This document shows positions 1 to 64,000 of a stretch of DNA of 64,000 nucleotides, in pieces. The stretch is from Haladaptatus caseinilyticus. Its GTDB lineage: Archaea; Halobacteriota; Halobacteria; Halobacteriales; Haladaptataceae. Under the pieces are notes generated by a model, which worked only from the letters and a program-made list of their open reading frames with translations, did not search any database and was not told the origin of the DNA. Position 1 is the first letter of the stretch. Each line of letters starts with the position of its first letter. Position numbers and translations under genes: made by a program. Where the stretch lies: the NCBI RefSeq assembly GCF_026248685.1, contig NZ_CP111042.1, forward strand, positions 186,001-250,000, given 5' to 3'.

Positions 1-1
1 T

Positions 2-214
2 AATTCCTCTGTCTCTGAGCGTAAGAGCACGCTCCCCGACGTTGTGAAAATCAACCTCATTATTTGGGGGGCACTCATCACAGCTCTCGGTATCATTCTG
101 TGGGAGACGACGTTCCTTACTCAGGCAGTGCCAGTGGCATTCCTTGCTGCAATTGCCAGCAATATCTTCCTGTTGTGGGGAGCACGAGGGATGCGCGATG
201 AAGCACAAGATTGA
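2..214 (+). CDS. C-terminal end of a small membrane protein (5' truncated by window edge)
   Basis: The frame is open from base 2 and closes at TGA 212-214, giving 70 visible residues. It shows a polar lead, a hydrophobic helix (LIIWGALITALGIILW), a short loop and a second helix (VAFLAAIASNIFLLWG) before a charged tail GARGMRDEAQD. Two membrane passes and a short acidic cytosolic tail are clear, but the family is not recognisable from this part. The start lies upstream of the window. The next gene in the same direction is 370 bases away, so there is no sign of an operon with it. Confidence 0.55.
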   Translation, partial: NSSVSERKSTLPDVVKINLIIWGALITALGIILWETTFLTQAVPVAFLAAIASNIFLLWGARGMRDEAQD

Positions 215-354
215 GAACTTATACCGCCCAGAATCGCTGTGGTCTTTGGACATACGCCACAGTACACACTACCGAAGTATAGTCCTGTTAGTGCATACCA
301 TGTGGTGAATACAATATGGTGGGAAGAATGATGCCCTCGGGCGTGTGTAGAAAC

Positions 355-430
355 GTGCCGGGTGTTACAGCACCCGGCACTGGTCTTCCAGATGCACCAG
401 AAGACCATGAATACAAAACAATCCGCAGCC
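355..430 (+). pseudogene. 5' relic of a SWIM zinc-finger gene
   Basis: The leader (an ACACCCGGCAC-like hairpin followed by GGTCTTCC) and the first codons (M-N-T-K-Q-S-A-A) match the leader and start of the SWIM copy at 17335. After about eight codons the similarity stops and the frame has no SWIM residues. It is a promoter and start fragment left behind after deletion or recombination. Confidence 0.6.
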
Positions 431-496
431 CGTGGCGCTGACGTGACGGGTGACTGTATGAGTGATCGAGAAGTCCTCCCCCGGCATTGGCTACAT

Positions 497-510
497 AAAT
501 ATTATAAAAG
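497..510 (+). promoter_or_regulatory. Putative TATA box of the ABC transporter operon
   Basis: An AT-rich ATTATAAAAG at 501-510 lies about 80 bases before the start of the substrate-binding protein gene and fits an archaeal TATA element. The transcript would have a leader of roughly 50 bases. Inferred from sequence only. Confidence 0.4.
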
Positions 511-585
511 GAATCATTAGTAAAAGCGGTTACTTGGCTAACTGCAAGAGGTAAAGTTATATGTCCCAGGTTTGACCTCCCTGGT

Positions 586-1884
586 GTGATGATACCAAAT
601 GCCACGGAACGGGTGGGTCGCAGGTCGTTTCTTAAACTCGCTGGTGCGAGTGGCCTTACTGCTACAGCAGGTTGCATTGGGCTTGGAGGAAGCGGAGGAT
701 CAAATGAAATTGTCTTCGGCCAACCTGCAGCACAGACTGGTCAGTGGGACTTTCTTCAACCCGGTGTTTCGCAAGCGACTGATGTAGCACTTCAAGGCAT
801 CAATGACGCTGGAGGCCCTTTAGATTCAAAACTGAAGATAGTTAGACGTGATACTGCTGTCAACCCACAGGAAGCCCGATCAGTCGTTACCCAACTTGTT
901 GAAAACGACGACGCAGTAGCACTGCTTGGACTGTTTTCTAGTGAAATTAATCCGCTGTTCAACTTTCTGCAAGAACAACAAACGCCGATTGTGACTCCCT
1001 GGCCGGGCTCAAACTTCCTTGATACTCGCGGCGGTGACAAAGGAACTCCGGAGAATATCGATGATGACGGTTGGGTCTGGCGAACAGTGATAAGTGACAC
1101 TGTTCACACTGCTGGCGCTGCAAAACGTGCCCTTGAGCAAAACCACGACAAAATCGGAATTATAAACGGTAACTCAGAGGGGGCACGAAGCTGGGCTGAT
1201 GGATTTAAGACCGCATATGAAAACGGTGGCGGTACCGTTACTAAGCAGGTCGAAGTTAGCCAAGGGGGATCGAGCTACCAGTCCGCACTCGACCGCTTAT
1301 TCGGAAGCGATTTCAGTGCCTTCGCAGTGAGCATTCCCCTGGAAGATGCTATCACGCTATTGTCTGATTGGGCAGACGGCGGCTACGGTAAGCAGCCAAT
1401 CCTTTCAGATCCACTTTCACAGAATGACCTTGCTAAGCAGGTTGGAAACGATCTCAATGGGGCGTGGGCAGCTAGCCCAGGCCAGTCCGGCCCGAGCTAC
1501 GATACCTTCCAAAACGCATACAAAGAAGCCGACGGTGACGCTGAAATCAACGCGTGGACAGCTCCGGCTTGGGACGCAATTCAGGCGACCGCACTAGCCA
1601 CTGAACGTGCTGGTGAAGCGAGTGCGGAAGCCATTGAGAAAAATCTTGGAGCGGTCACTCGAGGGAACGGCACTGAAGTCAGCACATTTGCTGAAGGGAA
1701 GAAAGCGTTAGGGAATGACAAGGAGATTGTTTACCGTGGTGCTGCAACTTCTATGACCTTCACCGACTTCGGAAATGTATTTGGATCGGTGACTATCAAC
1801 GCCGCAAAGAATGGCAAATTCACCCAACAAGAAGTCATTCCAGCGAAAGAACTCCGCGAGTTCGTCAGCGAAGACGAGTACTGA
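586..1884 (+). CDS. livK: Periplasmic-type ligand-binding lipoprotein, LivK family (ABC transporter)
   Basis: The product captures the solute outside the cell for a branched-chain-amino-acid-type (HAAT) ABC importer. The N-terminus has a twin-arginine motif (RRSFLKLAG, residues 12-20) and a lipobox TAGC with Cys30, so it should be Tat-exported and lipid-anchored. The rest is a type I periplasmic-binding fold (receptor family ligand-binding region), ending about residue 430, normal for the family. Start is GTG 586 or ATG 589. It is followed 2 bases later by the LivH permease. The substrate cannot be read from sequence; haloarchaeal members may bind amino acids, amides or urea. The neighbouring FAD oxidoreductase suggests an amino acid or N-methylated amine (inference). 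Confidence 0.9.
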   Translation: MMIPNATERVGRRSFLKLAGASGLTATAGCIGLGGSGGSNEIVFGQPAAQTGQWDFLQPGVSQATDVALQGINDAGGPLDSKLKIVRRDTAVNPQEARSVVTQLVENDDAVALLGLFSSEINPLFNFLQEQQTPIVTPWPGSNFLDTRGGDKGTPENIDDDGWVWRTVISDTVHTAGAAKRALEQNHDKIGIINGNSEGARSWADGFKTAYENGGGTVTKQVEVSQGGSSYQSALDRLFGSDFSAFAVSIPLEDAITLLSDWADGGYGKQPILSDPLSQNDLAKQVGNDLNGAWAASPGQSGPSYDTFQNAYKEADGDAEINAWTAPAWDAIQATALATERAGEASAEAIEKNLGAVTRGNGTEVSTFAEGKKALGNDKEIVYRGAATSMTFTDFGNVFGSVTINAAKNGKFTQQEVIPAKELREFVSEDEY

Positions 1885-1886
1885 AT

Positions 1887-2801
1887 ATGGGGCTCGCACA
1901 AAATATTGTCTTTGGACTGGTAACCGGTTCGTATATCGCCATCGCAGCGATCGGATTCACCCTGATATACGGCATTGTAAATATGATAAACTTTGCATAC
2001 GGCGAATACCTCACTATCGGAGCGTTCGTCGGTGTCGTTACTGCCGGCATGCTTCCCCTCCCTCTGCCGATCGCAGTACTCATCGCAATGCTTGCTGGCG
2101 GTCTCGCCAGCCTCATTCTCGCTCGAGTATTATTCACTCCTATTAACAACACTGGTCCTGTCCCGATGTTGCTAACGTCTATTGGTTTGGGACTAGTATT
2201 GCGAAACGCCATCCGTCTGACTGCCGGTCGGAGTAGTCGCTATTTCAACACCCAGACAGCGACATTTCGGTTTGAGAACTTGCCGGATTTCTCGATCGGA
2301 TCGGTGAATCTTCTCGGAGAGCTGTTTGTTACATCCCAACAACTCGTGGTTATCGGAAGCGCCGTTATCGTCTTTCTCACGCTGCACACGCTGTTAACCC
2401 GAACTGACATCGGAATCGCAATGCGTGCAATGAGTGATGATGAGAACTTAGCCCGCATCCGCGGTATTGACACGCAAATGATCCGCGATAGTGTCTGGAT
2501 ACTTGCTGGAGTGCTTGCGGGGCTAGCAGGGGTGCTTATTGGTATCCAAACGAATGTCAGCGCTGGAACTGGCTTCAACCATATCCTTCAGATATTGGCT
2601 GCTGCTATCCTTGGTGGTGCCGGAAGCCCATACGGTGCTATTGCAGGCTCGTATATCATCGGCATCGTGTTGGCGCTGTCGGTCGCGTTTCTTCCCTCGG
2701 GAATGACTGGCATCTCGTCGGCCGTTGCATTCCTGCTCCTCATTATCGTCTTGCTCATCAAACCAAGTGGTATTGCCGGCCAGGAGGTGCGGGAAGCGTG
2801 A
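1887..2801 (+). CDS. livH: Branched-chain amino acid-type ABC permease LivH
   Basis: This 304-residue integral membrane protein is one of the two permease subunits of the importer. The opening stretch ending NMINFAYGEY is typical of LivH, where the first helices precede an N-F-A-x-G-E-x-x-x-x-G motif, and about eight hydrophobic segments follow. Length is normal for the family. The ATG lies two bases after the stop of the binding protein, and the last four bases (GTGA) overlap the next gene, indicating translational coupling in one operon. Confidence 0.92.
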   Translation: MGLAQNIVFGLVTGSYIAIAAIGFTLIYGIVNMINFAYGEYLTIGAFVGVVTAGMLPLPLPIAVLIAMLAGGLASLILARVLFTPINNTGPVPMLLTSIGLGLVLRNAIRLTAGRSSRYFNTQTATFRFENLPDFSIGSVNLLGELFVTSQQLVVIGSAVIVFLTLHTLLTRTDIGIAMRAMSDDENLARIRGIDTQMIRDSVWILAGVLAGLAGVLIGIQTNVSAGTGFNHILQILAAAILGGAGSPYGAIAGSYIIGIVLALSVAFLPSGMTGISSAVAFLLLIIVLLIKPSGIAGQEVREA

Positions 2802-3841
2802 GCCTCGTCGATCGGCTCCCACATGATGACTCAGGTCGGGCATTCTTCATCGGAGGTGTCTGTATTCTTATAGCGTTGCTGTTCGCGCTCACACCGCTAC
2901 GTACGACGCTTCCTGACGGATTTAATGTCTTTTTCGAAGTCGGAATTCTGTTCACGATATATGCCATGTTGGTTCTGGGACTGAATCTCCAATACGGCTA
3001 CACCGGTCTCGTCAACTTCGGTCACGTGGTCTTTTTCGCGGTCGGTGCATACTCAGTAGCGATGCTGTCGGCCCAGGATACCTTCGCTGGGATTGGATTA
3101 GGCTACCCGTGGCCCGTGGCACTGATTGTTGGGATAGTCGTCGCGGCACTGCTCGGTACGATCGTTGGTGCTACATCTCTTCGTCTGCGTGATGACTTTC
3201 TGGCTATCGCTACCCTTGCCACTGCCGAGATATTCCACACGTTGTTTGTCAACTTCCGACACATATTCGGAGGAAACGTCGGCATTCTGGGTGTGCCACA
3301 ACCAGTGAAAGATATCGCTAGCGGCACTGATACCACATTACTCGCAACCATACTGCTTTCCGGTGGTATTACAATATTGACATTTGCAATCATTACACGG
3401 TTGACCGACGCACCGTATGGCCGGGTGTTGCGAGCTATTCGCGCAGACGAGTTGGTTACACGGTCGGTCGGAAAGCCGACGTTCACCTATAAGATGCAAG
3501 CGTTTGTCTATGGTGCCGCACTTGCTGGCCTTGCTGGCGGCCTGTTTGCGCTTTACAACGGTGCGGTTGCTCCAGGTTACTTTACCATTCAGGTCACTGT
3601 GACCGTGTGGATCGGAATGTTACTTGGAGGCGCTGCCAACAACCGTGCGGTCTTGGGAGGGCTCGCGGTTATCATGGGTCTTCGGCTGTTGTCGCGATTT
3701 GCACTTGATGTTGCACCAGTATCGGCTGATGCGTTTGCATCTATCCGACTCATCCTCATTGGAGTCATCTTGATACTGGTCATTCGCTATCGGCCAGCCG
3801 GAATTTGGGGAGATGCGAAAGAGCTGGGGGTCGATTCATGA
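2798..3841 (+). CDS. livM: Branched-chain amino acid-type ABC permease LivM
   Basis: The second permease subunit, 347 residues with a hydrophobic N-terminal extension and about nine membrane segments. The motif LNLQYGYTGLVNFGHVVFF is the LivM signature, and the coupling region near DAPYGRVLRAIRADE fits the permease loop that contacts the ATPases. It starts at GTG 2798, overlapping the livH stop, and overlaps livG by ATGA at 3838-3841. Nothing in it looks damaged. Confidence 0.92.
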   Translation: MSLVDRLPHDDSGRAFFIGGVCILIALLFALTPLRTTLPDGFNVFFEVGILFTIYAMLVLGLNLQYGYTGLVNFGHVVFFAVGAYSVAMLSAQDTFAGIGLGYPWPVALIVGIVVAALLGTIVGATSLRLRDDFLAIATLATAEIFHTLFVNFRHIFGGNVGILGVPQPVKDIASGTDTTLLATILLSGGITILTFAIITRLTDAPYGRVLRAIRADELVTRSVGKPTFTYKMQAFVYGAALAGLAGGLFALYNGAVAPGYFTIQVTVTVWIGMLLGGAANNRAVLGGLAVIMGLRLLSRFALDVAPVSADAFASIRLILIGVILILVIRYRPAGIWGDAKELGVDS

Positions 3842-4593
3842 ACTTACTTGAGGTTGAGAACCTGGTCAAGGAATTCGGTGGCCTTCGCGCGCTTGACCAC
3901 CTCTCAATTTCAGTTGGTCGAGAGGAACTCGTCGGTGTTATGGGTCCGAATGGTGCGGGAAAGTCGACGTTTTTCAACTGTGTTAGTGGCGTCGTCCACC
4001 CGGACGATGGTCAGATTACATTCGACGGGAAAAACGTCACTGGTGACTCCCCTGAAAAACTGGCCCGGACTGGAATGGTTCGTACCTTTCAGCACACTCG
4101 AGAACTGGAGACGATGACGGTTCGTGACAACGTACGGCTCGCAGCACCCGACCAACCTGGCGAACATACGATACCGGCGTTATTGCACACGGATGAGATG
4201 GAGAAACAAGAACACGCGGTTCGTAACCGGGCTGACGAACTGATCGAAACGTTCGAACTTGAACACCTCGCCGACGAGTACAGCAGCAACCTTTCAGGTG
4301 GTCAACGGAAATTACTGGAATTGGCTCGAGTATTAATGCTCGAACCGGATCTTCTCCTGCTGGATGAACCGTTCGCGGGAGTCAATCCCACGTTGACTCG
4401 TGAAATTGCAGATCATATTCGCGCTCTCAACGAGGATGGCATGACTATCATCCTCATTGAACACGAACTCGAGACCTTAACCGAACTGGTCGATCATCTG
4501 GTCGTCCTTGAACAGGGGCGCCTCCTCGTTGAGGGCGTCCCCAAGGAAGTACTGTCGGACGAGCGCGTCATTGAAGCGTATCTCGGAGAGTAA
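3838..4593 (+). CDS. livG: ABC transporter ATP-binding protein LivG
   Basis: A 251-residue ABC ATPase powering the importer from the cytosolic face. Walker A GPNGAGKS is at residues 36-43, the signature LSGGQ at 152-156, Walker B LLLLDE at 172-177, and a switch His lies in LIEHE. The start is ATG 3838, which overlaps the livM stop as ATGA; an upstream start in the same frame would lie inside livM and add 11 unrelated residues. A 112-base gap separates it from livF, unlike the tight spacing elsewhere in the operon. Confidence 0.93.
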   Translation: MNLLEVENLVKEFGGLRALDHLSISVGREELVGVMGPNGAGKSTFFNCVSGVVHPDDGQITFDGKNVTGDSPEKLARTGMVRTFQHTRELETMTVRDNVRLAAPDQPGEHTIPALLHTDEMEKQEHAVRNRADELIETFELEHLADEYSSNLSGGQRKLLELARVLMLEPDLLLLDEPFAGVNPTLTREIADHIRALNEDGMTIILIEHELETLTELVDHLVVLEQGRLLVEGVPKEVLSDERVIEAYLGE

Positions 4594-4705
4594 GTATGAA
4601 TACACATCATCCCCACGATTACATCGAAACTCGATTGAAACCGAAGATCACCGATTGGCGATCACGGATATCCACTGAGCACAGATCAAAGGCGGAGGTT
4701 GTAGT

Positions 4706-5410
4706 GTGACACTGCTCGAAGTCTCACAACTCGATGCTGGCTATGGTGACCTCCAGATACTCTCCGACGTCGACCTTCATGTCGAACAAGGAGAATATAT
4801 TACTATTGTCGGTCCGAACGGTGCTGGTAAATCTACCGCAATGAAGGCCATCTTTGGCCTTGCCGACCGTCAAGGGGGATCTATCACCTTTGACGGTGCT
4901 GACATTACGAACCTTCCACCGGAATCAGTTATCCACGAGGGGCTGAGCTACGTTCCCCAGAACGAGAACATCTTTCCCTCACTGACTGTCACGGAGAATC
5001 TCCGACTCGGAGCATACATTCTCGATGATATCCCCGAAGAGCGGCGACAGGCCATCTTTGATCGCTTTCCGATTCTGTCCCAACGCCTCGACCAGAAGGC
5101 AGGATCCATGTCCGGTGGTCAGCAACAAATGCTTGCAATGGGCTGTGCACTGATGCTAGATCCAGACCTCCTGTTATTAGACGAACCCTCGGCTGGCCTC
5201 GCACCGGATCTTGTCACTGAGATGTTCGACCGCATTGACGCGGTCAATGAAGCTGGAACAGCTATCCTAATGGTCGAACAAAACGCAAAGCAAGCTCTTC
5301 GGCGTTGTGACCGCGGATACGTGCTGGCACAGGGTGAGAACCGCTACGAGGGCTCTGGAAACGAGCTACTCGGCGACGAAGAGGTTCGCCGGCAGTTCCT
5401 CGGTGGCTAA
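4706..5410 (+). CDS. livF: ABC transporter ATP-binding protein LivF
   Basis: A 234-residue ABC ATPase, partner of LivG. Walker A GPNGAGKS is at 36-43, signature MSGGQ at 135-139, and Walker B LLLLDE at 155-160 followed by PSAGLAP, the usual LivF variant. The start is GTG 4706, preceded by GGCGGAGG-like sequence. It closes the transporter operon; the oxidoreductase gene begins 124 bases later and may have its own promoter. Confidence 0.93.
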   Translation: MTLLEVSQLDAGYGDLQILSDVDLHVEQGEYITIVGPNGAGKSTAMKAIFGLADRQGGSITFDGADITNLPPESVIHEGLSYVPQNENIFPSLTVTENLRLGAYILDDIPEERRQAIFDRFPILSQRLDQKAGSMSGGQQQMLAMGCALMLDPDLLLLDEPSAGLAPDLVTEMFDRIDAVNEAGTAILMVEQNAKQALRRCDRGYVLAQGENRYEGSGNELLGDEEVRRQFLGG

Positions 5411-5534
5411 CTATTGTCACGTGAGATAACAAATATACATCTTTCACGGTGCATGCTTTGACCGTCTTGTAAGATTCTCTCTGCTAGTTGTTCACAGTAG
5501 ACTTATTTCGCTGCGAGATACAATGTGAACCGAT

Positions 5535-6683
5535 ATGGACGTTGTCGTAGTTGGTGGCGGAATTATCGGTTTATCATCGGCATATTACCTCGCACGAGCA
5601 GGTGCAAACGTCACTCTTTGTGAGAAAGGTTCGCTCGGAATGGAAAGTACTGCACGCTCTGCGGGGGGTATCAGAATGCAATTCTCGACTGAGATCAACG
5701 TTCGACTGTCACTTGCAAGTCAAGCGGTGTGGAACACGTTCGACGAAGAGTTTGAGGTTGATATCGCACATCGCAAATCTGGCTATCTCTTTCTAGCACG
5801 TGACGAGAAGACAGCACAAAAATTCCGTGAGAACGTTACAATGCAGAACAACCTTGGTGTCGAGTCCGAGTATCTCTCACCGTTGGAGGCAACTGATTAT
5901 TGTCCTGGACTCCAGTCAAACCGTTTTCTCGCCGCGACCTACAACGCCGCGGATGGATATGCTGATCCAAACCTTGCTGTGCAAGGGTATGCGACAAAGG
6001 CGAGAGAACGTGATGTCGATATTCGGACAAAAACCGGGGTTCTCGATATTGTTACCGATGATTCGGGCGTTACTGGTGTTGAAACTGATTCTGGAAAACT
6101 TGAAGCGGATTACGTCGTTAATACCGCTGGCGCATGGGCGGCCAACCTCGCCGCGTTGGCAGGAATCGATCTACCGATATCCCCTCGACGGAGGCAGATC
6201 GCCATTGTCGATCCGACACAGCCACTTCCAGAAGATCATCCCTTGACCATCGATCTCGATACGGGGTCGTACTTTCGCCCGGAACGAGATGGAGCAGCGA
6301 TCGTCGGTGGTCATTTCAGTGACGAAGATAACAATGTTGATCCAAGTACATATTCTGATTCGATGTCCCTTGAATGGGCAGCCACAGCTGTTGAACACGC
6401 AGCGAATTATACAGCGTACTTTGACGGCGAGTCGCGTATCAGACGGGGATGGGCGGGACTGTACGCTGTAACGCCGGATCACCACCCCATCATCGAAGAG
6501 ACCATTCCAGGATTTATCACTGCTGCGGGGTTTTCAGGTCATGGCTTTCAACATGCGCCTGCGACCGGGAAATTGGTAGCCGAGCTTTGTATTGATGGTA
6601 AGCCTTCTCTCGTCAACATCGATCCGTTGTCGAGCCATCGGTTCGAAAACGACAACGAACTCATCGAACAAAATGTCGCCTGA
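5535..6683 (+). CDS. FAD-dependent oxidoreductase, DAO/sarcosine oxidase beta family
   Basis: A 382-residue flavoprotein of the D-amino acid oxidase (DAO) superfamily. The dinucleotide-binding motif VVVGGGIIGLS is at residues 3-13, and the SAGGIRMQFS segment near residue 42 resembles the FAD-contacting loop of sarcosine oxidase beta and glycine oxidase relatives. The C-terminal GFSGHGFQHAP (near residues 336-346) is the second conserved flavin contact. Such enzymes oxidise amino acids or N-methylated amines to imines. Placement just after a Liv-type importer suggests it oxidises the imported compound. The exact substrate is unknown. Confidence 0.85.
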   Translation: MDVVVVGGGIIGLSSAYYLARAGANVTLCEKGSLGMESTARSAGGIRMQFSTEINVRLSLASQAVWNTFDEEFEVDIAHRKSGYLFLARDEKTAQKFRENVTMQNNLGVESEYLSPLEATDYCPGLQSNRFLAATYNAADGYADPNLAVQGYATKARERDVDIRTKTGVLDIVTDDSGVTGVETDSGKLEADYVVNTAGAWAANLAALAGIDLPISPRRRQIAIVDPTQPLPEDHPLTIDLDTGSYFRPERDGAAIVGGHFSDEDNNVDPSTYSDSMSLEWAATAVEHAANYTAYFDGESRIRRGWAGLYAVTPDHHPIIEETIPGFITAAGFSGHGFQHAPATGKLVAELCIDGKPSLVNIDPLSSHRFENDNELIEQNVA

Positions 6684-6831
6684 ATCAATCGGGGTATACA
6701 TAGAACTGTATGTTGCATGTGCGCTCGCTCGTGAAGCAGGCGTCTGGAGCGATGACTCTGATTTCGATGAGCAAGATCTGGTACCGATGTATTCGACGAA
6801 CGACGTTATCACTTCATTCGACGCAATTTAA
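6673..6831 (+). CDS. Small acidic protein overlapping the oxidoreductase gene
   Basis: A 52-residue frame starting ATG 6673, inside the last codons of the FAD oxidoreductase gene. The product is acidic in its second half (DDSDFDEQDLV), typical of haloarchaeal proteins. The start overlaps the upstream stop region, which fits coupled translation. I do not recognise the family. It could be a real small operon member or the shortened end of a gene joined here, since a degraded SWIM gene begins directly after it. Confidence 0.35.
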   Translation: MSPESIGVYIELYVACALAREAGVWSDDSDFDEQDLVPMYSTNDVITSFDAI

Positions 6832-7246
6832 GAGCGAAAATAGCAGCAATCCACCGATCTTACAGAATGATCAAACGCCACAGAATCGCGCACAGGCTGA
6901 ACAATTTTCCTTCGACGTTGATGCCCCCGGACTCGTTGAAGTCACCAACGAGAGTCACGAGAACCCGGAAGAGAACCAATACACAGTCTCTATCGACGAC
7001 GTAACCGAGAAACTAATGGCCTGCACGTGTCCGCACCACGCCCACCGAAACGCATTCTGCAAACACATGGCCGCCGTCGAACACGCAACCGACGACGGGA
7101 TGCTCGACGCCTTCTCATCGAAGGATGACGACGATACCGAACCAGACAACTGCGACTGTGAGGGCCTCGGTGAGCTCCCGTGCTGGCCATGCGTGCGAAC
7201 AGGACGGAAAGAACTGCCGAACGAACCCCCGTTTCAGCCCTTTTAA
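6770..7246 (+). pseudogene. SWIM zinc-finger protein with foreign 5' end
   Basis: From about base 6860 the frame encodes a haloarchaeal SWIM protein: NRAQAEQFSFDVDAPGLVEV, then C-T-C-P-H-H-A-H-R-N-A-F-C-K-H (the CxCxnCxH SWIM zinc site), an acidic linker, and a second cysteine set C-D-C-E-G-L-G-E-L-P-C-W-P-C. The usual start MSTKQSAA is missing; the frame runs into unrelated sequence, and the nearest ATG in frame is 6770. The zinc sites are intact, so a chimeric protein could still be made. SWIM domains bind DNA or protein partners. It is followed directly by an SprT fragment, the order seen in other copies. Confidence 0.6.
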
Positions 7247-7262
7247 CCCAAGGCACGTCAAT

Positions 7263-7436
7263 TGACGTTTTCGGAGATCACTGACCAGTGAACGCTGACG
7301 GAAAGCGCGAACACTGTGACCGTGACACTGACAGCCCTCCTTGACCGAGCAACACGTAACGAGTATCGCCGCCGAGCACTTTCTAAATTTGCCACCCAAC
7401 AAAGAAGTAATCCGGCTACGACTCCACCGATACGAC
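7263..7436 (+). pseudogene. N-terminal fragment of SprT-like metallopeptidase gene
   Basis: Pieces of the SprT-like N-terminus are readable in different frames: a TLTESANTV stretch, TALLDRAT, then QHVTSIAAEHFLNLP, matching QHAADVAAEHFPDLP of the copy at 27336. The frame changes between pieces and the match ends near 7400, where it runs into the cupin gene. No zinc-binding HExxH remains. Confidence 0.6.
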
Positions 7437-8165
7437 ATGAGCGGTAACATTCGAGTCGTCGATCCGATGGATAGAGATCGGACCGAACCGGTGGCTGGCC
7501 TCGTCGAGCAGTCGTTGTTTTATTTTGGTGACTATCGGTTCGTTCTGCTTCGAATCGACGAGAATACACCGTGGCACGTCAGGGAAGGAGCCATCTATGG
7601 CTGGGTTCGCGCTGGCCAAGGACGGATTGCACATAGCGAAGGTCAATCGACTATTATTGAGACAGGTGACTTCCTCCACGTGCCACCAACAACCGTTCAC
7701 AGGTACATCGGTGGGGTTGATCAACTGGAGATTCTGGCAGTCGTCACTAGCGATTTTGACATTGTGCAGGCCGCTGCACCGCTGACTACTGATATAGACT
7801 CCGAGCCGGCCATTGTCGGTCCCGACGACCTCGTGTCCACGGTCGAGAGTCCAAACCTGATTCGAGAGACACCGTTTCCTGAAGCTGCGGTCCTCATGAT
7901 GCGTGTCCAAGCAGCTGGAGGGGCCGCCGCTGGTTGGCATCACCATGGAGAGAATGTCTATTTTGGCTATGCTGTTGACGGACCGAGCGAGACTGAGTAT
8001 GGTCCAGCGGGCGAGAACAGTGCACGGATCGAAATCGGCGAATGTTTCCATGTCCCGCCGGGGCTAATCCACCGCGATACAAATCCGACTGATACCGCCC
8101 ACACGGGGATCATCTGGCTCTGCGGTGGCGAACCCTGGGCCGTGAACGTTGAGGGTCCTGAGTAA
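7437..8165 (+). CDS. Bicupin domain protein
   Basis: A protein of 242 residues with two cupin domains. The first carries GDFLHVPPTTVHRY and the second AAGWHHHGENVYFG followed by GECFHVPPGLIHRD, with His/Glu positions able to hold a metal. Cupins of this type are small-molecule dioxygenases, isomerases or sensors. The frame is open further upstream to 7341, but those residues come from an SprT relic; ATG 7437 (MSGNIRVVD) is the likely original start. It follows the importer and FAD oxidoreductase in the same direction, so a role in the same catabolic route is plausible. Confidence 0.72.
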   Translation: MSGNIRVVDPMDRDRTEPVAGLVEQSLFYFGDYRFVLLRIDENTPWHVREGAIYGWVRAGQGRIAHSEGQSTIIETGDFLHVPPTTVHRYIGGVDQLEILAVVTSDFDIVQAAAPLTTDIDSEPAIVGPDDLVSTVESPNLIRETPFPEAAVLMMRVQAAGGAAAGWHHHGENVYFGYAVDGPSETEYGPAGENSARIEIGECFHVPPGLIHRDTNPTDTAHTGIIWLCGGEPWAVNVEGPE

Positions 8166-8600
8166 TGCCGTCTTCACTCGATTGCGAGGTGCGCTTGAGA
8201 TACAGAGCAGAATTCCCTCACTGTATTCGGCACGCGATTCGCCTTACCTGATGAGGGTTTCCCAACCGTGTCATGACTTCGACTATAATGAACACTTTTC
8301 GGTGACGATTGCAGTCGATGGCATCACTCGAGAGCGAAACCTCCTTATCGCTGATCTTGAGAGCGATTTCGATGCTGGTGAGAGCGGAGTGATCAACGTA
8401 TTTTTGACCCAATCTATGGGAGTCATTATAATCAATTCCAGGATAATAAGTGGCCCACCGCCGTTCAGAACCAGGACAGGCTGTCAGGGGATTCCGAGGG
8501 GATCGTCTGTTGATTTAAAGAGTTGACTGAATTGTGTCTGAACACTCACTTAGTGAAGATTTCTATAGCCTATATCACCATTCTATACAGTACATATCTA
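8166..8600. other. Intergenic stretch between cupin and SDR
   Basis: About 435 bases. A weak plus-strand frame from ATG 8251 has an acidic middle (LLIADLESDFDAGESG) but no recognisable family, no ribosome site and an abrupt basic end. It could be a decayed gene. No repeat or strong hairpin seen. Confidence 0.3.
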
Positions 8601-9359
8601 TCATTCCATACTGATACCACCATTGACTGGTGTATAGGTACCAGTCAAGAATTGTGCGCCTTCACCAGCGATCGCTGCGACAGTCTTTGCGATATCATCG
8701 GGTTGGGCGACCCGGCTAAGTGGTGTTGTACGTGAAATGCCCTTCCGAACATCTTCATTTAGTTGGTCAGCAGTGGCATCAGTTTCAACAAGACCAGGCG
8801 AGATCACGTTTGCTCGGACACCGTGTTCACCATACTCTTCAGCAACATATTTTGCAAACGCGTTCAATCCAGCCTTTGCGGTGCCGTATGCGGCAAAACC
8901 TCTTTGTGGCGATTGAGAAAGCCCTGAGGAGATATATATGAGTTGGCCTCCATCAGATGCAACCATTTCAGGCAGAACAGCTTTTGAGCACGTGAAGGCA
9001 GCTTTGAGTTCCGCATCTAATTTGTCGCTAAACTCGTTCCATGTGAGCTCCCTCAGTGGTTTGGTCGCAAACGGTATATTGGCATTGCTGATGAGAAGAT
9101 CCACGCTGTCCCACTCACCTTCGATTTCAGCGACCATCTCTTCGACAGCATCAGTCTCCGTCACATCTGCTTGCACTGTCATTGCATCACCACCAGTAGC
9201 TTCAATATCAGCGACGACTTCGGCGGCTTCATCTTCACTCGTTCGGTAGTTGATGACAACTTTCGCACCGCGCAAAGCGAGTTCGCGTGCCGTAGCAGCA
9301 CCAATACCGCGACTACTTCCTGTCACAAGTGCAATCGATGAATCCAAAGTTTCGACCAT
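8601..9359 (-). CDS. Short-chain dehydrogenase/reductase (FabG-like)
   Basis: A 252-residue classical SDR using NAD(P)H. The cofactor motif TGSSRGIG is at residues 13-20, a SNAN motif stands in place of NNAG at 91-94, the catalytic Ser is in YISSG (142-146), and Tyr158 and Lys162 form YGTAK. The C-terminus TPVNGGISME is typical. Length fits. The chosen start ATG 9359 (MVETLDSS) removes nine upstream residues with no family match. It converges with the cupin gene. A 150-base copy of its 3' end lies at 19860-20015. Confidence 0.87.
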   Translation of the reverse strand: MVETLDSSIALVTGSSRGIGAATARELALRGAKVVINYRTSEDEAAEVVADIEATGGDAMTVQADVTETDAVEEMVAEIEGEWDSVDLLISNANIPFATKPLRELTWNEFSDKLDAELKAAFTCSKAVLPEMVASDGGQLIYISSGLSQSPQRGFAAYGTAKAGLNAFAKYVAEEYGEHGVRANVISPGLVETDATADQLNEDVRKGISRTTPLSRVAQPDDIAKTVAAIAGEGAQFLTGTYTPVNGGISME

Positions 9360-9516
9360 ACCTAGAACCGCCCTCTCGATTATCAAATACGACTCGAAAC
9401 CGGTAGAGTTCAGTCACTAACAGAACGGTAAAAACACCACAATTCGAAGAGGATCTCATATTCGAAGGGGACAACTCAATCGGTAACTCCGATTAAGCTG
9501 ATAATTGTCGCCTAGT

Positions 9517-9720
9517 ATGACGCTGACCGAGTGTGCGGATGCGACCGAATGTGCGGACACACCGACGACAGAGCGCGGCCTGCTCGACCGTGCCCAACAG
9601 CATGTGGCGATGTCGCCGCCGAGCACTTCCCGGATTTGCCGATCGAAACGATCGATTGGGAGATGTCTCACCGTACGAAACAGCAGGCGGGCATCACCAA
9701 ATACGACCCTGCCAGAGGCT
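9517..9720 (+). pseudogene. N-terminal half of an SprT-like gene, frameshifted
   Basis: Begins ATG 9517 with MTLTECADATE, then TTERGLLDRAQQHV, and after one frame change continues DVAAEHFPDLPIETIDWEMS and ends ITKYDPAR. This matches the first half of the SprT copy at 27336. The sequence stops just before the GEITISLAW segment. The missing second half of an SprT gene (from W-K-T-H-E-Q-H) is found in the same orientation at 13480, so the two may be halves of one gene split by cargo. Confidence 0.7.
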
Positions 9721-9737
9721 ACCGAGTTCCCTCCCGA

Positions 9738-10424
9738 TTACTGGTTCATGAGCCGGCCCAGTGGTCCCTCGCGGAGCCCCTCGCTTGTAACTGCGTGGTA
9801 GGTGATCATGATCGCTATTCCGATCAAACCGAGGAATGGGTTGACAAACCAACCAACCACCGCGGCTAGGCTGTAGAGCACCAGGCCGGTCAGGGGTCGC
9901 AAGCTTTGTGTACGGAAATAGTGGGCGGGGAGATCTGGATTAGCTAATGTGGGGTGCCGGCGCAGGTATGAAAAGGCCACCAGCCAAGGGGCGGACATGA
10001 TTGCAGCCATAAGGGCGTAGAAGGTGACGGCGGTTCGCAGGTCGTCGTAATTACCCCCGGCTAGCGCGGTTGCGAGGACGGCAGTTGGAAACGGAATGAT
10101 CACCACACCGAAAAGGATGCCAAGATTGATCCAGTTCAGGCTTAGGGTCATTTCTCGGATATGGCGAAAGAGTCCATGGTGATTGAGCCAGAGAACCCCT
10201 ACGTAGACGAATGACAGCACGAACGCTAGATAGGACGGCCATTCCCCGCGCAATCCCGCAAGCAGTCTACCGGGTTCGGTGTGCGGTACCCCTAACTCCA
10301 GCACTAACAGAGTGATGATAATCGCGAAAACGCCGTCGCTGAACGCCTTCACCCGGTCAATCTCCGCGTACCGTTCCTCCACTGTCGACTTGTTCGCCGT
10401 CTGATCTCGATTGCTTGCCGTCAT
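9738..10424 (-). CDS. TMEM175-family membrane protein (DUF1211)
   Basis: A 228-residue membrane protein. The first helix carries RVKAFSDGVFAIIITLLVLE, the FSDG signature of TMEM175 potassium channel proteins (residues about 24-43), and five further hydrophobic segments follow, giving the six-helix single repeat typical of prokaryotic members. The start ATG 10424 overlaps the stop of the epoxide hydrolase gene (ATGA), indicating coupling. Prokaryotic TMEM175 proteins conduct potassium; whether this one does is not shown. It forms a two-gene cargo with the hydrolase, flanked by SprT and SWIM fragments. Confidence 0.82.
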   Translation of the reverse strand: MTASNRDQTANKSTVEERYAEIDRVKAFSDGVFAIIITLLVLELGVPHTEPGRLLAGLRGEWPSYLAFVLSFVYVGVLWLNHHGLFRHIREMTLSLNWINLGILFGVVIIPFPTAVLATALAGGNYDDLRTAVTFYALMAAIMSAPWLVAFSYLRRHPTLANPDLPAHYFRTQSLRPLTGLVLYSLAAVVGWFVNPFLGLIGIAIMITYHAVTSEGLREGPLGRLMNQ

Positions 10425-11578
10425 CGGTATTGGCGGAAGAAACCCCGTATGTCTTCGACCAAGAGATCCGGTACCTCCATCGCAGCGAAGTGGCCGCCGC
10501 GGTCGAATTCTGACCAATGGGTAATATTGTGATTCTGTTCGGCGTATCGTCGGATGGAAGGATCCTTAGTGAACACCGCCACACCAGTCGGCACTTCGGA
10601 TGGCTCCGTCCATTGGTTGGAATGGGCGTTCTCGTAGTACAAGCGGGCTGACGAATTAGCCGTACCGGTTAGCCAGTAAAGCATCACGTTGGTGAGCAGA
10701 CGGTCGCGATCGACCACGTCTTCAGGTAACTCCTCCGTGTCGTCGGTCCATTCTTTGAATTTTTCCATGATCCACGCCAGTTGACCGACCGGTGAGTCGG
10801 TGAGTCCATAGGCGAGAGTCTGCGGCCGGGTGGACTGGATCTGCGAATATCCAGACTGTTCGTCCAGAAAGTGTTCGATCATCACTACACGAGCTTTCTC
10901 CGAATCGGTGAGTTCGGCTAGCTCCTCGTCGTCAAGCGGTGGAAACGGCATAAACCCAACAGTGGCAGCATTGACGTGGATGCCGACAACGTGGTCGGAG
11001 TCGACCCGCCCCAGGTCTGGAGAGACTTCAGCACCGACATCACCACCCTGAGCGCCGTACCGGTCGTAGCCCAGCCGACTCATCAGTTCAGCAAACGCAG
11101 CCGCGATGCGCCGCTTAGTCCACCCAACTTCCTTGGTAACCCCAGAGAACCCGAAACCAGGGATTGAAGGGATCACTAGGTGGAACGCATCGGTAGGATC
11201 GCCGCCGTGTGCGCGCGGGTTTGTGAGTGGACCGATAACTTCCAGAAATTCCACGACCGATCCGGGCCAACCATGGGTGAGAATCAGTGGGAGCGCGTCA
11301 GATTCCTCAGAGCGAACGTGCAGGAAATGAATAGTCTGGCCGTCGATGGTCGTTATGAATTGGGGAAACTCATTGAGTTTCGCCTCGTGTTCATGCCAGT
11401 CGTAATTAGTCTGCCAATACTCCGTAAGGTCCTTGAGATAGTCCACTGGCACGCCACGGCCCCACCCGTCACTGGGCAGCTGATCGGGCCAGCGGGTGCG
11501 CGCCAGACGGTTGTGTAGGTCGTTGAGCTCGCTCTCGGGAATGTCGACGCGGAAGGGGTAAATCTCAGTATCGGTCAT
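10421..11578 (-). CDS. Epoxide hydrolase (alpha/beta hydrolase with EHN domain)
   Basis: A 385-residue alpha/beta hydrolase. The N-terminal PFRVDIPESELNDLHNRLAR is the epoxide-hydrolase N-terminal (EHN) domain, the oxyanion motif HGWPGS is at residues 102-107, and the nucleophile Asp180 sits in GGDVG. A C-terminal GGHFAAMEVPDL carries the catalytic His. The enzyme opens epoxides to diols by way of an ester intermediate. ATG 11578 has GGTGAT just upstream and is preferred over GTG 11587. It is transcribed with the TMEM175 gene. Confidence 0.88.
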   Translation of the reverse strand: MTDTEIYPFRVDIPESELNDLHNRLARTRWPDQLPSDGWGRGVPVDYLKDLTEYWQTNYDWHEHEAKLNEFPQFITTIDGQTIHFLHVRSEESDALPLILTHGWPGSVVEFLEVIGPLTNPRAHGGDPTDAFHLVIPSIPGFGFSGVTKEVGWTKRRIAAAFAELMSRLGYDRYGAQGGDVGAEVSPDLGRVDSDHVVGIHVNAATVGFMPFPPLDDEELAELTDSEKARVVMIEHFLDEQSGYSQIQSTRPQTLAYGLTDSPVGQLAWIMEKFKEWTDDTEELPEDVVDRDRLLTNVMLYWLTGTANSSARLYYENAHSNQWTEPSEVPTGVAVFTKDPSIRRYAEQNHNITHWSEFDRGGHFAAMEVPDLLVEDIRGFFRQYR

Positions 11579-11689
11579 CTTTATCACCTCGATTTCGGCG
11601 GACTAGAGTCGCCGGCTAGCATCCTAACCCTATCGACTGCATACCTGCTATTCGAACTTCGAGATTTGCAAGCGGTTTGCCGTTAACGA

Positions 11690-11855
11690 AACCGCAACTG
11701 ACGACGGGACGCTCGAGGCCTTCCCGTCGGAGGACGACGACGATGCCGAACCAGCCAACTGCGACTGTGAGGGCGTCGGTGGCTTCCCGTGCTGGCCGTG
11801 CGTAAGGATGGGACGAAAAGAACTGCCGAACGAACCACCGCTTCAGCTCTATTAA
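11690..11855 (+). pseudogene. 3' fragment of a SWIM zinc-finger gene
   Basis: Reads ATDDGTLEAFPSEDDDDAE, then C-D-C-E-G-V-G-G-F-P-C-W-P-C-V-R-M-G-R-K-E-L-P-N and a stop at 11853-11855. This is the C-terminal third of the SWIM protein; the zinc-binding SWIM core is absent. The upstream end is abrupt. Confidence 0.75.
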
Positions 11856-11966
11856 TATATCTGGTTTTAAGGGAAATGGAGACACGGGGAGGACTGATTC
11901 ACTTTCACTGAACTTAGCGCGTTTATATGACGCTTGCTAGCCTATCTCTTCTGGAGGGGTATGGGC

Positions 11967-12911
11967 ATGACATCATATACTGAAACAGAAAATGTGGTCG
12001 AACCCAGGCAAAAAATCACTCCAAACCTTTGGTTCGATGATCAGGCAGTGGAAGCCGCGGAGTTTTACACTTCCGCGTTTGAAAACGCGGAAATCAAGGG
12101 TACGACCCATTACCCGGATGCCGGGCAGGAAATGACCGGGAAGGAAGCCGGCAGCGTGATGACGGTTTCCTTCGAGGTCGAGGGGTTCTCGTTTGTCGCG
12201 CTGAACGGCGGGCCGGAGTTCAGTTTTAACCCGTCGATATCGTTTTTCGTGAGTCGAGAAACAAAAGAGGGAATGGATGAGTTATGGGCACGCCTCGTCG
12301 ATGGTGGGGAGGTACTCATCCAGCTTGATGAACACCCGTTCAGCGACTATTACGGCTGGGTGCAGGATCGATATGGTGTCACGTGGCAGCTCATCCTCCC
12401 CAGCAACGAAGGCGACTGGCGGCCGGATCTGGTGCCGTCCCTCATGTTTACACAGGACAACGCTAACAAAGCCGAGGAAGCCATCGATTTTTACACCGGT
12501 GTCTTTGCTGACACCGAGCTGGGTCACCTAGAACGGTATCCGGAAGACACCGGCCCAGCCAAAAAAGGGGCACTTGCCTTCGGAGATTTCAAAGTCGAAG
12601 ACGTCTGGCTGGCTGTTATGGATACCGGCGTTGAACAGGACTTCGCGTTCAACGAAGCTATCTCCCTCATCGTCAACTGTGAAACCCAGGACGAAATCGA
12701 CGAACTCTGGGACGCACTCAGCGCGGCACCCAAAGCCGAGCAGTGTGGCTGGCTAAAGGACAAATACGGTGTCTCGTGGCAGATTACGCCGACAATGCTG
12801 AACGAGTTGCCGGACGACGACCCAGAGGCCAATGCGCGCATGATGAAGGCACTGCTGGAGATGAAGAAGCTCGACATTGCAGAACTGCAAACAGCATATG
12901 ATGGAAACTAA
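11967..12911 (+). CDS. Two-domain VOC/PhnB-like protein
   Basis: A protein of about 314 residues made of two PhnB-type glyoxalase/VOC domains. The first begins KITPNLWFDDQAVEAAEFYT and ends GWVQDRYGVTWQLI; the second begins VPSLMFTQDNANKAEEAIDF and ends GWLKDKYGVSWQIT. This tandem fits the 3-demethylubiquinone-9-methyltransferase-like/PhnB family. Function is unknown; such proteins often bind a metal or small ligand. GGAGGGG at 11952-11958 places ATG 11967 at the right distance; ATG 11961 is closer to it. It is followed 20 bases later by a YdeI-like gene, probably one operon. Confidence 0.82.
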   Translation: MTSYTETENVVEPRQKITPNLWFDDQAVEAAEFYTSAFENAEIKGTTHYPDAGQEMTGKEAGSVMTVSFEVEGFSFVALNGGPEFSFNPSISFFVSRETKEGMDELWARLVDGGEVLIQLDEHPFSDYYGWVQDRYGVTWQLILPSNEGDWRPDLVPSLMFTQDNANKAEEAIDFYTGVFADTELGHLERYPEDTGPAKKGALAFGDFKVEDVWLAVMDTGVEQDFAFNEAISLIVNCETQDEIDELWDALSAAPKAEQCGWLKDKYGVSWQITPTMLNELPDDDPEANARMMKALLEMKKLDIAELQTAYDGN

Positions 12912-12931
12912 GCTGCGTTAACCAAAGAACA

Positions 12932-13477
12932 ATGTCAAAATCAAAAATCAACTTTACCGCTCAACTGGTTACAATCGGATCGCGAACCGTCCTTAGACTA
13001 CCCGAGCACGCGAGTGAAAAGCTCCCATCTCGCGGCATGGTGATGGGCCGCGGAACCATCAACGGGTTCCATTTTCAGACCCCGCTTGAACCGGACGGTG
13101 AAGGAAGCCACTGGTTCGAGGTCGACAAAGCCACGCGTGAAAACGCTGGAGCAGACGTCGGCGACACTGTAACATTGGAGATTGAGCCGGTAAGTGACTG
13201 GCCGGAACCCACGGTGCCAGCGGACTTGGAGAATGCTTTTGCAGACCATCCAGAGGCACAGACTCTCTGGAATGATATCACAACGAAAGCACGCTGGGAA
13301 TATATCCGCTGGATCCGCTCCGCTAAAAAGTCCGAGACACGCGAGCGACGGATCGAGACTACCTGTTCGAAACTGGAAGACGGTCAGCGCAGACCATGTT
13401 GTTTTGACAGCAGCTCCTGTACTGTCCCCGATATATCGATGAGTGGAGTGCTGATTGAGCCGATGGAAAATCGCTGA
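12932..13477 (+). CDS. DUF1905/YdeI-OmpD-associated-like protein
   Basis: A 181-residue protein. The N-terminal half (INFTAQLVTIGSRTVLRLPE, then GRGTINGFHFQTPLEPDGEGSHWFEV) matches the DUF1905 beta-barrel fold; the second half has AFADHPEAQTLWNDITTKARWEYIRWIRSAK, the YdeI/OmdA helical domain that follows DUF1905 in many proteins. The end after about residue 150 (CSKLEDGQRRPCC...) looks usual for the family. Function is not established. It runs straight into an SprT fragment, which suggests the join lies at its 3' end. Confidence 0.78.
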   Translation: MSKSKINFTAQLVTIGSRTVLRLPEHASEKLPSRGMVMGRGTINGFHFQTPLEPDGEGSHWFEVDKATRENAGADVGDTVTLEIEPVSDWPEPTVPADLENAFADHPEAQTLWNDITTKARWEYIRWIRSAKKSETRERRIETTCSKLEDGQRRPCCFDSSSCTVPDISMSGVLIEPMENR

Positions 13478-13479
13478 CC

Positions 13480-13650
13480 TGGAAAACCCACGAACAACAC
13501 GAGTGGAAGCAATTCAGTTCGACCGTTCGCCACGAACTCATTCACGCCTGGCCGTATTACGAGTTCGACGAGGCAGATCACAGGCGAACGTTCGAGCGGT
13601 GGACGGACGCTCTCTACTCCTCGGATCACTGTGATTGGTTATTAAAGTAA
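13480..13650 (+). pseudogene. C-terminal half of an SprT-like metallopeptidase gene
   Basis: One open frame reads W-K-T-H-E-Q-H-E-W-K-Q-F-S-S-T-V-R, then HELIH (the HExxH zinc-protease motif, bases 13531-13545), AWPYYEFDEADH, and a stop at 13648. It lacks the N-terminus and the C-terminal zinc ribbon. It starts almost exactly where the N-terminal fragment at 9517-9720 ends. Confidence 0.72.
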
Positions 13651-13687
13651 TGTAAATGGATTTTGACTGGCAAATCCGAAACCCAGA

Positions 13688-14899
13688 CTAACTGAAAAGA
13701 GGAACGAATTCGAACAACAGATACGCAGAGACTGTTGAAATCCCGGGAACGATATTTTGCATGACAATAACACGGGCAGTAGTCCACGGTTTATAAAGCG
13801 AATCCATATCGATGTGTTGACTCCTCTCTACTTCGCTAGTCGATGTATAGTGAATCTTTTTAGGTTCGGTTTTATCGATTGTTGGTGTGTCTGTTGCATC
13901 TGCAGCAAGTGCGCCGCCAGAGATCCCCAGTGGACCTTCCTCGATCATTGTAGAGCGACGAGTATACTCCTTCACACGTGTGGCACGGCCCCACCCAAGA
14001 CCGACAATACTCATTGTTGAAACAATGACGATGCTAGCAGGTATCCCGAGTTCTGAAAGGACAGTGATGAGGATAGAACTCACGAGTGCAACGATCAATG
14101 CTGCAAGCAGAGGCATATCAGTGAGTTCATTTCCCATCGTATCGAGAGTTCGTCGAGCAATGGTAAACGCCCCGACTGCAATTGCACTCCCCGCAATCAA
14201 AATACCAGGGTTCATTTCAATAGCACCGCTGCCGACGAGTGGAGCAATTGCGTTCGCCATATTCGAGGCACCCGCCGAGAATGCGGTATAACAGCCGACG
14301 ATGATAACCAACAGGGTACCAATGAACTCTCGCATAGTTGTATTCTGGCCGAGTGTTGGTCGGACAATCCATCCCGAGCGATCAATCTGAAGCAGTGCAC
14401 CTTTGGTTTGTGTAATTGCGAACCAATCGAGAAGGGTAGGGTACCAGTATCGACCAATAATGGCACTTACCCAAAAGGCAACCACTGGGGAAACGAGCCA
14501 CCACGAAACAATACGCCACATCACTCCTACGTTCAGTGCATCAGTTGCAAGACCGAGTCCAGCAATCGTGCCAACACCAGTCATTGAGGTCGAGGCAGGG
14601 ACACCAACGATATTCGAGAGAAACAACGCCAATCCAATAAAAAAGAGAATTGCAATACTCGCTTCCAGAGTGAAAAATCGACTCGGAACAATTTCACCAC
14701 CCATTGTATTGATGACATTGCGACCAACTGTCCATCCGCCAATAAGAGCACAGATACTCATGAGAGATGCAGCACCAACCTTGGAGATCGTTTGGCTACC
14801 AACTGCAGGACCGAAAGCAACCCCCGTATTCGAACCACCAACATTGAAGCCCACAAAAATTGCGACAGTAAGTCCAATAAGAAAGAGTATCTCTACCAT
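13688..14899 (-). CDS. pitA: Inorganic phosphate transporter, PiT family
   Basis: A 403-residue membrane protein of the PiT phosphate permease family. The N-terminus VGFNVGGSNTGVAFGPAVGS and the internal AFSAGASNMANAIAPLVGSG are the paired G-x-N-D-x-x-N-type signatures of the two inverted repeats; here the Asp of the first is replaced by Gly (NVGGSNTG). A hydrophilic stretch (residues about 320-370) splits the last helices from the rest, as usual. It would import phosphate with a cation. No PhoU-like gene is adjacent. Confidence 0.85.
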   Translation of the reverse strand: MVEILFLIGLTVAIFVGFNVGGSNTGVAFGPAVGSQTISKVGAASLMSICALIGGWTVGRNVINTMGGEIVPSRFFTLEASIAILFFIGLALFLSNIVGVPASTSMTGVGTIAGLGLATDALNVGVMWRIVSWWLVSPVVAFWVSAIIGRYWYPTLLDWFAITQTKGALLQIDRSGWIVRPTLGQNTTMREFIGTLLVIIVGCYTAFSAGASNMANAIAPLVGSGAIEMNPGILIAGSAIAVGAFTIARRTLDTMGNELTDMPLLAALIVALVSSILITVLSELGIPASIVIVSTMSIVGLGWGRATRVKEYTRRSTMIEEGPLGISGGALAADATDTPTIDKTEPKKIHYTSTSEVERSQHIDMDSLYKPWTTARVIVMQNIVPGISTVSAYLLFEFVPLFS

Positions 14900-15015
14900 A
14901 GCTGAACCAAGTGGTATCGTTTGTTAAGTCCTTTGTCAACGTTTAGTAGGAATCAACATCATTAGCTCGAGGTCGCTCTGTCGGAGTAACCCGTAATTGT
15001 GCGCCTGATGGTTGA

Positions 15016-15291
15016 CGTTCACTTGATCGATGTCCTGATACTGATTCACGGACGAACCTCATTGAACAGCGCTGGAGAACGTGGATTATTCGAGGAATTC
15101 AATATGAGAAGTGGTGGTTCATTCTCCTCTTCATTGGTTTTGGATTGATGGGAATTGCCATCATTAGAAGCGGCCACTTCACAATAGCCGATCTACTCAA
15201 AGTGAGCAAAATATTTGGACAACTCGTTCTTCTAATTCTGCTTCTTGCACTCCCACTCGTTCTACTAGATTCTGAGTTAACACGAAGTTAG
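15016..15291 (+). pseudogene. Small membrane protein ORF without start codon
   Basis: The frame is open from 15016 to TAG 15289-15291 and reads IEQRWRTWIIRGIQYEKWWF followed by two hydrophobic segments (ILLFIGFGLMGIAII and QLVLLILLLALPLVLL). Codon use looks coding, but there is no ATG, GTG or TTG before the first helix; the first ATG (15148) is inside it. It looks like the 3' end of a lost gene. Family unknown. Confidence 0.45.
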
Positions 15292-15305
15292 TATATAATA
15301 CTAAT
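15287..15305. promoter_or_regulatory. 19-bp palindrome, site 1 (GTTAGTATATAATACTAAT)
   Basis: One of six near-identical 19-base inverted repeats in the window (others at 20154, 48287, 50610, 55336, 62390). It overlaps the stop of the membrane ORF relic. A symmetric AT-rich core between GTTAGTA half-sites fits an operator for a dimeric regulator or a TATA-containing promoter. Confidence 0.45.
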
Positions 15306-15360
15306 TCAGGATCTCGCCATTTCTGACTGCTCTCCTGTTCTCCATTACCACGAGGTCCAC

Positions 15361-15780
15361 CTATAGTAGGGCGGCTTCTTCGCGCTTTCCAACCATCACT
15401 GGTATATCGGTCGTGTACTCCTTTCCAGCAAACACCACCGTCACGGTCACATGATTCGGTAATTTCACCACCAATTCTTTGCGTGTTATCGTCGGACCAG
15501 TCGAAGATACAGTCACGTATGGCTGGTCATCTTCAGATGACAGTCCAGATGAAATCTCCTCGTCCGTGCCGAATCGAATTGGAATATTCTACTGGACCGT
15601 CCGTGTTGCGATCGACCCAGCTTCAAATTCAGCCCACCATTCGAATGATCGCGTTGCAAACTCAACCGGGCCATCAGCATTCCGTGCTGTCACAATCCGA
15701 ACTTCGTCTGTTTCAGGAAGGTACTCAACATTCTCACTCTTGGCCCGTTGACGGACAGTCAAAGGTTTCTTACAGGGTGT
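15361..15780 (-). pseudogene. Decayed gene of unknown family (one in-frame stop)
   Basis: On the minus strand the frame reads LTPCKKPLTVRQRAKSENVE, YLPETDEVRIVTARN, then an in-frame stop after ATRTVQ, and continues NIPIRFGTDEEISS to VTVTVVFAGKEYTTDIPVMV and ends at 15361. The coherence on both sides of the stop indicates one gene broken by a point mutation and lacking its start. A plus-strand frame of similar length here is its shadow. I do not recognise the family. Confidence 0.5.
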
Positions 15781-15946
15781 AAGGGGTGTTGCTGTACCGA
15801 TTCTGGATAGTGATCAGGAAGTTGTCGCTTCAATAGGAGTCACCGGCCCTCGGACTCGGTTTCAGACCTCATATATCTCGGATCTATTGAAATCCTTAGA
15901 GTCTGCAAAAAATGAGATTGAAGTCCAAGGACAATATTATAGATAG
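15778..15946 (+). pseudogene. C-terminal relic of an IclR-family regulator
   Basis: The frame reads R-G-V-A-V-P-I-L-D-S-D-Q-E-V-V-A-S-I-G-V, then TGPRTRFQTSYISDLLKSLE and ends QGQYYR at 15946. G-V-A-V-P-I followed by S-I-G-V-T-G-P is the end of the IclR effector-binding domain. The DNA-binding and most of the effector domain are missing. Confidence 0.7.
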
Positions 15947-15978
15947 TTGTTATACTCTATAATTTCATAGCACAACGT

Positions 15979-16332
15979 TTGCCAGACTGGGACACACTCC
16001 TCAATTTTGCACCCGAACTCACCAGGAATAGGCACGACAACCCCGATGAACATCAATATGTCATAACGGTGGACGATGCGACCAACAAACTGATGGCCTG
16101 CATCTGCCCGCACCACGTTCACCGACCTGCGTTCTGCAAGCACATGGCCGCCGTCGAAACCACGATAGATGACGGCACCCTGACGGCGTTCTCATCGGAC
16201 GACGAGGATGAGCGTATCAGTGGTCCCTATACGAGCTACGACACGTACGGCACCGTCGATCACACCTACTGGCAGTGTGGTGGCTGTGGCGCGGAAGCCA
16301 CTCGGAAAGGCGCACTTACCGACTGCTGCTAA
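15979..16332 (+). CDS. SWIM zinc-finger protein, variant with C-terminal CxxC tail
   Basis: A frame of 117 residues from TTG 15979. The SWIM site C-I-C-P-H-H-V-H-R-P-A-F-C-K-H is intact, and the C-terminus differs from most copies here: WQCGGCGAEATRKGALTDCC, a second likely zinc site, shared only with the copy at 31399. The normal start is lost and the first residues (MPDWDTLLNFAPE) are divergent, so expression is uncertain. An SprT N-terminal fragment follows 20 bases later in the same direction. Confidence 0.6.
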   Translation: MPDWDTLLNFAPELTRNRHDNPDEHQYVITVDDATNKLMACICPHHVHRPAFCKHMAAVETTIDDGTLTAFSSDDEDERISGPYTSYDTYGTVDHTYWQCGGCGAEATRKGALTDCC

Positions 16333-16352
16333 CCCCGTCTCACTTTTCATTT

Positions 16353-16499
16353 ATGGCACGAGAAACGACGCTCTCCGATGTTGCTACCCAGCGAACGCTG
16401 ACCGAAAGCGCGAACACAGTGACCGACGATATCCCTGAGACAGCGACGGCCCTGCTCTCCTCGCGTTCTCTCACGTCTCCCGAATCGAACTCTGGGTGA
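16353..16499 (+). pseudogene. N-terminal fragment of SprT-like gene
   Basis: ATG 16353 opens MARETTLSDVATQRTLTESA, matching the start of the copy at 31379 (MFRKTTLADGTQRTLTEC). After ETATALL the frame leaves the family and stops at 16499. The protease domain is absent. It sits directly after a SWIM gene, the module order seen elsewhere. Confidence 0.65.
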
Positions 16500-16528
16500 A
16501 CACGAAGGTCATTCTTCCTGTTGGATAG

Positions 16529-16957
16529 TTAGTTGAACGGATTATCTGGCGTCTCCAGACGAGTGATTTCCTCGAATACGTCGAAGTCATCATCAAACGA
16601 GTACAGATACTCGATCCCTTCTCGTTGCATGTATGCAACGATCGTCGCGTCCCCAAAGGAGAGGGCCTCATAGGTCTTAAAGAGGGTAACAGCGCTAGTG
16701 AAGTCCTTTTGTGCCGCGTGGAGGACTTCGAACCCAGCAGACTGATTCAACCGCTCATACGTCTCTGCTGCCGTCTCATGGCGCTTCCGGTTGTGTATCC
16801 AATTGAGGGTTTCGAGAGCGATGTAGTTCGTCACTCTCCCTGTCGGGAGATCACCGTGATCCATTCCGCGGACAATCTCCATAGCACTGTCGTGGTGTTG
16901 GTCATCAGTATCCGCCATCCCGATGAGAACGCCTGTATCGACGACTGCAACAACCAT
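16529..16957 (-). CDS. vapC: VapC-type PIN-domain toxin
   Basis: A 142-residue PIN-domain ribonuclease, the toxin of a VapBC pair. The N-terminal VAVVDTGVLIG carries the first catalytic Asp, the middle TNYIALETLN the conserved Glu, and LSFGDATIVAYMQREGIEY plus YSFDDDFDVFE the C-terminal acids. Length is normal. Its ATG 16957 overlaps the stop of the antitoxin gene, as expected for a toxin translated second. PIN toxins cut tRNA or rRNA; the target here is unknown. Confidence 0.85.
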   Translation of the reverse strand: MVVAVVDTGVLIGMADTDDQHHDSAMEIVRGMDHGDLPTGRVTNYIALETLNWIHNRKRHETAAETYERLNQSAGFEVLHAAQKDFTSAVTLFKTYEALSFGDATIVAYMQREGIEYLYSFDDDFDVFEEITRLETPDNPFN

Positions 16958-17214
16958 CAGTTGTTTTCGAAGAAGGCAGGATCTTCTTCGTGACCCGCAA
17001 GGTCGTGCGTTTCGGACCCGCCACCACCCATTGGTACCGGCTCAAAGTCGTCGAATGCCCCGTAGCGTTGCTTAACAACCTCGACAGAGAGGTTTCCCTC
17101 ATTGTCCGCATTCCAGCGGAGTTTGTCGCCCGGTTCGATGTCGAGCCGTCGGCGGAGCGACGCCGGAATCGTAACCATTCCCCGGTCGCTGACCTTCGTT
17201 TCTTCGGTTGCCAT
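16957..17214 (-). CDS. vapB: VapB-type AbrB/MazE-fold antitoxin
   Basis: An 85-residue protein. Residues 5-40 (TKVSDRGMVTIPASLRRRLD, then IEPGDKLRW) form the AbrB/SpoVT swapped-hairpin DNA-binding domain, and the acidic C-terminus (HEEDPAFFENN) would wrap the toxin. It is upstream of and overlaps vapC. The pair is probably self-repressed; no clear operator palindrome is visible upstream, where an older SWIM leader begins. Confidence 0.88.
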   Translation of the reverse strand: MATEETKVSDRGMVTIPASLRRRLDIEPGDKLRWNADNEGNLSVEVVKQRYGAFDDFEPVPMGGGGSETHDLAGHEEDPAFFENN

Positions 17215-17334
17215 ACTCGGCAGTACAGGCTCTCGCTTGATACATGTTGCGCCTCATGTAGCGTGATAATCCATGCACCCGTAGGGTGCACCAACACCCG
17301 GCACCGGTCTTCCTAATTGATCTCAAGAAAGACC

Positions 17335-17723
17335 ATGAGTACAAAACAATCCGCAGCCTTGAAGCTGCCAAGACGGCACAGAAACGCGCATAGGCCGAAC
17401 AGTTTTCCTTCGACGTCGATGCCCCCGGACTCGTCGAAGTCACCACCGAGAGCCACGAGAACCCCGCAAACCACCAGTACACCATCTCCATCGACGACAT
17501 GACTGGTGAACTGATGGCCTGCACCTGTCCGCATCACGTCCACCGCAATGCCGTCTGTAAACACATGCCCGCCGTCGAAAACGTAACCGACGACGGAACA
17601 CTCGATGCGTTCCCATCGGAGGACAAAGACGATAACGAACTCGAAGACTGTGACTGCGACGGTCTCGGTGGCTTTCCGTGTTGGCCGTGCGTGCGAACGG
17701 GACGAATAGTACTGCCGAACTAA
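17335..17723 (+). pseudogene. SWIM zinc-finger gene with frameshift and stop
   Basis: Starts normally at ATG 17335 (MSTKQSAAL), but one base is missing after the eighth codon and the restored frame then hits TAG where other copies have a Gln codon (KRAQAEQ). Beyond this the frame is intact: SFDVDAPGLVEVTTESHENP, the SWIM site C-T-C-P-H-H-V-H-R-N-A-V-C-K-H and C-D-C-D-G-L-G-G-F-P-C-W-P-C. The leader shows a hairpin with ACACCCGGCAC. This copy best shows the ancestral start. Confidence 0.75.
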
Positions 17724-17803
17724 CCACCGCTTCAGCTCTTTTTCTCAATCACATTAACTTCTGATTTCGAATCTCACCGACCAACGAACGCTCATGGAGA
17801 CGA

Positions 17804-18280
17804 TTACGGTGGATTTTGAGCGGTATTGAGCTCGGCAAAATTCTCAGTCTCGTAACCCCGACGCCACAGTTTCAACACGGCTCGTGTCACAATCCGTGGT
17901 TCCTCAACTTCTATGCATGACTGAATCGCGGTTTGCGAGTCTGCTGCCGGTGGTTCGTGGAAATGATTTTCAGGAGAGTGGGTATTCGGATGCCGATCGA
18001 ATCGCCAGTTGACATCGGCTTCATCCACGTAGTGAAACCGGTATGCACCGGATGCGTACCACGTTATATCGAACCGACACCACGTAGAGTCTCCAATTCC
18101 ATCGGCGAATGTGACATGGAGTTCTTTCGGTGATAGTATATTATCGAACGTCGCGTCCTCGACAACGGGTTCTTCATGGAGAACAATATCTCGTATCGTC
18201 TGCATTTCAGCAGCATCAGGTGGTCCGATAGCACCACTTAGCTCGTCAGAAGAAATTCCCGCAGATGAATCACCTGCCAT
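17804..18280 (-). CDS. TumE/DUF6516-like protein, candidate toxin
   Basis: A 158-residue acidic protein. The conserved centre reads WCRFDITWYASGAYRFHYVD and WRFDRHPNTHSPENHFHEPP (residues about 85-115): an Arg-Asp followed by spaced His, as in DUF6516/TumE-like proteins. It lies three bases after a winged-helix regulator gene. A second such pair is at 48423-49449. In bacteria the TumE-TumA pair acts as toxin and HTH antitoxin; here that role is an inference from the motif and gene order. Confidence 0.6.
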   Translation of the reverse strand: MAGDSSAGISSDELSGAIGPPDAAEMQTIRDIVLHEEPVVEDATFDNILSPKELHVTFADGIGDSTWCRFDITWYASGAYRFHYVDEADVNWRFDRHPNTHSPENHFHEPPAADSQTAIQSCIEVEEPRIVTRAVLKLWRRGYETENFAELNTAQNPP

Positions 18281-18283
18281 CTC

Positions 18284-18880
18284 TCAGACAAGTGTTCCAG
18301 AATCGGTTCTATGGGCGAATGCCCCCCGAGTTCCATTACCTCCCGATGCCTCGGTACGATCACCACTATCAGGAGTGAAATCATAGAGTGCAAGGGCTGC
18401 CTGTGCAATATGAAGGTTCTTTTCGAGTGCTCGCCACTCCGAAACGGCTGTCCACTCGTCGGTCTCTGCGGACTCTATTTGGAGTGCAAGATCATCCGGA
18501 GTAGTCGCGTCAAAGTCGTCTTGATACGCCTGTACTTGCTCTCGGAGATCTTGAATACCATTTGCGAGCTCTTCCCGTGAGAGCTGGGTATGTAACTCGC
18601 TAATGCGTTGCATCGCGACTGTTTGTCGCGAGCGTTTGTATTGTTCTCCGCGTCCTGTCCTTTCCGTCTGAGCGATACCTGCTTCGACGAGGATTTGAAG
18701 ATGTTTCCGAGCAGTTGGCTCGCTAACACGGGCGCGCTCGGCAAGTTCTTTGGCGTACTGTGGGTTTGTCGTTGAGAGCAGTACCTCACGGACGCGTTCG
18801 AATGGTGTCGTCTCCGCTTTCCATTCCTCAACGACTGCTTCGTTAACGTTTCCTTCCCATGGTGGATCTGTATCTGGCAT
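18284..18880 (-). CDS. Winged-helix transcriptional regulator (haloarchaeal, DUF7342-like), candidate antitoxin
   Basis: A 198-residue protein. Residues 27-75 (PFERVREVLLSTTNPQYAKE, then LAERARVSEPTARKHLQIL) form an ArsR-like winged helix; the rest is helical (SREELANGIQDLREQVQAYQ) with a WRALEKNLHIAQAALALYDF segment. The same layout is seen in the protein at 48423. Start is ATG 18880. It precedes the TumE-like gene in one operon and would be the antitoxin/repressor if the pair is a toxin-antitoxin system. Confidence 0.75.
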   Translation of the reverse strand: MPDTDPPWEGNVNEAVVEEWKAETTPFERVREVLLSTTNPQYAKELAERARVSEPTARKHLQILVEAGIAQTERTGRGEQYKRSRQTVAMQRISELHTQLSREELANGIQDLREQVQAYQDDFDATTPDDLALQIESAETDEWTAVSEWRALEKNLHIAQAALALYDFTPDSGDRTEASGGNGTRGAFAHRTDSGTLV

Positions 18881-18959
18881 TATACTCCTCTAAGAGCCAC
18901 AGACAAATATAGATTCTCCCAAGAACCCATATTTTCCCTAAATTGATGATGTCCGGGAC

Positions 18960-19018
18960 GCCACCGTGAAGTTTCTCGAAACAGGTCAGAAACGCGCATA
19001 GTAGGTGCAGTTTTCCCT
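18960..19018 (+). pseudogene. 5' fragment of SWIM gene
   Basis: Bases CAGAAACGCGCATAG and GCAGTTTTCCCTCGAC match the KRAQAEQFSFD-coding part of the SWIM copy at 17335, including the same TAG in place of CAG. Only about 60 bases remain, joined to a thyX fragment on the other strand. Confidence 0.55.
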
Positions 19019-19200
19019 CGACTGCGAACGTTATAGAGAGATGTTCGAATGAACAATAGTGGCCATGCTGGAGCAGCTGAGCGATGAATGTTCGTTTTTT
19101 CTCTTTAATGGGTTCTCCCTCAACACTCGCCATCGTCTGTTCAAAGGAAAGATCCGCATTGAACTCGCGCATGTAGTCATTCCCAACGATGTAAAGCGGT
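19018..19200 (-). pseudogene. thyX: Relic of FAD-dependent thymidylate synthase ThyX
   Basis: The minus strand reads GNDYMREFNADLSFEQTMAS, VEGEPIKEKKRTFIAQLLQH and GHYCSFEHLSITFAVEG, which matches the N-terminal third of haloarchaeal ThyX (ARNDY..., a G-H-x-x-x-x-E-H motif, TFAVEG). It stops just before the RHR dUMP/FAD-binding region, at the join with a SWIM fragment. ThyX makes dTMP; this copy cannot. Confidence 0.65.
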
Positions 19201-19365
19201 TCATGGTTCGGTTCGTCGTCGTGTAACGCTCACTGTACTGCTTCGCTTTCGTTTTTGCCATCGCCATCGATAACGACGTCTCTCGTGTCGAATAGAGCCC
19301 CACAAAATACCCGAGGTAATAGCAGGCCTAACTCAGGCATCAACACAACTCTGCCGGAATGCTTG

Positions 19366-19761
19366 TTATGGATTCGTCGTAGCACGCATATCGCGGACGA
19401 ACTGGATCACGGCGGCGAGGAGGATGAGGCAAATGATGATCATCGCGCCCTGTGAAACGGCCGCGATAACTGAGTCAACAGCTTCTCCGGTGAGCAACGC
19501 GATGATAGCTGGAACCCCTCGCATCGATCCCAGGACTCCGAGCACGGCCAGGAGGCCGATTCCGTAGGCAGCAAGCCGTTGTCGATCCGGTTGCTGCTGT
19601 CCCACCACGCCCAAGATGGCGATGACAACGCCGAAAATGGCAGGAATGAGTGCTGTGATGCTTGCGAAGTCAGAGAGAACGTAGGCACTGACGCCCAAGA
19701 CGATGAGTACAATTCCCATGACTTTGCCTAACATGAACGTGGAAGGACTGGAGTACGCCAT
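19366..19761 (-). CDS. Small polytopic membrane protein
   Basis: A protein of 131 residues with four hydrophobic segments (VMGIVLIVLGVSAYVLSDF, ITALIPAIFGVVIAILGVVG, AYGIGLLAVLGVLGSM and QGAMIIICLILLAAVIQFV) and a short charged tail. It resembles haloarchaeal small membrane proteins of unknown function. ATG 19761 (MAYSSPSTF) is chosen over an upstream start that would add 13 residues. No operon partner. Confidence 0.65.
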   Translation of the reverse strand: MAYSSPSTFMLGKVMGIVLIVLGVSAYVLSDFASITALIPAIFGVVIAILGVVGQQQPDRQRLAAYGIGLLAVLGVLGSMRGVPAIIALLTGEAVDSVIAAVSQGAMIIICLILLAAVIQFVRDMRATTNP

Positions 19762-19859
19762 ATTTGAAACCTTGTGTGGGATAGGCGTATAGGTTTTCAC
19801 TCGTGACGACCTGGCTCACCGCTCGTCGCTATTCTGGGACGGATGCCAGAGGGTAGTTA

Positions 19860-20015
19860 TCATTCCATACTGTTACCACCATTAACTGGTGTATAGGTAC
19901 CAGTCAAGAATTGTGCGCCTTCACCAGCGATCGCTGCGACAGTCTTTGCGATATCATCGGGTTGGGCGATCCGGCTAAGTGGTGTTGTACGTGAAATGCC
20001 CTTCCGAACATCTTC
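19860..20015 (-). pseudogene. Duplicated 3' end of the SDR gene
   Basis: About 150 bases are nearly identical to bases 8606-8755, the 3' end of the SDR gene, with about four differences. It encodes DVRKGISRTTPLSRIAQPDD and ends TPVNGGNSME. Upstream the match breaks off at AACATCTTC. The rest of the gene is absent, so this is a partial, recent copy. Confidence 0.85.
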
Positions 20016-20153
20016 AGGACGACGGTCACTGACCGAATTCTCGTTTAAGTAGTTCTCGCGATAAGAAATGGATACGAGGAAAATTCTCACGGTTCCTGCT
20101 TTCTGCGTGAGTCATTTCTATCGCTTTTGCTTCGAGTTTTAGAGCAATCATTG

Positions 20154-20172
20154 GTTAGTAGCCCATACTAAC
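20154..20172. promoter_or_regulatory. 19-bp palindrome, site 2 (GTTAGTAGCCCATACTAAC)
   Basis: Same half-sites as the other five copies but a GC core. It ends five bases before an ATG (20178) that opens a 34-codon frame with no known family (MPAPATSDTQQR). The same spacing to ATG is seen for site 4 at 50610. Confidence 0.45.
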
Positions 20173-20243
20173 AAACGATGCCCGCTCCGGCGACGAGTGA
20201 CACTCAACAAAGGGCTGTGAATATTACTCGAAAACGTACTGCG

Positions 20244-20543
20244 TCATCGTTTCGACCGCGGTGTCCACAAACTCTGTCGTAAGTCGGCAACTGCACGATC
20301 AATATCAATATCCATGAGTGAGACGACAGCCCACGGAGAGATAAACGACTCTCGATTCAATGTGCCCGCCTCAAATTCGTTCGCTAGTGAGAGTCCTTCG
20401 GAATACTCTTTGGTGGTGATTCCAAGCGCGATGTACTGTTGCCCAGCAAACGGATGATCCTGACCGCTGATAATCAAATACGGCCGTCGAGGTGTATTTC
20501 CAAACGGGTCAGAAGCGACAACCACGACACCGCGTTCATACAT
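20244..20543 (-). CDS. PemK/MazF-like toxin
   Basis: A 99-residue protein with the MazF beta-barrel pattern: ERGVVVVASDPFGNTPRRPYL, LIISGQDHPFAGQQYIALG, then PWAVVSLMDIDIDRAVADL. MazF toxins are sequence-specific mRNA endoribonucleases. The start ATG 20543 overlaps the stop of the upstream HTH gene, which takes the antitoxin position. Confidence 0.8.
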   Translation of the reverse strand: MYERGVVVVASDPFGNTPRRPYLIISGQDHPFAGQQYIALGITTKEYSEGLSLANEFEAGTLNRESFISPWAVVSLMDIDIDRAVADLRQSLWTPRSKR

Positions 20544-20923
20544 TACTTGTTCTCTGTCGACCTACTCTCTTGTTCCTTCTCGTCAAGATCCGGAAGATCA
20601 TCGTCCCAGTCCGGATTCTCGTCGTAGTAGTCACCCTCGAACTGCATTGCCACTGTTTCTAACCCGATGAGGCTCGCCATGTGAGCATCATATGCTTCAG
20701 GGTTGATTGCCCAGTATTCACCCTTATGCCGAACGAGTCCCCGAGATTCGAGTCGACTAAGCGTTGTACCGACGCTCCCACGAGGAATTCCGAGTTCTTC
20801 GGCTATCTCCCCGGCACGGAATCCTAAATCTGGCTCCTCAGCGAGGAATTCGAGAATACACCGGCCGTTTGTATTCTCATTCGGTAAATTCGTCGGGTGG
20901 TAGCTTTCGAACTCAACAGGCAT
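20543..20923 (-). CDS. Winged-helix antitoxin/regulator paired with MazF-like toxin
   Basis: A protein of 126 residues. A winged helix lies at residues about 20-70 (GRCILEFLAEEPDLGFRAGE, then IAEELGIPRGSVGTTLSRLE); the acidic tail (DYYDENPDWDDDLPDLDEKE) is the likely toxin-binding part. ATG 20923 (MPVEFES) is preferred over a start 33 codons upstream whose extra residues are not acidic. Coupled to the MazF-like gene by overlap. The regulator probably represses its own promoter. Confidence 0.78.
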   Translation of the reverse strand: MPVEFESYHPTNLPNENTNGRCILEFLAEEPDLGFRAGEIAEELGIPRGSVGTTLSRLESRGLVRHKGEYWAINPEAYDAHMASLIGLETVAMQFEGDYYDENPDWDDDLPDLDEKEQESRSTENK

Positions 20924-21034
20924 GTGTAACAGTATGTAATAGAGAGTAATAAGACTGCTGTTGAGGATGAACTGGGAATGCAACGAATGGTGTAATTGAT
21001 AGGAGAAACAGCAATGACCCATCTGCTAACACTC

Positions 21035-21125
21035 GAATGCCCCCTAAACACCTAGAAACCACCAATGATGCCCACGAGAATCCTGCAGACCATCAATACG
21101 GGTCTCCACCGACGACATGACTAGC
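21035..21125 (+). pseudogene. Internal fragment of SWIM gene
   Basis: Bases encode pieces of EVTNDAHENPADHQY and the following STDDMTSE, matching the part of the SWIM protein just before its zinc site; the reading frame is broken by a missing base in the TISIDD region and the cysteines are absent. Confidence 0.6.
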
Positions 21126-21246
21126 GAGCGAATCACTAGGGATTCTCGAGCCATCAGAATTTAGCGTTATTGAATGGATAGCTGCCGATTTTCTCCCGAT
21201 AGCCATTTATTCATATAGAACCTATAATTATCACGGAGGTAATTCT

Positions 21247-21420
21247 ATGTCAATGGGTACATTCGATGCAGAGGAGTACGAACGTCGTGAGAAGAAAATC
21301 AGCTCTGTTGTCGCCGAGTCTGACGATCGACGGACGAACTTCGAAGGTCACATAGAGTACACTGGTGAGGACTCAATCGAAGATCTCCTCGCTCGACTGA
21401 AAGAAGTGAAGCCAGAGTAG
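21247..21420 (+). CDS. DUF5786 family small protein
   Basis: A 57-residue protein (MSMGTFDAEEYERREKKISS ... FEGHIEYTGEDSIEDLLARL) that matches the haloarchaeal DUF5786 pattern: a short basic/acidic N-terminus and a C-terminal DSxEDLL helix. A strong ribosome site GGAGGT at 21235-21240 sits six bases before ATG 21247. Function unknown; the family is widespread in Halobacteria. It has its own promoter region (AT-rich around 21208-21230). Confidence 0.85.
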   Translation: MSMGTFDAEEYERREKKISSVVAESDDRRTNFEGHIEYTGEDSIEDLLARLKEVKPE

Positions 21421-21743
21421 TCTATAGGGTGATTGACCGCTATCTTAGATTGCTGTGTCGACTCTACCCAACCATCCCCGCCGCAATCCCGCGCAATATC
21501 GCTGTCGTAGGTGTAGTAGGTCGTGTCGTCTCCAAGAGATTGATAGCCACTGATGAAATGCAGAACCACGCCTTCCAGGCATGTTCTCCCGTGACGGCGT
21601 GCTCTGATTGGGGAAAGTGATCTGATCACTACTTTTTTGCTATGGCGATTGGCGATGAAGTCACGATAGTCGTCATAGCAACGTTCGCAAACCAAATGCT
21701 CGTCGTCGGAGGAGTTCGTACCCCAGATCCACCCCTTGAATCG

Positions 21744-22067
21744 TCAACCAAACATGCGGATCATCTCTGATCGTGCATCGTACTCGACCACTTTTCGATC
21801 CACTAGGTGCGGCAGATGCGTCTGGATCAACTTCGTTCGTAGTGACTCGACTTCCCATCCCTCGTATTCTGTTCCTTCGAATGCTCGGGGATCCTCGTCG
21901 AGCGTGCGACACAGTGAATCCACTGAGAGCGTGTCCTCATTTCGCTCAGCGATGTCCATGAGGATTTCACGTCGAAGCGGATCCTTGAGCGCAGTGAATA
22001 CCTGATTGAGTTGGGTGTCTGTCGACTCACTGGTGTCCGAGTCAAATGGATTGTTTTCACTAGGCAT
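21744..22067 (-). CDS. DUF7344 winged-helix protein
   Basis: A 107-residue protein with the DUF7344 pattern: LNQVFTALKDPLRREILMDI, then a winged helix ending SLRTKLIQTHLPHLVDRKVV and EYDARSEMIRM. These haloarchaeal proteins are thought to be regulators because of their HTH fold. ATG 22067 is used; ATG 22076 is also possible. It is the first of six such genes in the window, usually near HalOD1 and bat genes. Confidence 0.8.
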   Translation of the reverse strand: MPSENNPFDSDTSESTDTQLNQVFTALKDPLRREILMDIAERNEDTLSVDSLCRTLDEDPRAFEGTEYEGWEVESLRTKLIQTHLPHLVDRKVVEYDARSEMIRMFG

Positions 22068-22384
22068 GATAATCATTCGGTGGTGAAGTGTCGAACCATG
22101 TCGCCGCATGCTACAGAATCGCGCTATCGCTGGGTTCTACGTGGTGAAATACTACCGATAAGCTGCTGATTGCTACACTGTAATAGACAAAAATTATTTT
22201 TAAATATTTTTATTAGTATTGAGATAACTTATACCATGGTTCTGCTTCGTGCCAATTCTATTCGCTTTCACCTTTGCAGTAGCGAGGAAACCTTGTCGTA
22301 AATGGCGGGCAAGGATGTCACGAGACATCGAATATCGGTACTCTCATGGACACCCAAAATGTTTGCTAGCACATGCCATAGTTT
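22068..22384. other. AT-rich intergenic stretch
   Basis: No gene is seen. A run TTATTTTTAAATATTTTTATT at about 22193-22213 is T-rich and could serve as a terminator or a promoter element. The rest holds no clear repeat. Confidence 0.35.
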
Positions 22385-22564
22385 GTGGTTCGTTTAGACG
22401 ATCATCCGAAACTCGAGCTTGACAACCTTGACGTCGGCGTTGAAGAAGACGTCATTGCCTTCGATGTAACAGGGACGATCCGAGGCCTCGACAAGGATCT
22501 CCTCGATACACTAACTGATACAACCCTTCGACCGACCGAGATTCATTTCACAACAGACGAGTAG
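22385..22564 (+). CDS. Small acidic protein, unknown family
   Basis: A frame from GTG 22385 to TAG 22564, 59 residues: VRLDDHPKLELDNLDVGVEE, DVIAFDVTGTIRGLDKDLLD and TLRPTEIHFTTDE. Strong acidic bias and beta-strand pattern look coding. A stop lies just upstream, so it is either a short gene with a GTG start or the end of a truncated one. It converges with a HalOD1 gene. Confidence 0.5.
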   Translation: MVRLDDHPKLELDNLDVGVEEDVIAFDVTGTIRGLDKDLLDTLTDTTLRPTEIHFTTDE

Positions 22565-22579
22565 TGTACAGTACGACGT

Positions 22580-22930
22580 CTATTCGTCACTTGGCGACTG
22601 TTTGCTGTCGGAACTTGATTCGGAGTTGTGAACCGTAATCTGCCCACTGCTATCGACCTTGACGTGGTAGGCATCATAATTGAACAGGACATGCCCATTC
22701 GTCTCACGCGGGTTCCCTGCATCTCGTGGGCCGAAGAGCGCATCAAGTGCCTCGGGGTCGACGAAATCCGAGAGGAGTGCGAGTTCAGTCGGATCAGCAT
22801 CATTCAGTGTTGCAATAGCTGTGATTAGCTCTTCACTAACGCTGTCCCTTATTGGATCAAATTCTGTCTGGTAGGCGGCATCGTCTGCGTGCTCGTCCTC
22901 GTCATCAGACGGGGGAGTATGATTTGTCAT
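22580..22930 (-). CDS. HalOD1 domain protein
   Basis: A 116-residue protein. Residues about 28-100 carry the halobacterial output domain 1 pattern: VSEELITAIATLNDADPTEL, FVDPEALDALFGP, then VLFNYDAYHVKVDSSGQITV. HalOD1 is a predicted signal-output domain found alone or after sensor domains in haloarchaea; its partner is unknown. The N-terminus is highly acidic. A second HalOD1 gene lies 200 bases upstream in the same direction. Confidence 0.82.
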   Translation of the reverse strand: MTNHTPPSDDEDEHADDAAYQTEFDPIRDSVSEELITAIATLNDADPTELALLSDFVDPEALDALFGPRDAGNPRETNGHVLFNYDAYHVKVDSSGQITVHNSESSSDSKQSPSDE

Positions 22931-23135
22931 GGTGGGGTGCGAGAAGTACTAACTATAGAATGCACCCCACACACGGCATGTGAAACAGACAGACTGTTTC
23001 TGAAAGGTTCGTTTCCGCGCCCTGGAAACGGATACACAGAATGTTCTTGCTTCTTCGTCAGAGACTACCACATGCCACGTACATAAAGGTCTGGCTGAGG
23101 ATCGAACACTACTGCTGTGGAGAGAACGAATACAG

Positions 23136-23519
23136 TCACTCCGAGCCTGATACCTCCTCATACTCGGCGGGCTCGGACACCGTAATCCACCCATCACTGG
23201 CAACCTCAACACGATACTGATTATACCGGAAGGAAACACTCCCCTCACTATCGCGGGTATGCCCGGCGACCTTCGGCCCGAAGAAGCCGTCTTCGATGGC
23301 GGCAATGTCTACACACTCGTATAACGGGGGATCTTTGATGTCTACTGGAGCAACGCCTACGGCATCCGCGATCGCGAAGATGACTTCGGTGGTGAGATCG
23401 CGATGGCTCTCGCGTTCATAATGAGCCTGGGTCACAAACGTCATGTCGGGATCGTCGGGTTCGTTTCCATCCGGTGCAAGTCTGGTACCATCATCAGTGT
23501 GGTCATTACTTGAGGTCAT
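23136..23519 (-). CDS. HalOD1 domain protein
   Basis: A 127-residue protein with the HalOD1 pattern in its C-terminal half: LTTEVIFAIADAVGVAPVDI, PLYECVDIAAIEDGFFGPKV, SVSFRYNQYRVEVASDGWIT. ATG 23519 follows GGAGGA on the minus strand, which rejects a much longer frame that starts upstream. The N-terminal 40 residues are acidic and unstructured. It follows a DUF7344 gene in the same direction, the usual pairing. Confidence 0.84.
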   Translation of the reverse strand: MTSSNDHTDDGTRLAPDGNEPDDPDMTFVTQAHYERESHRDLTTEVIFAIADAVGVAPVDIKDPPLYECVDIAAIEDGFFGPKVAGHTRDSEGSVSFRYNQYRVEVASDGWITVSEPAEYEEVSGSE

Positions 23520-23595
23520 TTGTCGTCCTCCGTGTGAAACTATCCTATCGTACTGTCGAGCCCGAGGCAGTGATACCTCTTTGGGCAGCCATGGG

Positions 23596-24072
23596 TTACC
23601 GAGTGTCCTCCTGGTCGAACTCGCTGCGAGCATGCGTTTCTTGCCGATTGTCGAGACTCCCACCGGCACCCTCCAACGCGGCCAACACTTGGACCGCATG
23701 TGGCCCTGGAGTGATCGTCTCGGTGTCGGCATCGAACTCAATCACGTCCAAATCCACGAGTTTCGGTACGTGACTGTGATAAAGCGATGTGTACATCTCT
23801 TGGCGCGTGAGCGTCGCAATGTTCGCCTTTGCGGTGTCGGTCTCCCAGGCAGCCAATTTGGTCGCAAGCTCATCGAGTGACCATTCGGTTGCTTCGGCGA
23901 GGGTGTAGACAAGGTAGCGTCGTCGTGGATGGGAAATCGCCTCGAAGACGGGTTGTAACTCGAGGATGGTCTCCGAAACATCGATGTCGAGATCGCGCTC
24001 GGCGACGCTCTCTTCGTCGGTCCGGCCAGGGTCTCTCTCCCATTCGTCGGGAGGTAACTCGTCTCCCGCCAT
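23596..24072 (-). CDS. DUF7344 winged-helix protein
   Basis: A protein of 158 residues. The core LQPVFEAISHPRRRYLVYTL and YTSLYHSHVPKLVDLDVIEF frame a winged helix typical of DUF7344; a long acidic N-terminus and a basic C-terminal tail surround it. ATG 24072 (MAGDELPP) is preferred to an upstream ATG at 24141 with non-acidic residues. It lies just upstream of the HalOD1 gene at 23519, and the two may work together. Confidence 0.82.
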   Translation of the reverse strand: MAGDELPPDEWERDPGRTDEESVAERDLDIDVSETILELQPVFEAISHPRRRYLVYTLAEATEWSLDELATKLAAWETDTAKANIATLTRQEMYTSLYHSHVPKLVDLDVIEFDADTETITPGPHAVQVLAALEGAGGSLDNRQETHARSEFDQEDTR

Positions 24073-24141
24073 AGCCGATACACTGGTGTGAAACCTATTA
24101 AAAATTCGGTGTAGAGTGTGTTTCTCGACCATATTCGGCAA

Positions 24142-24495
24142 AAGCGCACTCGGTCATCATCTCTTGTTACCCATTTGGAATTTCATGTTCCAAGTGCGAC
24201 CACTTGGAGCTGCCCAGTACTGACCAGCGGTGCTGTCCTTCTGTCGGTGGCAGATGTACCCACAACTGTCTAGTACATGAGGCAGTGAGACAAATGGATC
24301 CCAACCAATTCTTCCTTCATATCTGGTGGAACCCGTTTCCTATCCACTGAATCAATACGTGATAGTGAACTCATTTGAATCGCTGTTCTTCAGCAAACAC
24401 ATTTCGTCCGTTTGAACCTCTCACATGGGAGAATCGAATTCTCCTATCGACAATGGATGTAGTGTCTTCGAATACTGGGATTTCGTCGGAAGAGA
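24142..24495. other. Intergenic stretch with no gene seen
   Basis: About 350 bases between a DUF7344 gene and a small membrane protein gene. No coherent frame, repeat or strong hairpin was found. Confidence 0.35.
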
Positions 24496-24681
24496 TCAGA
24501 CGAATGCCGATCCGGCCACGAGTCCGATTGTTGCGCACACAGCGATAAAAGCCGCGTCCTTCGCCGAAACGCTCTCAGAAAACTGACTCGCAAGCGTCCC
24601 GATAATCAACGCGCAAATGATTCCGACAATCGGAATTTGAGAGATAATTCCATCCAGGGAAACAATAGGAAGCATACTCAA
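24496..24681 (-). CDS. Small two-helix membrane protein
   Basis: A 61-residue protein with two hydrophobic segments (IPIVGIICALIIGTLASQF and AAFIAVCATIGLVAGSAFV) joined by SESVSAKD. Start is ATG 24681 or 24675. The pattern is that of a small haloarchaeal membrane protein of unknown function. No neighbours in the same operon. Confidence 0.5.
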   Translation of the reverse strand: MSMLPIVSLDGIISQIPIVGIICALIIGTLASQFSESVSAKDAAFIAVCATIGLVAGSAFV

Positions 24682-24852
24682 CTGCTATCGCACCTCGTTA
24701 ATGGATTCAGGTACCATGAATCATTATTTGCTCTAGAAGAATTTATATTTTATAGTTTTATCGTGAACACAGTCAGCAGCACCGATAACAGATTCCTCGA
24801 TTTTCCATCCGAGAGAGAAAGTTGTTTGCGTGAGACCACACTACGGTGATCT

Positions 24853-25395
24853 ATGGCGGCTGCGTGGGCACAGTGGGAGCACGTTACGAAAGTCGACCCT
24901 GATAAAGCACTCCACGACGGAGATACCTACGCTGACATTGCCGACACAGGCACAGATGCACTCATTCTCGGTGGCACCACGAACGTCACCGAGTCCAGCG
25001 TTCAGTCAATTCTCGATGCACTCGTCTCCGTCGAAATACCCGTCTTCGTCGAACCAACGTACCACCCGACCACGTTTCAGCATGGTGCTCTTCGCGGGTA
25101 TCTCATCCCAACTGTTCTGAATGCCGGTGACAGAACGTGGGAAACAGGGGCGCACCAAGAGTGGGTTCGCTCGACAAATGCGATCGACTGGGAGCGAACG
25201 CATACCGAAGCGTACATCGTGTTAAATTCGGATTCGGCAGTCGCGACGTACACGCAAGCAGACTGTGACCTTGATGCAGATGACGTCGTTGCCTATGCTA
25301 TACTTGCCGAACAAATCCTCGGCCAGGAGATCGTTTATCTCGAGTCTTTCAGACACGGAGTCGATCACTGGTGCCGTGGTGACAGCAGTAACTGA
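24853..25395 (+). pseudogene. Geranylgeranylglyceryl phosphate synthase, truncated and fused
   Basis: The first 165 residues match archaeal GGGP synthase, which joins geranylgeranyl-PP to glycerol-1-phosphate in membrane lipid synthesis: WEHVTKVDPDKALHDGDTYA, TGTDALILGGTTNVTESS, GYLIPTVLNAGDRTWETGAH, EAYIVLNSDSAVATYTQADC, LGQEIVYLE. At about 25343 the family match stops and the frame ends 17 codons later in sequence that, in another frame, encodes HalOD1. The C-terminal third, including the last barrel strands, is lost. An intact chromosomal copy must exist elsewhere, since the enzyme is essential. Confidence 0.82.
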
Positions 25396-25561
25396 AGCGA
25401 ATGGCACGAAGCCTGCGACCCCTCTTTACGAGGCCATCGATCCTGATGCTCTCGAAGCGCTCTATCAGCATGGCTCACCAGAGGTGAACTTTGAGTATAT
25501 TGGGTATCACGTTACGGTGCATTCTGACCGGACCGTTTCCGTTGCTACCGTCGATTCGTAG
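25343..25561 (+). pseudogene. HalOD1 domain gene lacking its start
   Basis: The frame reads SLSDTESITGAVVTAVTEAN, PLYEAIDPDALEALY, VNFEYIGYHVTVHSDRTVSV and stops at 25561. The HalOD1 domain is complete, but its own start has been replaced by the end of the GGGP synthase gene, in another frame. GTG 25373 or GTG 25376 could serve as an internal start. It converges with a DUF7344 gene five bases away. Confidence 0.75.
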
Positions 25562-25565
25562 AGTG

Positions 25566-25940
25566 CTACGAGTTGGATTCGCTCACATCCGATTTATTGC
25601 CGCCGTCACCGAGGCTCTGTCCCGCCTGCAACAGTGCTTCGAGACGAGGGTGTTCCGTATACGAAATGAGCTGTAGTGAGGAATTGTACTCGATCACGCC
25701 ATAATCAGCGAGTTTGGGCAGATGGAGATGATGGAGCCGAGTTTGCAACTTTTCAGGATTCGTGTCAGTGTGGGTCTGGAGATATTCGACGAGTGCTTCG
25801 AGCGGCACAGGTTGATCGGCAGTCTCGATGAGATGGGTGAGAATGTGGCGTCTTTGGGTATTAGCTAAAAGTGTGAATATCTCGTCAAGCGAACGTTGCT
25901 CGTCTGTGTCTTCTGGTGAAAAGCCCATTTTTATCGACAC
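25566..25940 (-). CDS. DUF7344 winged-helix protein
   Basis: A 124-residue protein. SLDEIFTLLANTQRRHILTH opens a winged helix, ending LQTRLHHLHLPKLADYGVIE, followed by a short tail. Starts at ATG 25940 or 25928. The pattern matches the copy at 48041 closely. It lies downstream of a bat-type regulator in the same direction and faces a HalOD1 relic, forming the three-part set seen again at 46-48 kb. Confidence 0.83.
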   Translation of the reverse strand: MSIKMGFSPEDTDEQRSLDEIFTLLANTQRRHILTHLIETADQPVPLEALVEYLQTHTDTNPEKLQTRLHHLHLPKLADYGVIEYNSSLQLISYTEHPRLEALLQAGQSLGDGGNKSDVSESNS

Positions 25941-26023
25941 TACTGCCGGGAGTTCTATAAGGTCTTGGTCTGTTCGAACAGAGTCATTTAAAAAGGTTCA
26001 CGAAATAATAGCAGATCAGATGA

Positions 26024-26683
26024 TCATGGCTCGGACGCACCGAATAGTGTCTGCTTGACAATAGCCTCGATACCATGTCTGATTCGATCCGACAACGATT
26101 GTTGGGTAATATCGAGTTCTGTCGCCAACTCCGAGAGCGTCACCTGCCAGGGCGTCTCGAAATACCCACGTTGGAATGCGAGCACGAGTGCTTTCCGCTG
26201 TTTGTCCGTGAGGATATTTTCGAGTTCGGATGCACCGGCCTCGGATAACGACTGCATTTTGCCGAGTGTGTACCCAATGTCGTTCTCTCGACTGATGTTA
26301 TGGAAGCGTGTCAGATGGTCGTGAGATGGGAACAACAATTCGAACTCCCAATTGTCAGTGCCATAGCCGTGAGCGTTTCGAATGATCCCCTCTGCGGTAG
26401 TAAGCCCTTCCAAGAATGCTCCACTTGGGATATCCCAATTGAGGAGATACAACCGACGGTCACCCACTTCATCGATTGCAACGAATTGCTGGACGTTGAT
26501 ATCGTCTCGAACACGCTGTTCGAAGGCATCTAAGTCGCCATCCCACGCCCAAAAAATCGGGACGACGTCGGCACCCACAGGGACGATGCGCTCGAACTCG
26601 ATATGGAGGTCACTGTCAGTGGTCAGCATGGTTCCTAACGGGAAGTTCTCCGGGGGAAGAGACAGCTCAATAATGACCGCCAT
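26024..26683 (-). CDS. Bat-type HTH_10 transcriptional regulator
   Basis: A 219-residue protein of the haloarchaeal bat-like family. The N-terminus MAVIIELSLPPENFPLG is a beta-rich sensor-like domain; the C-terminal LTDKQRKALVLAFQRGYFET followed by TLSELATELDITQQSLSDRI is the HTH_10 DNA-binding domain (residues about 158-210). ATG 26683 is chosen because the sequence upstream is not family-like. A frameshifted paralogue is at 46437 and a more distant one at 44886. Target genes are unknown; the adjacent DUF7344 gene is a likely one. Confidence 0.85.
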   Translation of the reverse strand: MAVIIELSLPPENFPLGTMLTTDSDLHIEFERIVPVGADVVPIFWAWDGDLDAFEQRVRDDINVQQFVAIDEVGDRRLYLLNWDIPSGAFLEGLTTAEGIIRNAHGYGTDNWEFELLFPSHDHLTRFHNISRENDIGYTLGKMQSLSEAGASELENILTDKQRKALVLAFQRGYFETPWQVTLSELATELDITQQSLSDRIRHGIEAIVKQTLFGASEP

Positions 26684-26773
26684 GCAATCGTACACTATTT
26701 GTTGACGCTTAGTCGCTTGGGTGGTATGGACGTGCATCTCGCGGGGGTACAGGGTACCAGCGATTTTTGTCTT

Positions 26774-27336
26774 TCAGTTATTTCTGATCCCCTTCTCGAC
26801 ACGGAGTGACCCACCGCACTCACTACATCGGTACTGTTCTGGGTTGCGAACGGTCTTTGAGCGTCGATACCGGCCAATCCGCCTGCCGCAGTCCTCGCAA
26901 ACAAGCCACCACTTCGGGGTGGTGAATCGCTCGCAGTGCTGCGAAGTGTCGAGGCGGTCCGCCACTGTGCGAACGTCGAGCCGTGATCCGCGTCGCCGAA
27001 TTCGTGGTACTGCCAGGCGTGGATGAGTTCGTGGCGCACCGTCGAACTGAATTGCTCCCAACCGTGCTGCTCGAATGCGGCCCATGCGAGCGAGATCGTT
27101 ATCTCGCCGTTCGCAGGGTCGTACTTCGTCGCTCCTGCCGACCGCTGTCGTCGGTGAGACACTTCCCACGCAATCGTTTCGACCGGTAAGTCCGGGAAGT
27201 GCTCAGCGGCGACGTCCGCCGCGTGCTGTCGTACTCGGTCGAGCAGGGCCGTCGATGTCTTTGGAGTATCGTCGTAAATGTACCCAGTTCGGATCCCACA
27301 AACACAAAGACGAAGTAGCGTCAACACGAATGTCAA
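26774..27336 (-). pseudogene. SprT-like zinc metallopeptidase, single-base frameshift
   Basis: The fullest SprT copy. The first frame has STALLDRVRQHAADVAAEHF, VETIAWEVSHRRQRSAGATK, EITISLAWAAFEQHGWEQFS and STVRHELIHAWQYHEFG with the HExxH zinc site. Near 26958 one G is missing in a GG run (FAQW), and the other frame continues ADRLDTSQHCERFTTPKWWL, C-E-D-C and C-S-E-C (zinc ribbon) to a stop at 26774. Haloarchaeal SprT-like proteins are thought to be DNA-associated proteases. The frameshift may be real or a sequence error. The N-terminus is divergent and its start uncertain. Confidence 0.72.
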
Positions 27337-27342
27337 CGTACG

Positions 27343-27588
27343 ATGGGCATCGCAAACGATCAGATTCGCGTTAGCGATACAGTAAAGCGGGAGTTAGAAC
27401 GCCGGAAACGAGAGGGTGAGAGTTTCAACGACGTTCTTGAGCGTATGCTCGGCGACAACAGCGGCGATTTCGCTGATGGATTTGGTCGCTGGTCGGACGA
27501 AGAGGCTGAACGCGTCCGTGAGGGTCGCAAACAGGGCAAAGAGAAGCGAAAGGCACAGATGCAACGACTCGGTAGAGGCGACGCGTGA
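27343..27588 (+). CDS. vapB: VapB-type antitoxin (RHH-like)
   Basis: An 81-residue protein: IRVSDTVKRELERRKREGES and FNDVLERMLGD form a ribbon-helix-helix-like fold, and the charged tail (SDEEAERVREGRKQGKEKRK) would bind the toxin. It overlaps vapC by GTGA. Family length normal. Distinct from the AbrB-type antitoxin at 17214, so the two VapBC pairs are unrelated in their DNA-binding parts. Confidence 0.85.
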   Translation: MGIANDQIRVSDTVKRELERRKREGESFNDVLERMLGDNSGDFADGFGRWSDEEAERVREGRKQGKEKRKAQMQRLGRGDA

Positions 27589-27983
27589 AGGTTCTCGACA
27601 CTTCGTTTCTTATCGACTACCTCGCAGGTGTTGCGTCTACCAAAACGTTCTACGAGGAAGCAGGCGGTACCGAGGAGCAGTGGATCATCCCTCTCGTTGC
27701 GTATGCTGAGGTGCTTGTCGGAGCGGGCAACCTTCCGGATGGTGACATCGACGGTGTGCGTGCTGATCTCTCCTGGGGAGAAGTGTATGTTACCGACGAA
27801 CGGACAGCGATCACCGCCGGGAACATTGCAGACGAGATCGCACCCGGTGGCCCCTATCTCGACGGGCCTGATGCACTTATTGCTGCTGTTGGTCGTAAAC
27901 TCGATGCACCAGTGGTTTCTGGGGACGGCGACTTGACTCACGAAGCGACACAGAAAGTGATTGACGTCGAAAAGTACCGGTGA
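27585..27983 (+). CDS. vapC: VapC-type PIN-domain toxin
   Basis: A 132-residue PIN ribonuclease: MKVLDTSFLIDYLAG has the first Asp, PLVAYAEVLVGAG the Glu, LDGPDALIAAVGRKLDAPVV and SGDGDLTHEATQKVIDV the C-terminal acids. GTG 27585 overlaps the antitoxin stop. PIN toxins cleave structured RNAs; the target is unknown. A hairpin of tnpB-element type lies directly after its stop. Confidence 0.87.
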   Translation: MKVLDTSFLIDYLAGVASTKTFYEEAGGTEEQWIIPLVAYAEVLVGAGNLPDGDIDGVRADLSWGEVYVTDERTAITAGNIADEIAPGGPYLDGPDALIAAVGRKLDAPVVSGDGDLTHEATQKVIDVEKYR

Positions 27984-28017
27984 TATCCTCACCCGCCGTA
28001 AACGGCGGGGTTTCCTG
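27981..28017. mobile_element. IS200/IS605-type right-end hairpin relic
   Basis: GATATCCTCACCCGCCG, four bases, then CGGCGGGGTTTCC: a stem flanked by the ATCCTC/TTTCC arms typical of haloarchaeal IS1341/TnpB right ends (compare 54537 and 49454). No transposase remains. It could also end vapC transcription. Confidence 0.5.
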
Positions 28018-28066
28018 CTTACAGAAAGACGAAGATCGTCGGTTACTGTATCCGCACTCACTGTGA

Positions 28067-28440
28067 TCATTCGCTAGTCGGTGATAGCCGGAGCGACAAT
28101 GGCCGTGACGTGGCCAAAAAGAGCTGAAGCGGTGGTTCGTTCGGCAGTTCCTTCCGTCCCGCACGAACGCATGGCCAGTACGGGAAGTCACCGACGCCCT
28201 CGCAGTCGCAGTCTTCGAGTTCGGTATCGTTGTCGTCCTCGGAGGGGAACGAGTCGAGCGTTCCGTCTTGAGTTGCGGTTTCGACGGCGGCCATGTGTTT
28301 GCAAAAGGCGTTGCGGTGGACGTGATGCGGGGACGTGCAGGCCATCAATTCCTCGGTCACGTCGTCGATGGAGACGGTGTACTGGTGGTTTGTGGGGTTC
28401 TCGCGGATCTCGTTAGGGATGTTCGATGAGTCCGGGGTAT
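28067..28440 (-). pseudogene. SWIM zinc-finger gene with mutated zinc ligands
   Basis: The frame reads NPTNHQYTVSIDDVTEELMA, then C-T-S-P-H-H-V-H-R-N-A-F-C-K-H: the second SWIM cysteine is Ser here. In the C-terminal cysteine set, FPCWPC has become FPYWPC. A frame change near 28425 cuts off the N-terminus. The loss of two zinc ligands points to decay without selection. Confidence 0.72.
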
Positions 28441-28519
28441 TGACCCAGTTAACAAACCAATGATCTATACTATCATTTGCTGCCTGATGGCATTACAACG
28501 GTGCAGCAGTGAAAGGTTG

Positions 28520-28675
28520 TTATGGAATCTCTTTGAGCGGAACCGCGGTCGCCGCATCGGCAACAATCCAGGATGAGAAAATGCTTTTGTTGCCTGTTAC
28601 CGGTTGAACAAGGACGTATTCAGTGTCAGAGGTGCCTTCAACGGTATATTCGAGATTGAAGATAGGCTATGACTC
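28520..28675 (-). pseudogene. C-terminal relic of an unknown secreted-type protein
   Basis: The minus strand reads IFNLEYTVEGTSDTEYVLVQ, PVTGNKSIFSSWIVADAATA and VPLKEIP before a stop at 28520. The beta-strand pattern and acidic bias look coding. No start is present. The rest of 28441-28888 holds no gene that I can see. Confidence 0.4.
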
Positions 28676-28888
28676 AAGAGGTGCATCTGAGACGATACTA
28701 TTGCCCGATGAAGATGGAGTCATAGGTAGTCATCCTCAAATTCGACGTCGGTCTTGAGCATTGTAACCGAAGTGGCTACTAATGCAGGTGCTCTTGCTGA
28801 TTAGCTACTTCTAACAGTGATTAATCCCTTTTGCGGTTGGTTTGAAGAGTTGAAACAGGGGGAATCAGACACCGGCTACTTGTTTGAC

Positions 28889-29341
28889 TCAATTTTTGGC
28901 CGTGTTGACAGTCACAGAGCCATCGAAATCAAGAATAATTTTCTGTACCGTATCTCCGAAAATAGCCTTTCCAGTCGGCGATCGGTTGTGACCCGTGATA
29001 AAGATCCGGTCACAATTTTGCTGATTGGCTATTTCGAGAACTTTTTCAGCCTTGTTACCAAGATATCCTGCCGTATCGTATTCAACGGTAATATCAGAAA
29101 GAATTTCACTTCCAATTTCGTCGGCGAGTTGTGTAGCCCTTTCCTCTGCCTCGTTACGAGTATAATGAGTCGAATTACTGGTGGAAGAATCCATGGATTC
29201 TCGATGTAAGCTATATTTCAATGCGTCAGTGACGTGAATGAGTAAAAGATCTGCGTTCGTTGCCTTTGCCACTTCACCGGCCTGTCTCACTAGGGTCCGT
29301 GCCGACTCTGTCGGCTCAACTACTGCAAGTAGCTGATCCAT
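28889..29341 (-). CDS. Universal stress protein (UspA family)
   Basis: A protein of 150 residues with the Usp Rossmann-like fold: MDQLLAVVEPTESARTLVRQ at the N-terminus, ADLLLIHVTDALKYSL, and the ATP-binding GHNRSPTGKAIFGDTVQKII near the C-terminus (G-x2-G-x9-G-type, partly altered). ATG 29341 is the usual family start; ATG 29365 is possible. It converges with no operon partner; the MFS carrier begins 200 bases upstream in the same direction. Confidence 0.85.
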   Translation of the reverse strand: MDQLLAVVEPTESARTLVRQAGEVAKATNADLLLIHVTDALKYSLHRESMDSSTSNSTHYTRNEAEERATQLADEIGSEILSDITVEYDTAGYLGNKAEKVLEIANQQNCDRIFITGHNRSPTGKAIFGDTVQKIILDFDGSVTVNTAKN

Positions 29342-29536
29342 ACTACCAGTAGCAACCGAATTCATAAAATCATTTCTTCCCAATAGAGAAATTACAACAA
29401 TAATCAATGAAATACTCGTTAAATCTCCTTTCTGTTCAAATATGTCTCCCAAATGTAAAAGGGAAAAATGCACCGGCCGTAATGTGTCATCCATTCAGGT
29501 CAGTATCGAGTCGAAAGTAGTGAATCGGTCGTACCG

Positions 29537-30952
29537 TTACTCGCGAGAGGGTACCGACTCCGTTCCGGTTGCCCCGACAGAATCGGAGACATTGTCCCGA
29601 AGATCGGCTTCAATCGCCTCGAGGGAGCGTCCCTTTGTCTCGGGAACCATTCGATAGGCGAAGACGAATGCCAATAAGCTACAGATCCCGAACAGCCAGA
29701 AAGTGGATGGTTTACCCAGATTTGCGGTGAGTACCGGGAATGCGAGGGAAACGAGCAGGTTTGCACCCCAATTGGCGACAGTTACAGTTCCCATGGCACT
29801 GCCGCGAACCGAGAGTGGATAGATCTCGGAGATGAGCAACCAAAACACCGGGCCAAGGCCAATCGCGAAGAAAGCAACGAAAAGCATCAGGCTTCCCGTC
29901 GCAACCCACCCAAGGATGCCTCCAAATCCGGGAAGGTAAAAGACGGCACCGAGAACTCCCGGCGTCACGACCATTCCTCCGACCCCAACGAGCAAGAGAC
30001 GGCGGCGGCCAACGCGGTCAATAAGTGCGATCGCAACGATAGTCATGACGACGTTAATAACACCGATTCCGACGGTAGCAAAGATCGATGTTGAACTTCC
30101 GAAACCGGTTGATTCGAGAATTGTGGGTGCATAGTAGATGACAGCATTGATGCCGGTAATTTGCTGAAAGACGGCAAGTCCGAGCCCGACGATAAGTGCT
30201 GGCCGCAACCATGATTCGAACAGATCCGATAAGCCGTTTCCAGACTGTTTATCGACTGTTTTCTTGATTTCGTCCATTTCAGCATCGATGTCGGATTCAC
30301 GAGTACGCTTGAGAACTGCTCGAGCAGCGTCCGGTTGATCGTGTTCGTAGAGCCAGCGCGGGCTTTCGGGCATTTTGAGCATACCGAGTGCGAGGATGAC
30401 AGCCGGGATCATCCCCGTCCCCAACATTAATCGCCAATCGCCAGTATCTGCAAAAGCGTAATTGACGAAGTAGGAAATAAGGATTCCGAGTGTTACCATA
30501 AGTTGATTCAGTGAAGTAAGTGCGCCGCGAATTTTGGGTGGTGCAATTTCAGAGATGTAGAGTGGGCCAACGATTGATGCAAAGCCGATCGCAACGCCAT
30601 CGATGAGACGTCCCACGACCAATACCAGAACCGTCGGTGCGATAGCCATCGTTAGCGATCCGATGAAGAAAACTACCGCACCGAGCAGGATTAGTCGGCG
30701 CCGACCGATCTGATCGGCTAGTTTGCCGCCAGTCGCAGCACCGAACGCTGCGCCCGCCATTGCACCACTGATTACGATGCCTTCAACGAGTGGTGACATC
30801 GTGAAGGTGTTATTAATATAGAGAAATGCACCGGAGATAATTCCGGTATCGAATCCGAATAAGAGCCCGTTGAGGGCTGCCAATCCAGCAGTGAGATAAA
30901 TGAACCGATCCCCTCCACTTGCTTGTGTGTCGTCTGTGTTAGCGGTAGCCAT
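29537..30952 (-). CDS. Sugar porter, MFS family
   Basis: A 471-residue twelve-helix carrier of the sugar porter family. Signatures include GFDTGIISGAFLYI, loop 2-3 GKLADQIGRRRLIL, the P-E-S-P-R-W-L motif after helix 6 (KMPESPRWLYE), GQQITGIN-like FQQITGINAVIYYAPTI in helix 7, and the C-terminal VPETKGRSLEAIE. Uptake of a sugar or polyol, probably with a cation, is expected. ATG 30952 is preferred. The promoter region upstream has a GAGTATATATACTC palindrome and a 38-bp tandem repeat. Confidence 0.92.
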   Translation of the reverse strand: MATANTDDTQASGGDRFIYLTAGLAALNGLLFGFDTGIISGAFLYINNTFTMSPLVEGIVISGAMAGAAFGAATGGKLADQIGRRRLILLGAVVFFIGSLTMAIAPTVLVLVVGRLIDGVAIGFASIVGPLYISEIAPPKIRGALTSLNQLMVTLGILISYFVNYAFADTGDWRLMLGTGMIPAVILALGMLKMPESPRWLYEHDQPDAARAVLKRTRESDIDAEMDEIKKTVDKQSGNGLSDLFESWLRPALIVGLGLAVFQQITGINAVIYYAPTILESTGFGSSTSIFATVGIGVINVVMTIVAIALIDRVGRRRLLLVGVGGMVVTPGVLGAVFYLPGFGGILGWVATGSLMLFVAFFAIGLGPVFWLLISEIYPLSVRGSAMGTVTVANWGANLLVSLAFPVLTANLGKPSTFWLFGICSLLAFVFAYRMVPETKGRSLEAIEADLRDNVSDSVGATGTESVPSRE

Positions 30953-31031
30953 GAATAGCGTACTCAAAGCTGTCGATGTTTGGTTTAGATAATTTTCGAA
31001 TTTTTCTCAATCAATATTAGTTTGATATCGG

Positions 31032-31045
31032 AGTATATATACTCA
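31032..31045. promoter_or_regulatory. GAGTATATATACTC palindrome upstream of the sugar porter
   Basis: A perfect 14-base palindrome with a TATATA core 80 bases before the sugar porter start. It may be a TATA element combined with an operator. Its GAGTA/TACTC arms recall, but do not match in spacing, TrmB-type sites. Confidence 0.4.
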
Positions 31046-31056
31046 TAAAACACCAA

Positions 31057-31132
31057 AATAGAAGATTATTGTATACACTGTTCGTATGACGGACAATAGA
31101 AGATTATTGTATACACTGTTCGTATGACGGAC
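31057..31132. repeat. 38-bp tandem duplication
   Basis: Two exact adjacent copies of a 38-base unit beginning AATAGAAGATTATTGTATAC, at 31057-31094 and 31095-31132. They lie between the sugar porter promoter and an SprT fragment. Exactness suggests a recent slip or a recombination footprint. Confidence 0.85.
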
Positions 31133-31139
31133 TGAATTA

Positions 31140-31379
31140 TTCTCGACCCCGCGAGTCGTAGGCGTCCCATGTGAGCGAGATTGTAATCTCGTCCCTCGGA
31201 TGATTGTATTTCGTTGTTCCTGCTGACCGCTGTCGTGGTGGGATACCTTTACTCAATTGCTTCAATCAATAGATCTGGGCACGCTCCGTCGTCGGTTTGT
31301 TCTCGCGTTCGGTCGAACCAGCCGCACACTCGGTGAGCGTTCGCTGGGTACCATCGGCCAGCGTTGTTTTGCGAAACAT
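31140..31379 (-). pseudogene. SprT-like gene fragment
   Basis: ATG 31379 opens MFRKTTLADGTQRTLTECAA, closes early at 31266 after TTERAQIY, and pieces of the middle (PPRQRSAGTTKYNHPRDEIT, ISLTWDAYDSRG) follow to 31140. Part of the protein between is missing, and HExxH is absent. It follows the SWIM copy at 31399 in the same direction. Confidence 0.65.
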
Positions 31380-31398
31380 GACTGAAAAAGTGAGTGGG

Positions 31399-31672
31399 TT
31401 AGCAACAATCGGTGAGTGCACCCTTCCGGATGGCTTCCGCGCCACAGTCCTCACACCGCCAATCGTTGTGATCGACGTGTCCGTACTTGTCGTAGCCAGT
31501 GTGCGGGCCACTGATGCGCTCGTCCTCCGAGGAGAAGGCGTCGAGTGTCCCGTCGTCGGTTGCGTTTTCGACGGCGGCCATGTGTTTGCAGACAGCGTTA
31601 CGGTGGACGTGGTGCGGGCACGTGCAGGCCATCAATTCCTCGGTTACGTTGTTGATGGAGATGGGATATGGT
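31399..31672 (-). pseudogene. SWIM zinc-finger gene, C-terminal variant, truncated
   Basis: SWIM site C-T-C-P-H-H-V-H-R-N-A-V-C-K-H is intact, with the C-terminal type seen at 15979: WRCEDCGAEAIRKGALTDCC. Upstream it breaks at about 31672 against the 3' end of the ATPase gene, so the N-terminus is lost. No start codon in the expected place. Confidence 0.65.
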
Positions 31673-31673
31673 G

Positions 31674-33089
31674 TCAGTGTGTCTTGTCTGCCTCAAGTGC
31701 ACCGATAACATCATTCAGGTCGAAAAGGCGGAGATCAGTACGATCGTCAGCAGCTTCTTCTACAGACGATTTGAATCCTGACCGGCTGAATAACGCGTAT
31801 TCATACGATGGGTTACCACCCGTATTCGGTGTCCAGTTGATATATTCCACCGTCTCTTCGAGATTGTTGAGAATATTATACCCGAGCGGAGCATTTGTGA
31901 ACTTGGCTTCACCGACGAGAAGTTTTGACTCGTCAGTCGGGGCGACGACATCGATTTCACGTCCTTTGTACCACCACTGACTCGGCACCCGTGTGAACGT
32001 ACAGTCGGGATATAATGCAGGGAGTGCATCGTGACAAAGCTCTTCAAATGTTTCACTCACGAAGTCCGGTAACTCTGGTTCGATCAGATCCGCGTATGCA
32101 TTTTCACCATAAAGTTCGTATTGACCACCACGGCCGTACAGATACCGGAAGTAAAAACGAAAGACGGGATCTCGGATTTTGTATCGCGTTCGTTTACTTC
32201 GCGTTGGGTCAGCGAGTGCTGGATGATGTTTTTCGATAATCTGTAGCGTTTCTAAGCGGTCGAAATAATAGGACGTATTGGTGCTCTCAATTCCGGCCCC
32301 TTGTGCGATTTCGTTTCGGCTTCGATTTCCGTTCGCCATCGATTCTAATACCGAAAAATACGTGTTTACCTCATTGAGCTCCATTTGGAGCACCGTTTCT
32401 GGCTCGTTATGGAGTGATCCGTCTGGGTCACACAATAATCGTGTGATATTCTCTCCGAGTGATCGTGATGCGTCAAGCGGATCGAGATAGCGTGGTGTGC
32501 CACCGAAGACGCCATACACGAATACACGATCTTCCGGGTTGTATTCCGGAACAAACTCTTTGACTGACCGGAAGGGTAACTGTGTGAGTTTCATTCGGCC
32601 ATTCGGCGTCTGGGAGACTCGTCCATAGAGGGGCGCACCGCCATCAAGCAAATAGGTGTGTATCATACCGATCGCTGACCCTGTCAGGACGAGCGTTGCT
32701 TGACTGTCGTCTACGCCGGTATCCCACAGGTGTTGCACGATAGAGGGGAGGCTCTCGTCTGATTCGATAAGATAGGGAAACTCGTCGATAATGATGATCG
32801 CGTCTCGGTCAACGAGGTGTGTGAGAAGCGGTTCCCACTCTTCTTTGACGGATGTAATGCTGGGAAATGTTGAGGCAACTGCTTCAGCGAAGCGGGAAAG
32901 TTGGGTGGTTGGAGTTCCCTGAACAGCCTGATAGTAGACGACGTCATTTCGATCAATAACGGATTGGCGAACGAGTTCGCTCTTTCCGATTTGCCGACGG
33001 CCGTAGATGATCGCGAGTTCCGCTTGCTCACTATCGTATAACGCTTTGAGTCGGTCAAGTTCCTTGATGCGATTGACGAACTTTTCCAT
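31674..33089 (-). CDS. Archaeal ATPase with DUF234-type C-terminus
   Basis: A 471-residue protein. Walker A IYGRRQIGKSELVRQ is at residues 29-43 and Walker B AIIIIDEFPYLIE near 97-109, typical of the archaeal ATPase_2 family; a winged helix (NRSRNEIAQGAGIESTNTSY) follows, and the C-terminus (EIDVVAP...LLVGEAKFTN) is the DUF234 region with a PD-(D/E)xK-like core (D-x-E-A-K). Such ATPases are found near mobile elements; their function is largely unknown. It begins at ATG 33089 and ends against a SWIM fragment. Confidence 0.87.
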   Translation of the reverse strand: MEKFVNRIKELDRLKALYDSEQAELAIIYGRRQIGKSELVRQSVIDRNDVVYYQAVQGTPTTQLSRFAEAVASTFPSITSVKEEWEPLLTHLVDRDAIIIIDEFPYLIESDESLPSIVQHLWDTGVDDSQATLVLTGSAIGMIHTYLLDGGAPLYGRVSQTPNGRMKLTQLPFRSVKEFVPEYNPEDRVFVYGVFGGTPRYLDPLDASRSLGENITRLLCDPDGSLHNEPETVLQMELNEVNTYFSVLESMANGNRSRNEIAQGAGIESTNTSYYFDRLETLQIIEKHHPALADPTRSKRTRYKIRDPVFRFYFRYLYGRGGQYELYGENAYADLIEPELPDFVSETFEELCHDALPALYPDCTFTRVPSQWWYKGREIDVVAPTDESKLLVGEAKFTNAPLGYNILNNLEETVEYINWTPNTGGNPSYEYALFSRSGFKSSVEEAADDRTDLRLFDLNDVIGALEADKTH

Positions 33090-33221
33090 ACTTATGGTAG
33101 AGATACGAGGTATGTATGTGCTTCGAAGTTAGTGGTGAGACTATTATAGCTCAAACTCTAATAGTTTCATTCCTAATTTAGACTCCTGTGAGCATTCGCT
33201 GGTCGGTGATATCCGAGACCG

Positions 33222-33569
33222 TCACTTGGCATGCCTGGATAAAGAGAGTTGAAGCGGTGGTTCGTTCGGCAGTTCTTTTCGTCCCGTTCGCACGCACGGC
33301 CAGCACGGGAAGTCACCAAGGCCGCCACAGTCACAGTCTTCGGGTTCGGTCTCGTTGTCGTCCTCGGAGGGGAAGGCGTCGAGCGTTCCGCCGTCCGTCG
33401 AGGTTTCGACGGCGGCCATGTGTTTGCAGTAGGCGTTCCGGTGGACGTGGTGCGGACAGGTGCAGGCCATCAGTTCCTCAGTCACGTCGTCGATGGACAC
33501 GGTGTATTGGTGCTCTTCCGGGTTCCCGTGGCTCTCGTTGATCACTTCGACGAGTCTGGAGGCTCCCAC
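33222..33569 (-). CDS. SWIM zinc-finger protein, best preserved copy
   Basis: A frame of 115 residues from GTG 33569. The SWIM site C-T-C-P-H-H-V-H-R-N-A-Y-C-K-H and C-D-C-G-G-L-G-D-F-P-C-W-P-C are both intact. Family sequence continues upstream to about 33640 (ETAQQRAQAEQFSFDV) but the original ATG is gone, so only the GTG start is available. No SprT gene follows within 150 bases; the MDxF-like tail of the module is missing. Confidence 0.65.
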   Translation of the reverse strand: MGASRLVEVINESHGNPEEHQYTVSIDDVTEELMACTCPHHVHRNAYCKHMAAVETSTDGGTLDAFPSEDDNETEPEDCDCGGLGDFPCWPCVRTGRKELPNEPPLQLSLSRHAK

Positions 33570-33649
33570 GTCGAAGGAAAATTGTTCGGCCTGTGCGCGT
33601 TGCTGTGCCGTCTCGTCAGCTTCAATTCCTATGGATGGTTTCGTTCAAT

Positions 33650-34062
33650 TGGCTTCGTACAATTGGTATTTTTGAGCTTTGACAGCCGAGAGACCAGCGT
33701 CGGATGGTTCTGCATCCGACGTGGGTTTCCACTACTCAGTAGTTAGAGGACGGTGAGAACGAGCAGGAGAAGCTGGCCAAGCAGATTTTGAGAGACTGGT
33801 CAGAATGCCTTTTCCCAGTAAATCCATTGGTTGTGGTGGCCAAAGGAAACTCGGCCACCATCCCTGTCGAAGTAACGTCAGAGACACAACCTCCCCAGAG
33901 TAGCTGTGAACGCAATTCAGGTCGGCTACCCGCCTATCATCCATCCCACAGCATCACGAATTCCGACTCAAACGGGGGCATGATCCCGCTATCATGTTCC
34001 CGAAGTAGACCTTCCGGACCGTGATTTCGCCAGACGTTTGAAACACATTGTTGAATTGTTGA
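33650..34062. other. Intergenic stretch with one hairpin
   Basis: About 410 bases. A hairpin GTCGGATG, six bases, CATCCGAC lies near 33700-33722. Possible minus-strand coding remains around 33790-33930 are too weak to assign. Confidence 0.35.
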
Positions 34063-34572
34063 CTAATAGGTCATCTGGAGATTACCCCTTCGCCAACGGT
34101 AGAGATGAACCAGATAGAATATTCCCCCGAACAGGAATCCAGCGACACAGATAATGTACACATCAGAGAGATGCATTATACCAAGCAAGGGATTCCCCGA
34201 AAGTGGATACAGAGGTTGCATATCTGTATGCATAATTGCGTCAAGTATGAGATGGCTGTAGACACCAATCAAACTCGCAGCCACGATTCGAGAGAGTGAG
34301 CGCTTCTGGGCGAGGCCAAATGGTGCGCCCAATCGATTCCAGAGTGGCTTAGTCCTGTACATGCCAGTTGCAAGGACACCAGCTAAGAGTGTCCCGCCAA
34401 ACACAGTGTGCAGTGGTCCATGGAGGTTCCCGGTGAACGGGCCAAAATAGATCGCAATTGACCTGATATCCACAATCATCGTTGCAATGCAGAGCATTGG
34501 AAAATCGAGCCAGCGAAAGAGCGCTAAACCGAGAAATAGACCAATACCGAGGTGATAGGGCGTGAGGGGCAT
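34063..34572 (-). CDS. Membrane-bound metal-dependent hydrolase-like protein (YdjM/DUF457-like)
   Basis: A 169-residue polytopic protein starting MPLTPYHLGIGLFLGLAL, with histidines in the first helix (YHLG) and later (LHGPLHTVFGG, YSHLILDAIMHTD) spaced as in YdjM/DUF457 membrane-bound hydrolases. The family acts in membrane-linked metabolism; the reaction is not known. ATG 34572 is consistent. It is divergent from the SMR gene. Confidence 0.68.
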   Translation of the reverse strand: MPLTPYHLGIGLFLGLALFRWLDFPMLCIATMIVDIRSIAIYFGPFTGNLHGPLHTVFGGTLLAGVLATGMYRTKPLWNRLGAPFGLAQKRSLSRIVAASLIGVYSHLILDAIMHTDMQPLYPLSGNPLLGIMHLSDVYIICVAGFLFGGIFYLVHLYRWRRGNLQMTY

Positions 34573-34689
34573 ATTGAGAATTTACTCACAAATGCGGTTA
34601 ATTGTTACTATAGATGAGTATTCAGAAATAGAATCTGAAGGCACAAGCTGATAGAGGATTTATCGGACTGTCACGAAGAGAGACTAATC

Positions 34690-35022
34690 ATGAACTCATA
34701 TGTCGCCCTCGTCGGAGCAATTATCGCCGAAGTCACTGGGACAACAGCCTTGAATCTCTCGAACGGATTCACTGAGCTTATTCCAAGTATTATCGTCGTT
34801 CTCGGGTATGGAGGATCGTTCTATCTATTGAGTCTTGCTCTCACGGACTTACCTGTCGGGATGATCTATGCGACATGGTCTGGAGTTGGTGTTGTGTTGA
34901 TTGCCGTTATTGGAATCGTATTCTTTGATGAGCAAATTGACATTGCTGGTGTACTTGGATTTGGACTTATTATTGCAGGCGTTTACTTGTTGAACGTCGT
35001 CTCAAACACATCGGCTCATTAA
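34690..35022 (+). CDS. Small multidrug resistance (SMR/EmrE) family transporter
   Basis: A 110-residue four-helix membrane protein. Glu14 in AIIAEVTGTTALNLS is the proton/substrate-binding acid of the family, and PVGMIYATWSGVGVV matches the P-x-x-x-A-Y-A-x-W-x-G motif. It would export cations or guanidinium-type compounds in exchange for protons, as a dimer. Haloarchaeal substrates are not known. ATG 34690 starts right after a short leader. Confidence 0.9.
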   Translation: MNSYVALVGAIIAEVTGTTALNLSNGFTELIPSIIVVLGYGGSFYLLSLALTDLPVGMIYATWSGVGVVLIAVIGIVFFDEQIDIAGVLGFGLIIAGVYLLNVVSNTSAH

Positions 35023-35145
35023 CTTATAGGAGAGTCTCCCGTGGCCATCGATTGTCAGTGAAAAGCTACCGCTTCCTCACATCTTTATCGAGATTGGAGA
35101 GGACAAGTAACAGATACCGACTGATATACAAACTGAATCCCCGAT

Positions 35146-35268
35146 TCACGAAGTACGTCGAAAGACGTGGTGGCAGACAGGACACTTTCGTTCGAGTTCA
35201 TCGATTACGCAATCACTTGTATTACCGGTCCATCCACAGTCAGGACATTGAGTAAGGCCAGGACTCAT
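35146..35268 (-). CDS. 40-residue CPxCG-type zinc-finger protein
   Basis: A short minus-strand gene: MSPGLTQCPDCGWTGN, a middle DCVIDELER, then KCPVCHHVFRRTS. It has two zinc-binding pairs, C-P-D-C-G and C-P-V-C. A good ribosome site, GAGGA, lies about six bases before ATG 35268, which supports a real gene. Small CPxCG zinc-finger proteins are common in haloarchaea, and a few are known to affect motility, biofilm or stress traits; this one is unassigned. Confidence 0.75.
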   Translation of the reverse strand: MSPGLTQCPDCGWTGNTSDCVIDELERKCPVCHHVFRRTS

Positions 35269-35470
35269 TTTATTCCTCAACGGGTTCCTGTACCAACTAC
35301 TTTGGGAACACAAGCGATGTCCTGAATCGACGCCTGATTGGCGGGTATGTCTCCAAAGTTACAAGTACATGTGGTTGTATTTATGAGATTTTAATAACTT
35401 GGGTCTAAGGCTAGATATAGACGTTCTATTCCGCGATATTACCGGTATAATCCCATATCGACCCGCAAAC

Positions 35471-35533
35471 CTAAGGTTGGAGTAGTAACAAGAATAGGAG
35501 CGTCTAAGGTTGGGTGAGTAATAAGAATGGGGA
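35471..35533. repeat. Imperfect direct repeat (30 bp, two copies)
   Basis: CTAAGGTTGGAGTAGTAACA at 35471 and CTAAGGTTGGGTGAGTAATA at 35504 begin two similar 30-base stretches, 33 bases apart. No gene spans them. Possibly regulatory or a replication/recombination footprint. Confidence 0.45.
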
Positions 35534-35595
35534 CGAAGTGGTGAGGTACAGTTTTCAGCCGTTTGAAGCCGTGAAAGGCTGCATCTATGATTTCG

Positions 35596-35623
35596 ATCCA
35601 GCCTTAGAATCCTAAGGCTGGAT
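35596..35623. terminator. Strong 12-bp hairpin
   Basis: ATCCAGCCTTAG, loop AATC, CTAAGGCTGGAT: a perfect 12-base stem. No T-run follows. It lies in a long gene-poor stretch and shares the AAGG(C/T)TGG sequence with the direct repeats just upstream. Confidence 0.45.
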
Positions 35624-35627
35624 TCTA

Positions 35628-36063
35628 TGGCCGGAAACCAGCCCTACGCGATTCTATGCAATTTTAAAGCCGTCAAATGCCGATCTGTACCTCCAAATTC
35701 TTCCAAAGTAATAGGGGGGTACGAACAAATGGGACGAGGATCGACAGTGATGGGAATACCATGAGAGCAAGACAGTTTTGAACAACTGTATTTTCACTAT
35801 TTGAGAATAGCGTCTGGCAGTAACTCACTGGTAATGATTGCCCTCGATATCGGAGATAGTCAGGTATCTGTCGGATGCATCGGCAAGAGAGTGCTTACGC
35901 GGGCAACAGATGCGACAACTAGCGAATGAGTACAGGAGAATAGTTCTTGCTCTCCCGTGGCTTTCGGTGAGCAACAAAGAACCCTTCAGACCAAGGTGAG
36001 AACTCAAAGAGAGCCTTCATCACTGTCGGTGAATTTATCTTCGAGGGTAGGCACACTATATGT
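35628..36063. other. Gene-poor stretch
   Basis: No coherent gene is seen. A minus-strand frame at 35825-36007 contains several cysteines but no pattern I can assign. The rest of 35269-35595 is likewise without a gene, apart from the repeats listed. Confidence 0.3.
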
Positions 36064-36168
36064 ATGAACATTCGCGAGGCTGTCACTCAACTCGAAGAGA
36101 ACCTTGGGATGGAACATAGTGAAGCAGCGGAAGAAGCTGGGCGCACTGTTGCGACGCTTCAAGACTAA
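36064..36168 (+). CDS. Very small acidic protein
   Basis: A 34-residue frame, ATG 36064 to TAA 36168: MNIREAVTQLEENLGMEHSE, then AAEEAGRTVATLQD. It reads as a single amphipathic helix pair, acidic, in the style of haloarchaeal microproteins or a cut-short antitoxin. It converges on a minus-strand gene relic with a three-base overlap. No ribosome site is obvious. Confidence 0.4.
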   Translation: MNIREAVTQLEENLGMEHSEAAEEAGRTVATLQD

Positions 36169-36400
36169 TTCGACGAATTACCTTTCGCTGCTTCAGCAAA
36201 CTCATGCATCGTGAGACTGCTCTCGGTTATTAATTCACCCGACCCAGCGCGAAGCGCCACATTTTGTGCGAAATCGATCCAAAGATGTTCGTGCCGCCGG
36301 GCATAGATTTCTTGAGCATCAGAGTATGGGAGATCAAGATCATAGTTCGCGAGTGAGATCCGAATACCATCTTTTCGCCTAACAGCGGTACATCCGTGCT
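36165..36400 (-). pseudogene. 3' part of an unknown gene
   Basis: On the minus strand, after a stop, the frame reads GCTAVRRKDGIRISLANYDL, DLPYSDAQEIYARRHEHLWI and TESSLTMHEFAEAAKG to a stop at 36165. It looks coding, with acidic bias, but has no start. It may be the end of a gene frameshifted near 36400 or a fragment joined there. Family unknown. Confidence 0.45.
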
Positions 36401-36401
36401 T

Positions 36402-37040
36402 TCACAAATGTTTAAAAATGTATAACTTTCGTCGGACCGTAGAGAGCTGTTTAGAGCGAATGATATACTGATTTGTCCACTCTCTCCAATCAAATTCGCC
36501 ATCAAATAGAGACACAGCAGTATCTGGCATCTCGAAAGAGGGGTCTATCGAGTGCAAATAGTACTGAATCATTCCAATCGATGTCCGGTGATTGGCATTC
36601 GGAAGTGAATGTCGAAGTATTAGATTTGACGCTAAACGACCAGCCACTTCTATTGCGCTTCCAGTCCACTCTGTCTGTTCAATCGCCCGTTGCATCTGGT
36701 CAATCTCAAAATCCTTGAATGCACGAATTCGCTTACCCTCTTCTTCATAATTTTGTTTGAGTATTGATGCAAAAACGTTCACGATGCGAGTCATAATCAA
36801 GTCATAGGGAGACTCTACCCCACTAATCGCGTTGAAAACTCCATCACCCATTTCATCGATTACACCGATTGATCCAGAACTCGTATATACTAGATAGACT
36901 TCGTCCTCGAGCATAACATTCTCAACTTTAGTGTCGTATTCAGAACTATATTCATCGGCTTCATCTAGAGCCGTTTCTTTATCTGGGTTAACAAATTGTA
37001 GAGAAAATTGGTCATCAAATGGGTGATGATAGGGAAACAA
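36402..37040 (-). CDS. Fic/Doc-like protein with altered motif
   Basis: A protein of 212 residues. In the C-terminal half, RHSLPNANHRTSIGMIQYYL resembles the Fic/Doc motif H-P-F-x-x-(A/G)-N-(G/K)-R: the histidine (H in RHSL), Asn and Arg are present, but Pro-Phe is Ser-Leu and the acid is Asn. Fic proteins AMPylate and Doc proteins phosphorylate targets; activity is uncertain with the acid missing. The N-terminus is acidic with a beta-rich part. It is followed by a truncated unknown gene. Confidence 0.6.
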   Translation of the reverse strand: MFPYHHPFDDQFSLQFVNPDKETALDEADEYSSEYDTKVENVMLEDEVYLVYTSSGSIGVIDEMGDGVFNAISGVESPYDLIMTRIVNVFASILKQNYEEEGKRIRAFKDFEIDQMQRAIEQTEWTGSAIEVAGRLASNLILRHSLPNANHRTSIGMIQYYLHSIDPSFEMPDTAVSLFDGEFDWREWTNQYIIRSKQLSTVRRKLYIFKHL

Positions 37041-37228
37041 TCTCTTGCATAGTAGCTACTTACTACCGAATATGATAAGATTGGCGCAAAATCGCTCGAC
37101 ATGCGGTCTTACCTCGAGAAGCAGATGTTTAATATCGATACGAGAGCACGAGGAGAGGGAAGCAAGTTCATTCAGGACCGGAAAACAACGGATGTGCTTG
37201 CAGTTATCGTACCGCCTGACCCCTCTCC

Positions 37229-37345
37229 ATGACAAGTGAGGTTACGGACGAGCTTGGGTGGCCACAGAGGAGGGCGTATGAGGTTTTGGATAGGCTTGCC
37301 GAAAAGGGAAGATTCGAAAGAAGGAGCCCGAAGCGCGTCGAGTGA
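37229..37345 (+). pseudogene. Short winged-helix fragment
   Basis: Frame MTSEVTDELGWPQRRAYEVL, DRLAEKGRFERRSPKRVE: a winged helix core of the haloarchaeal 'T-x-E-V-x-x-x-L-x-x-x-R-R-x-A-Y' type, 38 residues. A stop lies just upstream and another ends it before the wing's last strand, so it is probably a relic. Confidence 0.45.
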
Positions 37346-37477
37346 TCTGGATTCGAACAAAATAGCAATCGTTCGTTAGTATGGATGGCCACGATCTGAT
37401 GCGAGGTACCACTCTCAAACAAAGAAGCCATTCAGAACGTGATCTCCGTATGCGCTCGGTCGAGTGACGTTATTCGA

Positions 37478-37620
37478 ATTCGTCGTTGGGACTCGCATAG
37501 AGCAATTCAATCTCACGATCCTAATCACTCTCCGGACCACCGATGATGAGATCTAGCTCTCGGGTGATGCCACCGACCTCGATCGTCTCCGGATAGCGTC
37601 CGTCATAGTTAAATTCATGG
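37478..37620 (-). pseudogene. Unknown gene relic with internal stop
   Basis: The minus strand reads HEFNYDGRYPETIEVGGITR, ELDLIIGGPESD, a stop, then DREIELLYASPNDEFE and a stop at 37478. The frame on both sides of the first stop is coherent. No family recognised. Confidence 0.35.
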
Positions 37621-37727
37621 CTCTGTTGAAACCCTTAACAGATGATACGAAATGCGTGCTGAAGACAGAAACTTGAGTTCAGCAGTTAGATACAGCCGAA
37701 CAGGTGAATTAGATGACCGGCTATCGA

Positions 37728-38828
37728 CTATAGCCGCCGGGCGAAACGTCGCTCACGCATGTCGTCTACTGGACGGAGGACTGGCAGCCCGACCGAAGCG
37801 CGAGTGTTGACAGCTTCAGTATCCATCCCCTCACTACCACCCCGTCTGTCGTTGTGGATCGACGGACGCTCACGACTGTTCTGTCCGCTGTCGGACACGC
37901 GAACAACTTCGATGCCTTGCAACTGCGGATCTTCTGTCTCGTGGAGGAAGGTGACGTCGAGCGTCCCATCGCGGGCCTGAACCGTGTATGATTTCGCTGT
38001 TCCCCTGTCGGTGCCGAGTTCGGCATACATGTTATAATTGTTTAGAACCTGATTGTCTTCGACGCGAACGTCGAATACGCGGGGACCTTTCTTCTGGTTG
38101 CTGTTTGGGCCCGAGTCGGTGAGGTACGTCTCCGCGAAGTAGAGCCGAACTGTATACGTTCCGGGTTCGACCGGGAACTGCCAGCGCATCTCGGGGTCGT
38201 CGCGCGGTGTCTTGTAATCGGCGTCCCACCGCCACGAGTAAAACATCTTTCGGGGGATGCCCCGCGGAACCGCCGGCGTCAGTGAGATGCGGTCGGTTGT
38301 AGTGCTCACGCGACTCCCGCTTGTTTGCGCGTTGCCGAACCGTGATGGATTTATCTTCGTGTCAGCCTGCCATGCAGGACCACCGTCGTTCGCAGGGATT
38401 TGCGGCCCACCAACGTTGACGCGGTAGAGCACTCGCTTGCGTGGTCGGGACGTAGTCGTTGTCGTGGTAGGTGTTCTGGTCGTAGTTACTGTCGTGGTCG
38501 ATGTCGTCCTGGTGGTCGTTCTTAATGTCCGTTGAGAAGTTGTCGTGCTCGTTGTTTTCGACGTGCTCGGCGGCGTCGCTGCGCTCGTCTGAGTCTTTGA
38601 TGGAGTTATGGCGGTCGTTGCCGTTGTCGTGTTCGTGGCCGGCGTGGTTCCAGCTGCGCCGCCGCTGGCGGGTGACCGGCCGAAGGGAACGCCCGAGAGT
38701 CCTGCGACGACAACCAGTCCGGCGACGAAGAAAACGAAGCCCCCACCGATGAGTGCCCCTTGAATGAAGCTGTTCGATGACCTCCCTGCCATGCCGCTCA
38801 CGACCCCCGCTGTATTACGGTCATTCAT
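37728..38828 (-). CDS. Membrane-anchored malectin-domain protein with Thr-rich stalk
   Basis: A protein of about 366 residues. An N-terminal membrane segment (FIQGALIGGGFVFFVAGLVV) is followed by a Thr-rich stalk of about 90 residues that would sit outside the cell and may be glycosylated. The C-terminal malectin-like domain begins YRVNVGGPQIPANDGGPAWQ, with WDADYKTPRD, VRLYFAETYL and VFDVRVEDNQV, a carbohydrate-binding fold. Base composition is much richer in GC than neighbouring genes. ATG 38828 is preferred; the frame is open to 38915. A role in cell-surface sugar binding is inferred. Confidence 0.78.
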   Translation of the reverse strand: MNDRNTAGVVSGMAGRSSNSFIQGALIGGGFVFFVAGLVVVAGLSGVPFGRSPASGGAAGTTPATNTTTATTAITPSKTQTSAATPPSTSKTTSTTTSQRTLRTTTRTTSTTTVTTTRTPTTTTTTSRPRKRVLYRVNVGGPQIPANDGGPAWQADTKINPSRFGNAQTSGSRVSTTTDRISLTPAVPRGIPRKMFYSWRWDADYKTPRDDPEMRWQFPVEPGTYTVRLYFAETYLTDSGPNSNQKKGPRVFDVRVEDNQVLNNYNMYAELGTDRGTAKSYTVQARDGTLDVTFLHETEDPQLQGIEVVRVSDSGQNSRERPSIHNDRRGGSEGMDTEAVNTRASVGLPVLRPVDDMRERRFARRL

Positions 38829-39207
38829 CCCCGCTCTCTGTGGAATCGAGTTAATTATTTCGACATCGGAGCGCAAAATTCTCGATTCGGGAGACTGAAG
38901 CAGCGAGATGGGCACTGAGCGAGAGACAGATAGATCGAATGTTTCATCCCCTATTTAAATGTGATATGAACAATCAAACAGACTCACTAGACAGGCAGAT
39001 TGATCTGGTTGCCTCGTGTAAGATACGCGCCGTGCATTCAGTACAACTCCTAATACATATCACTATCCAAATGATTTCAACAAGGCAGAAGTTGACTACG
39101 TTGAAGTATACCAGACTCTCCAGAGTGGATTGGAAATTTATGACACGTTCAGTCGACAAATCGCTCGGTGAGTCCAGCAACAGAACAGCACATAATCAAC
39201 ATCTAGA
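38829..39207. other. Intergenic stretch
   Basis: About 380 bases between the malectin gene and a membrane protein gene. A minus-strand frame at 38974-39180 lacks acidic bias and family features. No repeat seen. Confidence 0.3.
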
Positions 39208-39591
39208 TCAGTCGTTCCGTAGTTCGTCGAGAGCGATGATTACGTACAACAGTCCGACCAACCGGGTTCCGAAGTAGACCCACGGTTTCCATCGGCATTT
39301 GCTGGCATCGGTGTATGCAAGCTGGGTTCCATAATCGACATAGGCACGCGGGAACGCCAGTGCAAGAAGTCCAATAACGCCGAGAAATTGCTTAAATGCA
39401 GAATACGAGCGATCGTTTCGCCACATAGAAAGTAAGATAAGGAGTCCTTCAATCCGAGCACCAGGAACAACCCACGACCGCAATTCACAGTCACCGGGAT
39501 TATCGAGTGCAAGATGTTCGGCACGGTTGATGAGTGCCTCTGGTGAAAGTAGTTCGATGATGCCGATTGCCGAGAGGAGCATGCGGAGCAT
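39208..39591 (-). CDS. Haloarchaeal membrane protein of unknown function
   Basis: A 127-residue protein: a hydrophobic start (MLRMLLSAIGIIELLSPEAL), a soluble loop with AEHLALDNPGDCELRSW, a second segment (EGLLILLSMW), a third (FLGVIGLLALAFPRAYVDYG), and a fourth near the end (TRLVGLLYVIIALDELRND). The two similar halves, each with a Cys-containing loop ending in R-W or K-P-W, suggest an internal repeat. Function unknown. No operon partner. Confidence 0.6.
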   Translation of the reverse strand: MLRMLLSAIGIIELLSPEALINRAEHLALDNPGDCELRSWVVPGARIEGLLILLSMWRNDRSYSAFKQFLGVIGLLALAFPRAYVDYGTQLAYTDASKCRWKPWVYFGTRLVGLLYVIIALDELRND

Positions 39592-39892
39592 GATAGTATA
39601 GTTAGACCTACATCATGATGAACCTCATCTTTAAACTGAATCCGGATGCGCGACAGTCATTTGAGAGTCCTAAACAGTCGGAATCACCAGAAGAATAGTG
39701 TGACAGCGACATTTCGTCAGATACCTTCGTGTTGTACCGCTAGATCAGCTTTCAAAGTACCCGTCGCGGTTTATTTTGAATACATTATACCGGATTCAAC
39801 TCTAGCAGACCGAACGTGAATCATAGTATTTCATCAATGCCGGTCAACAGACGGCAGTAACACTCACACCAACAGACGTTGTGCAACGGTGT
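39592..39892. other. Intergenic stretch upstream of the SDR
   Basis: No gene seen. Contains the promoter area for the SDR at 39893; an AT-rich stretch TTATACCGG lies at about 39785. Nothing else stands out. Confidence 0.3.
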
Positions 39893-40672
39893 ATGGATGG
39901 GTTACTTGGGGGACAAACAGCGGTAGTGACGGGTGCAGCGAGCGGAATCGGCCGTGCAATAGCACACAGGTTCGCTGAAGAAGGCGCAAATATCGTCGTT
40001 GCAGACGTTCGCGAAGACCCGCGTGAGAATGGTTCGACGACGCACGAACGCGTCAATAAGGAAACAGACGCACAAGCGGTGTTCGCACAGTGTGACGTCT
40101 CTGATCCTGCAGACGTAGAGGGAACTGTCGAGATGGCCGTTGACGAATTCGGGAGTCTCGACGTGATGGTAAACAACGCAGGAATTGTCGGCCCGAACGG
40201 TCCGGTGACAGACATTGATCCAGAGGCCTACCAACGGCTCCTCAACATCAATCTTAATGGTGCGTTCTTCGGATCGCAGGCGGCGGCACGACAGATGCGC
40301 GAGAACGGTGGCGGCAGCATCGTGAATATTTCGAGCATCGCAGGAATCCAAGGCTACAGCAATCTTTCACCGTATTGTACTTCGAAAGGTGGAATCAGAC
40401 TGCTCACGTACTCACTCGCTGCAGAACTTGGAGCGGATGGTATTCGAGTGAACGTCATTCATCCGGGTGTCATCGAGACAGCAATGACGACAGATGATGT
40501 TCCAATCGTTGGCACCGAGTCCGGCGAACAGATGCGCGAATTGATTCCTTTAGGTCGATTCGGAGCACCGGACGATATCGCGAAAACAGCCCTGTACTTG
40601 GCGAGTGATCTTGCGAGTTACGTAACTGGTGAATCGGTAATCGTGGATGGTGGGATGGTAAATACTGCGTGA
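39893..40672 (+). CDS. Short-chain dehydrogenase/reductase (glucose-1-dehydrogenase-like)
   Basis: A 259-residue SDR. The cofactor motif TGAASGIG is near residues 13-20, NNAG in VMVNNAGIVG, catalytic Ser in VNISSIAG, and Tyr/Lys in YCTSKGG. The C-terminus ESVIVDGGMVNTA is typical. Oxidation of a sugar or secondary alcohol with NAD(P) is expected. ATG 39893 (MDGLLGGQTAVV) is preferred over GTG 39881. Divergent to a Gfo/Idh/MocA dehydrogenase, so both may act on sugars. Confidence 0.87.
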   Translation: MDGLLGGQTAVVTGAASGIGRAIAHRFAEEGANIVVADVREDPRENGSTTHERVNKETDAQAVFAQCDVSDPADVEGTVEMAVDEFGSLDVMVNNAGIVGPNGPVTDIDPEAYQRLLNINLNGAFFGSQAAARQMRENGGGSIVNISSIAGIQGYSNLSPYCTSKGGIRLLTYSLAAELGADGIRVNVIHPGVIETAMTTDDVPIVGTESGEQMRELIPLGRFGAPDDIAKTALYLASDLASYVTGESVIVDGGMVNTA

Positions 40673-40790
40673 GATATAGAGATTGACAATAGCCCAGTGG
40701 CCGAGACACGCCCTGTATCCAACGATCAGAGTGTTTAGTTGAAGCTCATGATTATTTAGATAGGATGTTCATTCTTCAAACCGTTTGGTT

Positions 40791-41816
40791 TCACGCTTCC
40801 GACACCTCGGAAATGAGATCCTGAACCTCGATCGTGCGCTCTTCGGCCGCAGCCATGTACGCGGCTTCAGTCAAGGCAGTAACTTGGATTGCTTCGTCCG
40901 AGACGACCGGTCGTTCGCCGTCGTTGATGGCGGTGACGAAGTCTGCTACCTTTCGTCTCGTTGCAATGTCGAAGTTCGATTCTGTTCCCGTCGGTACAGT
41001 GTATCTGGTTGCACCCCTGTGTTCGAGATACAGATAATCTCCTGTATAAACGATACCTCCGCGTGTACCCCAGATAACGTACCCCTCACGTGGGTCCATT
41101 GCGACACCATCACCAGTCACCGTGACACTCCCAATAGCTGTACCGCCATCCACTTGTAAGCGAGTCGTGAGTGCCGCACTCACATCGATTCCCGGCTTTG
41201 CAAATTCGATCGAAGCAGTTGCCGTCTCAGGAATCCCATTCGTTACCCATAAGAGTGCATCAATGAGGTGCGACCCTGTATCGTACAACTGCCCACCACC
41301 CGAAATTTCTGGATCAGTCCTCCATGTTCCTTGGTGTGACGAAAACCAATCTTGCCCAATATAGCACGCAATCGTGTGGATAGTGCCGATACGATTGCTG
41401 GCAATGAGATGTCGAATCATTTGAAACACGGGATGGAAATGTCGTTGGTACCCGACTTTGAGAACACGGTTGTGGCGTCGTGCTGTTTCAACGAGATCGA
41501 CAGCATCTCGCACATCGATTGTTATGGGTTTTTCCAACAAGACGTCAATGCCTGCTTCTAAGCAGGCAGTTGCTTGATCGTAGTGATATGCATGTGGCGT
41601 TGCGATCAATATCCCGTCTAACTCCCCGCTATGTTCGCAGAGGAGTGTTTTGTAGTCCTCATACGCCGGAACATTAAATTCGGATTCGAACACGGCACGA
41701 GCACCCGGTGACGTATCTGCACTTGCTACTATAGCCACGTCGTCCATACTCGCGAATAAGTGGAGTTCCAAGTAGCCAATACCTCCGACACCAACTCCCC
41801 CAATCCGAACAACCAT
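40791..41816 (-). CDS. Gfo/Idh/MocA family oxidoreductase
   Basis: A 341-residue NAD(P)-dependent dehydrogenase. The N-terminal Rossmann motif GGVGVGGIGYLEL (residues 6-18), the ATPHAYHYDQA stretch, the catalytic Glu-Lys-Pro in LLEKPITID (near 92-100), and SGGGQLYDTGSHLIDALLW with the active-site Asp/His all fit. Family members act on sugars, inositols or similar polyols. Convergent with the SDR gene upstream. Confidence 0.9.
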   Translation of the reverse strand: MVVRIGGVGVGGIGYLELHLFASMDDVAIVASADTSPGARAVFESEFNVPAYEDYKTLLCEHSGELDGILIATPHAYHYDQATACLEAGIDVLLEKPITIDVRDAVDLVETARRHNRVLKVGYQRHFHPVFQMIRHLIASNRIGTIHTIACYIGQDWFSSHQGTWRTDPEISGGGQLYDTGSHLIDALLWVTNGIPETATASIEFAKPGIDVSAALTTRLQVDGGTAIGSVTVTGDGVAMDPREGYVIWGTRGGIVYTGDYLYLEHRGATRYTVPTGTESNFDIATRRKVADFVTAINDGERPVVSDEAIQVTALTEAAYMAAAEERTIEVQDLISEVSEA

Positions 41817-42080
41817 AGAGTTGACACACCACGGTCGTGCAAAAGTGTGTGGAACTTAGTTCATAACCGATCAGTGAGATATCAGAGGTAGACACGTCGG
41901 TGCGGATTGATTTCATGAATCCAACAGTAGGGAAATACACTACCAAGTGGCCACGTAGCATTTAGAGGAGAAAATAATTAGTGGCGTGTTGTTACGATTC
42001 GAAATTGCGAAGCAGGCACCGTCGGCTCCGAGATTAGCCAGCCTTCCTACTCGGCTCATGCCGGGTTTTGAGCCAGTCTG

Positions 42081-42290
42081 CTAATCGATCGAAGTGAATG
42101 AAATGGGATGATCAGCAACAAGTTCAGAAAACGCCGCAAATGGAACTGCGATAAGAACGATTAGCAGGAGCATTTTCCGTGTGACATCTGAATCTGTCGT
42201 TATGACGACAGAAAGTACGTCTTCAGTCACCCCAAACAGAATTCCGATGATAAGGAATTCAAGAAGCCGTTTCGAGCGTCCATGTCTCAT
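42081..42290 (-). CDS. Small membrane protein
   Basis: A 69-residue protein: basic start MRHGRSKRLLEFL, a hydrophobic segment (IIGILFGVTEDVLSVVITT), a hydrophilic break and a second one (MLLLIVLIAVPFAAFSELV). Two helices, cytosolic N-terminus. A larger frame on this strand starts further upstream but its extra part is not acidic and opposes the Rep-like relic. Unknown function. Confidence 0.5.
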   Translation of the reverse strand: MRHGRSKRLLEFLIIGILFGVTEDVLSVVITTDSDVTRKMLLLIVLIAVPFAAFSELVADHPISFTSID

Positions 42291-42361
42291 AGGAGAATAG
42301 ACGTTCGTGGAACAAGTAATTCTTCTCTGCTTATCGAATAGAATTACGAGACCGAGTGAGT

Positions 42362-42779
42362 GTAGACGACGAGTCGCCAGCTCTTCGAGACAGTCCAGCG
42401 CTCGGAACAGAACACCGGACTGGTCAACTTCCGTGAAAAGCGTGCCGAGAGTCAGCAAGTCGAAGACAAGTACCTCGACGTGCTTGAGCACGCGAAGAAC
42501 GTTGCCAAGACGAACGACGTGATGGTTACACGTTTGGGCTATCGCGAAGTGGCGACGCACTACGGCTGTGCATACAAGAACGATGGTTATCGCGTCATGG
42601 AGGAGATGGCCGAACGCGTGCCCGGTGTGACGTACAAGGAATCTCGAACGCTGTGTGTAGACGACGCAATGGGCGTCGGTGGACAACACATCGAGATCAC
42701 GTTCGCCCATCCTGACCTCGCCGGGTGGATGCGAGCTCACGAAGCCAACGCGGGAGGGAACGGAGGGCGCGGATTATAG
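42362..42779 (+). pseudogene. Truncated Rep-like plasmid gene
   Basis: The frame opens after a stop at about 42360 and reads LFETVQRSEQNTGLVNFREK, YLDVLEHAKNVAKTNDVMVT, RLGYREVATHYGCAYKNDGY and ends RAHEANAGGNGGRGL at 42779. A helical stretch followed by a winged helix (GYREVATHYG...RVMEEMAE) resembles the C-terminal half of the protein at 57892. The N-terminal part is missing. It is followed immediately by an inverted-repeat and hairpin array that parallels the one after 58782. A GTG at 42480 could start a short protein. Confidence 0.6.
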
Positions 42780-42967
42780 CGTTGTAATCACGGGGGTTCG
42801 ACGAACCCCCGCTCGAACCACACCACATGAGGTTCACACCGCGTTGCCGGTGACACATGGTGGTACTAGTGCGCTAGTTACAGTGGAGTGCGTCTTTTTC
42901 TGCGTCATTTTCTGCGAAACGGAGAGGATCGCGAACGCGATCCCCCCTCTATTACAACGGTGTAATC
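42772..42967. repeat. Inverted-repeat and hairpin array after the truncated Rep-like gene
   Basis: Two arms, GATTATAGCGTTGTAAT (42772-42788) and ATTACAACGGTGTAATC (42951-42967), form an inverted repeat with two mismatches in 17. Between them are a hairpin CGGGGGTTCG/CGAACCCCCG (42791-42811) and the palindrome GGATCGCGAACGCGATCC (42926-42943). The layout matches that at 58782-59029, where arms and hairpin have different sequence. An origin of replication of a plasmid is a reasonable reading. Confidence 0.55.
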
Positions 42968-43204
42968 GGCTGCTCTTACTTGCGACAGCCGAGGACGGCT
43001 TGATTGAGAATGTGCCGAAGTGTTCCGAGCTGACGAGCCAACGGTTTAACATCACCCACCAGTCATCTGTTAGAAATGGTGTGCCAGATATAGAGGATGT
43101 ATTCAGCAATCTTGGCCCCCTCAATTCATGATCTACAAAGTATTATTTGTCGTATATAGTATTATTATCAAGGATTATCTAAAAGGCATTCATCTGCGAA
43201 ATCG

Positions 43205-44305
43205 ATGTCAGAGATGCACGCAGAGAGCACCGTGGAATTGGATCATCAGAACGCACCGTCTGCAACACGACGCCAGACATTGGCATTCTTAGGTGGCCTC
43301 GGCGGATTGGGCCTCACGGCAAGTCACCGAACTGCGGCCCAGCGTGCGAGTGAGAGTGGTGAACCAACTGTCGACCCTAGCACCGAGTTCACCATTGCGA
43401 TTTTCCCGGATACGCAGTACTACGCACAACAAGACAACGGCATCTTCGAGCAGATGGGTCAGTGGGTTGCCGATAATAAGGAGACGTATAATATCCAGAT
43501 GTTCCTTCACGAAGGAGACATCGTGCAGAGTTACGGGTCAGACAACGATGCCGAGTGGGATGTAGCCCAAGATGCGATCGGCAGGATGGACGATGCGAAT
43601 GTTCCCACCGTACTGTCTCTTGGAAATCACGATGCGGACAATATACGAAATCCGCAAACGTTTCGCAGTCGTTTCCCGGCGACCCGCTACAAGGAAACCA
43701 AGCAGAGCAATGACACGATTCTCGACTGGGGGACATTCGAAGGACATGCCGAAAACGCGTATTTCCTCCAAGAGATTCATGGGGAGCAATTTCTCTTCCT
43801 CACGCTGGAGTTCGGGCCACGTGACGCGGCTTTGAAGTGGGCCGGGCAGGTAATGGACGCCTATGCTGAAGCGACCACGATTCTCGTAACGCATACCTAT
43901 ACGTACCACGACGGCACCCGAACGGATGCGAACGACAACTTCGCTCCAAATGGGTACGAAGGTGGGGGCCTCCCTGAAGGTAGCAACTACAACAACGGAG
44001 AGCAGATGTGGCAATCCGAATTGCGTTACCACGAGAACTTAGCGAATGTTCATTCTGGGCACCATATAACAGGCCCATACGTCGCACGACGTACCGCTCA
44101 TGCAAGGGGCAATCGTACCGCACAGATGTTCATGGACTACCAGACTATTGACAACGGTGGGGATGGCTGGTTCCGTCTCTTGACGATAAACACGAAAACA
44201 TACAATGCTGAAATAAATACGTATTCACCATATCTCGAAAAATGGAGTAAGGACAAAAAGGAGTCTTTTAAATTCAATTTGAACACTTATAGAAAAGGCG
44301 CCTAA
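43205..44305 (+). CDS. Secreted metallophosphoesterase
   Basis: A 366-residue protein with a Tat-like signal (TRRQTLAFLGGLGGLGLTAS, residues 21-40). The calcineurin-like phosphoesterase motifs follow: FPDTQYY (first Asp), LHEGDIVQ (G-D), LSLGNHDADN (G-N-H-D), ILVTHTYTYHDG and the final HSGHHITG. It would hydrolyse phosphoesters outside the cell and may help supply phosphate. ATG 43205. No lipobox is seen. Preceded by an AT-rich promoter area (43140-43190). Confidence 0.85.
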   Translation: MSEMHAESTVELDHQNAPSATRRQTLAFLGGLGGLGLTASHRTAAQRASESGEPTVDPSTEFTIAIFPDTQYYAQQDNGIFEQMGQWVADNKETYNIQMFLHEGDIVQSYGSDNDAEWDVAQDAIGRMDDANVPTVLSLGNHDADNIRNPQTFRSRFPATRYKETKQSNDTILDWGTFEGHAENAYFLQEIHGEQFLFLTLEFGPRDAALKWAGQVMDAYAEATTILVTHTYTYHDGTRTDANDNFAPNGYEGGGLPEGSNYNNGEQMWQSELRYHENLANVHSGHHITGPYVARRTAHARGNRTAQMFMDYQTIDNGGDGWFRLLTINTKTYNAEINTYSPYLEKWSKDKKESFKFNLNTYRKGA

Positions 44306-44469
44306 GGCTCCGGAACCAACAGGGTATAGATTGAGGTTTTAGACCAAAGCTTCCCTGTGTCATTTTATTGAGAAATATTCAGCTTGTATTCAGCACGACT
44401 CCTGAAACCCATCATCTTTCTATGATTTCAGCAAGGCCATCTATTTGCCTTTCCTCAACCAAAAGATGC

Positions 44470-44710
44470 TAAACTGGATTCAGTATTATGCCCTAGCTCT
44501 TGCTCGATATCCGATTCACGCCACCCCAGCGGTGACAACACACTCGCTGCTGTACGAATCAACAACTCCCGATAAAATCCAGTATCATACTCGTCCAACT
44601 CCTCACCCGTTCACGCAAGCGCTTGTTATCGTCGACCACCACATACGATACACTCTGGCCAGGCGCACGCACCAACCCCAAATCAGCCGCCCGCTCTAAC
44701 GCCGCCACAC
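44470..44710 (-). pseudogene. polB: Relic of DNA polymerase B C-terminus
   Basis: On the minus strand, ALERAADLGLVRAPGQSVSY and VVVDDNKRLRERV match the end of haloarchaeal family B DNA polymerases. After a frame change, EYDTGFYRELLIRTAASVLS and PLGWRESDIEQELG complete the family's C-terminus. Only this 80-residue part remains. Many haloarchaeal plasmids carry a second PolB; this seems to be such a gene, lost. Confidence 0.72.
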
Positions 44711-44885
44711 ACCATTTCACGATTCAAAACGCAGGTCAACCTGTTCGTGTCCAATGCTGCGTAGAAGTAAAACGAAAGACATGGAGTAAAATGGGAATTC
44801 TAATCCCATCATCGAGCAACTTCTTAGTAAACACTCATTTTTTTTGGATCACTCTGGTTTTCTGGCTTCACTCAGTAATCATCGT

Positions 44886-45533
44886 ATGTTCGTCGCATCG
44901 TTTTCGATTCCGGCGGATGGGTTCGCACTTGGTCACACACTCGAAACCGTTCCAGAAATGACTGTGAAAGCTGAACGCGTCGCTGCCCATGGAACGGTGT
45001 GGGTCATGCCCTGTTTATGGGTAACCGGTGACGATTTCGATGCGTTTGATACAGCGCTCAAAGCGGATCCGACAGTCGATTCAGTTATCGAGGTGGAAGC
45101 GTTCGAGGATGAGCGCTACTACCAATTAGAATGGGATGACTCAGTGAATCAGTTTGTTGATGCCCTTATCGATACGGAAGGCTCAATCCTCAATGCCGAA
45201 ACGCAGAATGAGGCGTGGCATCTTCGAATCCGTTTTGCAACCCGTGAACAACTAGAAGTCTTTCAAGATTACCTCTCGTCCCAGAACCATTCGTTCCAAT
45301 TGCTGAATCTCTTCAAACCGAAAGCACCTCGCCAAGAGCGCGGTGAACTCACAGCAGCCCAACGCGATGCGCTTGTCGCAGCGGTCGAGCAGGGATACTA
45401 CCAAATTCCCCGTGATAGCACCGTAGAAGAAGTAGCCAACGCCCTCGGAATCTCCAACCAAGCCGCCTCGGAGCGGCTTCGGCGAGGAATCGAGCAACTT
45501 GTTACAACAGTGCTAGTTGAGCCAGAGAAATAG
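44886..45533 (+). CDS. Bat-type HTH_10 transcriptional regulator
   Basis: A protein of 215 residues. The N-terminus (FVASFSIPADGFALGHTLET) resembles the sensor domain of bat-like regulators, and the C-terminal LTAAQRDALVAAVEQGYYQI, then VEEVANALGISNQAASERLR is the HTH_10 domain. It diverges from the copy at 26024 but shares the layout. ATG 44886 is chosen. It heads a set with a DUF7344 gene 77 bases downstream. Confidence 0.83.
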   Translation: MFVASFSIPADGFALGHTLETVPEMTVKAERVAAHGTVWVMPCLWVTGDDFDAFDTALKADPTVDSVIEVEAFEDERYYQLEWDDSVNQFVDALIDTEGSILNAETQNEAWHLRIRFATREQLEVFQDYLSSQNHSFQLLNLFKPKAPRQERGELTAAQRDALVAAVEQGYYQIPRDSTVEEVANALGISNQAASERLRRGIEQLVTTVLVEPEK

Positions 45534-45609
45534 GGGGAGCAATTCCACTTGGATATTATAAAGCCATGATCTGGTCATGGCGACATTCCAACTACTGAAT
45601 TGAACTAGC

Positions 45610-45999
45610 GTGTGTATGGTCACAGATTCGTACGGGAATCCCGAAACGGATGAAAACGCCCAGGAACAATACTTAGATCTGATTTTCGATGTACTCGCCA
45701 GTAAAAGTCGTCAATACGCCCTCGCGTATCTCAGATCATGTTCGCACCCAGTCGAGATCGCGGATGTAGCCGCCGAAATTGCGGCTCAAAAACAACAGAC
45801 ATCACGCAGTGAACTCCCAGAAAACCTAATCGAACGAGAGTACATCGCATTACTCCACAAGCATCTGCCGAAGCTCAAACAACTGAACTTCGTGTACTAT
45901 AGGAGAGATCAGAGCACTATTAGCTGTACTACTGCAATACAATCGATAGAACCATTTCTTGAACTCATACTGACTAAAGAACAAAAGAGCGAATCATGA
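45610..45999 (+). CDS. DUF7344 winged-helix protein
   Basis: A 129-residue protein: YLDLIFDVLASKSRQYALAY, a winged helix, then REYIALLHKHLPKLKQLNFV and YYRRDQSTISC. The IALLHKHLPKL segment is the DUF7344 hallmark. GTG 45610 or ATG 45616 may start it. It follows the bat-type gene at 44886 in the same direction and converges on another DUF7344 gene. Confidence 0.8.
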   Translation: MCMVTDSYGNPETDENAQEQYLDLIFDVLASKSRQYALAYLRSCSHPVEIADVAAEIAAQKQQTSRSELPENLIEREYIALLHKHLPKLKQLNFVYYRRDQSTISCTTAIQSIEPFLELILTKEQKSES

Positions 46000-46036
46000 T
46001 TTTCAGGAGATACCATACTCATATTAATATTTTCAA

Positions 46037-46354
46037 TCAAGTAGTTGGGATAGCTTCCAGAAAATCTTCGAGTTTTGTGCCATCGCGATAGCGAATATCC
46101 TTGTTTCGTCGATCGTATTCGATGACCCCATAATCAGCGAGCTTCGGAAGGTGGGTATGAAGAAGTGAGATCCGAACCTGCTCAGTTGTCGTGGGGGTCC
46201 CATTTTTAGTATGGATGTGCGTAACAAGCTCATCAAGGTTCGCAACGTCAGCATCCTTCGTTTGAAGATAGGAGAGAACCTGACGTCGATAGGAGCTAGA
46301 TAATATCTGACACACCTGATTCAATGAAAGCGAGGGGCGTTCATGCTGGGTCAT
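46037..46354 (-). CDS. DUF7344 winged-helix protein
   Basis: A 105-residue protein with NQVCQILSSSYRRQVLSYLQ at its start, the motif VRISLLHTHLPKLADYGVIE and a short tail. It is close to the copy at 25940. It lies downstream of a frameshifted bat-type gene in the same direction, the same order as at 25566-26683. Confidence 0.83.
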   Translation of the reverse strand: MTQHERPSLSLNQVCQILSSSYRRQVLSYLQTKDADVANLDELVTHIHTKNGTPTTTEQVRISLLHTHLPKLADYGVIEYDRRNKDIRYRDGTKLEDFLEAIPTT

Positions 46355-46436
46355 ATTGTTGGGCGTACCAGGACAAAATGTACAATTACTGGGGCTGTTC
46401 GAACAGGGTATTTTTGTGTGACCATGACAGAACGCC

Positions 46437-47103
46437 TTACTCAGGTGGTGTCGTCTCAGAAGCGTTCAGAAGCGCATGCTCAAGTAGTGCTTCATTCCCA
46501 CGTCGAATTAGATCGGAGAGCGACTGCTGGCTGATGTTGAATTCCTCCGCCAATTCAGACAGCGTGACTTGCCGAGGTGTCTGAATGTATCCGTGTTGAA
46601 GGGCCAATAACAGTGCATCACGCTGCTTTTCGGTGAGCACACCTTCTAGGAGATAATCACCTGCCTCGGTGAGCGTCTGCATCTGCCCAAGTGTGTACTG
46701 AATATCGTTCTCGCGGCAATGGTTGTGAAATGTGGTGAGCTCTTCCTGATTCGGAAAGAGGATCTCGAACTCCCACGCTTCAGTGTCGTAGCCATAGGCG
46801 CTCCGAATGATCGTCTCGGCGGCAGTAAATCCCTCAAAAAATCCGCCGTCAGGCACGTCCCAGTTCAAGAGATATAATCGACGATCTTCAACCTCCTCAA
46901 CCTCCATTTTGAACCTGCTCATGGGCGCGGACACGTTGCTCGAAATCATCTAAATCTGTATTCCAGGCCCAGAACAAGGGAATGGTATTCGTTCCAACAG
47001 GGACGATTCGCTCGAATTCGATTTGAGTCTCCGTCCCTGCAGTGAGCAAGCGACCAAGGGGAAACTCCGTCGCTGGAAGTGAGAGTTCAACAATAGTAGC
47101 CAT
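46437..47103 (-). pseudogene. Bat-type HTH_10 regulator with frameshift
   Basis: The N-terminal frame (47103 to about 46905) reads MATIVELSLPATEFPLGRLL, FERIVPVGTNTIPLFWAWNT and QRVRAHEQVQNG. The C-terminal frame then continues EVEEVEDRRLYLLNWDVPDG to LSELAEEFNISQQSLSDLIR and ends at 46437. Joined, the parts align with the intact copy at 26024 along the whole length. The shift near 46905 breaks the protein in two, unless it is a sequence error. Confidence 0.75.
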
Positions 47104-47246
47104 CGATCTGTCTGGTGTTCGCTTTGAGCAGTTTTATTTTCTCTGAGAGTTCGGCGGAGACACGTTATGATCGAAGCGATAGATAGATCCCAGCGAACGC
47201 TACGAGCCACAGCATGAGAAGCATCACCGCTTACTCCTTCGTGCAC

Positions 47247-47531
47247 CTATCGCTTTTCGGGGTCGATCTCAACAGCACCGTCACTCGACACGGTCACCCA
47301 GTGGCCTGCATATTGAAACGAGACGTCACCGACTGTCCGTGATGACCCATCGACTTGCGGCGCAAAGAGTGCATCAAGGGCGTTTGGATCGATGACTTCG
47401 TACAGTGGTTCGAGGTCATAGACTGAACGGTCATCTACCTCCGTAATTGCAGCGAGAATTTGTTCGGTTAGTGAACGAGGCGCACTATCACGTGGTGATC
47501 TATTTCCGATGTCAGTTGCGTCCATTTGCAT
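47247..47531 (-). CDS. HalOD1 domain protein
   Basis: A 94-residue protein that is almost only the HalOD1 domain: SLTEQILAAITEVDDRSVYD, PLYEVIDPNALDALFAPQVD, VSFQYAGHWVTVSSDGAVEI. Start is ATG 47531 or 47525. It sits between a DUF7344 gene (47703) and the bat-type relic, all transcribed in the same direction, completing a HalOD1/DUF7344/bat set. Confidence 0.84.
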   Translation of the reverse strand: MQMDATDIGNRSPRDSAPRSLTEQILAAITEVDDRSVYDLEPLYEVIDPNALDALFAPQVDGSSRTVGDVSFQYAGHWVTVSSDGAVEIDPEKR

Positions 47532-47702
47532 TGGCTCCTCCTACAAGAACAGCTGCCCTGATATGGCAGGGTATTATTGTAGCTACTGTCCTTGACGAGT
47601 CGGTTGACTGGGGCCACGATTAAGAAATTAATGGATTTTTTCTGTCCAATAGCACTCATCACTACCCATCGGAAGCTCCGAACGCTGGACCTCGGCCCGC
47701 AA

Positions 47703-48041
47703 TTATTCCAGCGCCGAGTGTTGGCCAATCTCCAGGAGGTCTTCAAGCCGGTCGCTACTCTGATAGCGAATGGTTTCCTCCTCCGAATCATATTCGACCA
47801 GATTGCAGTCAGCCAACTTCGGGAGGTGGCGGTGGTGCAAATTCAGCCGAAGACGTTCGCGAGAGACAGCGAGCGAGTGCGTAAGGACGTCAACGAGCGC
47901 CTGATGGGAAATCGTCATTCCCTGCATTGTCGTGAGATGGGAGAGGATAGAGCGCCGCTGTTGATTGGCAAGGAGTGTAAACAGTGTGTCGAACGAGGGC
48001 TCCGACGTTGGGGGTGTAGCATCAGTTGGCATCGAAATCAC
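47703..48041 (-). CDS. DUF7344 winged-helix protein
   Basis: A 112-residue protein: SFDTLFTLLANQQRRSILSH, then RLNLHHRHLPKLADCNLVEY and a short acidic tail. The closest relative in the window is at 25566. Start is ATG 48041 or 48032. It is the first gene of the minus-strand set that includes HalOD1 (47247) and bat (46437). Confidence 0.83.
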   Translation of the reverse strand: MISMPTDATPPTSEPSFDTLFTLLANQQRRSILSHLTTMQGMTISHQALVDVLTHSLAVSRERLRLNLHHRHLPKLADCNLVEYDSEEETIRYQSSDRLEDLLEIGQHSALE

Positions 48042-48422
48042 CGATGTGGAAGAGCAATGGACGGCAGTAGCTCCGTCGTCATCTGAGGGACTATCTAGGC
48101 GGCATATACTGGCATCCGTCAGGCATCCACGTCATATAGACAGCTGCCATGTTTTTATTCTTTTATATAATTAACAGGCATAATTAATATCTATCGCGAA
48201 TCACGACAAGCGACTGCTAGGCAGATGACCACTGTTCGATACGATCGTGAATTTCTCGATGGGAGACAAACCATCGGATAGAATGAGTTAGTGTATTATA
48301 CTAATCACAATCACATCGCTTGGTTCTCTAAAAGGAAGTCAAGTTTGATTCGTAATGTGACGACTATAGTAGTGAGTTAGCAAATCCTTTTGGTCTAGAA
48401 GACTAATAGAGTAGTGAGTATC
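48042..48422. other. Intergenic stretch before the HTH/TumE-like pair
   Basis: About 380 bases, with AT-rich sequence near 48155-48190 and palindrome site 3 at 48287. No gene seen. Probably holds divergent promoters. Confidence 0.4.
48287..48305. promoter_or_regulatory. 19-bp palindrome, site 3 (GTTAGTGTATTATACTAAT)
   Basis: One of six copies. It lies 117 bases before the start of the winged-helix gene at 48423, so it could control that toxin-antitoxin-like pair. Confidence 0.45.
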
Positions 48423-49025
48423 ATGAGCAACTCTCCACGAGACATAGCATCGGAGTGGGAAGCCGAACTCGAGAGTCGGACGACTGTCGAGAAGGTCTAT
48501 GATGTGCTCCTCCAGTTGACTGATCCACTTCGGGTCTCCGAGATCGCAGACCAAGCAGGAGTTGCGCCAGATACCGCACGGAAATATTTGGAATTCCTCG
48601 AAGAGATGGGCGTCGCGAAGAAGATCGGCGACGATCCAGTGACGTATGGTCGGAACGACTCGTACCTCGAATGGCGGAATATCGATCGCCTGCAGCGAGA
48701 GTACACCATCGAGGAGCTAAACAATCGACTATCGGAACTCAGTGACACTATCTCGTCGTTCCAGGAGACCTATGAGGCCGAAACGCCTGGTGAGGTTGTC
48801 CCGCAGGAGCACGGCTACGAGGAACTCGATGAGACGATGGATGATCTTCGACAGTGGAACGCAGCGTGTGAAGAAGTCGATACACTCGTCGAGGCACTCG
48901 GACACGGTACACCAAATGCACACTCAGGGACGGTGAAAGTTGCAGATATGGTTCAGTTCTTCCAGCGACTGCAGTCCGGCCAGCCCAATTCTTCTGCAGA
49001 CACACGCTCAGAAAATCATTCGTGA
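48423..49025 (+). CDS. Winged-helix regulator (DUF7342-like), candidate antitoxin
   Basis: A protein of 200 residues. The winged helix spans VEKVYDVLLQLTDPLRVSEI and ADQAGVAPDTARKYLEFLEE, followed by a helical part (YTIEELNNRLSELSDTISSF) and LDETMDDLRQWNAACEEVDT. This is the same layout as the protein at 18284. ATG 48423 is used; GTG 48414 is also possible. It precedes a TumE-like gene by five bases. The pair repeats the arrangement at 17804-18880. Confidence 0.78.
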   Translation: MSNSPRDIASEWEAELESRTTVEKVYDVLLQLTDPLRVSEIADQAGVAPDTARKYLEFLEEMGVAKKIGDDPVTYGRNDSYLEWRNIDRLQREYTIEELNNRLSELSDTISSFQETYEAETPGEVVPQEHGYEELDETMDDLRQWNAACEEVDTLVEALGHGTPNAHSGTVKVADMVQFFQRLQSGQPNSSADTRSENHS

Positions 49026-49029
49026 TTAA

Positions 49030-49449
49030 ATGGATGGGACGTCGCCGAACAAGGAGATTCTGCGCAGAGTTGCACGAAAGCTTGGAAAGATAAGTCTCAT
49101 TACGCAGGTCAACCCGTTTCCATCGAACAAACCTGCGACCGTCGAGGTCGTCTTTGATGAGACTGCGTATCCTGAGCAGATCTCGCGTGTGTATGTCGAT
49201 ATCGAGTTACAGCTCAATGGCAATTTCTACATTCATTATGTGGAAGAGTGGGAAAATGACCGGGAAGAGTGTCGCTGGGATCGACACGGAAATCCACATA
49301 ACGCTCGCGATCACTATCATCCCTTTCCAGCAGCGACTACTGATGATGCAGAAGATCGACGGTATCCCGAGGACTTCTTCGACGTACTTGGAGAGGTCAT
49401 CACGGATATTCAGTCACGGTGGGGAGACACATTCGAAATCATTGACTGA
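49030..49449 (+). CDS. TumE/DUF6516-like protein, candidate toxin
   Basis: A 139-residue protein. The conserved part reads ISRVYVDIELQLNGNFYIHY and VEEWENDREECRWDRHGNPH, then NARDHYHPFPAA. W-D-R-H-x-N-x-H and H-Y-H-P-x-P correspond to W-R-F-D-R-H and H-F-H-E-P-P in the protein at 17804. ATG 49030 overlaps nothing but follows the regulator by five bases, in one operon. A relic of an IS605-type end lies just after the stop. Confidence 0.62.
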   Translation: MDGTSPNKEILRRVARKLGKISLITQVNPFPSNKPATVEVVFDETAYPEQISRVYVDIELQLNGNFYIHYVEEWENDREECRWDRHGNPHNARDHYHPFPAATTDDAEDRRYPEDFFDVLGEVITDIQSRWGDTFEIID

Positions 49450-49453
49450 ACAT

Positions 49454-49490
49454 TGACATCCTCCCGCGCCTAAAGACCGTAGTATTGCAC
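49454..49490. mobile_element. IS200/IS605-type end relic
   Basis: TGACATCCTCCCGCGCCTAA, the typical left arm of a haloarchaeal TnpB-element right end, begins here, but its hairpin's second arm is missing. Marks an old insertion. Confidence 0.45.
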
Positions 49491-49602
49491 CTGTTCAACC
49501 TTTAACCGGACCGCGTTCATCACATTCGATTCATAGTGCCGGTTTCTTTCAATCTAATTAATTCTGCAGTAAGCTGCCGTTACTCAACTAATTAGAGAAC
49601 TA

Positions 49603-50007
49603 ATGGAAAGTATGAACAGCGACACAATGAGAACGAAAACGACCGGTTGGTTCGGCTCCACCACAGAGCACTCTGGCCCGAGTCCACCACTACAATACAC
49701 ATTGGTCGCCTCCGAGACGATTAACCGCGAAGTATCGGGTTCTGAGATCGTTACAGGTATCGTTGATGTACTCATCGACGTGATTGAGCCGATTAGTGGC
49801 CAGACCACACTCTCACTATACGAATACGTCAACCCAGATGCGCTCGAAGACATCATTACAGCAAGTGCGTCGAAAAAGAGTGACGTTGAGGTACGATTCA
49901 CAGTCGAGGGCTATCTCGTCATTGTTCGGAGCGACAACACCGTCCTCATTTACGAACCGATCGGAACACAACGCGATACGGATGGAAATCCATGTCCAGC
50001 TAGCTAA
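49603..50007 (+). CDS. HalOD1 domain protein
   Basis: A 134-residue protein. The HalOD1 pattern covers SEIVTGIVDVLIDVIEPISG, LYEYVNPDALEDIITASASK and VRFTVEGYLVIVRSDNTVLI; the first 45 residues are variable. Start is ATG 49603 or 49612. No DUF7344 or bat gene is next to it, unlike the other sets. Confidence 0.78.
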   Translation: MESMNSDTMRTKTTGWFGSTTEHSGPSPPLQYTLVASETINREVSGSEIVTGIVDVLIDVIEPISGQTTLSLYEYVNPDALEDIITASASKKSDVEVRFTVEGYLVIVRSDNTVLIYEPIGTQRDTDGNPCPAS

Positions 50008-50071
50008 TCAAGAAAATCGTTCCATACTTAGCGATGTAGTAAGACACCTTCTTCTCTCGAGACCGACTTCG

Positions 50072-50308
50072 CTATTCAGAACCGTAATCCGTGAGTCGAA
50101 TCTTCCCTTCGACTTCGTAAATATGGCCCTTATCATGCAGCCGTTCGACGATATCCTCGGCAGATGGTCGTCCAAGATCCTCTTCATCGTCCAAAATCGA
50201 ATAGGCTTGCTCGTAAGTGAGTTCTCGATCTTCTGGGAGACTTCTCGCGAGCGCATCAAGCGCGTCTTGCGCAAGCGGGGAGAGTGGCGATTTCCCATTT
50301 GGAACCAT
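50072..50308 (-). CDS. Small winged-helix-like protein
   Basis: A 78-residue protein: PLAQDALDALARSLPEDREL, TYEQAYSILDDEEDLGRPSA, EDIVERLHDKGHIYEVEGKI, RLTDYGSE. The helical pattern and the final E-V-E-G-K-I-R-L-T strand pair look like a winged helix. The family name is not known to me. ATG 50308. Divergent from nothing nearby; possibly a plasmid regulator. Confidence 0.65.
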   Translation of the reverse strand: MVPNGKSPLSPLAQDALDALARSLPEDRELTYEQAYSILDDEEDLGRPSAEDIVERLHDKGHIYEVEGKIRLTDYGSE

Positions 50309-50609
50309 TCGTACGCTCCAATTGACCTACCGCACAGGTAAACCCTCGGTCAGAGTCTGTTCGTGCCACTACTTGGTGTGGTGTAGTAAGGGGATAAGCA
50401 GCCGATGTGGGTGTATGGGTTGGGATGAGTACGAGAATCCACATCGTCTGCTGGGTTACGGCAACTGCACTCGGCGCTTGGTACCCGACGGATAAAGTCT
50501 TCAGCCAACCACAGCGGAAGTGAAACTGAATGTACCCGCTGCAAACTGGATTCGACCATTCTCACCACTACTGCGCCGAGAATAGGACTGACAAGCCAAA
50601 CACTCTTGG
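50309..50609. other. Intergenic stretch
   Basis: About 300 bases. A minus-strand frame at 50256-50444 is a shadow of no known gene. No repeat or hairpin seen. Confidence 0.3.
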
Positions 50610-50628
50610 GTTAGCATACAATACTAAC
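50610..50628. promoter_or_regulatory. 19-bp palindrome, site 4 (GTTAGCATACAATACTAAC)
   Basis: Ends four bases before ATG 50633. A leaderless transcript could begin at the start codon, with the palindrome covering the proximal promoter. Same spacing as site 2. Confidence 0.5.
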
Positions 50629-50632
50629 GATA

Positions 50633-51052
50633 ATGCCCAACACAATCAAACGATCCGGCGACGGCCTCGCTCTCCAGGTCACAAAGCCTGCACGAGCCGC
50701 CAGACTCGTTGAAGAGACTGACGAGGAGCCCACCCGTCTTGCCGACATTCGCGTATTCGCATTTGACGGCCTCCTTCTTGTCGTCGACATCGACCGCATC
50801 AATGACGAAAATATGGTCGAACTCGCAACGTCAGCCGCGCTCGACACCGTCTCGATCCACCGAGTTGCAAACGCTTCACTCCAAATCGCAGGCAATGGCT
50901 ATCAAGTGCAACTCCCTAGTGCTGCAGATGCTGGCTTTCCTATGGGTGACCCAGCGCCCTGCACACCAGCACGCAATATGCTTGTGATTGCAGCAGAAGG
51001 ATCGGGACGAGTAGCGGCAGATATAGTGACGATCCGACGAGAGCAAGTTTGA
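50633..51052 (+). CDS. Protein with AbrB-like N-terminus
   Basis: A protein of 139 residues. The first 40 (MPNTIKRSGDGLALQVTKPA, then RAARLVEETDEEPT) resemble the AbrB/MazE swapped hairpin: I-K-x-S-G-D-G-L-A-L. The remaining 100 residues (ADIRVFAFDGLLLVVDIDRI, RVANASLQIAGNGYQVQLPS) are beta-rich and unlike AbrB proteins. It may bind DNA; site 4 just before its start suggests self-control. I do not recognise the family. Confidence 0.55.
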   Translation: MPNTIKRSGDGLALQVTKPARAARLVEETDEEPTRLADIRVFAFDGLLLVVDIDRINDENMVELATSAALDTVSIHRVANASLQIAGNGYQVQLPSAADAGFPMGDPAPCTPARNMLVIAAEGSGRVAADIVTIRREQV

Positions 51053-51179
51053 AACCAGTAAGATTACTCGGTATGCTGTTCGTCCAAATCCGAACAGCTC
51101 ACTTCCCGCGTACAAGCGTGAGGTAACCCACGTTTGATGCTGCGACAGAATTATACGTTTTCCGCGGAAAGTGGAAAGC

Positions 51180-51782
51180 ATGGCGGCAACCAAACGCGAT
51201 ACCCATCCGATCGACACGATGCTCGCGATTTCGGATGTGCTCACCCATCCGCGGCTTGCTCAGCTCTACACGCGTGTTCGGGAACGTGATACCGCAACGG
51301 TCGATGAACTTGCAGCCGGTCTCGACAGCTCCTCGACGACGATCTACGAAGATGTGAATCGGCTCACCGATATGGGCTTGCTCGAGCGCGTGACTGAGAC
51401 ACAGCCCCATCGTTATCGGGCGCCGCATCTCTCGATCACCGTACAGGCTCATGAGGGCTCGTACGAGATCACACCAACACTGATCGCCGCTCTTGCCCGC
51501 AGCACGGACAATCAAAATCTCGAACTCTACCGTGATCGCCATGGCACTGCAGGACTCGCAATCGCGACCGAGTATGCACGTGCGTATGTCAAAGGCAAGA
51601 TGACGTCGCGAATCATGGCTCGCGAGTTGGATCTCTCCGTGCTTGAGGCTGAAACGATCCTCCAAGAACTCCGCGAGATCATTGTCGATGTAGAGCCGGA
51701 CGCCGAGGACGATCTGGATCTCGATGCAATCGACGCACAGGTAGATATTGATAACGAGGATCTCCCAGAGCACTCCGAATAA
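51180..51782 (+). CDS. Winged-helix protein paired with a PIN-domain gene
   Basis: A 200-residue protein. A winged helix lies at residues about 15-75 (VLTHPRLAQLYTRVRERDTA, VDELAAGLDSSSTTIYEDVN). The middle is beta-rich (APHLSITVQAHEGSYEITPT), and the acidic C-terminus (DVEPDAEDDLDLDAIDAQVD) ends just before the PIN gene. ATG 51180 is preferred over GTG 51171. The design (DNA-binding N-terminus, acidic C-terminus, gene upstream of a nuclease) is that of an antitoxin, but the fold differs from common VapB types. Confidence 0.72.
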   Translation: MAATKRDTHPIDTMLAISDVLTHPRLAQLYTRVRERDTATVDELAAGLDSSSTTIYEDVNRLTDMGLLERVTETQPHRYRAPHLSITVQAHEGSYEITPTLIAALARSTDNQNLELYRDRHGTAGLAIATEYARAYVKGKMTSRIMARELDLSVLEAETILQELREIIVDVEPDAEDDLDLDAIDAQVDIDNEDLPEHSE

Positions 51783-52262
51783 ATGCCGCTCTCAGTTATT
51801 CCGGACACAGAGGCTCATATCGCCGATACAAATCTCTTCATTGCTTTTGGCCGCCCCGAGTCCGGCCGATTCGCGCTTCTAGAGCGCATTGCCCAGGAAC
51901 ACGATATCGTATTCACAATTCCACAACGAGTGTATGAAGAGTTGGGTGGTGGACCGGAAGGATACACGACGGCAGATGAGCCGATCGATCTCGCCCTGGA
52001 TCGTGGGTGGGCCACATTCGCGGATGAGATTGCGTATTCGAATTCGGTCGTTTCGAGTACGATGGATATCGTGCAGCGCTATATTGCTACTGCAACGGAA
52101 CAGGACGCCGATACGGTGGAAAAGGCAGACTCTGCAATCGGCGGCGTCGCAGCACAACTCCTCGATCAAAACAAAGCGAAGTCGGTAACGGTCTACACCG
52201 CCGATAAGGCTGCTCGCCGTGGAATTGAGGTCGCACTCACAAAGCATGGATACGGTGACTAA
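51783..52262 (+). CDS. PIN-domain protein, candidate toxin
   Basis: A 159-residue PIN-like nuclease. AHIADTNLFIAFGRPESGRF has the first Asp (residue 15), PQRVYEELGGGPEGYTT the Glu, VEKADSAIGGVAAQLLD and VTVYTADKAARRGIEVALTK the last acids. It is longer than typical VapC toxins. ATG 51783 lies directly after the stop of the winged-helix gene, so the two are coupled. PIN proteins cut RNA; a toxin role is inferred. Confidence 0.75.
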   Translation: MPLSVIPDTEAHIADTNLFIAFGRPESGRFALLERIAQEHDIVFTIPQRVYEELGGGPEGYTTADEPIDLALDRGWATFADEIAYSNSVVSSTMDIVQRYIATATEQDADTVEKADSAIGGVAAQLLDQNKAKSVTVYTADKAARRGIEVALTKHGYGD

Positions 52263-52422
52263 ATCAAGACCGTCGATACATTCGCGCTTCAGCGTGAAGC
52301 ATGTGAGAAATACGAATCTCCGTAACTCTTCGCCACTTCCTTTGGGAAACTCGAAACCGTCTCTGTGCTTCGTCGAAAACGGATGGTACGAGCACATGCA
52401 TACAGTGGAATAGAAAGAGCCC

Positions 52423-52578
52423 GTGATCTCAGAACATACCCCCACTGAGAACGAGGTTGCGTCAGTGCGTGTTCTCGCACGACAACTCAGTCGTGATAAG
52501 GGGTGCGTTAGTTGTGGCCTCGAAATGCTGGCCCGCCATAGTGGGATTAGAGTTGATGTCGACCTCACTATTGAATGA
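52423..52578 (+). CDS. Small protein of unknown function
   Basis: A 51-residue frame from GTG 52423: VISEHTPTENEVASVRVLAR, QLSRDKGCVSCGLEMLARHS, GIRVDVDLTIE. The C-x-x-C pair may bind metal. A stop lies four codons upstream. It may be a short gene or the end of a longer one, since weak coding traces run from 52262. Confidence 0.4.
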   Translation: MISEHTPTENEVASVRVLARQLSRDKGCVSCGLEMLARHSGIRVDVDLTIE

Positions 52579-52654
52579 GCAAGCCGTTCTCTCGTCCTCT
52601 TTTCCTTGACGCAACAGTACTGAGTACTACCGCGGCTTCCTCTCTAGCGAGACC

Positions 52655-53141
52655 ACACCACCTTTGCACGTGAACGAAAACAAAGCTCCATGAGCAGAAC
52701 ACACCACTCTTGCAAGTGAACATCGCCGCATGACCAATTCAGATAGAGTACTGAAACCAGAGAGACACCACTCTTGCAAGTGAAGATAGTCGCAGAAAGG
52801 GGGAGGTAATGAGAAATGCATCTAAACCACGGATACAACTGAACAAGAGAACTAACTCGTTCAAATAGCTAACAAAAGAAGCAGTCGCACACCACTGCTG
52901 CAAGTGAACTCATGAATGGCTGTCGGTACTGACCGAAGAATACAAATTCACGGAGACTACAACACTTCCCGGATATTCAGCGGATAAACGCTGTATATCG
53001 CCTGTTTTCACTTGAATAGGTGGTGTGTCAGACATTATGTCAACGCTTTAGTTGTAATTGTGCACTGTTTTTTCTTACTAGACTCTCTCTTTCTAGCTTC
53101 ACTTGTAACAGTGGTGTGTGTCTGTGTTACTGTTCACTTGA
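52655..53141. other. oriC: Replication origin with ORB-like iterons
   Basis: Four forward iterons of about 21 bases with consensus ACACCACTCTTGCAAGTGAA at 52655, 52701, 52765 and 52889, then, in the opposite direction, TTCACTTGAATAGGTGGTGT (53007-53026), TTCACTTGTAACAGTGGTGT (53098-53117) and a half site (53132-53141). Between the two groups is an AT-richer stretch. Such paired, opposed iteron groups next to an orc1/cdc6 gene are the usual form of haloarchaeal origins. One more inverted iteron lies at 54428, after the gene. Confidence 0.85.
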
Positions 53142-53157
53142 ATCAGTTGCAGCCATG

Positions 53158-53166
53158 GTTTTATAT
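53158..53166 (+). promoter_or_regulatory. Putative TATA box of orc1/cdc6
   Basis: GTTTTATAT, 27-35 bases before ATG 53193. This spacing fits a leaderless transcript. The nearest iterons lie just upstream, so the Orc protein could repress its own gene. Confidence 0.5.
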
Positions 53167-53192
53167 GGATGGAACATAAGTATTGAGACAGA

Positions 53193-54419
53193 ATGCGGCG
53201 GTTCACCCGAAAACAAAATATTTTCACAAACAAGGACGCGCTCAACGAGTCCTATCAACCCGAGCGTATCCAAGAACGTGATGAAGAGATCGACGCGTAC
53301 ATGAACGCTCTTCAGCCCGTCGTCGACGGATGGGAGCCAAACAATATTTTCGTATACGGGAATACAGGAGTTGGGAAAACTGCAGTCACCGATTTCCTCC
53401 TTGATAGACTCTGTGAAGACATCGGACAATACGACGACATCGACCTCCATGTACTCTCTCTCAACTGTAAAACGCTCAACTCATCCTATCAAGTTGCTAT
53501 CGAACTGGTGAACGAACTCCGACCTGAGGGGGCCGAAATCAGTTCGACAGGATATCCACAGCAAACGATCTTTAAAAAACTCTACACTGAACTCGACAAG
53601 CTTGGTGGAACCGTGCTCATCGTCCTTGACGAGATCGACTCCATCGGCACTCGTGACGAGCTTCTCTATGAACTCCCTCGTGCGCGATCAAATGACAAGC
53701 TTACTGAGACGAAAGTCGGTTTGATTGGTGTGAGCAATGATTTCAAGTTTCGAGATCGGCTCGATCCTCGTGTCCAAGACACACTCTGTGAACGGGAACT
53801 TCATTTCCCACCATATGACGCGCCTGAACTCCAGAATATTCTCGAGTCTCGCGTCGATGTTGCACTTGCAGAAGGATCTCTCGAAGATAGCGTCCCACGC
53901 CTCTGTGCTGCGCTTGCTGCCAAGGATAGTGGTAGTGCTCGTCAAGCACTCGACTTGCTTCGACTTGCGGGAGAGCATGCTGAAAACAGCGATGATGACC
54001 TCATTACGGAATCACATGTCGAGGCGGCAAAGGAGATGCTTGAACAGGAGCGTGTTGAAGAAGGGATGCGAGAATTAACCGTCAATGGCCATTTCGCCCT
54101 TCTAGCAGTCGTCTCAATGGCTGCAAAAGGTGATACACCGTGTCGTACCCGGCGTATCTATGAGGAGTATACTGACCTTTGCCAGTTCGCAGGTGTCGAT
54201 CCGCTCGCTCAGCGGTCCGTACATAATCACCTATCTGATCTTAGGATGCTTGGTATTTTGACTGCCGAGGAGAATCGGAGTGGCTCCCGTGGAAATTACT
54301 ACAGCTATGCACTAGATGTTCCCTTCTTTAGTGCGCTGTCAGCACTATCTGATGTGCTGTCTTTAGAGGATACGTTGACAAAGCTAGAAACGCTCGCACA
54401 GCAAAATGATGTTCTGTAG
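53193..54419 (+). CDS. orc1/cdc6: Orc1/Cdc6 replication initiator
   Basis: A 408-residue AAA+ initiator that binds origin iterons and loads the helicase. Walker A GNTGVGKTA is at residues 56-64, Walker B VLIVLDEID at 141-149, a sensor-like region in LIGVSNDFKFRDRLDPRVQD, and a C-terminal winged helix near HFALLAVVSMAAKGDTPCRT. Length is typical. The origin lies just upstream. It probably governs this replicon (plasmid or secondary origin). Confidence 0.93.
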   Translation: MRRFTRKQNIFTNKDALNESYQPERIQERDEEIDAYMNALQPVVDGWEPNNIFVYGNTGVGKTAVTDFLLDRLCEDIGQYDDIDLHVLSLNCKTLNSSYQVAIELVNELRPEGAEISSTGYPQQTIFKKLYTELDKLGGTVLIVLDEIDSIGTRDELLYELPRARSNDKLTETKVGLIGVSNDFKFRDRLDPRVQDTLCERELHFPPYDAPELQNILESRVDVALAEGSLEDSVPRLCAALAAKDSGSARQALDLLRLAGEHAENSDDDLITESHVEAAKEMLEQERVEEGMRELTVNGHFALLAVVSMAAKGDTPCRTRRIYEEYTDLCQFAGVDPLAQRSVHNHLSDLRMLGILTAEENRSGSRGNYYSYALDVPFFSALSALSDVLSLEDTLTKLETLAQQNDVL

Positions 54420-54427
54420 CCCCGATT

Positions 54428-54447
54428 TTCACTTGTAACAGTGGTGT
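54428..54447. repeat. Single inverted iteron after orc1/cdc6
   Basis: TTCACTTGTAACAGTGGTGT matches the inverted iteron at 53098 over 20 bases. It lies just after the orc1/cdc6 stop, so the gene is enclosed by iterons. Confidence 0.75.
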
Positions 54448-54536
54448 CTGATGATGACAGATCAGTAGCATCAATCTGATAGCGTGAGATCAAGGGCTTC
54501 CTGGTACCGTTCAATTGATTACGTGAGGTCAAAATT

Positions 54537-55165
<629 letters not shown>

Positions 55166-55184
55166 CGCGAGAAATATACAATAG

Positions 55185-55740
55185 AAATGACTATGGGATG
55201 GGCTATGGCTAAAACTATAGGATTTTCCATAGGCAAGTGAGGCTCATTTCGCTGGAAAAGAAACTTATCTAGTTAACAAAATCCGTCTTTTCCGTACAAT
55301 CACGAAATCGTTTGTGTTGATTAGACAGGATCACTGTTAGTGTAATATACTAACTAGCGGTTCTCTCGTTGACCTTCGATCGGCTTTCTTCCTAGCTGAG
55401 CGGTCACCAATTGGCTATAAATATACTATTGTTTCAGCAATAGTTCTCTCTATTGCTATTTCTATGGTATATTCTATAACTGAGTAAGCATGCGTTCCTA
55501 CGGTTAATTCTATTGGGTATCCTAAAGAAACATTTAGATAATATTTCTCTCGATGGCTATAGGATATCCTATATCCAATATTGGACTACTATCTTTTCTA
55601 AACGACGACCTCTATTTCTCGTCACCCGAATGTCGTCCGACTACAGCATTCTCTATATCTATGTCTAATGTGATTTCTAAACCTCTTCCAATATTGTTAG
55701 TTATAGCAAATTATATGGGGATTCCTATAGGCGTCGTGCA
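55185..55740. repeat. AT-rich field of CTATAGG-type motifs, left of the par operon
   Basis: An AT-rich stretch holds many related short motifs: ACTATGGGA, GCTATGGCT, ACTATAGGA, CCATAGGC near 55190-55245; TCTATGGTA near 55462; GGCTATAGGATATCCTATAT near 55555; TCCTATAGGCG near 55723. Such a field next to parA-type genes may be the centromere or operator of the partition system. No gene is seen in it except the very end of the parB-like gene. Confidence 0.55.
55336..55354. promoter_or_regulatory. 19-bp palindrome, site 5 (GTTAGTGTAATATACTAAC)
   Basis: One of six copies; inside the AT-rich field, no gene begins nearby. Confidence 0.45.
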
Positions 55741-56114
55741 GACTTTGCTTTGGCGTCTAACCACGTTTCAACAACATCTGGTGCCGCTCGTTGAAGTCCC
55801 GCTCGAATCGCCAGTCGGAGCACTTCACTTCGATCAACCGCTTCCTCATTAACCTCCCGTCCAAGTTCTTCTTGCAAACGTGACCCGACGTCCTGTTGAA
55901 TCTGGGGATTCGATTCGAGTGCAGAAATAAGGGCAGCTGTATCGCCATCCCAAAACGAGACTGTCTTCTGCCGGTCTCCATTCTCTATCTCAGAGAGTAC
56001 CGCGAGAATATCTTCACGGAACGATTTAGATTCCGATTGTTTCGCTGATTCTTGATTCCGATTCCCGACCTGCGTTTTTTGCTTGAGTTCCTCAAGGTCG
56101 ACGTCTTCGCTCAT
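55725..56114 (-). CDS. Partner protein of ParA (DNA-binding, centromere candidate)
   Basis: A 129-residue acidic protein overlapping the end of parA by ATGA. The N-terminus is rich in Lys and Glu; the C-terminus (VDRSEVLRLAIRAGLQRAAP, DVVETWLDAKAKS) has a ribbon-helix-helix-like S-E-V-L-R-x-A-I-R-x-G-L pattern. In such operons the small downstream protein binds centromere repeats. ATG 56114. The start codon region and operon position support this role; identity with a named family is not claimed. Confidence 0.7.
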   Translation of the reverse strand: MSEDVDLEELKQKTQVGNRNQESAKQSESKSFREDILAVLSEIENGDRQKTVSFWDGDTAALISALESNPQIQQDVGSRLQEELGREVNEEAVDRSEVLRLAIRAGLQRAAPDVVETWLDAKAKSARRL

Positions 56115-56956
56115 TGTTGTTCCTCCAGTCGGGTGACGAGTTCAGCTGCATTTTCCCGATACGCTTCTAACGCACGAGTGGCCGTCTTCGATGGCTCTTC
56201 AAGTGCAAACGCTGTTTGTCCGTTTATTTGCGCATTCACAATATCCTGCGAATAATTGACCTGCCGAGGAGCAATCGCATCCGGATAGTTCTCGGTGAAC
56301 GTCTGCTTGAAATGCTTACCAGCATTCGTACGTTCATCAAGTTCGTTGAGGATGAGCATCGTCAGCTGGATGTCTGTATCTTGCTCTTCTCGGATCTCGT
56401 GTAGATCATCGCGTAATTGTGCTGCTTGGCCTTCTTCGAACGGCCCTGCTTTCACAGGTGCGAGTACGTTCTTTGCGGCCCACAGTCCATTGTAGGTGAT
56501 ATTGGATGTGCTTCCTGGCAAATCGAGAAGCACGATATCATACTGGCCGTCGATGAACTCGGTAAGGAACGTGTTGAGGCGAGAGTATCGTTCTTGCGTG
56601 TCATCGATGTTTCCGAGCATACTATCGAGTCCATCAAGCCCCTCGTGCGCTGGAATCAGATCAGGACCCTCTCCAGTTTCGAGGACGAGCTGATCAACAG
56701 CGTCGTCGATTTGCTTGGCGATGATATCCCATTCATCTTGGAACACGGTCGTGATGTTCGGCCAATTCTCCTCGTTCGCTTGTACCTCTTCCCAAAGGCC
56801 AAAGTGCTTCGCAAGGTCGCCCTGTTTCCCGGCGAGATCGATAAGGAGGACGTCAAGCCCATCCTCCTCAAGAGCAACACCAAAATGAGCGACAGTAGTG
56901 GTCTTTCCGACTCCACCTTTGTCAAGGAACGACGCAATACGCATTGTATTCGGCAT
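56111..56956 (-). CDS. parA: ParA-family partition ATPase
   Basis: A 281-residue ATPase. The deviant Walker A KGGVGKTTT is at residues 13-21, with VLLIDLAGKQGDLAKHFGL and YDIVLLDLPGSTSNITYNGL as further motifs of the ParA/Soj group. It segregates plasmid copies before division with its partner and a centromere. Start ATG 56956, or 56944. The start lies next to a TATGCCTAT/ATAGGCATA inverted repeat, a likely operator. The partner gene overlaps the 3' end. Confidence 0.9.
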   Translation of the reverse strand: MPNTMRIASFLDKGGVGKTTTVAHFGVALEEDGLDVLLIDLAGKQGDLAKHFGLWEEVQANEENWPNITTVFQDEWDIIAKQIDDAVDQLVLETGEGPDLIPAHEGLDGLDSMLGNIDDTQERYSRLNTFLTEFIDGQYDIVLLDLPGSTSNITYNGLWAAKNVLAPVKAGPFEEGQAAQLRDDLHEIREEQDTDIQLTMLILNELDERTNAGKHFKQTFTENYPDAIAPRQVNYSQDIVNAQINGQTAFALEEPSKTATRALEAYRENAAELVTRLEEQQ

Positions 56957-57110
56957 ACTATATGCCTATTGCATATCCTATAGGCATAAAACTACGTCAG
57001 ACATATGGCTAATCATATAGCTCTGTCTATTTTTATCGCTGTAGAATTTTCTATGGCTTAACCTATAGGAATATCTATTTTGCAAATAGTAGCTTCTTAC
57101 CATCTATTAG
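56957..57110. promoter_or_regulatory. Inverted repeat and CTATAGG motifs upstream of parA
   Basis: Just before the parA start, TATGCCTAT and ATAGGCATA form a perfect 9-base inverted repeat spaced by TGCATATCCT. Further upstream ATATGGCTAATCATATAG and TCTATGGCTTAACCTATAGG repeat the same words. Together with the field at 55185-55740, the par operon is enclosed by the motif on both sides. Confidence 0.6.
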
Positions 57111-57136
57111 CTTGTACTAACTTACAGATATCGGGA

Positions 57137-57511
57137 TCAGTCTGCAGTGAGCTGCGAAAGTTGAGCTAGTACTGCATCCATCCAAATGTCCAACTCCTCT
57201 TGGAGCCACTCGATGGTATCATCGAGCGACTGTGCAACATGAAGATATTTGACGCCCCCATTGGAGACATTCCGCGGATACCGAGTCACAAATTCTTGTT
57301 CGAGCAGCGATTTCGATTGCTTGCCAATTGTACTGGAATCGCGGTCGAGAACATCCGCAATTTCAGCAATTGAGCAGTGTGGATGATCGAGAACGGTGAG
57401 GTATACACGGAATGCTGCTTTGTGCACTCCACACACGATAGCTATCGTCTCCGTGAGCTCCACCTCAGTCTGAGTGATCGGGCCTGTGGCTCCACGAGGG
57501 CGCGGGACCAT
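57137..57511 (-). CDS. MarR/TrmB-like winged-helix regulator
   Basis: A protein of 124 residues. AAFRVYLTVLDHPHCSIAEI, ADVLDRDSSTIGKQSKSLLE is a winged helix of the MarR/TrmB kind; the C-terminus is helical (SLDDTIEWLQEELDIWMDAV). ATG 57511 is used; a longer frame starts at 57628 but its extra part is basic and not family-like. It lies between parA and the Rep-like operon, and is divergent from the latter; it may control it. Confidence 0.72.
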   Translation of the reverse strand: MVPRPRGATGPITQTEVELTETIAIVCGVHKAAFRVYLTVLDHPHCSIAEIADVLDRDSSTIGKQSKSLLEQEFVTRYPRNVSNGGVKYLHVAQSLDDTIEWLQEELDIWMDAVLAQLSQLTAD

Positions 57512-57611
57512 ATAGTCGCACGTCAGTATCGTCAGCGTATGGCATTTTCTCGGGTGCTTCGAGGAGTTCGAGATACAATCCCCACTCCACTCGACAAAAC
57601 CGGTATCCTCC

Positions 57612-57863
57612 CTGACGACAACCGACAAACTCGAGAGGCATCCGTACCGTGACCCAGAGAAGTTACAGCCCGTCTACGAGCAAGTCGGATCAATTGCTGG
57701 CACCGCTGCCCACTTCGACGTCTCAGAGACGACAGCACGCATATGGTTGATTCACCACGAAATCTATGACCCCGAAGAACAGGGAATGTCGTCTGTTGCG
57801 AATCGGCTAGAAGAGCTGTCACCTGAAGATTTGGGACTCCCACCACTGGGTGAGTGCCAATGA
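57612..57863 (+). CDS. Homeodomain-like HTH protein with CTG in place of ATG
   Basis: An 83-residue frame reading TTTDKLERHPYRDPEKLQPV, YEQVGSIAGTAAHFDVSETT, ARIWLIHHEIYDPEEQGMSS, ending LPPLGECQ. The G-S-I-A-G-T-A-x-x-F-x-V-S-E-T-T-A-R-x-W segment is a helix-turn-helix. The expected start lies at CTG 57612, and no ATG or GTG is available nearby, so it is translated from a rare CTG start or has lost its start. It lies 28 bases before the Rep-like gene. Confidence 0.55.
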   Translation: MTTTDKLERHPYRDPEKLQPVYEQVGSIAGTAAHFDVSETTARIWLIHHEIYDPEEQGMSSVANRLEELSPEDLGLPPLGECQ

Positions 57864-57891
57864 GCACAACGGAGTTCGGAGGTGAACACTG

Positions 57892-58782
57892 ATGTTGATC
57901 GGACTTTCGTCGGACGATGGTGACGAAAACACGGTCTCGAACGACGACGCTGCCACAGCAATTAGAGCGGATGTAGCAGTGCCAAACACGTCGAGTACGG
58001 CCACGACCGAGCAGGAGGCCCCAAGTCGGGAAGCGATGTGGACACAGATCCAGCGACAGACCGAGCAAATCGAATCGCTCCACCAGCGCGTCAAGACGCT
58101 GGAACAAGAACGTGAGAACACTGAGAAAGATCTAGCCGATGCACAGGATCGTGCCAACCGCTCCGAGGCCGTGGCCGACGCCGCAATAGTCCACACCCGA
58201 CAATTATGGATGCTCTCTGACGCGCTCGAAACACGGGTCGACAACGCGACAACGCGCGTGTTCGAGAACCACGAACAACGGCTACAGGACATCGAACACG
58301 ACCGCGTGGATGTAAGCGACCTCATCAACTCGGATGTAACCCACGACCTCGAAATTCAACGGAAGACGGCTGCACGACTAGCCGCTGAGCGGGAAGACAC
58401 AGACTCGCCTCTGTCGGGGAACAAGCATCGGATGACGTTCTTATGGCGCGAGTTCATCGAATCAGCGCAGAAGACGAAAGGCGGGAAACTGGAACTCGAT
58501 TCAGCGGCATGCCGTCGTCGGTTAGAAAACCGCGCGGGGATCCACAATCCAAACACGAACACGGTGCAGCGGTCGATGAAAATGCTGGCGCGTCACACGC
58601 GTCAGGATGGTAGTGTGAATGGCTCGGGCAAGTGGGACGACCAAGATAACCTTGTTCGCTTCGACCCCGGCGAGCGGGGCGGACAGGCTGCCCGGTTAGT
58701 TGCTGATGCAGACGAGTTCCGTGAATTCGCTGCCGAACAATCACGGTCTGCGCTCGAACAGGGAGGTGAGGAAGCGCGATAA
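57892..58782 (+). CDS. Rep-like plasmid protein (coiled coil and winged helix)
   Basis: A 296-residue acidic protein. Residues 45-95 form a coiled coil (MWTQIQRQTEQIESLHQRVK, TLEQERENTEKDLADAQDRA), and a second helical region follows; residues about 175-255 (MTFLWREFIESAQKTKGGKL, DSAACRRRLENRAGIHNPNT, NTVQRSMKMLARHTRQDG) look like a winged helix. A GGAGGTGA ribosome site precedes ATG 57892. Directly after its stop comes an inverted-repeat and hairpin array that may be its binding site, as in iteron or dso-type plasmid origins. Role as a replication initiator is an inference. Confidence 0.6.
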   Translation: MLIGLSSDDGDENTVSNDDAATAIRADVAVPNTSSTATTEQEAPSREAMWTQIQRQTEQIESLHQRVKTLEQERENTEKDLADAQDRANRSEAVADAAIVHTRQLWMLSDALETRVDNATTRVFENHEQRLQDIEHDRVDVSDLINSDVTHDLEIQRKTAARLAAEREDTDSPLSGNKHRMTFLWREFIESAQKTKGGKLELDSAACRRRLENRAGIHNPNTNTVQRSMKMLARHTRQDGSVNGSGKWDDQDNLVRFDPGERGGQAARLVADADEFREFAAEQSRSALEQGGEEAR

Positions 58783-59029
58783 TTACACTGTCGTAATCAT
58801 CCCTCGAACACGGGGCGTAATCTTGCTCCGAAGCGTTTCCAGAGTACTCCTCCACAGATGACAAGGGGGACGCAATTTGCGTCCCCCTTCGAAGCGGAAC
58901 GAACGGTCGGCTACTGTGGGGTGTAATTACTCTCGCTTTTCTCACCGGGATTGCGAGGTAGAAGAAAGCGAGAGAACAGGCATGACGTGATTACGGTTCA
59001 TGTTCGGGCGTTAATTACGACAGTGTAAT
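58782..59029. repeat. Inverted-repeat and hairpin array after the Rep-like gene
   Basis: Perfect inverted arms ATTACACTGTCGTAAT (58782-58797) and ATTACGACAGTGTAAT (59014-59029), 216 bases apart. Between them lie a 13-base-stem hairpin AAGGGGGACGCAA/TTGCGTCCCCCTT (58863-58889), a second inverted pair TCTCGCTTTTCT/AGAAAGCGAGA near 58931-58973 and extra GTAATTA/GATTACG half sites. The first arm overlaps the stop region of the Rep-like gene. No gene is seen between. The rest of the stretch to 59230 is also empty. Confidence 0.75.
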
Positions 59030-59230
59030 CTTGGCTGAGAGGATATTGTTGTGAACGCGTTACGGTCAGTATGTATGTTGGTGAGGCTTATGTCGTCTAT
59101 GAGCTAAATGAAATGCGATATTACGAGTTCAACCTCTCTAAGCATGATCGCAAATACGATGCCACCTAAAGCCCCGCTTATCGCACCGTGTCGTACTCGC
59201 ATTCCCCTGTCCCTTCGGGTTGCTTTCCAA

Positions 59231-59440
59231 CTATAAATTCAGCAAAAACCCAGTACAAAGGAACAGAATTGCGCTCACCCAGCGTGATGACGTTGTAACA
59301 GGCCCAATGCCTGCGACAAACACGATAATGGCTTGAACGCTTGTACTGATAGAAATCGGTTTCCAGTGCATACTTTCCCTCGCTTGTTTCTGAACATCTA
59401 TCGAGAAATGCTTTAGCTCGCAGGTCAAAAGAGGACGCAA
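59231..59440 (-). CDS. Possible small membrane protein
   Basis: A 69-residue frame: polar start MRPLLTCELKHFSIDVQKQA, then a hydrophobic stretch AIIVFVAGIGPVTT and a second SAILFLCTGFLLNL. Two helices are possible. It is divergent from the halocyanin gene with almost no space between, which makes it less sure. No family recognised. Confidence 0.3.
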   Translation of the reverse strand: MRPLLTCELKHFSIDVQKQARESMHWKPISISTSVQAIIVFVAGIGPVTTSSRWVSAILFLCTGFLLNL

Positions 59441-59952
59441 TGCACCGGCGCGCAGTCATCAAACTACTTGGCTCAAGTGCAATCGGTGGTAGTACGATCC
59501 TTTCTGGGTGCGCTCGTCTGAACACATCTGGGTCGTCAACGACAGTTCGAATGGGTACAAAAGGGCATCAGTCGTTTTTTGATCCAGTTGGGCTGCTTGT
59601 TGACCCTGGTGAGACAGTAACATTCGAGATGGAGAGTGGCAATCACTCTGCGACAGCGTACCATGAACAGTATAGCCTCGCGAAGGAAACACGGCTTCCA
59701 AAGGGTGTTGAACCCTTTGACAGTGGTGTTCTCATTGACCGGGGAGATACGTTTGAGCACACGTTTGACACGAAGGGTACCTACGATTATTACTGTATTC
59801 CACATAAGACGATGGGGATGATTGCTCGAATCGTCGTTGGAGAACCAGGTGGCCCAGCTGAGGGGAGTATGCCTCCGGATGGGAAAGTACCGACAAGTCA
59901 GCGAATCATCGACAACGGAAGCGTTGGTTATGAACAGTTCGACACGAAATAA
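59440..59952 (+). CDS. Halocyanin-like blue copper lipoprotein
   Basis: A 170-residue cupredoxin. The N-terminus has a Tat-type RRAVIKLLGSSAIGG and lipobox LSGC with Cys24, so it is membrane-anchored outside the cell. Copper ligands fit His69 (SGNHSATAY), Cys119, His122 and Met127 or 125 (YYCIPHKTMGM). Halocyanins carry electrons in the haloarchaeal respiratory chain. The next gene codes for a Cys-rich membrane protein, possibly linked to copper or redox work. Confidence 0.88.
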   Translation: MHRRAVIKLLGSSAIGGSTILSGCARLNTSGSSTTVRMGTKGHQSFFDPVGLLVDPGETVTFEMESGNHSATAYHEQYSLAKETRLPKGVEPFDSGVLIDRGDTFEHTFDTKGTYDYYCIPHKTMGMIARIVVGEPGGPAEGSMPPDGKVPTSQRIIDNGSVGYEQFDTK

Positions 59953-60067
59953 CTGCTCGGCATGGTCTGCAGACTATATTATTCCCTGACCATCCTGGGC
60001 ATTTAAACACAACTCGACGTGTCAATTCGGTCTTCGATACGAAAAATATCAATATCGCCAGTTTCGT

Positions 60068-60300
60068 TCACTTCGAGTACAGCTCAAGTAGTTCTTGATA
60101 TCGGTTCCGTATCGTCACTGGGGAAAACGTTCGTGACGTCCGCGACTGCCTCTTATGTGATCGATTCGTTCGCCAATCCGGCAGCTGCATACACTGCTCC
60201 TGCAGCAAGTGCGACGGGACTTTTCCCACTATGTGCGTTCTAACGCTTTGGCGAACTCAACTCACGCCCGCGCGATATTCGGTCTCAGTACTGAATTCAA
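60068..60300 (-). pseudogene. tfb: Relic of transcription factor B (TFB) C-terminus
   Basis: On the minus strand GKSPVALAAGAVYAAAGLAN, ESIT, a stop, EAVADVTNV and after a frame change VTIRNRYQELLELYSK and a stop at 60068. K-S-P-V-x-L-A-A-x-A-V-Y-A-A-x-L and T-I-R-N-R-Y-x-E-L are the second cyclin repeat of archaeal TFB. N-terminal parts are missing. A plus-strand frame at 60019-60243 is its shadow. Confidence 0.75.
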
Positions 60301-60425
60301 GACCAGACATAATGCGTGGAATGAACGCCCTTCATCAGGCTCGTTCTCGATTGTTCCGTTCTCTCAATTGCTCGTGCGTGACCCAATCAGTCAGGTAGAA
60401 GTGACTCGCTGAGTAAGAATTACTA

Positions 60426-61622
60426 ATGTCTTCGAATCGGCGACATCCATGGGATGAAGGCAACCAAAGAGACTTCTCCTGGTTCAGATCACGCCGTCGG
60501 CTATCCGTATTCATTCTCCACATAATTGTGCTTACCCAAATCCCTGTCGTCTCTGCACATGGAGCAACTGCAACCGGAGGACTAGCCCCGGGACATGGGG
60601 TTTTACTCGTTCTCGGCGGGATTGGGCTTCTTGGTGGAACCATTCTCTGTAAGCGAATTAATCGCATCTCACCAACAGTTGCACTTTCGGGCGTGTTTGT
60701 CGGACTCGTTGTGACTGCGCTTGGAGCAATCCTCTTCGAAGCGCTATCGCCGGAAGTTACCTATTCAGCGGCTTCTATGCCCTTCCCACGGTCGTGGTAC
60801 TTCCCACTGGCCGTATCGGTCGGTTTTCTGATTATGGTGTCGAGTCTCGTCGTCGGCCGGATTCGATGGCCAACCCGCCCTCGATACACCTTCCTCGGGA
60901 TTCTAATGGGATTGTGGATCGCGTATCCGTATCTCTTTCCTGGTCACACTAGTGACTCACATCCACTCGGGTACGCAATCGTCTTGGGGACACCCATCCT
61001 CGTTGGGTATATCATTTGGAAAGACGTAGGAAGTGTGCTCTCTGCAGTTCTTCGTGATCCGATTGCTCGTCGATTCGGTGTTGGTGTCGGAATTATCGTC
61101 GCTCTGTTCTTTATCTCTGTGACCGGTTATCTATCGTTTTTCCCGGAAGGAGGCCTCCCACACGAGCAGTCAATTGTTGTTTTACCCGCAATCTATCAAC
61201 TCGTGACATGGCCCACACTCGAAATCTATCTCCCTCATATTCCTCTTTTCGTGGCGGTGTCGCCCGGACAGGTCATTGTTGTCGGATTGTTGAGTACCCT
61301 TATTGGGTTGAATGCAGCCTTCATCGCCCGTCACTGGCGCGTTGAGGAACGAGCCGGAATGACACAGAGCACCGCCGGAGCGGGGGCAATCGTGGGGTCA
61401 TGTACGTGTGGTTGCTGTGGGCCACTTGTTGCCAAAGTTGCAGTGCTGACAGCTGGTCCTTCTATCGCAGCCCCACTATATTGGGTATTCGTCGATACGG
61501 CTTCCCCGTTAAGCGCGCTATTCATTATTGCGAGCATCATCCTGTTCGCAGGGAGTCTCGTTTATTCAGTTGAAGCGGCGCGTCAACCCGGCCAATCAGC
61601 AGTAATTGCTCCGGCTGATTGA
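60426..61622 (+). CDS. Polytopic membrane protein with Cys cluster
   Basis: A 398-residue protein with about nine membrane segments. An N-terminal basic stretch is followed by a signal-like helix (VFILHIIVLTQIPVVSAHGA). A hydrophilic loop near residue 320-330 holds SCTCGCCGPLVAK, a cysteine cluster that may bind copper or another metal. Adjacent to a halocyanin gene, which favours a role in copper handling or electron transfer (inference). No family name recognised. Confidence 0.6.
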   Translation: MSSNRRHPWDEGNQRDFSWFRSRRRLSVFILHIIVLTQIPVVSAHGATATGGLAPGHGVLLVLGGIGLLGGTILCKRINRISPTVALSGVFVGLVVTALGAILFEALSPEVTYSAASMPFPRSWYFPLAVSVGFLIMVSSLVVGRIRWPTRPRYTFLGILMGLWIAYPYLFPGHTSDSHPLGYAIVLGTPILVGYIIWKDVGSVLSAVLRDPIARRFGVGVGIIVALFFISVTGYLSFFPEGGLPHEQSIVVLPAIYQLVTWPTLEIYLPHIPLFVAVSPGQVIVVGLLSTLIGLNAAFIARHWRVEERAGMTQSTAGAGAIVGSCTCGCCGPLVAKVAVLTAGPSIAAPLYWVFVDTASPLSALFIIASIILFAGSLVYSVEAARQPGQSAVIAPAD

Positions 61623-61696
61623 GTTCTGATTATCTTAGGACAACCCTCCTCCCACGTAATTGTCGTTCTAAACACACTTTTCACAGTTAATGGCGA

Positions 61697-61960
61697 TTGA
61701 CTGCCGAGAGGGATGTGTCCGATCAACATAACAAGAAACTCGTAGTAACTGATGCGCATATCTTTTCAATGGAGAGAAGGGCCATACGAAGGGCGTCAGA
61801 AGACGACAGTCTCAAAGATATTTCGGGTCTCCAGTTTAGCAAGGGCATTCAAGAAAGCAAGATTCGTCTTCAAGGCACGGGAATAGACGACGAATATTCT
61901 GCAAAGAAGTCCTATGGTGAGGCATTCGTTGCTGCCGTCCGAAAGCAAATCAATTGCTGA
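61697..61960 (+). CDS. Small basic protein, unknown
   Basis: An 87-residue frame with TTG 61697 (GTG 61715 possible): MTAERDVSDQHNKKLVVTDA, AIRRASEDDSLKDISGLQFS, GIQESKIRLQGTGIDDEYSA, ending AAVRKQINC. It looks like a soluble alpha/beta protein. Converges with an RHH gene. Family unknown. Confidence 0.45.
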   Translation: MTAERDVSDQHNKKLVVTDAHIFSMERRAIRRASEDDSLKDISGLQFSKGIQESKIRLQGTGIDDEYSAKKSYGEAFVAAVRKQINC

Positions 61961-61970
61961 TCTTGTTTGG

Positions 61971-62309
61971 TCAATCTGCATTCATTTCTGATCGACCGAA
62001 CATCCATGACTTTGCACGTGTGAGTAGTGACGTCTCCTTACTATCTTCGACCGCCGGGACCGGATCGGCTTCGAGTTGTCGCGTCAGCCGGTTATTTTCT
62101 TCGTGCAATCGCTCAATTTCGCCTTCAAGCCGGGAGAGAGCCTCTCTCAGGAAAGAGGATTCAACATCTGAATCCAGTGTTGAATGCGTTGAATCACGAT
62201 TACGGATGATTTGACGGACGTATTCACTTCTGGATTCATCTCGTTTCTTCGCTTCTTTCTCCAACTCCTCTATTTCGTCTCTCTCAAGCCGGACGGTCAT
62301 ATTCTTCAT
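61971..62309 (-). CDS. Ribbon-helix-helix (CopG/Arc-type) protein with coiled coil
   Basis: A 112-residue protein. Residues 3-35 (NMTVRLERDEIEELEKEAKK, SRSEYVRQIIRNR) are a classic ribbon-helix-helix DNA-binding domain; residues 50-85 (FLREALSRLEGEIERLHEEN, NRLTRQLE) form a coiled coil for dimer or partner contact. Such proteins act as regulators or plasmid copy/partition factors. ATG 62309 or 62300. Palindrome site 6 lies 80 bases upstream of its start. Confidence 0.82.
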   Translation of the reverse strand: MKNMTVRLERDEIEELEKEAKKRDESRSEYVRQIIRNRDSTHSTLDSDVESSFLREALSRLEGEIERLHEENNRLTRQLEADPVPAVEDSKETSLLTRAKSWMFGRSEMNAD

Positions 62310-62652
62310 TGAGTTGGTCTGTGAATGCGCCCGGATTCATATAGGATTCAGTCAGACGTGCGTGCGACGTATTTCGAGTGGAACCAGTAGTTAGTATAAT
62401 ATACTAACATACGCGGCCAGCGTATCGATTGTCCTCGCTTACAGAAGTTGAGACTGGTGTTCTCAATGCATGGAGAATTAAATTAATACAGAATTATTGA
62501 CACTGTCCGCATGATTTGTACTAGTGCCGGTCTCCTGTCTATCCTGGGTAAGTAATTGTCTCATATCCAAATAGATACCGAAAAATTGGACCATGTTCGG
62601 AATTCTACGGAGTCATAAACATTTATCTATGTAGTACATTCTGTATAGAACT
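62310..62652. other. Intergenic stretch between RHH and peroxiredoxin genes
   Basis: About 340 bases with divergent promoters. Palindrome site 6 at 62390 is the only clear structure. AT-rich parts lie at 62470-62500 and 62610-62640. Confidence 0.4.
62390..62408. promoter_or_regulatory. 19-bp palindrome, site 6 (GTTAGTATAATATACTAAC)
   Basis: The most symmetric copy, with both 8-base arms perfect. It lies 81 bases before the RHH gene (minus strand) and 245 before the peroxiredoxin gene. Confidence 0.5.
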
Positions 62653-63219
62653 ATGTCCGATGACTTTCCACTTCCGGACAACTTACCCGTACCGGATGAC
62701 GATGGAGTGGCCGACCATCTCCAGGGGATGGAGATGCCCAACGTCTCCCTCTCAGCGACCGACAGCACGACGATCAACCTCCAAGAACTGCCCCCTCGAA
62801 CAGTTATCTACGTCTATCCACTGACTGGGCGGCCAGACAAGGACGTGATCCCAGAAGGGTGGGAAGACGTCCCGGGAGCTCGTGGCTGTACTCCTGAGTC
62901 ATGCGGGTTTCGTAGTCATTACGATGCACTTCGAGAGAATGGAGTTGGGGAGGTATTTGGACTGTCTACGCAGTCAAGTGAGTACCAACGCGAAGCCCGT
63001 GATCGTTTGCACCTCCCCTTTGAGATGCTGAGTGATGCCGAGCAGGAGTTGACACATGAGCTTGACTTGCCGATGTTCACTATCAAGGGAGATGAGTACT
63101 TGAAGCGATTGACACTAGTGATCTCTGATGGATGTATTGAACACGTCTTCTATCCGATTTTCCCACCAGACGAACATGCGAATGAAGTGCTAAAGTGGGT
63201 AACGGATAATCCCCGCTAA
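62653..63219 (+). CDS. Peroxiredoxin (PrxQ/BCP-like)
   Basis: A 188-residue thiol peroxidase. VIYVYPLTGRPDKDVIPEGW, then GARGCTPESCGFRSHYDAL: Cys79 is the peroxidatic cysteine and Cys84 the resolving one, five residues later as in the PrxQ/BCP group. It reduces peroxides with a thiol donor in the cytosol. Start ATG 62653. Monocistronic. Confidence 0.88.
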   Translation: MSDDFPLPDNLPVPDDDGVADHLQGMEMPNVSLSATDSTTINLQELPPRTVIYVYPLTGRPDKDVIPEGWEDVPGARGCTPESCGFRSHYDALRENGVGEVFGLSTQSSEYQREARDRLHLPFEMLSDAEQELTHELDLPMFTIKGDEYLKRLTLVISDGCIEHVFYPIFPPDEHANEVLKWVTDNPR

Positions 63220-63302
63220 GAGGCCAGTAGAACTGCTGCTTCCGTTTAGCCAACCGATTTATACCGATAGCAATCTCAGGCTCCTAATAGAGCCTCGGTT
63301 TA

Positions 63303-63626
63303 CTATTTGGGTGGGTCTGCGTCCTCACTGAAGCCACTCCCGTACGTTTCGAGCACTTCTGTAACGGTGACCTCGTACGCGTCGTACCACTCTGTCCACC
63401 GCTGCTTCGCCTGTTTGTGGTCTGAAGCCGCTCCAAATGACTCAAGCGCGTTCAGTGACTTCCAGTAGTACACGACAAGAATCTCCTCACTCTCCGAGGC
63501 GTTCCACGTGCGTTTACCGAGATACCCATCCGTCTCTTTAGCAGCTGCTTGTATCGCGTCGTTCAACTTGTGAAATTCCTCATCGTACTCACCCGGTTCA
63601 AGACGGAACGTGACAAGATACATCAC
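63303..63626 (-). CDS. ABM-fold (monooxygenase-like) small protein
   Basis: A 107-residue protein: YLVTFRLEPGEYDEEFHKLN, AAAKETDGYLGKRTWNASES, EEILVVYYWKSLNALESFGA, AKQRWTEWYDAYEVTVTEVL. The beta-alpha-beta pattern with a central G-Y-L-G-K-R-x-W and V-V-Y-Y-W-K fits the antibiotic-biosynthesis-monooxygenase (dimeric ferredoxin-like) fold. Function unknown. ATG 63626 or 63623. Confidence 0.78.
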   Translation of the reverse strand: MMYLVTFRLEPGEYDEEFHKLNDAIQAAAKETDGYLGKRTWNASESEEILVVYYWKSLNALESFGAASDHKQAKQRWTEWYDAYEVTVTEVLETYGSGFSEDADPPK

Positions 63627-63846
63627 TACTTATTCTCACCCACGCCGATAAGATGATTCCCATCGGTGGACATACACTTTCGCTATTGGATACTCGCTGA
63701 CCTACCGTCCTTCTCGTGTTTTCGTCTCTGGCCAGTCTCGCCTGGAACCCCACAACTATCCAGTGCTTCAGAGAATACTCGTATGGACAACCCAACCATA
63801 TCGGAGGCCTGTACCACCTTCCGAGTGAATCCTGTGGTGACTGCCT

Positions 63847-64000
63847 ATGACACAACATGACAACCGGCCAACCGAGAACCGATTTGCAACCATTGCTGTT
63901 GGCGCCGCTGATACTGAGAAGCGTCCCCACAGAGGTGGCACAAGCGATGTCGTCCCGCCAATCCACCTATCGACCACGTTCGAGTGGGGGAGTGGGGACA
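63847..64000 (+). CDS. Trans-sulfuration PLP enzyme, N-terminal part
   Basis: ATG 63847 opens MTQHDNRPTENRFATIAVGA, followed by SDVVPPIHLSTTFEW, the start of the Cys/Met-metabolism PLP-dependent family (cystathionine gamma-synthase or gamma-lyase, homocysteine-related). The sequence is cut at 64000; the catalytic Lys and other parts are beyond the window. Which reaction it does cannot be told from this part. Confidence 0.75.
   Translation, partial: MTQHDNRPTENRFATIAVGAADTEKRPHRGGTSDVVPPIHLSTTFEWGSGD

What the first reader, a model, noticed from the sequence alone, without database searches (positions are those of the whole stretch)
42362..42967. Second, truncated copy of the Rep-like gene and array architecture
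The same order recurs 15 kb away: a helical plus winged-helix gene end, an arm overlapping its stop codon, a GGGGG-type hairpin, and a second inverted arm about 180 bases on. Arm and hairpin sequences differ from those at 58782, so the layout is conserved while the sequence has diverged, which argues for function.
Basis: partly seen in the sequence, partly recalled or inferred. Interest (0 to 1): 0.75.

Follow-up and report, generated by a model that had tools for sequence, protein, structure and literature searches.

The report
Relic of a plasmid maintenance module
The stretch is a broken leftover of a small module, a DNA-binding protein gene followed by its own paired recognition sites, that probably serves haloarchaeal plasmids as a replication start point; intact versions with different site sequences sit elsewhere in the genome and on plasmids as small as 4.5 kb.

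Summary
The layout is real: a 137-codon gene end without a start, arm 42772-42788 over the stop, hairpin 42791-42811, second arm 42951-42967. It is not a second copy of the gene at 57892: the two share no sequence. It is a relic of another family ("A"), found in 9 of 9 genomes of its genus and 0 of 19 others in the family, mostly 5'-truncated. Intact A encodes a coiled coil plus a winged helix. Shared N-termini are joined to at least seven different C-termini, most followed by their own inverted arms. Relatives in other haloarchaeal genera repeat this with other arm sequences; overall 22 of 37 tested genes beat shuffles. Relatives sit on small plasmids, one of 4,491 bp with no recognisable replication gene. 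The own plasmids C3, C4 and C7, scanned whole, each keep one intact module of a different type. Best reading: relic of a replication or maintenance module whose downstream array is the origin or recognition site. Replication is inferred, not shown; partition remains a rival.

The parts
42366..42779 (+). 5'-truncated 3' end of a family-A coiled-coil/winged-helix gene (137 codons and stop; preceded by TAG 42363-42365)
   Evidence: 16 matches in the own genome; intact homologue at C4 (L082:10239-11045)
42772..42788 (+). arm 1, GATTATAGCGTTGTAAT, imperfect palindrome overlapping the stop codon
42791..42811 (+). hairpin 1 (CGGGGGTTCG / CGAACCCCCG)
42879..42889 (+). shared core, TACAGTGGAGT here (TAC[TGC]NNNN[AG]GT in most families; this copy has A at the fourth base)
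   Evidence: for the letters; for the motif in other members
42889..42912 (+). two tandem T-rich repeats TGCGTC(T/A)TTTTC; 1-3 copies in other members
42926..42943 (+). hairpin 2 (GGATCGCG AA CGCGATCC)
   Evidence: read; stem changes across members
42951..42967 (+). arm 2, ATTACAACGGTGTAATC; homology between many copies ends here
57892..58782 (+). intact family-B gene, 296 aa, coiled coil plus C-terminal DNA-binding module
   Evidence: model of low confidence, pLDDT 54
58782..59029 (+). B array: arms 58782-58797 and 59014-59029, hairpin 58863-58889, core TACTGTGGGGT 58912-58922
53193..54419 (+). orc1/cdc6 gene near the B module
   Evidence: Cdc6_C 3.2e-20, Cdc6_lid 1.8e-23
56111..56956 (-). 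ParA-family ATPase gene, followed by a 129-aa gene 55725-56114
   Evidence: AAA_31 3.5e-21
61971..62309 (-). ribbon-helix-helix plus coiled-coil gene of a kind that accompanies the relatives on small plasmids
   Evidence: RHH_1 1.3e-6; similar genes in L268-L271

Best explanation
The stretch is a relic of a plasmid module. [quoted passage not shown] I infer that a dimer of the protein binds each arm and that the array, with the shared core, is the plasmid's replication origin or an origin-proximal recognition site, much as the origins downstream of rep genes in pRN1 and SNJ2. The DNA-binding module and its array change together between types, so plasmids with different types could coexist. At 42362 only the last 137 codons and the array of an A-type module remain, on a plasmid whose intact module is type B (57892-59029). 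Shown: relic, layout, coupled change of arms and C-terminal module, presence on small plasmids. Inferred: binding, origin function, compatibility.
For: Relic: no start codon, 16 matches in the genome, one intact copy on C4; changes after truncation look unconstrained. Module: 113 non-contained A-type matches in the fetched loci, 63 of them keeping arm 2 (counted); N-termini shared between different C-termini, including the N2+A hybrid L074; 22 of 37 genes tested have an inverted arm pair reached by at most 1 of 100 shuffles, with different sequences in different types; core in 23 of 30 arrays against 3.1 expected, motif chosen after seeing most of them. Maintenance: relatives on plasmid records of 4,491, 17,645, 21,460, 23,727 and 29,796 bp; none of the 6 proteins of the 4,491-bp plasmid matches a replication family in Pfam, NCBIfam or PHROGs; type-B genes lie nearer to orc1/cdc6 than uniform placement on 5 replicons gives (657 of 100,000); exactly one intact module each on C3 (type C), C4 (A) and C7 (B), scanned whole; same-type pairs within a genome 2 against 7.1 expected (204 of 20,000 shuffles).
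Against: No initiator, helicase, primase or nuclease domain: the A model is only coiled coil plus winged helix and its structure matches are generic. The large plasmids carry orc1/cdc6 genes as well, and two of the small ones carry primase-like genes. On the 4,491-bp plasmid a 214-aa protein of unknown function is another candidate, the core was not found and the arm pair did not stand out. GC skew gives no consistent origin signal. On 8 C-like loci not looked at before (other genera), only 2 arm pairs and 2 cores passed. 15 of 37 genes did not pass. The type table is hand-made and has exceptions (two type-C modules in G008, a duplicated A-like gene in G005; two type-E genes in G003 were left out because they have no array).
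Confidence: 0.55

Rival explanations
1. Partition module: the protein is a centromere-binding protein and the array is the centromere, served by a ParA.
For: ParA operon next to the B module in the window and within about 2 kb in Halalkalicoccus plasmid 4, ParB-family gene nearby on Haloquadratum PL100; winged helix plus palindromic sites; pNOB8 centromere-binding protein among the structural matches, Z 6.2 (tied with many unrelated wHTH proteins).
Against: The ParA operon has its own conserved 129-130-aa partner also without this module beside it; in 20 neighbourhoods of relatives only L266 had a ParA hit with the one window ParA used as query; the six CDS of the 4,491-bp plasmid include no ParA.
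Confidence: 0.25
2. Mobile element: the array is the fixed end of a transposable or integrating element and the truncated copies are one-ended insertions.
For: Up to 27 matches per genome, 36 of 113 copies end within 12 bases of arm 2 (counted), left ends variable with a cluster at one point.
Against: No transposase or integrase family among the matches of the A operon beyond weak coiled-coil hits; right flanks fall into shared families and many copies share about 90 bp beyond arm 2; copies with the same left joint have different right ends, as expected from decay of inherited joints; target-site duplications were not tested formally.
Confidence: 0.1
3. Regulatory or structured RNA: the array is a transcription terminator or an RNA at the end of the operon.
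For: G-run hairpins directly after the stop codon; a consensus fold over 32 copies.
Against: No Rfam family above its gathering score; few compensatory changes, 6 of 42 pairs, covariation term -0.35; the arms are themselves near-palindromes far apart, as expected for protein sites.
Confidence: 0.07
4. Reservoir of silent cassettes: truncated C-terminal-plus-array copies are kept as donors for switching the DNA-binding specificity of the intact gene.
For: Several C-terminal types joined to shared N-termini; truncated copies mostly keep an open frame, 1 stop in 34 sequences of 73 codons.
Against: 9 of 49 copies have gaps and were left out of that count; private changes in truncated copies are mostly nonsynonymous, so no sign of upkeep after truncation.
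Confidence: 0.08

Closest known systems
Rep-Arvir / RepSNJ2 of betapleolipoviruses and archaeal plasmids (PMC13107129; abstract, found passages, sections 25 and 26 read)
   Same: Last gene of an operon, wHTH DNA-binding domain, origin directly downstream made of a variable inverted repeat and a conserved hairpin.
   Different: Rep-Arvir proteins carry an N-terminal DUF7845 endonuclease domain with a catalytic tyrosine; no DUF7845 match was seen here and the N-terminus is a coiled coil.
pRN1-type crenarchaeal plasmids (PMC4234260; found passages read)
   Same: Origin in the 166 bp after the replication gene; layout kept while sequence diverges; C-terminal winged helix in the replication protein.
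   Different: The pRN1 protein has primase and SF3 helicase domains and its origin is one large stem-loop; neither domain matched here.
Winged-helix iteron initiators (F RepE, pSK41 RepA; recalled, apart from weak Foldseek matches)
   Same: DNA-binding winged helix without an enzyme domain, acting on nearby repeats.
   Different: Long coiled coil; inverted arm pairs downstream of the gene instead of tandem iterons; matches not significant (E 0.2 or more).
pNOB8-type archaeal partition (AspA; recalled, plus 4rs8)
   Same: Winged helix and palindromic sites on plasmids.
   Different: No cognate ParA shown for the module; one structural match among many equal ones.
orc1/cdc6-adjacent haloarchaeal origins (PMC3528665; found passages read)
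   Same: Present on the same plasmids and close to type B.
   Different: No AAA+ domain in these proteins.

Membership tests
Rep-Arvir (RepSNJ2) | DUF7845 (PF25227) catalytic domain with catalytic tyrosine | tested here: not met
   Pfam-A scans of intact A, C, D, B2, B3 and A-like proteins and the 4,491-bp plasmid protein list no PF25227; the A model has no such domain
Rep-Arvir (RepSNJ2) | origin with inverted repeat and hairpin downstream of the gene | tested here: inconclusive
   layout met; origin function not testable here
pRN1-type replicon | primase/SF3 helicase replication protein | tested here: not met
   no such Pfam match in the proteins named above
Orc1/Cdc6 initiator and origin | AAA+ ATPase with Cdc6_C winged helix | tested here: not met
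   no AAA or Cdc6_C match for the module's proteins; the neighbouring gene 53193-54419 is the orc1/cdc6
Winged-helix iteron initiator | initiator fold related to RepE/RepA | tested here: inconclusive
   weak matches only
Winged-helix iteron initiator | supports autonomous replication with its sites | not testable with these tools
   needs a transformation assay
ParA-dependent partition | cognate ParA gene with the module | tested here: inconclusive
   present for window B and; 1 of 20 neighbourhoods, with a single ParA query; none among the six CDS of the 4,491-bp plasmid
Insertion sequence or transposon | transposase gene and defined ends | tested here: not met
   no transposase match in the A operon; ends not uniform

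The most novel reading that the evidence does not exclude
Haloarchaeal plasmids use an undescribed family of enzyme-free initiators in which the DNA-binding domain and the origin array are exchanged together as one specificity cassette under a shared coiled-coil head; switching the cassette changes plasmid compatibility and leaves array relics such as 42362-42967 behind.
Probability: 0.35. Interest if true: 0.8.

Novelty: new variant of a known kind. Interest (0 to 1): 0.6.

Why it matters
If the reading holds, a gene family that annotation calls 'hypothetical protein' would be a plasmid maintenance system spread over several haloarchaeal genera, with a natural set of matched proteins and sites (at least types A, B, B2, B3, B4, C, D, F and G). 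That would make it possible to type haloarchaeal plasmids, to build compatible vectors, and to test how a plasmid changes its origin specificity. The relic in the window is ordinary by itself; its value is that it points to the intact modules.

Tried and rejected
Second copy of the 57892 gene: rejected, no sequence match. Virus origin: no relatives in viral contigs and no tblastn match in the phage records; intact A does match PHROG 33117, function unknown. Known RNA: no Rfam match above its gathering score. GC skew as an origin signal: extremes lay near the array on C4 and on the 4,491-bp plasmid but not on the other 7 replicons examined, and amplitudes were mostly within block shuffles, so not used. 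Covariation inside the A array: little. B structure: pLDDT 54, not interpreted. Selection on truncated copies: pairwise omega near 0.06 looked like upkeep, but private changes suggest that the constraint predates truncation. Arm and core test on C-like genes not looked at before: 2 of 8 each, weak. Absence from the literature: the listings showed no such family; most subscription papers are not held. PMC11431627 was searched for five terms without a match; PMC5974055 was seen in passages only.

Full report
What is there. The frame 42366-42779 is open but has no start before GTG 42480 and follows TAG 42363-42365. Its end overlaps arm 1 (42772-42788), followed by a perfect 10-nt hairpin (42791-42811), two T-rich repeats (42889-42912), a second hairpin (42926-42943, read) and arm 2 (42951-42967). 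The arm pair and the longest stem are each reached by 2 of 200 dinucleotide shuffles; at 58780 by none of 200.

What it belongs to. The protein end has no significant Pfam family. Relatives (family A) occur in 9 of 9 genomes of the genus and 0 of 19 other genomes of the family. Named records show the genus to be Haladaptatus, and all 46 loci of the genome scan carry that name. In the own genome there are 16 matches. The intact gene is on contig C4, as the last of five genes in a 2.8-kb unit. Of 113 non-contained matches in the loci I had fetched, 63 keep arm 2 and 36 of these end within 12 bases of it (counted); most lack the 5' part. The first protein search used a C-terminal query, so these proportions are biased.

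Two proteins, one layout. The window's A relic and the B protein at 57892 share no sequence; the families share only the N-terminal coiled coil. Intact A is modelled as a long helix (18-116), a second helix and a winged helix (160-262), mean pLDDT 75; structure searches give generic wHTH proteins and no enzyme. Two kinds of N-terminus (N1, N2) are joined to C-terminal types A, B, B2, B4, C, D and F, with hybrids such as N2+A in L074; B3 and G have N-termini of their own, and type G lies behind the same small-gene operon. The operon that ends in N1 genes occurs in 9 of 9 genomes, 14 of 55 matches nearly full length.

Arms change with the C-terminus. For 37 genes (12 from the genus, 25 distant B-like ones; near-identical Haladaptatus copies L174, L192, L193, L021 and L023 left out) I scored the best ungapped inverted pair around the stop. 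22 of 37 were reached by at most 1 of 100 shuffles. Examples: B ATTACACTGTCGTAAT, B3 CTAAACACACTGTTGTTTTT, D GTCACACCCGTTGTGACCGG, L194 GCCGGCGTCACTGTGTTGTGACGCC, L201 CCGTCACGTTGTTGTGACGG. The 15 failures include the A-like chromosomal and plasmid genes, whose arms are shorter and imperfect by eye. The distant genes come from 17 genomes outside the genus; 19 of 341 genomes sampled from the class matched in all. A shared core, TAC[TGC]NNNN[AG]GT, lies in 23 of 30 arrays (3.1 expected; the motif was chosen after seeing most of them and one hit, L270, looks like chance). On 8 C-like loci not looked at before, arms passed in 2 and the core in 2.

Plasmid context. Relatives are on records of 4,491 bp (Halomicrobium urmianum), 17,645 and 21,460 bp (Haladaptatus), 23,727 bp (Halalkalicoccus) and 29,796 bp (Natrinema). 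The feature table of the 21,460-bp record repeats at about half its length, though the two halves are not letter-identical. None of the six proteins of the 4,491-bp plasmid matches a replication family, though a 214-aa protein remains unexplained and the arm pair is weak. Two of the others carry primase-like genes. A ribbon-helix-helix plus coiled-coil gene accompanies the module on four of these plasmids and is also in the window at 61971-62309.

One intact module per plasmid. C3, C4 and C7 were scanned whole with 13 type queries: the intact modules are C, A and B respectively, while C7 also has relics of A (three places, one being this finding), C, E, G and B and a gene-less B2-type array. 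C5 and C6 carry an A-like and a type-F module but were not scanned whole. Across 38 hand-typed array modules in 9 genomes, same-type pairs within a genome are 2, expected 7.1, 204 of 20,000 shuffles at or below. Type E was left out because it has no array; G003 has two of them. Type-B genes lie 4-10 kb from an orc1/cdc6 gene on 5 replicons, 657 of 100,000 random placements as close.

Why a relic. In 40 ungapped copies over 73 codons (9 gapped ones left out) median pairwise omega is 0.05-0.06 for both longer and truncated copies. Changes private to one sequence are 12 synonymous, 53 nonsynonymous and 1 stop in 34 truncated copies, against 4, 7 and 0 in 6 longer ones; neutrality predicts 2.85 nonsynonymous per synonymous. 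So the constraint seems to belong to the intact lineages, and truncated copies decay.

How it probably works. Inference: coiled-coil dimers bind the near-palindromic arms through the winged helix and load the replication machinery at the core. Precedents for an origin just after the rep gene with variable binding sites are pRN1 (PMC4234260) and SNJ2 (PMC13107129); both proteins have enzyme domains that are missing here. Partition is the main rival, because ParA genes lie near some modules. Nothing here tests replication directly.

Noticed in passing
window 43059-43100 and the right flanks of L101, L102, L129 and others: Many A relics share about 90 bp beyond arm 2 followed by CCAGTCATCTGTTAGGAATGGTGTGCCAGATATAGAGGAT-like sequence, perhaps the end of another repeat family.
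   Followed up: no
L278, L284, L285, L289, L290: In these loci the small-gene operon ends in a different gene of about 370-410 aa (type E) without the arm array.
   Followed up: partly
L274 (own contig C7 98370-100128): An operon whose last gene is deleted so that its N-terminal codons run straight into a B2-type array, joined at a short shared sequence.
   Followed up: partly
L248-L267, upstream of the B-like genes: A divergent small winged-helix gene lies upstream of many relatives, with small zinc-ribbon-like genes in some; it resembles repressors of haloarchaeal viruses (recalled).
   Followed up: partly
L288 after position 3443: Type-G array with arms around GGTGAACTCGTTCACC and the core GACTACTTGGGAGTA, about 290 bp after the stop, outside the 260-bp window.
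   Followed up: no
L270 (NZ_CP085343.1, 21,460 bp): The record looks like a tandem dimer of a 10.7-kb plasmid by its feature table, although the halves are not letter-identical.
   Followed up: partly
L087 and L118/L121 (G008:C4, 67 kb): At least four A relics within about 21 kb of one contig, a local pile-up of truncated modules.
   Followed up: no

Follow-up and report, generated by a model that had tools for sequence, protein, structure and literature searches.

Results and discussion

The module and its neighborhood

The window, the whole 64,000-nucleotide stretch of Haladaptatus caseinilyticus DNA that was analyzed (C7:186001-250000 in a genome of seven contigs), carries a gene for a predicted DNA-binding protein that runs directly into an array of inverted and repeated sites. 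Gene and array are together referred to here as the module. The features of the locus, in window coordinates, are:

53193-54419, + strand: Orc1/Cdc6 gene
55725-56114, - strand: gene for a 129-aa protein, overlapping parA
56111-56956, - strand: parA
57516-57863, + strand: open frame with an HTH part
57892-58782, + strand: module gene (window copy), ATG start, 296 aa; N-terminal coiled coil (helix ~46-135) and C-terminal winged-helix domain (~176-272)
58782-59032: whole cis-element, from the stop codon to dyad 2, the proposed binding array for the module protein
58782-58797, + strand: dyad 1, ATTACACTGTCGTAAT, starting on the final base of the stop codon
58817-58822, + strand: half site GTAATC
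58863-58875/58877-58889: hairpin, AAGGGGGACGCAA-T-TTGCGTCCCCCTT, with a 13-bp perfect stem
58905-58922, + strand: mid-array core, GGTCGGCTACTGTGGGGT
58923-58930: palindromic double half site, GTAATTAC, read by eye
58989-58994, + strand: half site GATTAC
59014-59029, - strand: dyad 2, an exact inverted copy of dyad 1

The preliminary description of this DNA had proposed an intact operon in which a CTG-started HTH gene precedes the module gene, with parA nearby and an Orc1/Cdc6 origin 5 kb away. Both neighbors were confirmed: parA lies ~1 kb from the module on the opposite strand, and 4.7 kb separate the start of the Orc1/Cdc6 gene from that of the module gene. The description was also accurate about the 16-base perfect inverted arms 216 bases apart, the 13-base-stem hairpin and the extra half sites. 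The operon holds for the module gene and its array but not for the HTH gene, whose frame contains no ATG, GTG or TTG ahead of codon 78 and does not need the CTG at 57612-57614 as a start. At the same place in Haladaptatus sp. DYF46, H. litoreus and H. salinisoli there are ATG-started ORFs of ~140 aa that stop 25-30 nt short of the module gene. Given these ORFs in the relatives and the lack of an early start here, we read the window frame as a 5'-truncated remnant of a ~140-aa HTH gene. Over 87 aa it matches the C-terminal end of a 549-codon ORF on C4 with 85% identity.

The 129-aa gene overlapping parA has no Pfam or NCBIfam match and probably encodes the centromere-binding partner of parA. 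Elsewhere in the window, 61971-62309 (- strand) encodes an RHH and coiled-coil protein that is weakly NikA/MobA-like; similar RHH genes adjoin modules on C4, in H. salinisoli and on a 4.5-kb plasmid.

The module protein

A Shine-Dalgarno-like GGAGGTGA stands ahead of the ATG of the module gene, and the same motif is found in DYF46, H. litoreus and H. salinisoli. An AlphaFold2 model built from a 38-sequence alignment (mean pLDDT 78.6) gave a single helix at residues 46-135 and a winged-helix arrangement at 176-272. Neither the model nor Pfam indicated a nicking, AAA+/ATPase, HUH or Rep_trans domain. Specifically, there was no Pfam or NCBIfam match to an AAA+ ATPase plus winged helix of the Orc1/Cdc6 type, and no Pfam match to the DUF7845/Rep_trans catalytic domain or to an HUH motif, MobA-VirD2 or Rep domain. 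The alignment has no invariant tyrosine, the best tyrosine column holding 24 of 38 sequences.

Sequence searches of Pfam, NCBIfam, PHROGs and the PDB returned no informative match for the protein, only coiled-coil noise. Foldseek with the model gave nothing at E<=1e-3, and its top matches were generic winged helices (CprK, MarR, Cdc6, RTP). No paper on the protein was found in the open-access literature, which is not proof of novelty. By these profile and structure searches, which agree with the earlier failure to recognize the family, this is probably an uncharacterized DNA-binding protein whose family is in none of the libraries searched.

A conserved array downstream of the gene

Each dyad has the form ATTAC-ACTGTC-GTAAT, with palindromic 5-bp arms around an asymmetric 6-bp center, and the two copies face each other. 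They form the only perfect 16-base inverted pair spaced 100-300 bp apart within the 64-kb window, and are nested in a longer 41-nt pair that is 80% complementary. With up to three mismatches, the 16-mer occurs four times in comparison to 0.51 expected from shuffles. A lone dyad with two mismatches, ATTACACCGTTGTAAT at 42951-42966 (- strand), has no partner that we could find and is perhaps a remnant. The half sites at 58817, 58923 and 58989 were picked by eye; the first lies ~20 bp past dyad 1, and it and the last fall in mostly invariant columns.

The locus was compared with those of DYF46, H. litoreus, H. salinisoli and H. halobius, where the protein is 70-79% identical. Pairwise DNA identity, in 20-bp bins, is 76-100% up to 59032 and drops to 21-43% beyond; positions 59013-59032 are invariant across the five Haladaptatus sequences, and conservation ends at 59033. 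Because conservation stops sharply at the second arm, we take 58782-59032 to be a selected cis-element. Dyads, half sites and hairpin are all retained in H. pallidirubidus, where the protein is ~34% identical, and arms are retained next to homologues with as little as ~20% identity across Halobacteria.

A further element is the core near the middle of the array, with the consensus GGTYGRCTACTcgtgrGT trained on six module types. It was found again in the held-out arrays L073, L031 and L064 (p<0.004) and L061 (p=0.017), by shuffle p-values that take no account of sequence relatedness, and it is missing from most arrays of the GTCACA type. In the C3 array it is partly palindromic (TACTC-GT-GAGTA). 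On average across 19 arrays, no AT-rich unwinding region was found between the inverted sites: mean GC is 0.57 in comparison to 0.56 at their own loci, with no AT-rich segment.

Folded as a single strand, the window array is far more stable than shuffles (z -7.75), and the hairpin stem shows compensatory changes at several pairs among seven sequences from relatives of the same type. Both observations would fit regulation of the module gene by a structured RNA or 3'-UTR element. However, the strong hairpin is limited to some module types, and in a set of 20 arrays the inter-arm segment folds no better than shuffles (median z -0.6). Central arm positions are mismatched at many loci, the half sites recur in the manner of protein sites, and there is no Rfam match; an RNA element is thus very improbable. 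Because folding between the arms is unexceptional, the general feature is a pair of inverted dyads with a set spacing that enclose half sites, an arrangement that reads as a protein-binding array.

Co-divergence of protein and site

Of 391 Halobacteria genomes searched with a profile, 115 contained matches, the weaker of which are partly coiled-coil noise. Every one of the 29 loci examined has a GTCACACCCGTTGTGAC-type site, allowing three mismatches, where the gene ends, and at 28 a second, inverted one lies ~205-240 bp further on. At 27 of 29 genome homologues the adjoining arms score at least 12.5, well over most shuffles. No strong arm pair is seen at six loci (L067-L070, L075, L076) of the Halalkalicoccus/Haloferacaceae type. 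Arms adjoin nearly all of the homologues examined, contrary to the refuting observation that the preliminary description had named, homologues without neighboring arms. Together with the conservation described above, this supports the earlier proposal that gene and array form one unit with a real cis-element and a plasmid function. Apparent extra modules in one genome (G376) were rejected as coiled coils of primase-polymerase-like proteins. The GTCACA-type protein was unmatched in phage records, and profile and pattern scans of IMG/VR gave nothing.

The dyad varies with protein type, being ATTACACTGTCGTAAT, GTCACACCCGTTGTGAC, GACAGSTGACGTC-like, GATTATAGCGTTGTAATC or TGACAGCGTCGTCA; further types, among them GTCATTACGGTGTCGTAATGAC, ATCACAGACGTTGTGAT and, with a C-terminal domain that differs, GGAGACAGSTGACGTC, were found through the N-terminal coil. 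In profile comparisons, the window type joins the Halalkalicoccus/Haloferacaceae type over both coil and winged helix (98.4%), while the link to the YAKKLVSRTIDAL type (98.0%) is weaker and owes part of its score to the coil. Hhalo3 and Hsal share 55% identity in the N-terminal domain and have different C-terminal domains. Arm sequence shifts together with the DNA-binding domain. In terms of partition, where a protein binds an adjacent repeated site specific to each replicon, the array is a putative binding site that co-diverges with its protein. Plasmids of H. pallidirubidus and H. halobius share upstream genes that are ~80% identical and are followed by an ATTAC-type module in one and a GTCACA-type module in the other. 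Since the upstream genes are common and the gene and array types differ, gene and site travel as a cassette.

Distribution among replicons

In the host genome, each of the extrachromosomal contigs C3, C4, C5, C6 and C7 carries one intact module, and the five dyads are all different. No module was found on C2 (394 kb). Surplus copies have decayed: one at C7:387879 is interrupted by internal stops, and deletion has left remnants at C4:8645, C7:73186 and C7:98093. The count of one intact module per replicon was fully checked in this genome alone, and per-contig counts across genomes of uneven assembly depend on profile thresholds. Cdc6 is present on all five module-bearing host contigs. Above the TIGR02928 cut-off, Cdc6 is found on 7/7 host contigs, with at least two on C1, C2, C5 and C7.

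Beyond the host, modules are spread over replicons ranging from a 4.5-kb plasmid and conjugative plasmids to megaplasmids. They occur on large plasmids with Cdc6 and ParA (pHH126, CBA1115, N. thermotolerans), on a 17.6-kb plasmid with an NrS-1-like primase-polymerase, and on PL47 with a P4-type primase. A 49-kb Natrinema thermotolerans "plasmid" (CP031301.1, L093) carries ParA, an integrase and a module, and in our reading of its gene order it resembles a temperate tailed virus. On a 4,491-bp H. urmianum plasmid, no Rep was recognized beside the module. The same is true of a 10.7-kb H. halobius unit, which carries a module together with NikA-like, relaxase and coupling-protein genes; both lack ParA. 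The H. halobius record (NZ_CP085343.1, L085; 21,460 bp) appears to consist of two tandem copies of a 10,729-bp unit.

The gene content of the 10.7-kb plasmid raises the question of conjugation, in which the array would be all or part of an oriT and the protein a relaxosome component. Modules and coupling proteins also reside together in Haloarcula: both are present on C3, C4, C5 and C9 of G169, and two modules accompany two coupling proteins on the same contigs in G084, G106 and G368. This reading is nevertheless improbable, given that C6 and C7 carry modules without VirB4 on the contig, that modules on G055:C4, G385:C5 and G228:C2 have no coupling-protein match, that one module sits on the virus-like plasmid, and that the transfer operon of pHH126 and the 10.7-kb plasmid has an RHH accessory protein and a relaxase of its own, encoded by separate genes. 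That operon, of NikA-like RHH, MobA/VirD2-like relaxase and TrwB genes, lies at L052:2809-4031 (- strand) in pHH126 and at L085:613-1637 (- strand) in H. halobius. The relaxases match PF03432 at E=1.9e-5 and 3.6e-4, respectively, and MOB-suite reports both plasmids as non-mobilizable despite the operon.

Site-specific recombination was also considered, with the protein as an accessory factor and the ~250-bp array as the site at which a host recombinase would resolve multimers or carry out inversion. The array is about as large as cer or res sites, its dyads are opposed and have palindromic arms around an asymmetric center, and a partly palindromic core lies midway. Against this, the module protein is itself no recombinase and has no linked recombinase gene, the core is missing in most GTCACA-type arrays, and the orientation of array to gene is constant in the homologues examined, with no sign of inversion. 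We regard this role as unlikely, if slightly less so than one in conjugation.

Possible roles in replication or maintenance

The preliminary description took the module to be a replication initiator with its origin. Under this reading, the winged-helix protein would bind the dyads and half sites and recruit the replication machinery, and the module would serve small plasmids as primary replicon and large ones as a second or dormant replicon. The gene and its ~250-bp downstream element are laid out like the SNJ2 replicon (PMC13107129), replicon-specific sites are typical of origins, and the 4.5-kb H. urmianum plasmid and 10.7-kb H. halobius unit have no other recognized replication protein. On the 4.5-kb plasmid, the cumulative GC-skew maximum lies 36 bp from the module (p=0.08), a result not repeated elsewhere. 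Several observations speak against it: all five module-bearing host contigs have their own Cdc6, modules coexist with several unrelated replication proteins, the protein has no ATPase or nicking fold, and the site has no AT-rich segment.

The minichromosome of H. hispanica provides a further comparison. It requires one of oriC6-cdc6I and oriC7-cdc6J and cannot lose the two together (PMC3936714). A 488,918-base contig, G084:C1, has the same VirB4 as pHH126, a plasmid that split off from this minichromosome (PMC4441112). Its length fits as well, and by both criteria it appears to be the minichromosome itself. G084:C1 carries two intact modules. Apparently, then, a replicon with two modules still needs oriC6 or oriC7. 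Of the original proposal, the unit of protein and array with a function on plasmids stands, while Cdc6, base composition, domain content and the H. hispanica genetics count against the initiator role, which we consider a tenable but lesser candidate.

We favor a role in replicon-specific maintenance over an independent origin: the module would be a centromere-like adaptor with its own ~250-bp cis-site, to which we assign a probability of roughly 0.4. Modules coexist with unrelated replication systems (Cdc6, NrS-1-like primase-polymerase, P4-type primase or none recognized), and a segregation or identity role fits because the replication systems are many, specificity is set per replicon and extra copies have decayed. 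The C-terminal winged helix, dimerized through the long coiled coil, would bind the inverted asymmetric dyads and half sites and fold ~200 bp into a single nucleoprotein complex. The N-terminal coiled coil, common to modules with different DNA-binding domains, may offer this complex to a common host partner. The complex would mark this particular plasmid and stabilize it, with the array most likely acting as a centromere-like site for segregation. With a different pair of domain and dyad on each replicon there would be no cross-reaction, and modules would act as plasmid-identity (incompatibility) determinants. In this scheme DNA binding, dimerization, the host partner and segregation as the end result are all inferred.

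Several observations count against maintenance. Larger replicons already carry ParA and a partner, so the module would be a second system, while the 4.5-kb and 10.7-kb module plasmids have no ParA, and the module operon contains no partition NTPase gene (ParA/ParM/TubZ). No module was found on C2, and several homologues of the Halalkalicoccus/Haloferacaceae type lack a strong arm pair. The absence of another recognized replication protein on the 4.5-kb plasmid favors a replication role there.

Taken together, the data make it very probable that this is, in general terms, a replicon-specific protein-site module of extrachromosomal elements. From gene and site comparisons, it looks like an undescribed plasmid-maintenance (plasmid-identity) module with a putative role in segregation or replication. 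We see even odds for the fuller statement: an undescribed plasmid-identity system on most kinds of haloarchaeal extrachromosomal element, from cryptic, conjugative and virus-like plasmids to megaplasmids, in which a common coiled-coil adaptor is combined with an exchangeable winged-helix domain and inverted-dyad site, with one intact module per replicon, and which acts in maintenance or replication independently of ParA and Cdc6.

Haloarchaea hold many large plasmids per cell, and their compatibility and stable inheritance are poorly understood. Module types with different recognition sequences are found on most other plasmids of the same cell and on most of those in related species. A protein-site pair whose specificity differs for each plasmid in one cell is a candidate determinant of plasmid identity, and modules could serve to type haloarchaeal plasmids. 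If the array is an origin instead, it would define a replicon class without an ATPase or nicking domain and would also explain plasmids of 4-10 kb in which no Rep is known.

Comparison with known systems

Iteron-type Rep initiators (RepE, pi, RepA) likewise pair a winged-helix protein with repeated, inverted half sites. The module differs in having no Pfam match, no AT-rich region and only one winged helix, which is joined to a long coiled coil. Orc1/Cdc6 with its inverted ORBs is also a replicon-specific protein adjoining inverted sites on haloarchaeal plasmids; the module lacks the AAA+ domain and the AT-rich unwinding region, and both are found on the same contigs. In the AspA/ParB system of pNOB8 and in the ParG and ParR types, a small DNA-binding protein acts on an adjacent array of palindromic sites and is plasmid-specific. 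The module has no ParA in its operon and no sequence similarity to these systems that we could find, and the small module plasmids lack ParA.

For the SNJ2 replicon, rep plus 210 bp of downstream DNA with an inverted repeat and hairpin suffices (PMC13107129). Rep-Arvir/SNJ2 ORF19 (DUF7845) and the module share a haloarchaeal mobile-element setting and a single gene directly followed by ~210-250 bp of essential or conserved DNA. Their layouts with an inverted repeat and hairpin are similar and their sequences unrelated; in the module, the strong hairpin is limited to some types. Rep-Arvir is a nicking enzyme that resembles Rep_trans and has an essential tyrosine, whereas the module protein consists of a coiled coil and a winged helix.

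In KfrA the DNA-binding part is N-terminal, and we know of no conserved ~250-bp array downstream of its gene. KfrA-type proteins are bacterial, unlike the module. They resemble the module protein in combining a long alpha-helical coiled coil with a DNA-binding domain, in residing on conjugative plasmids and in having a maintenance role (PMC7783346), which for the module is a proposed one.
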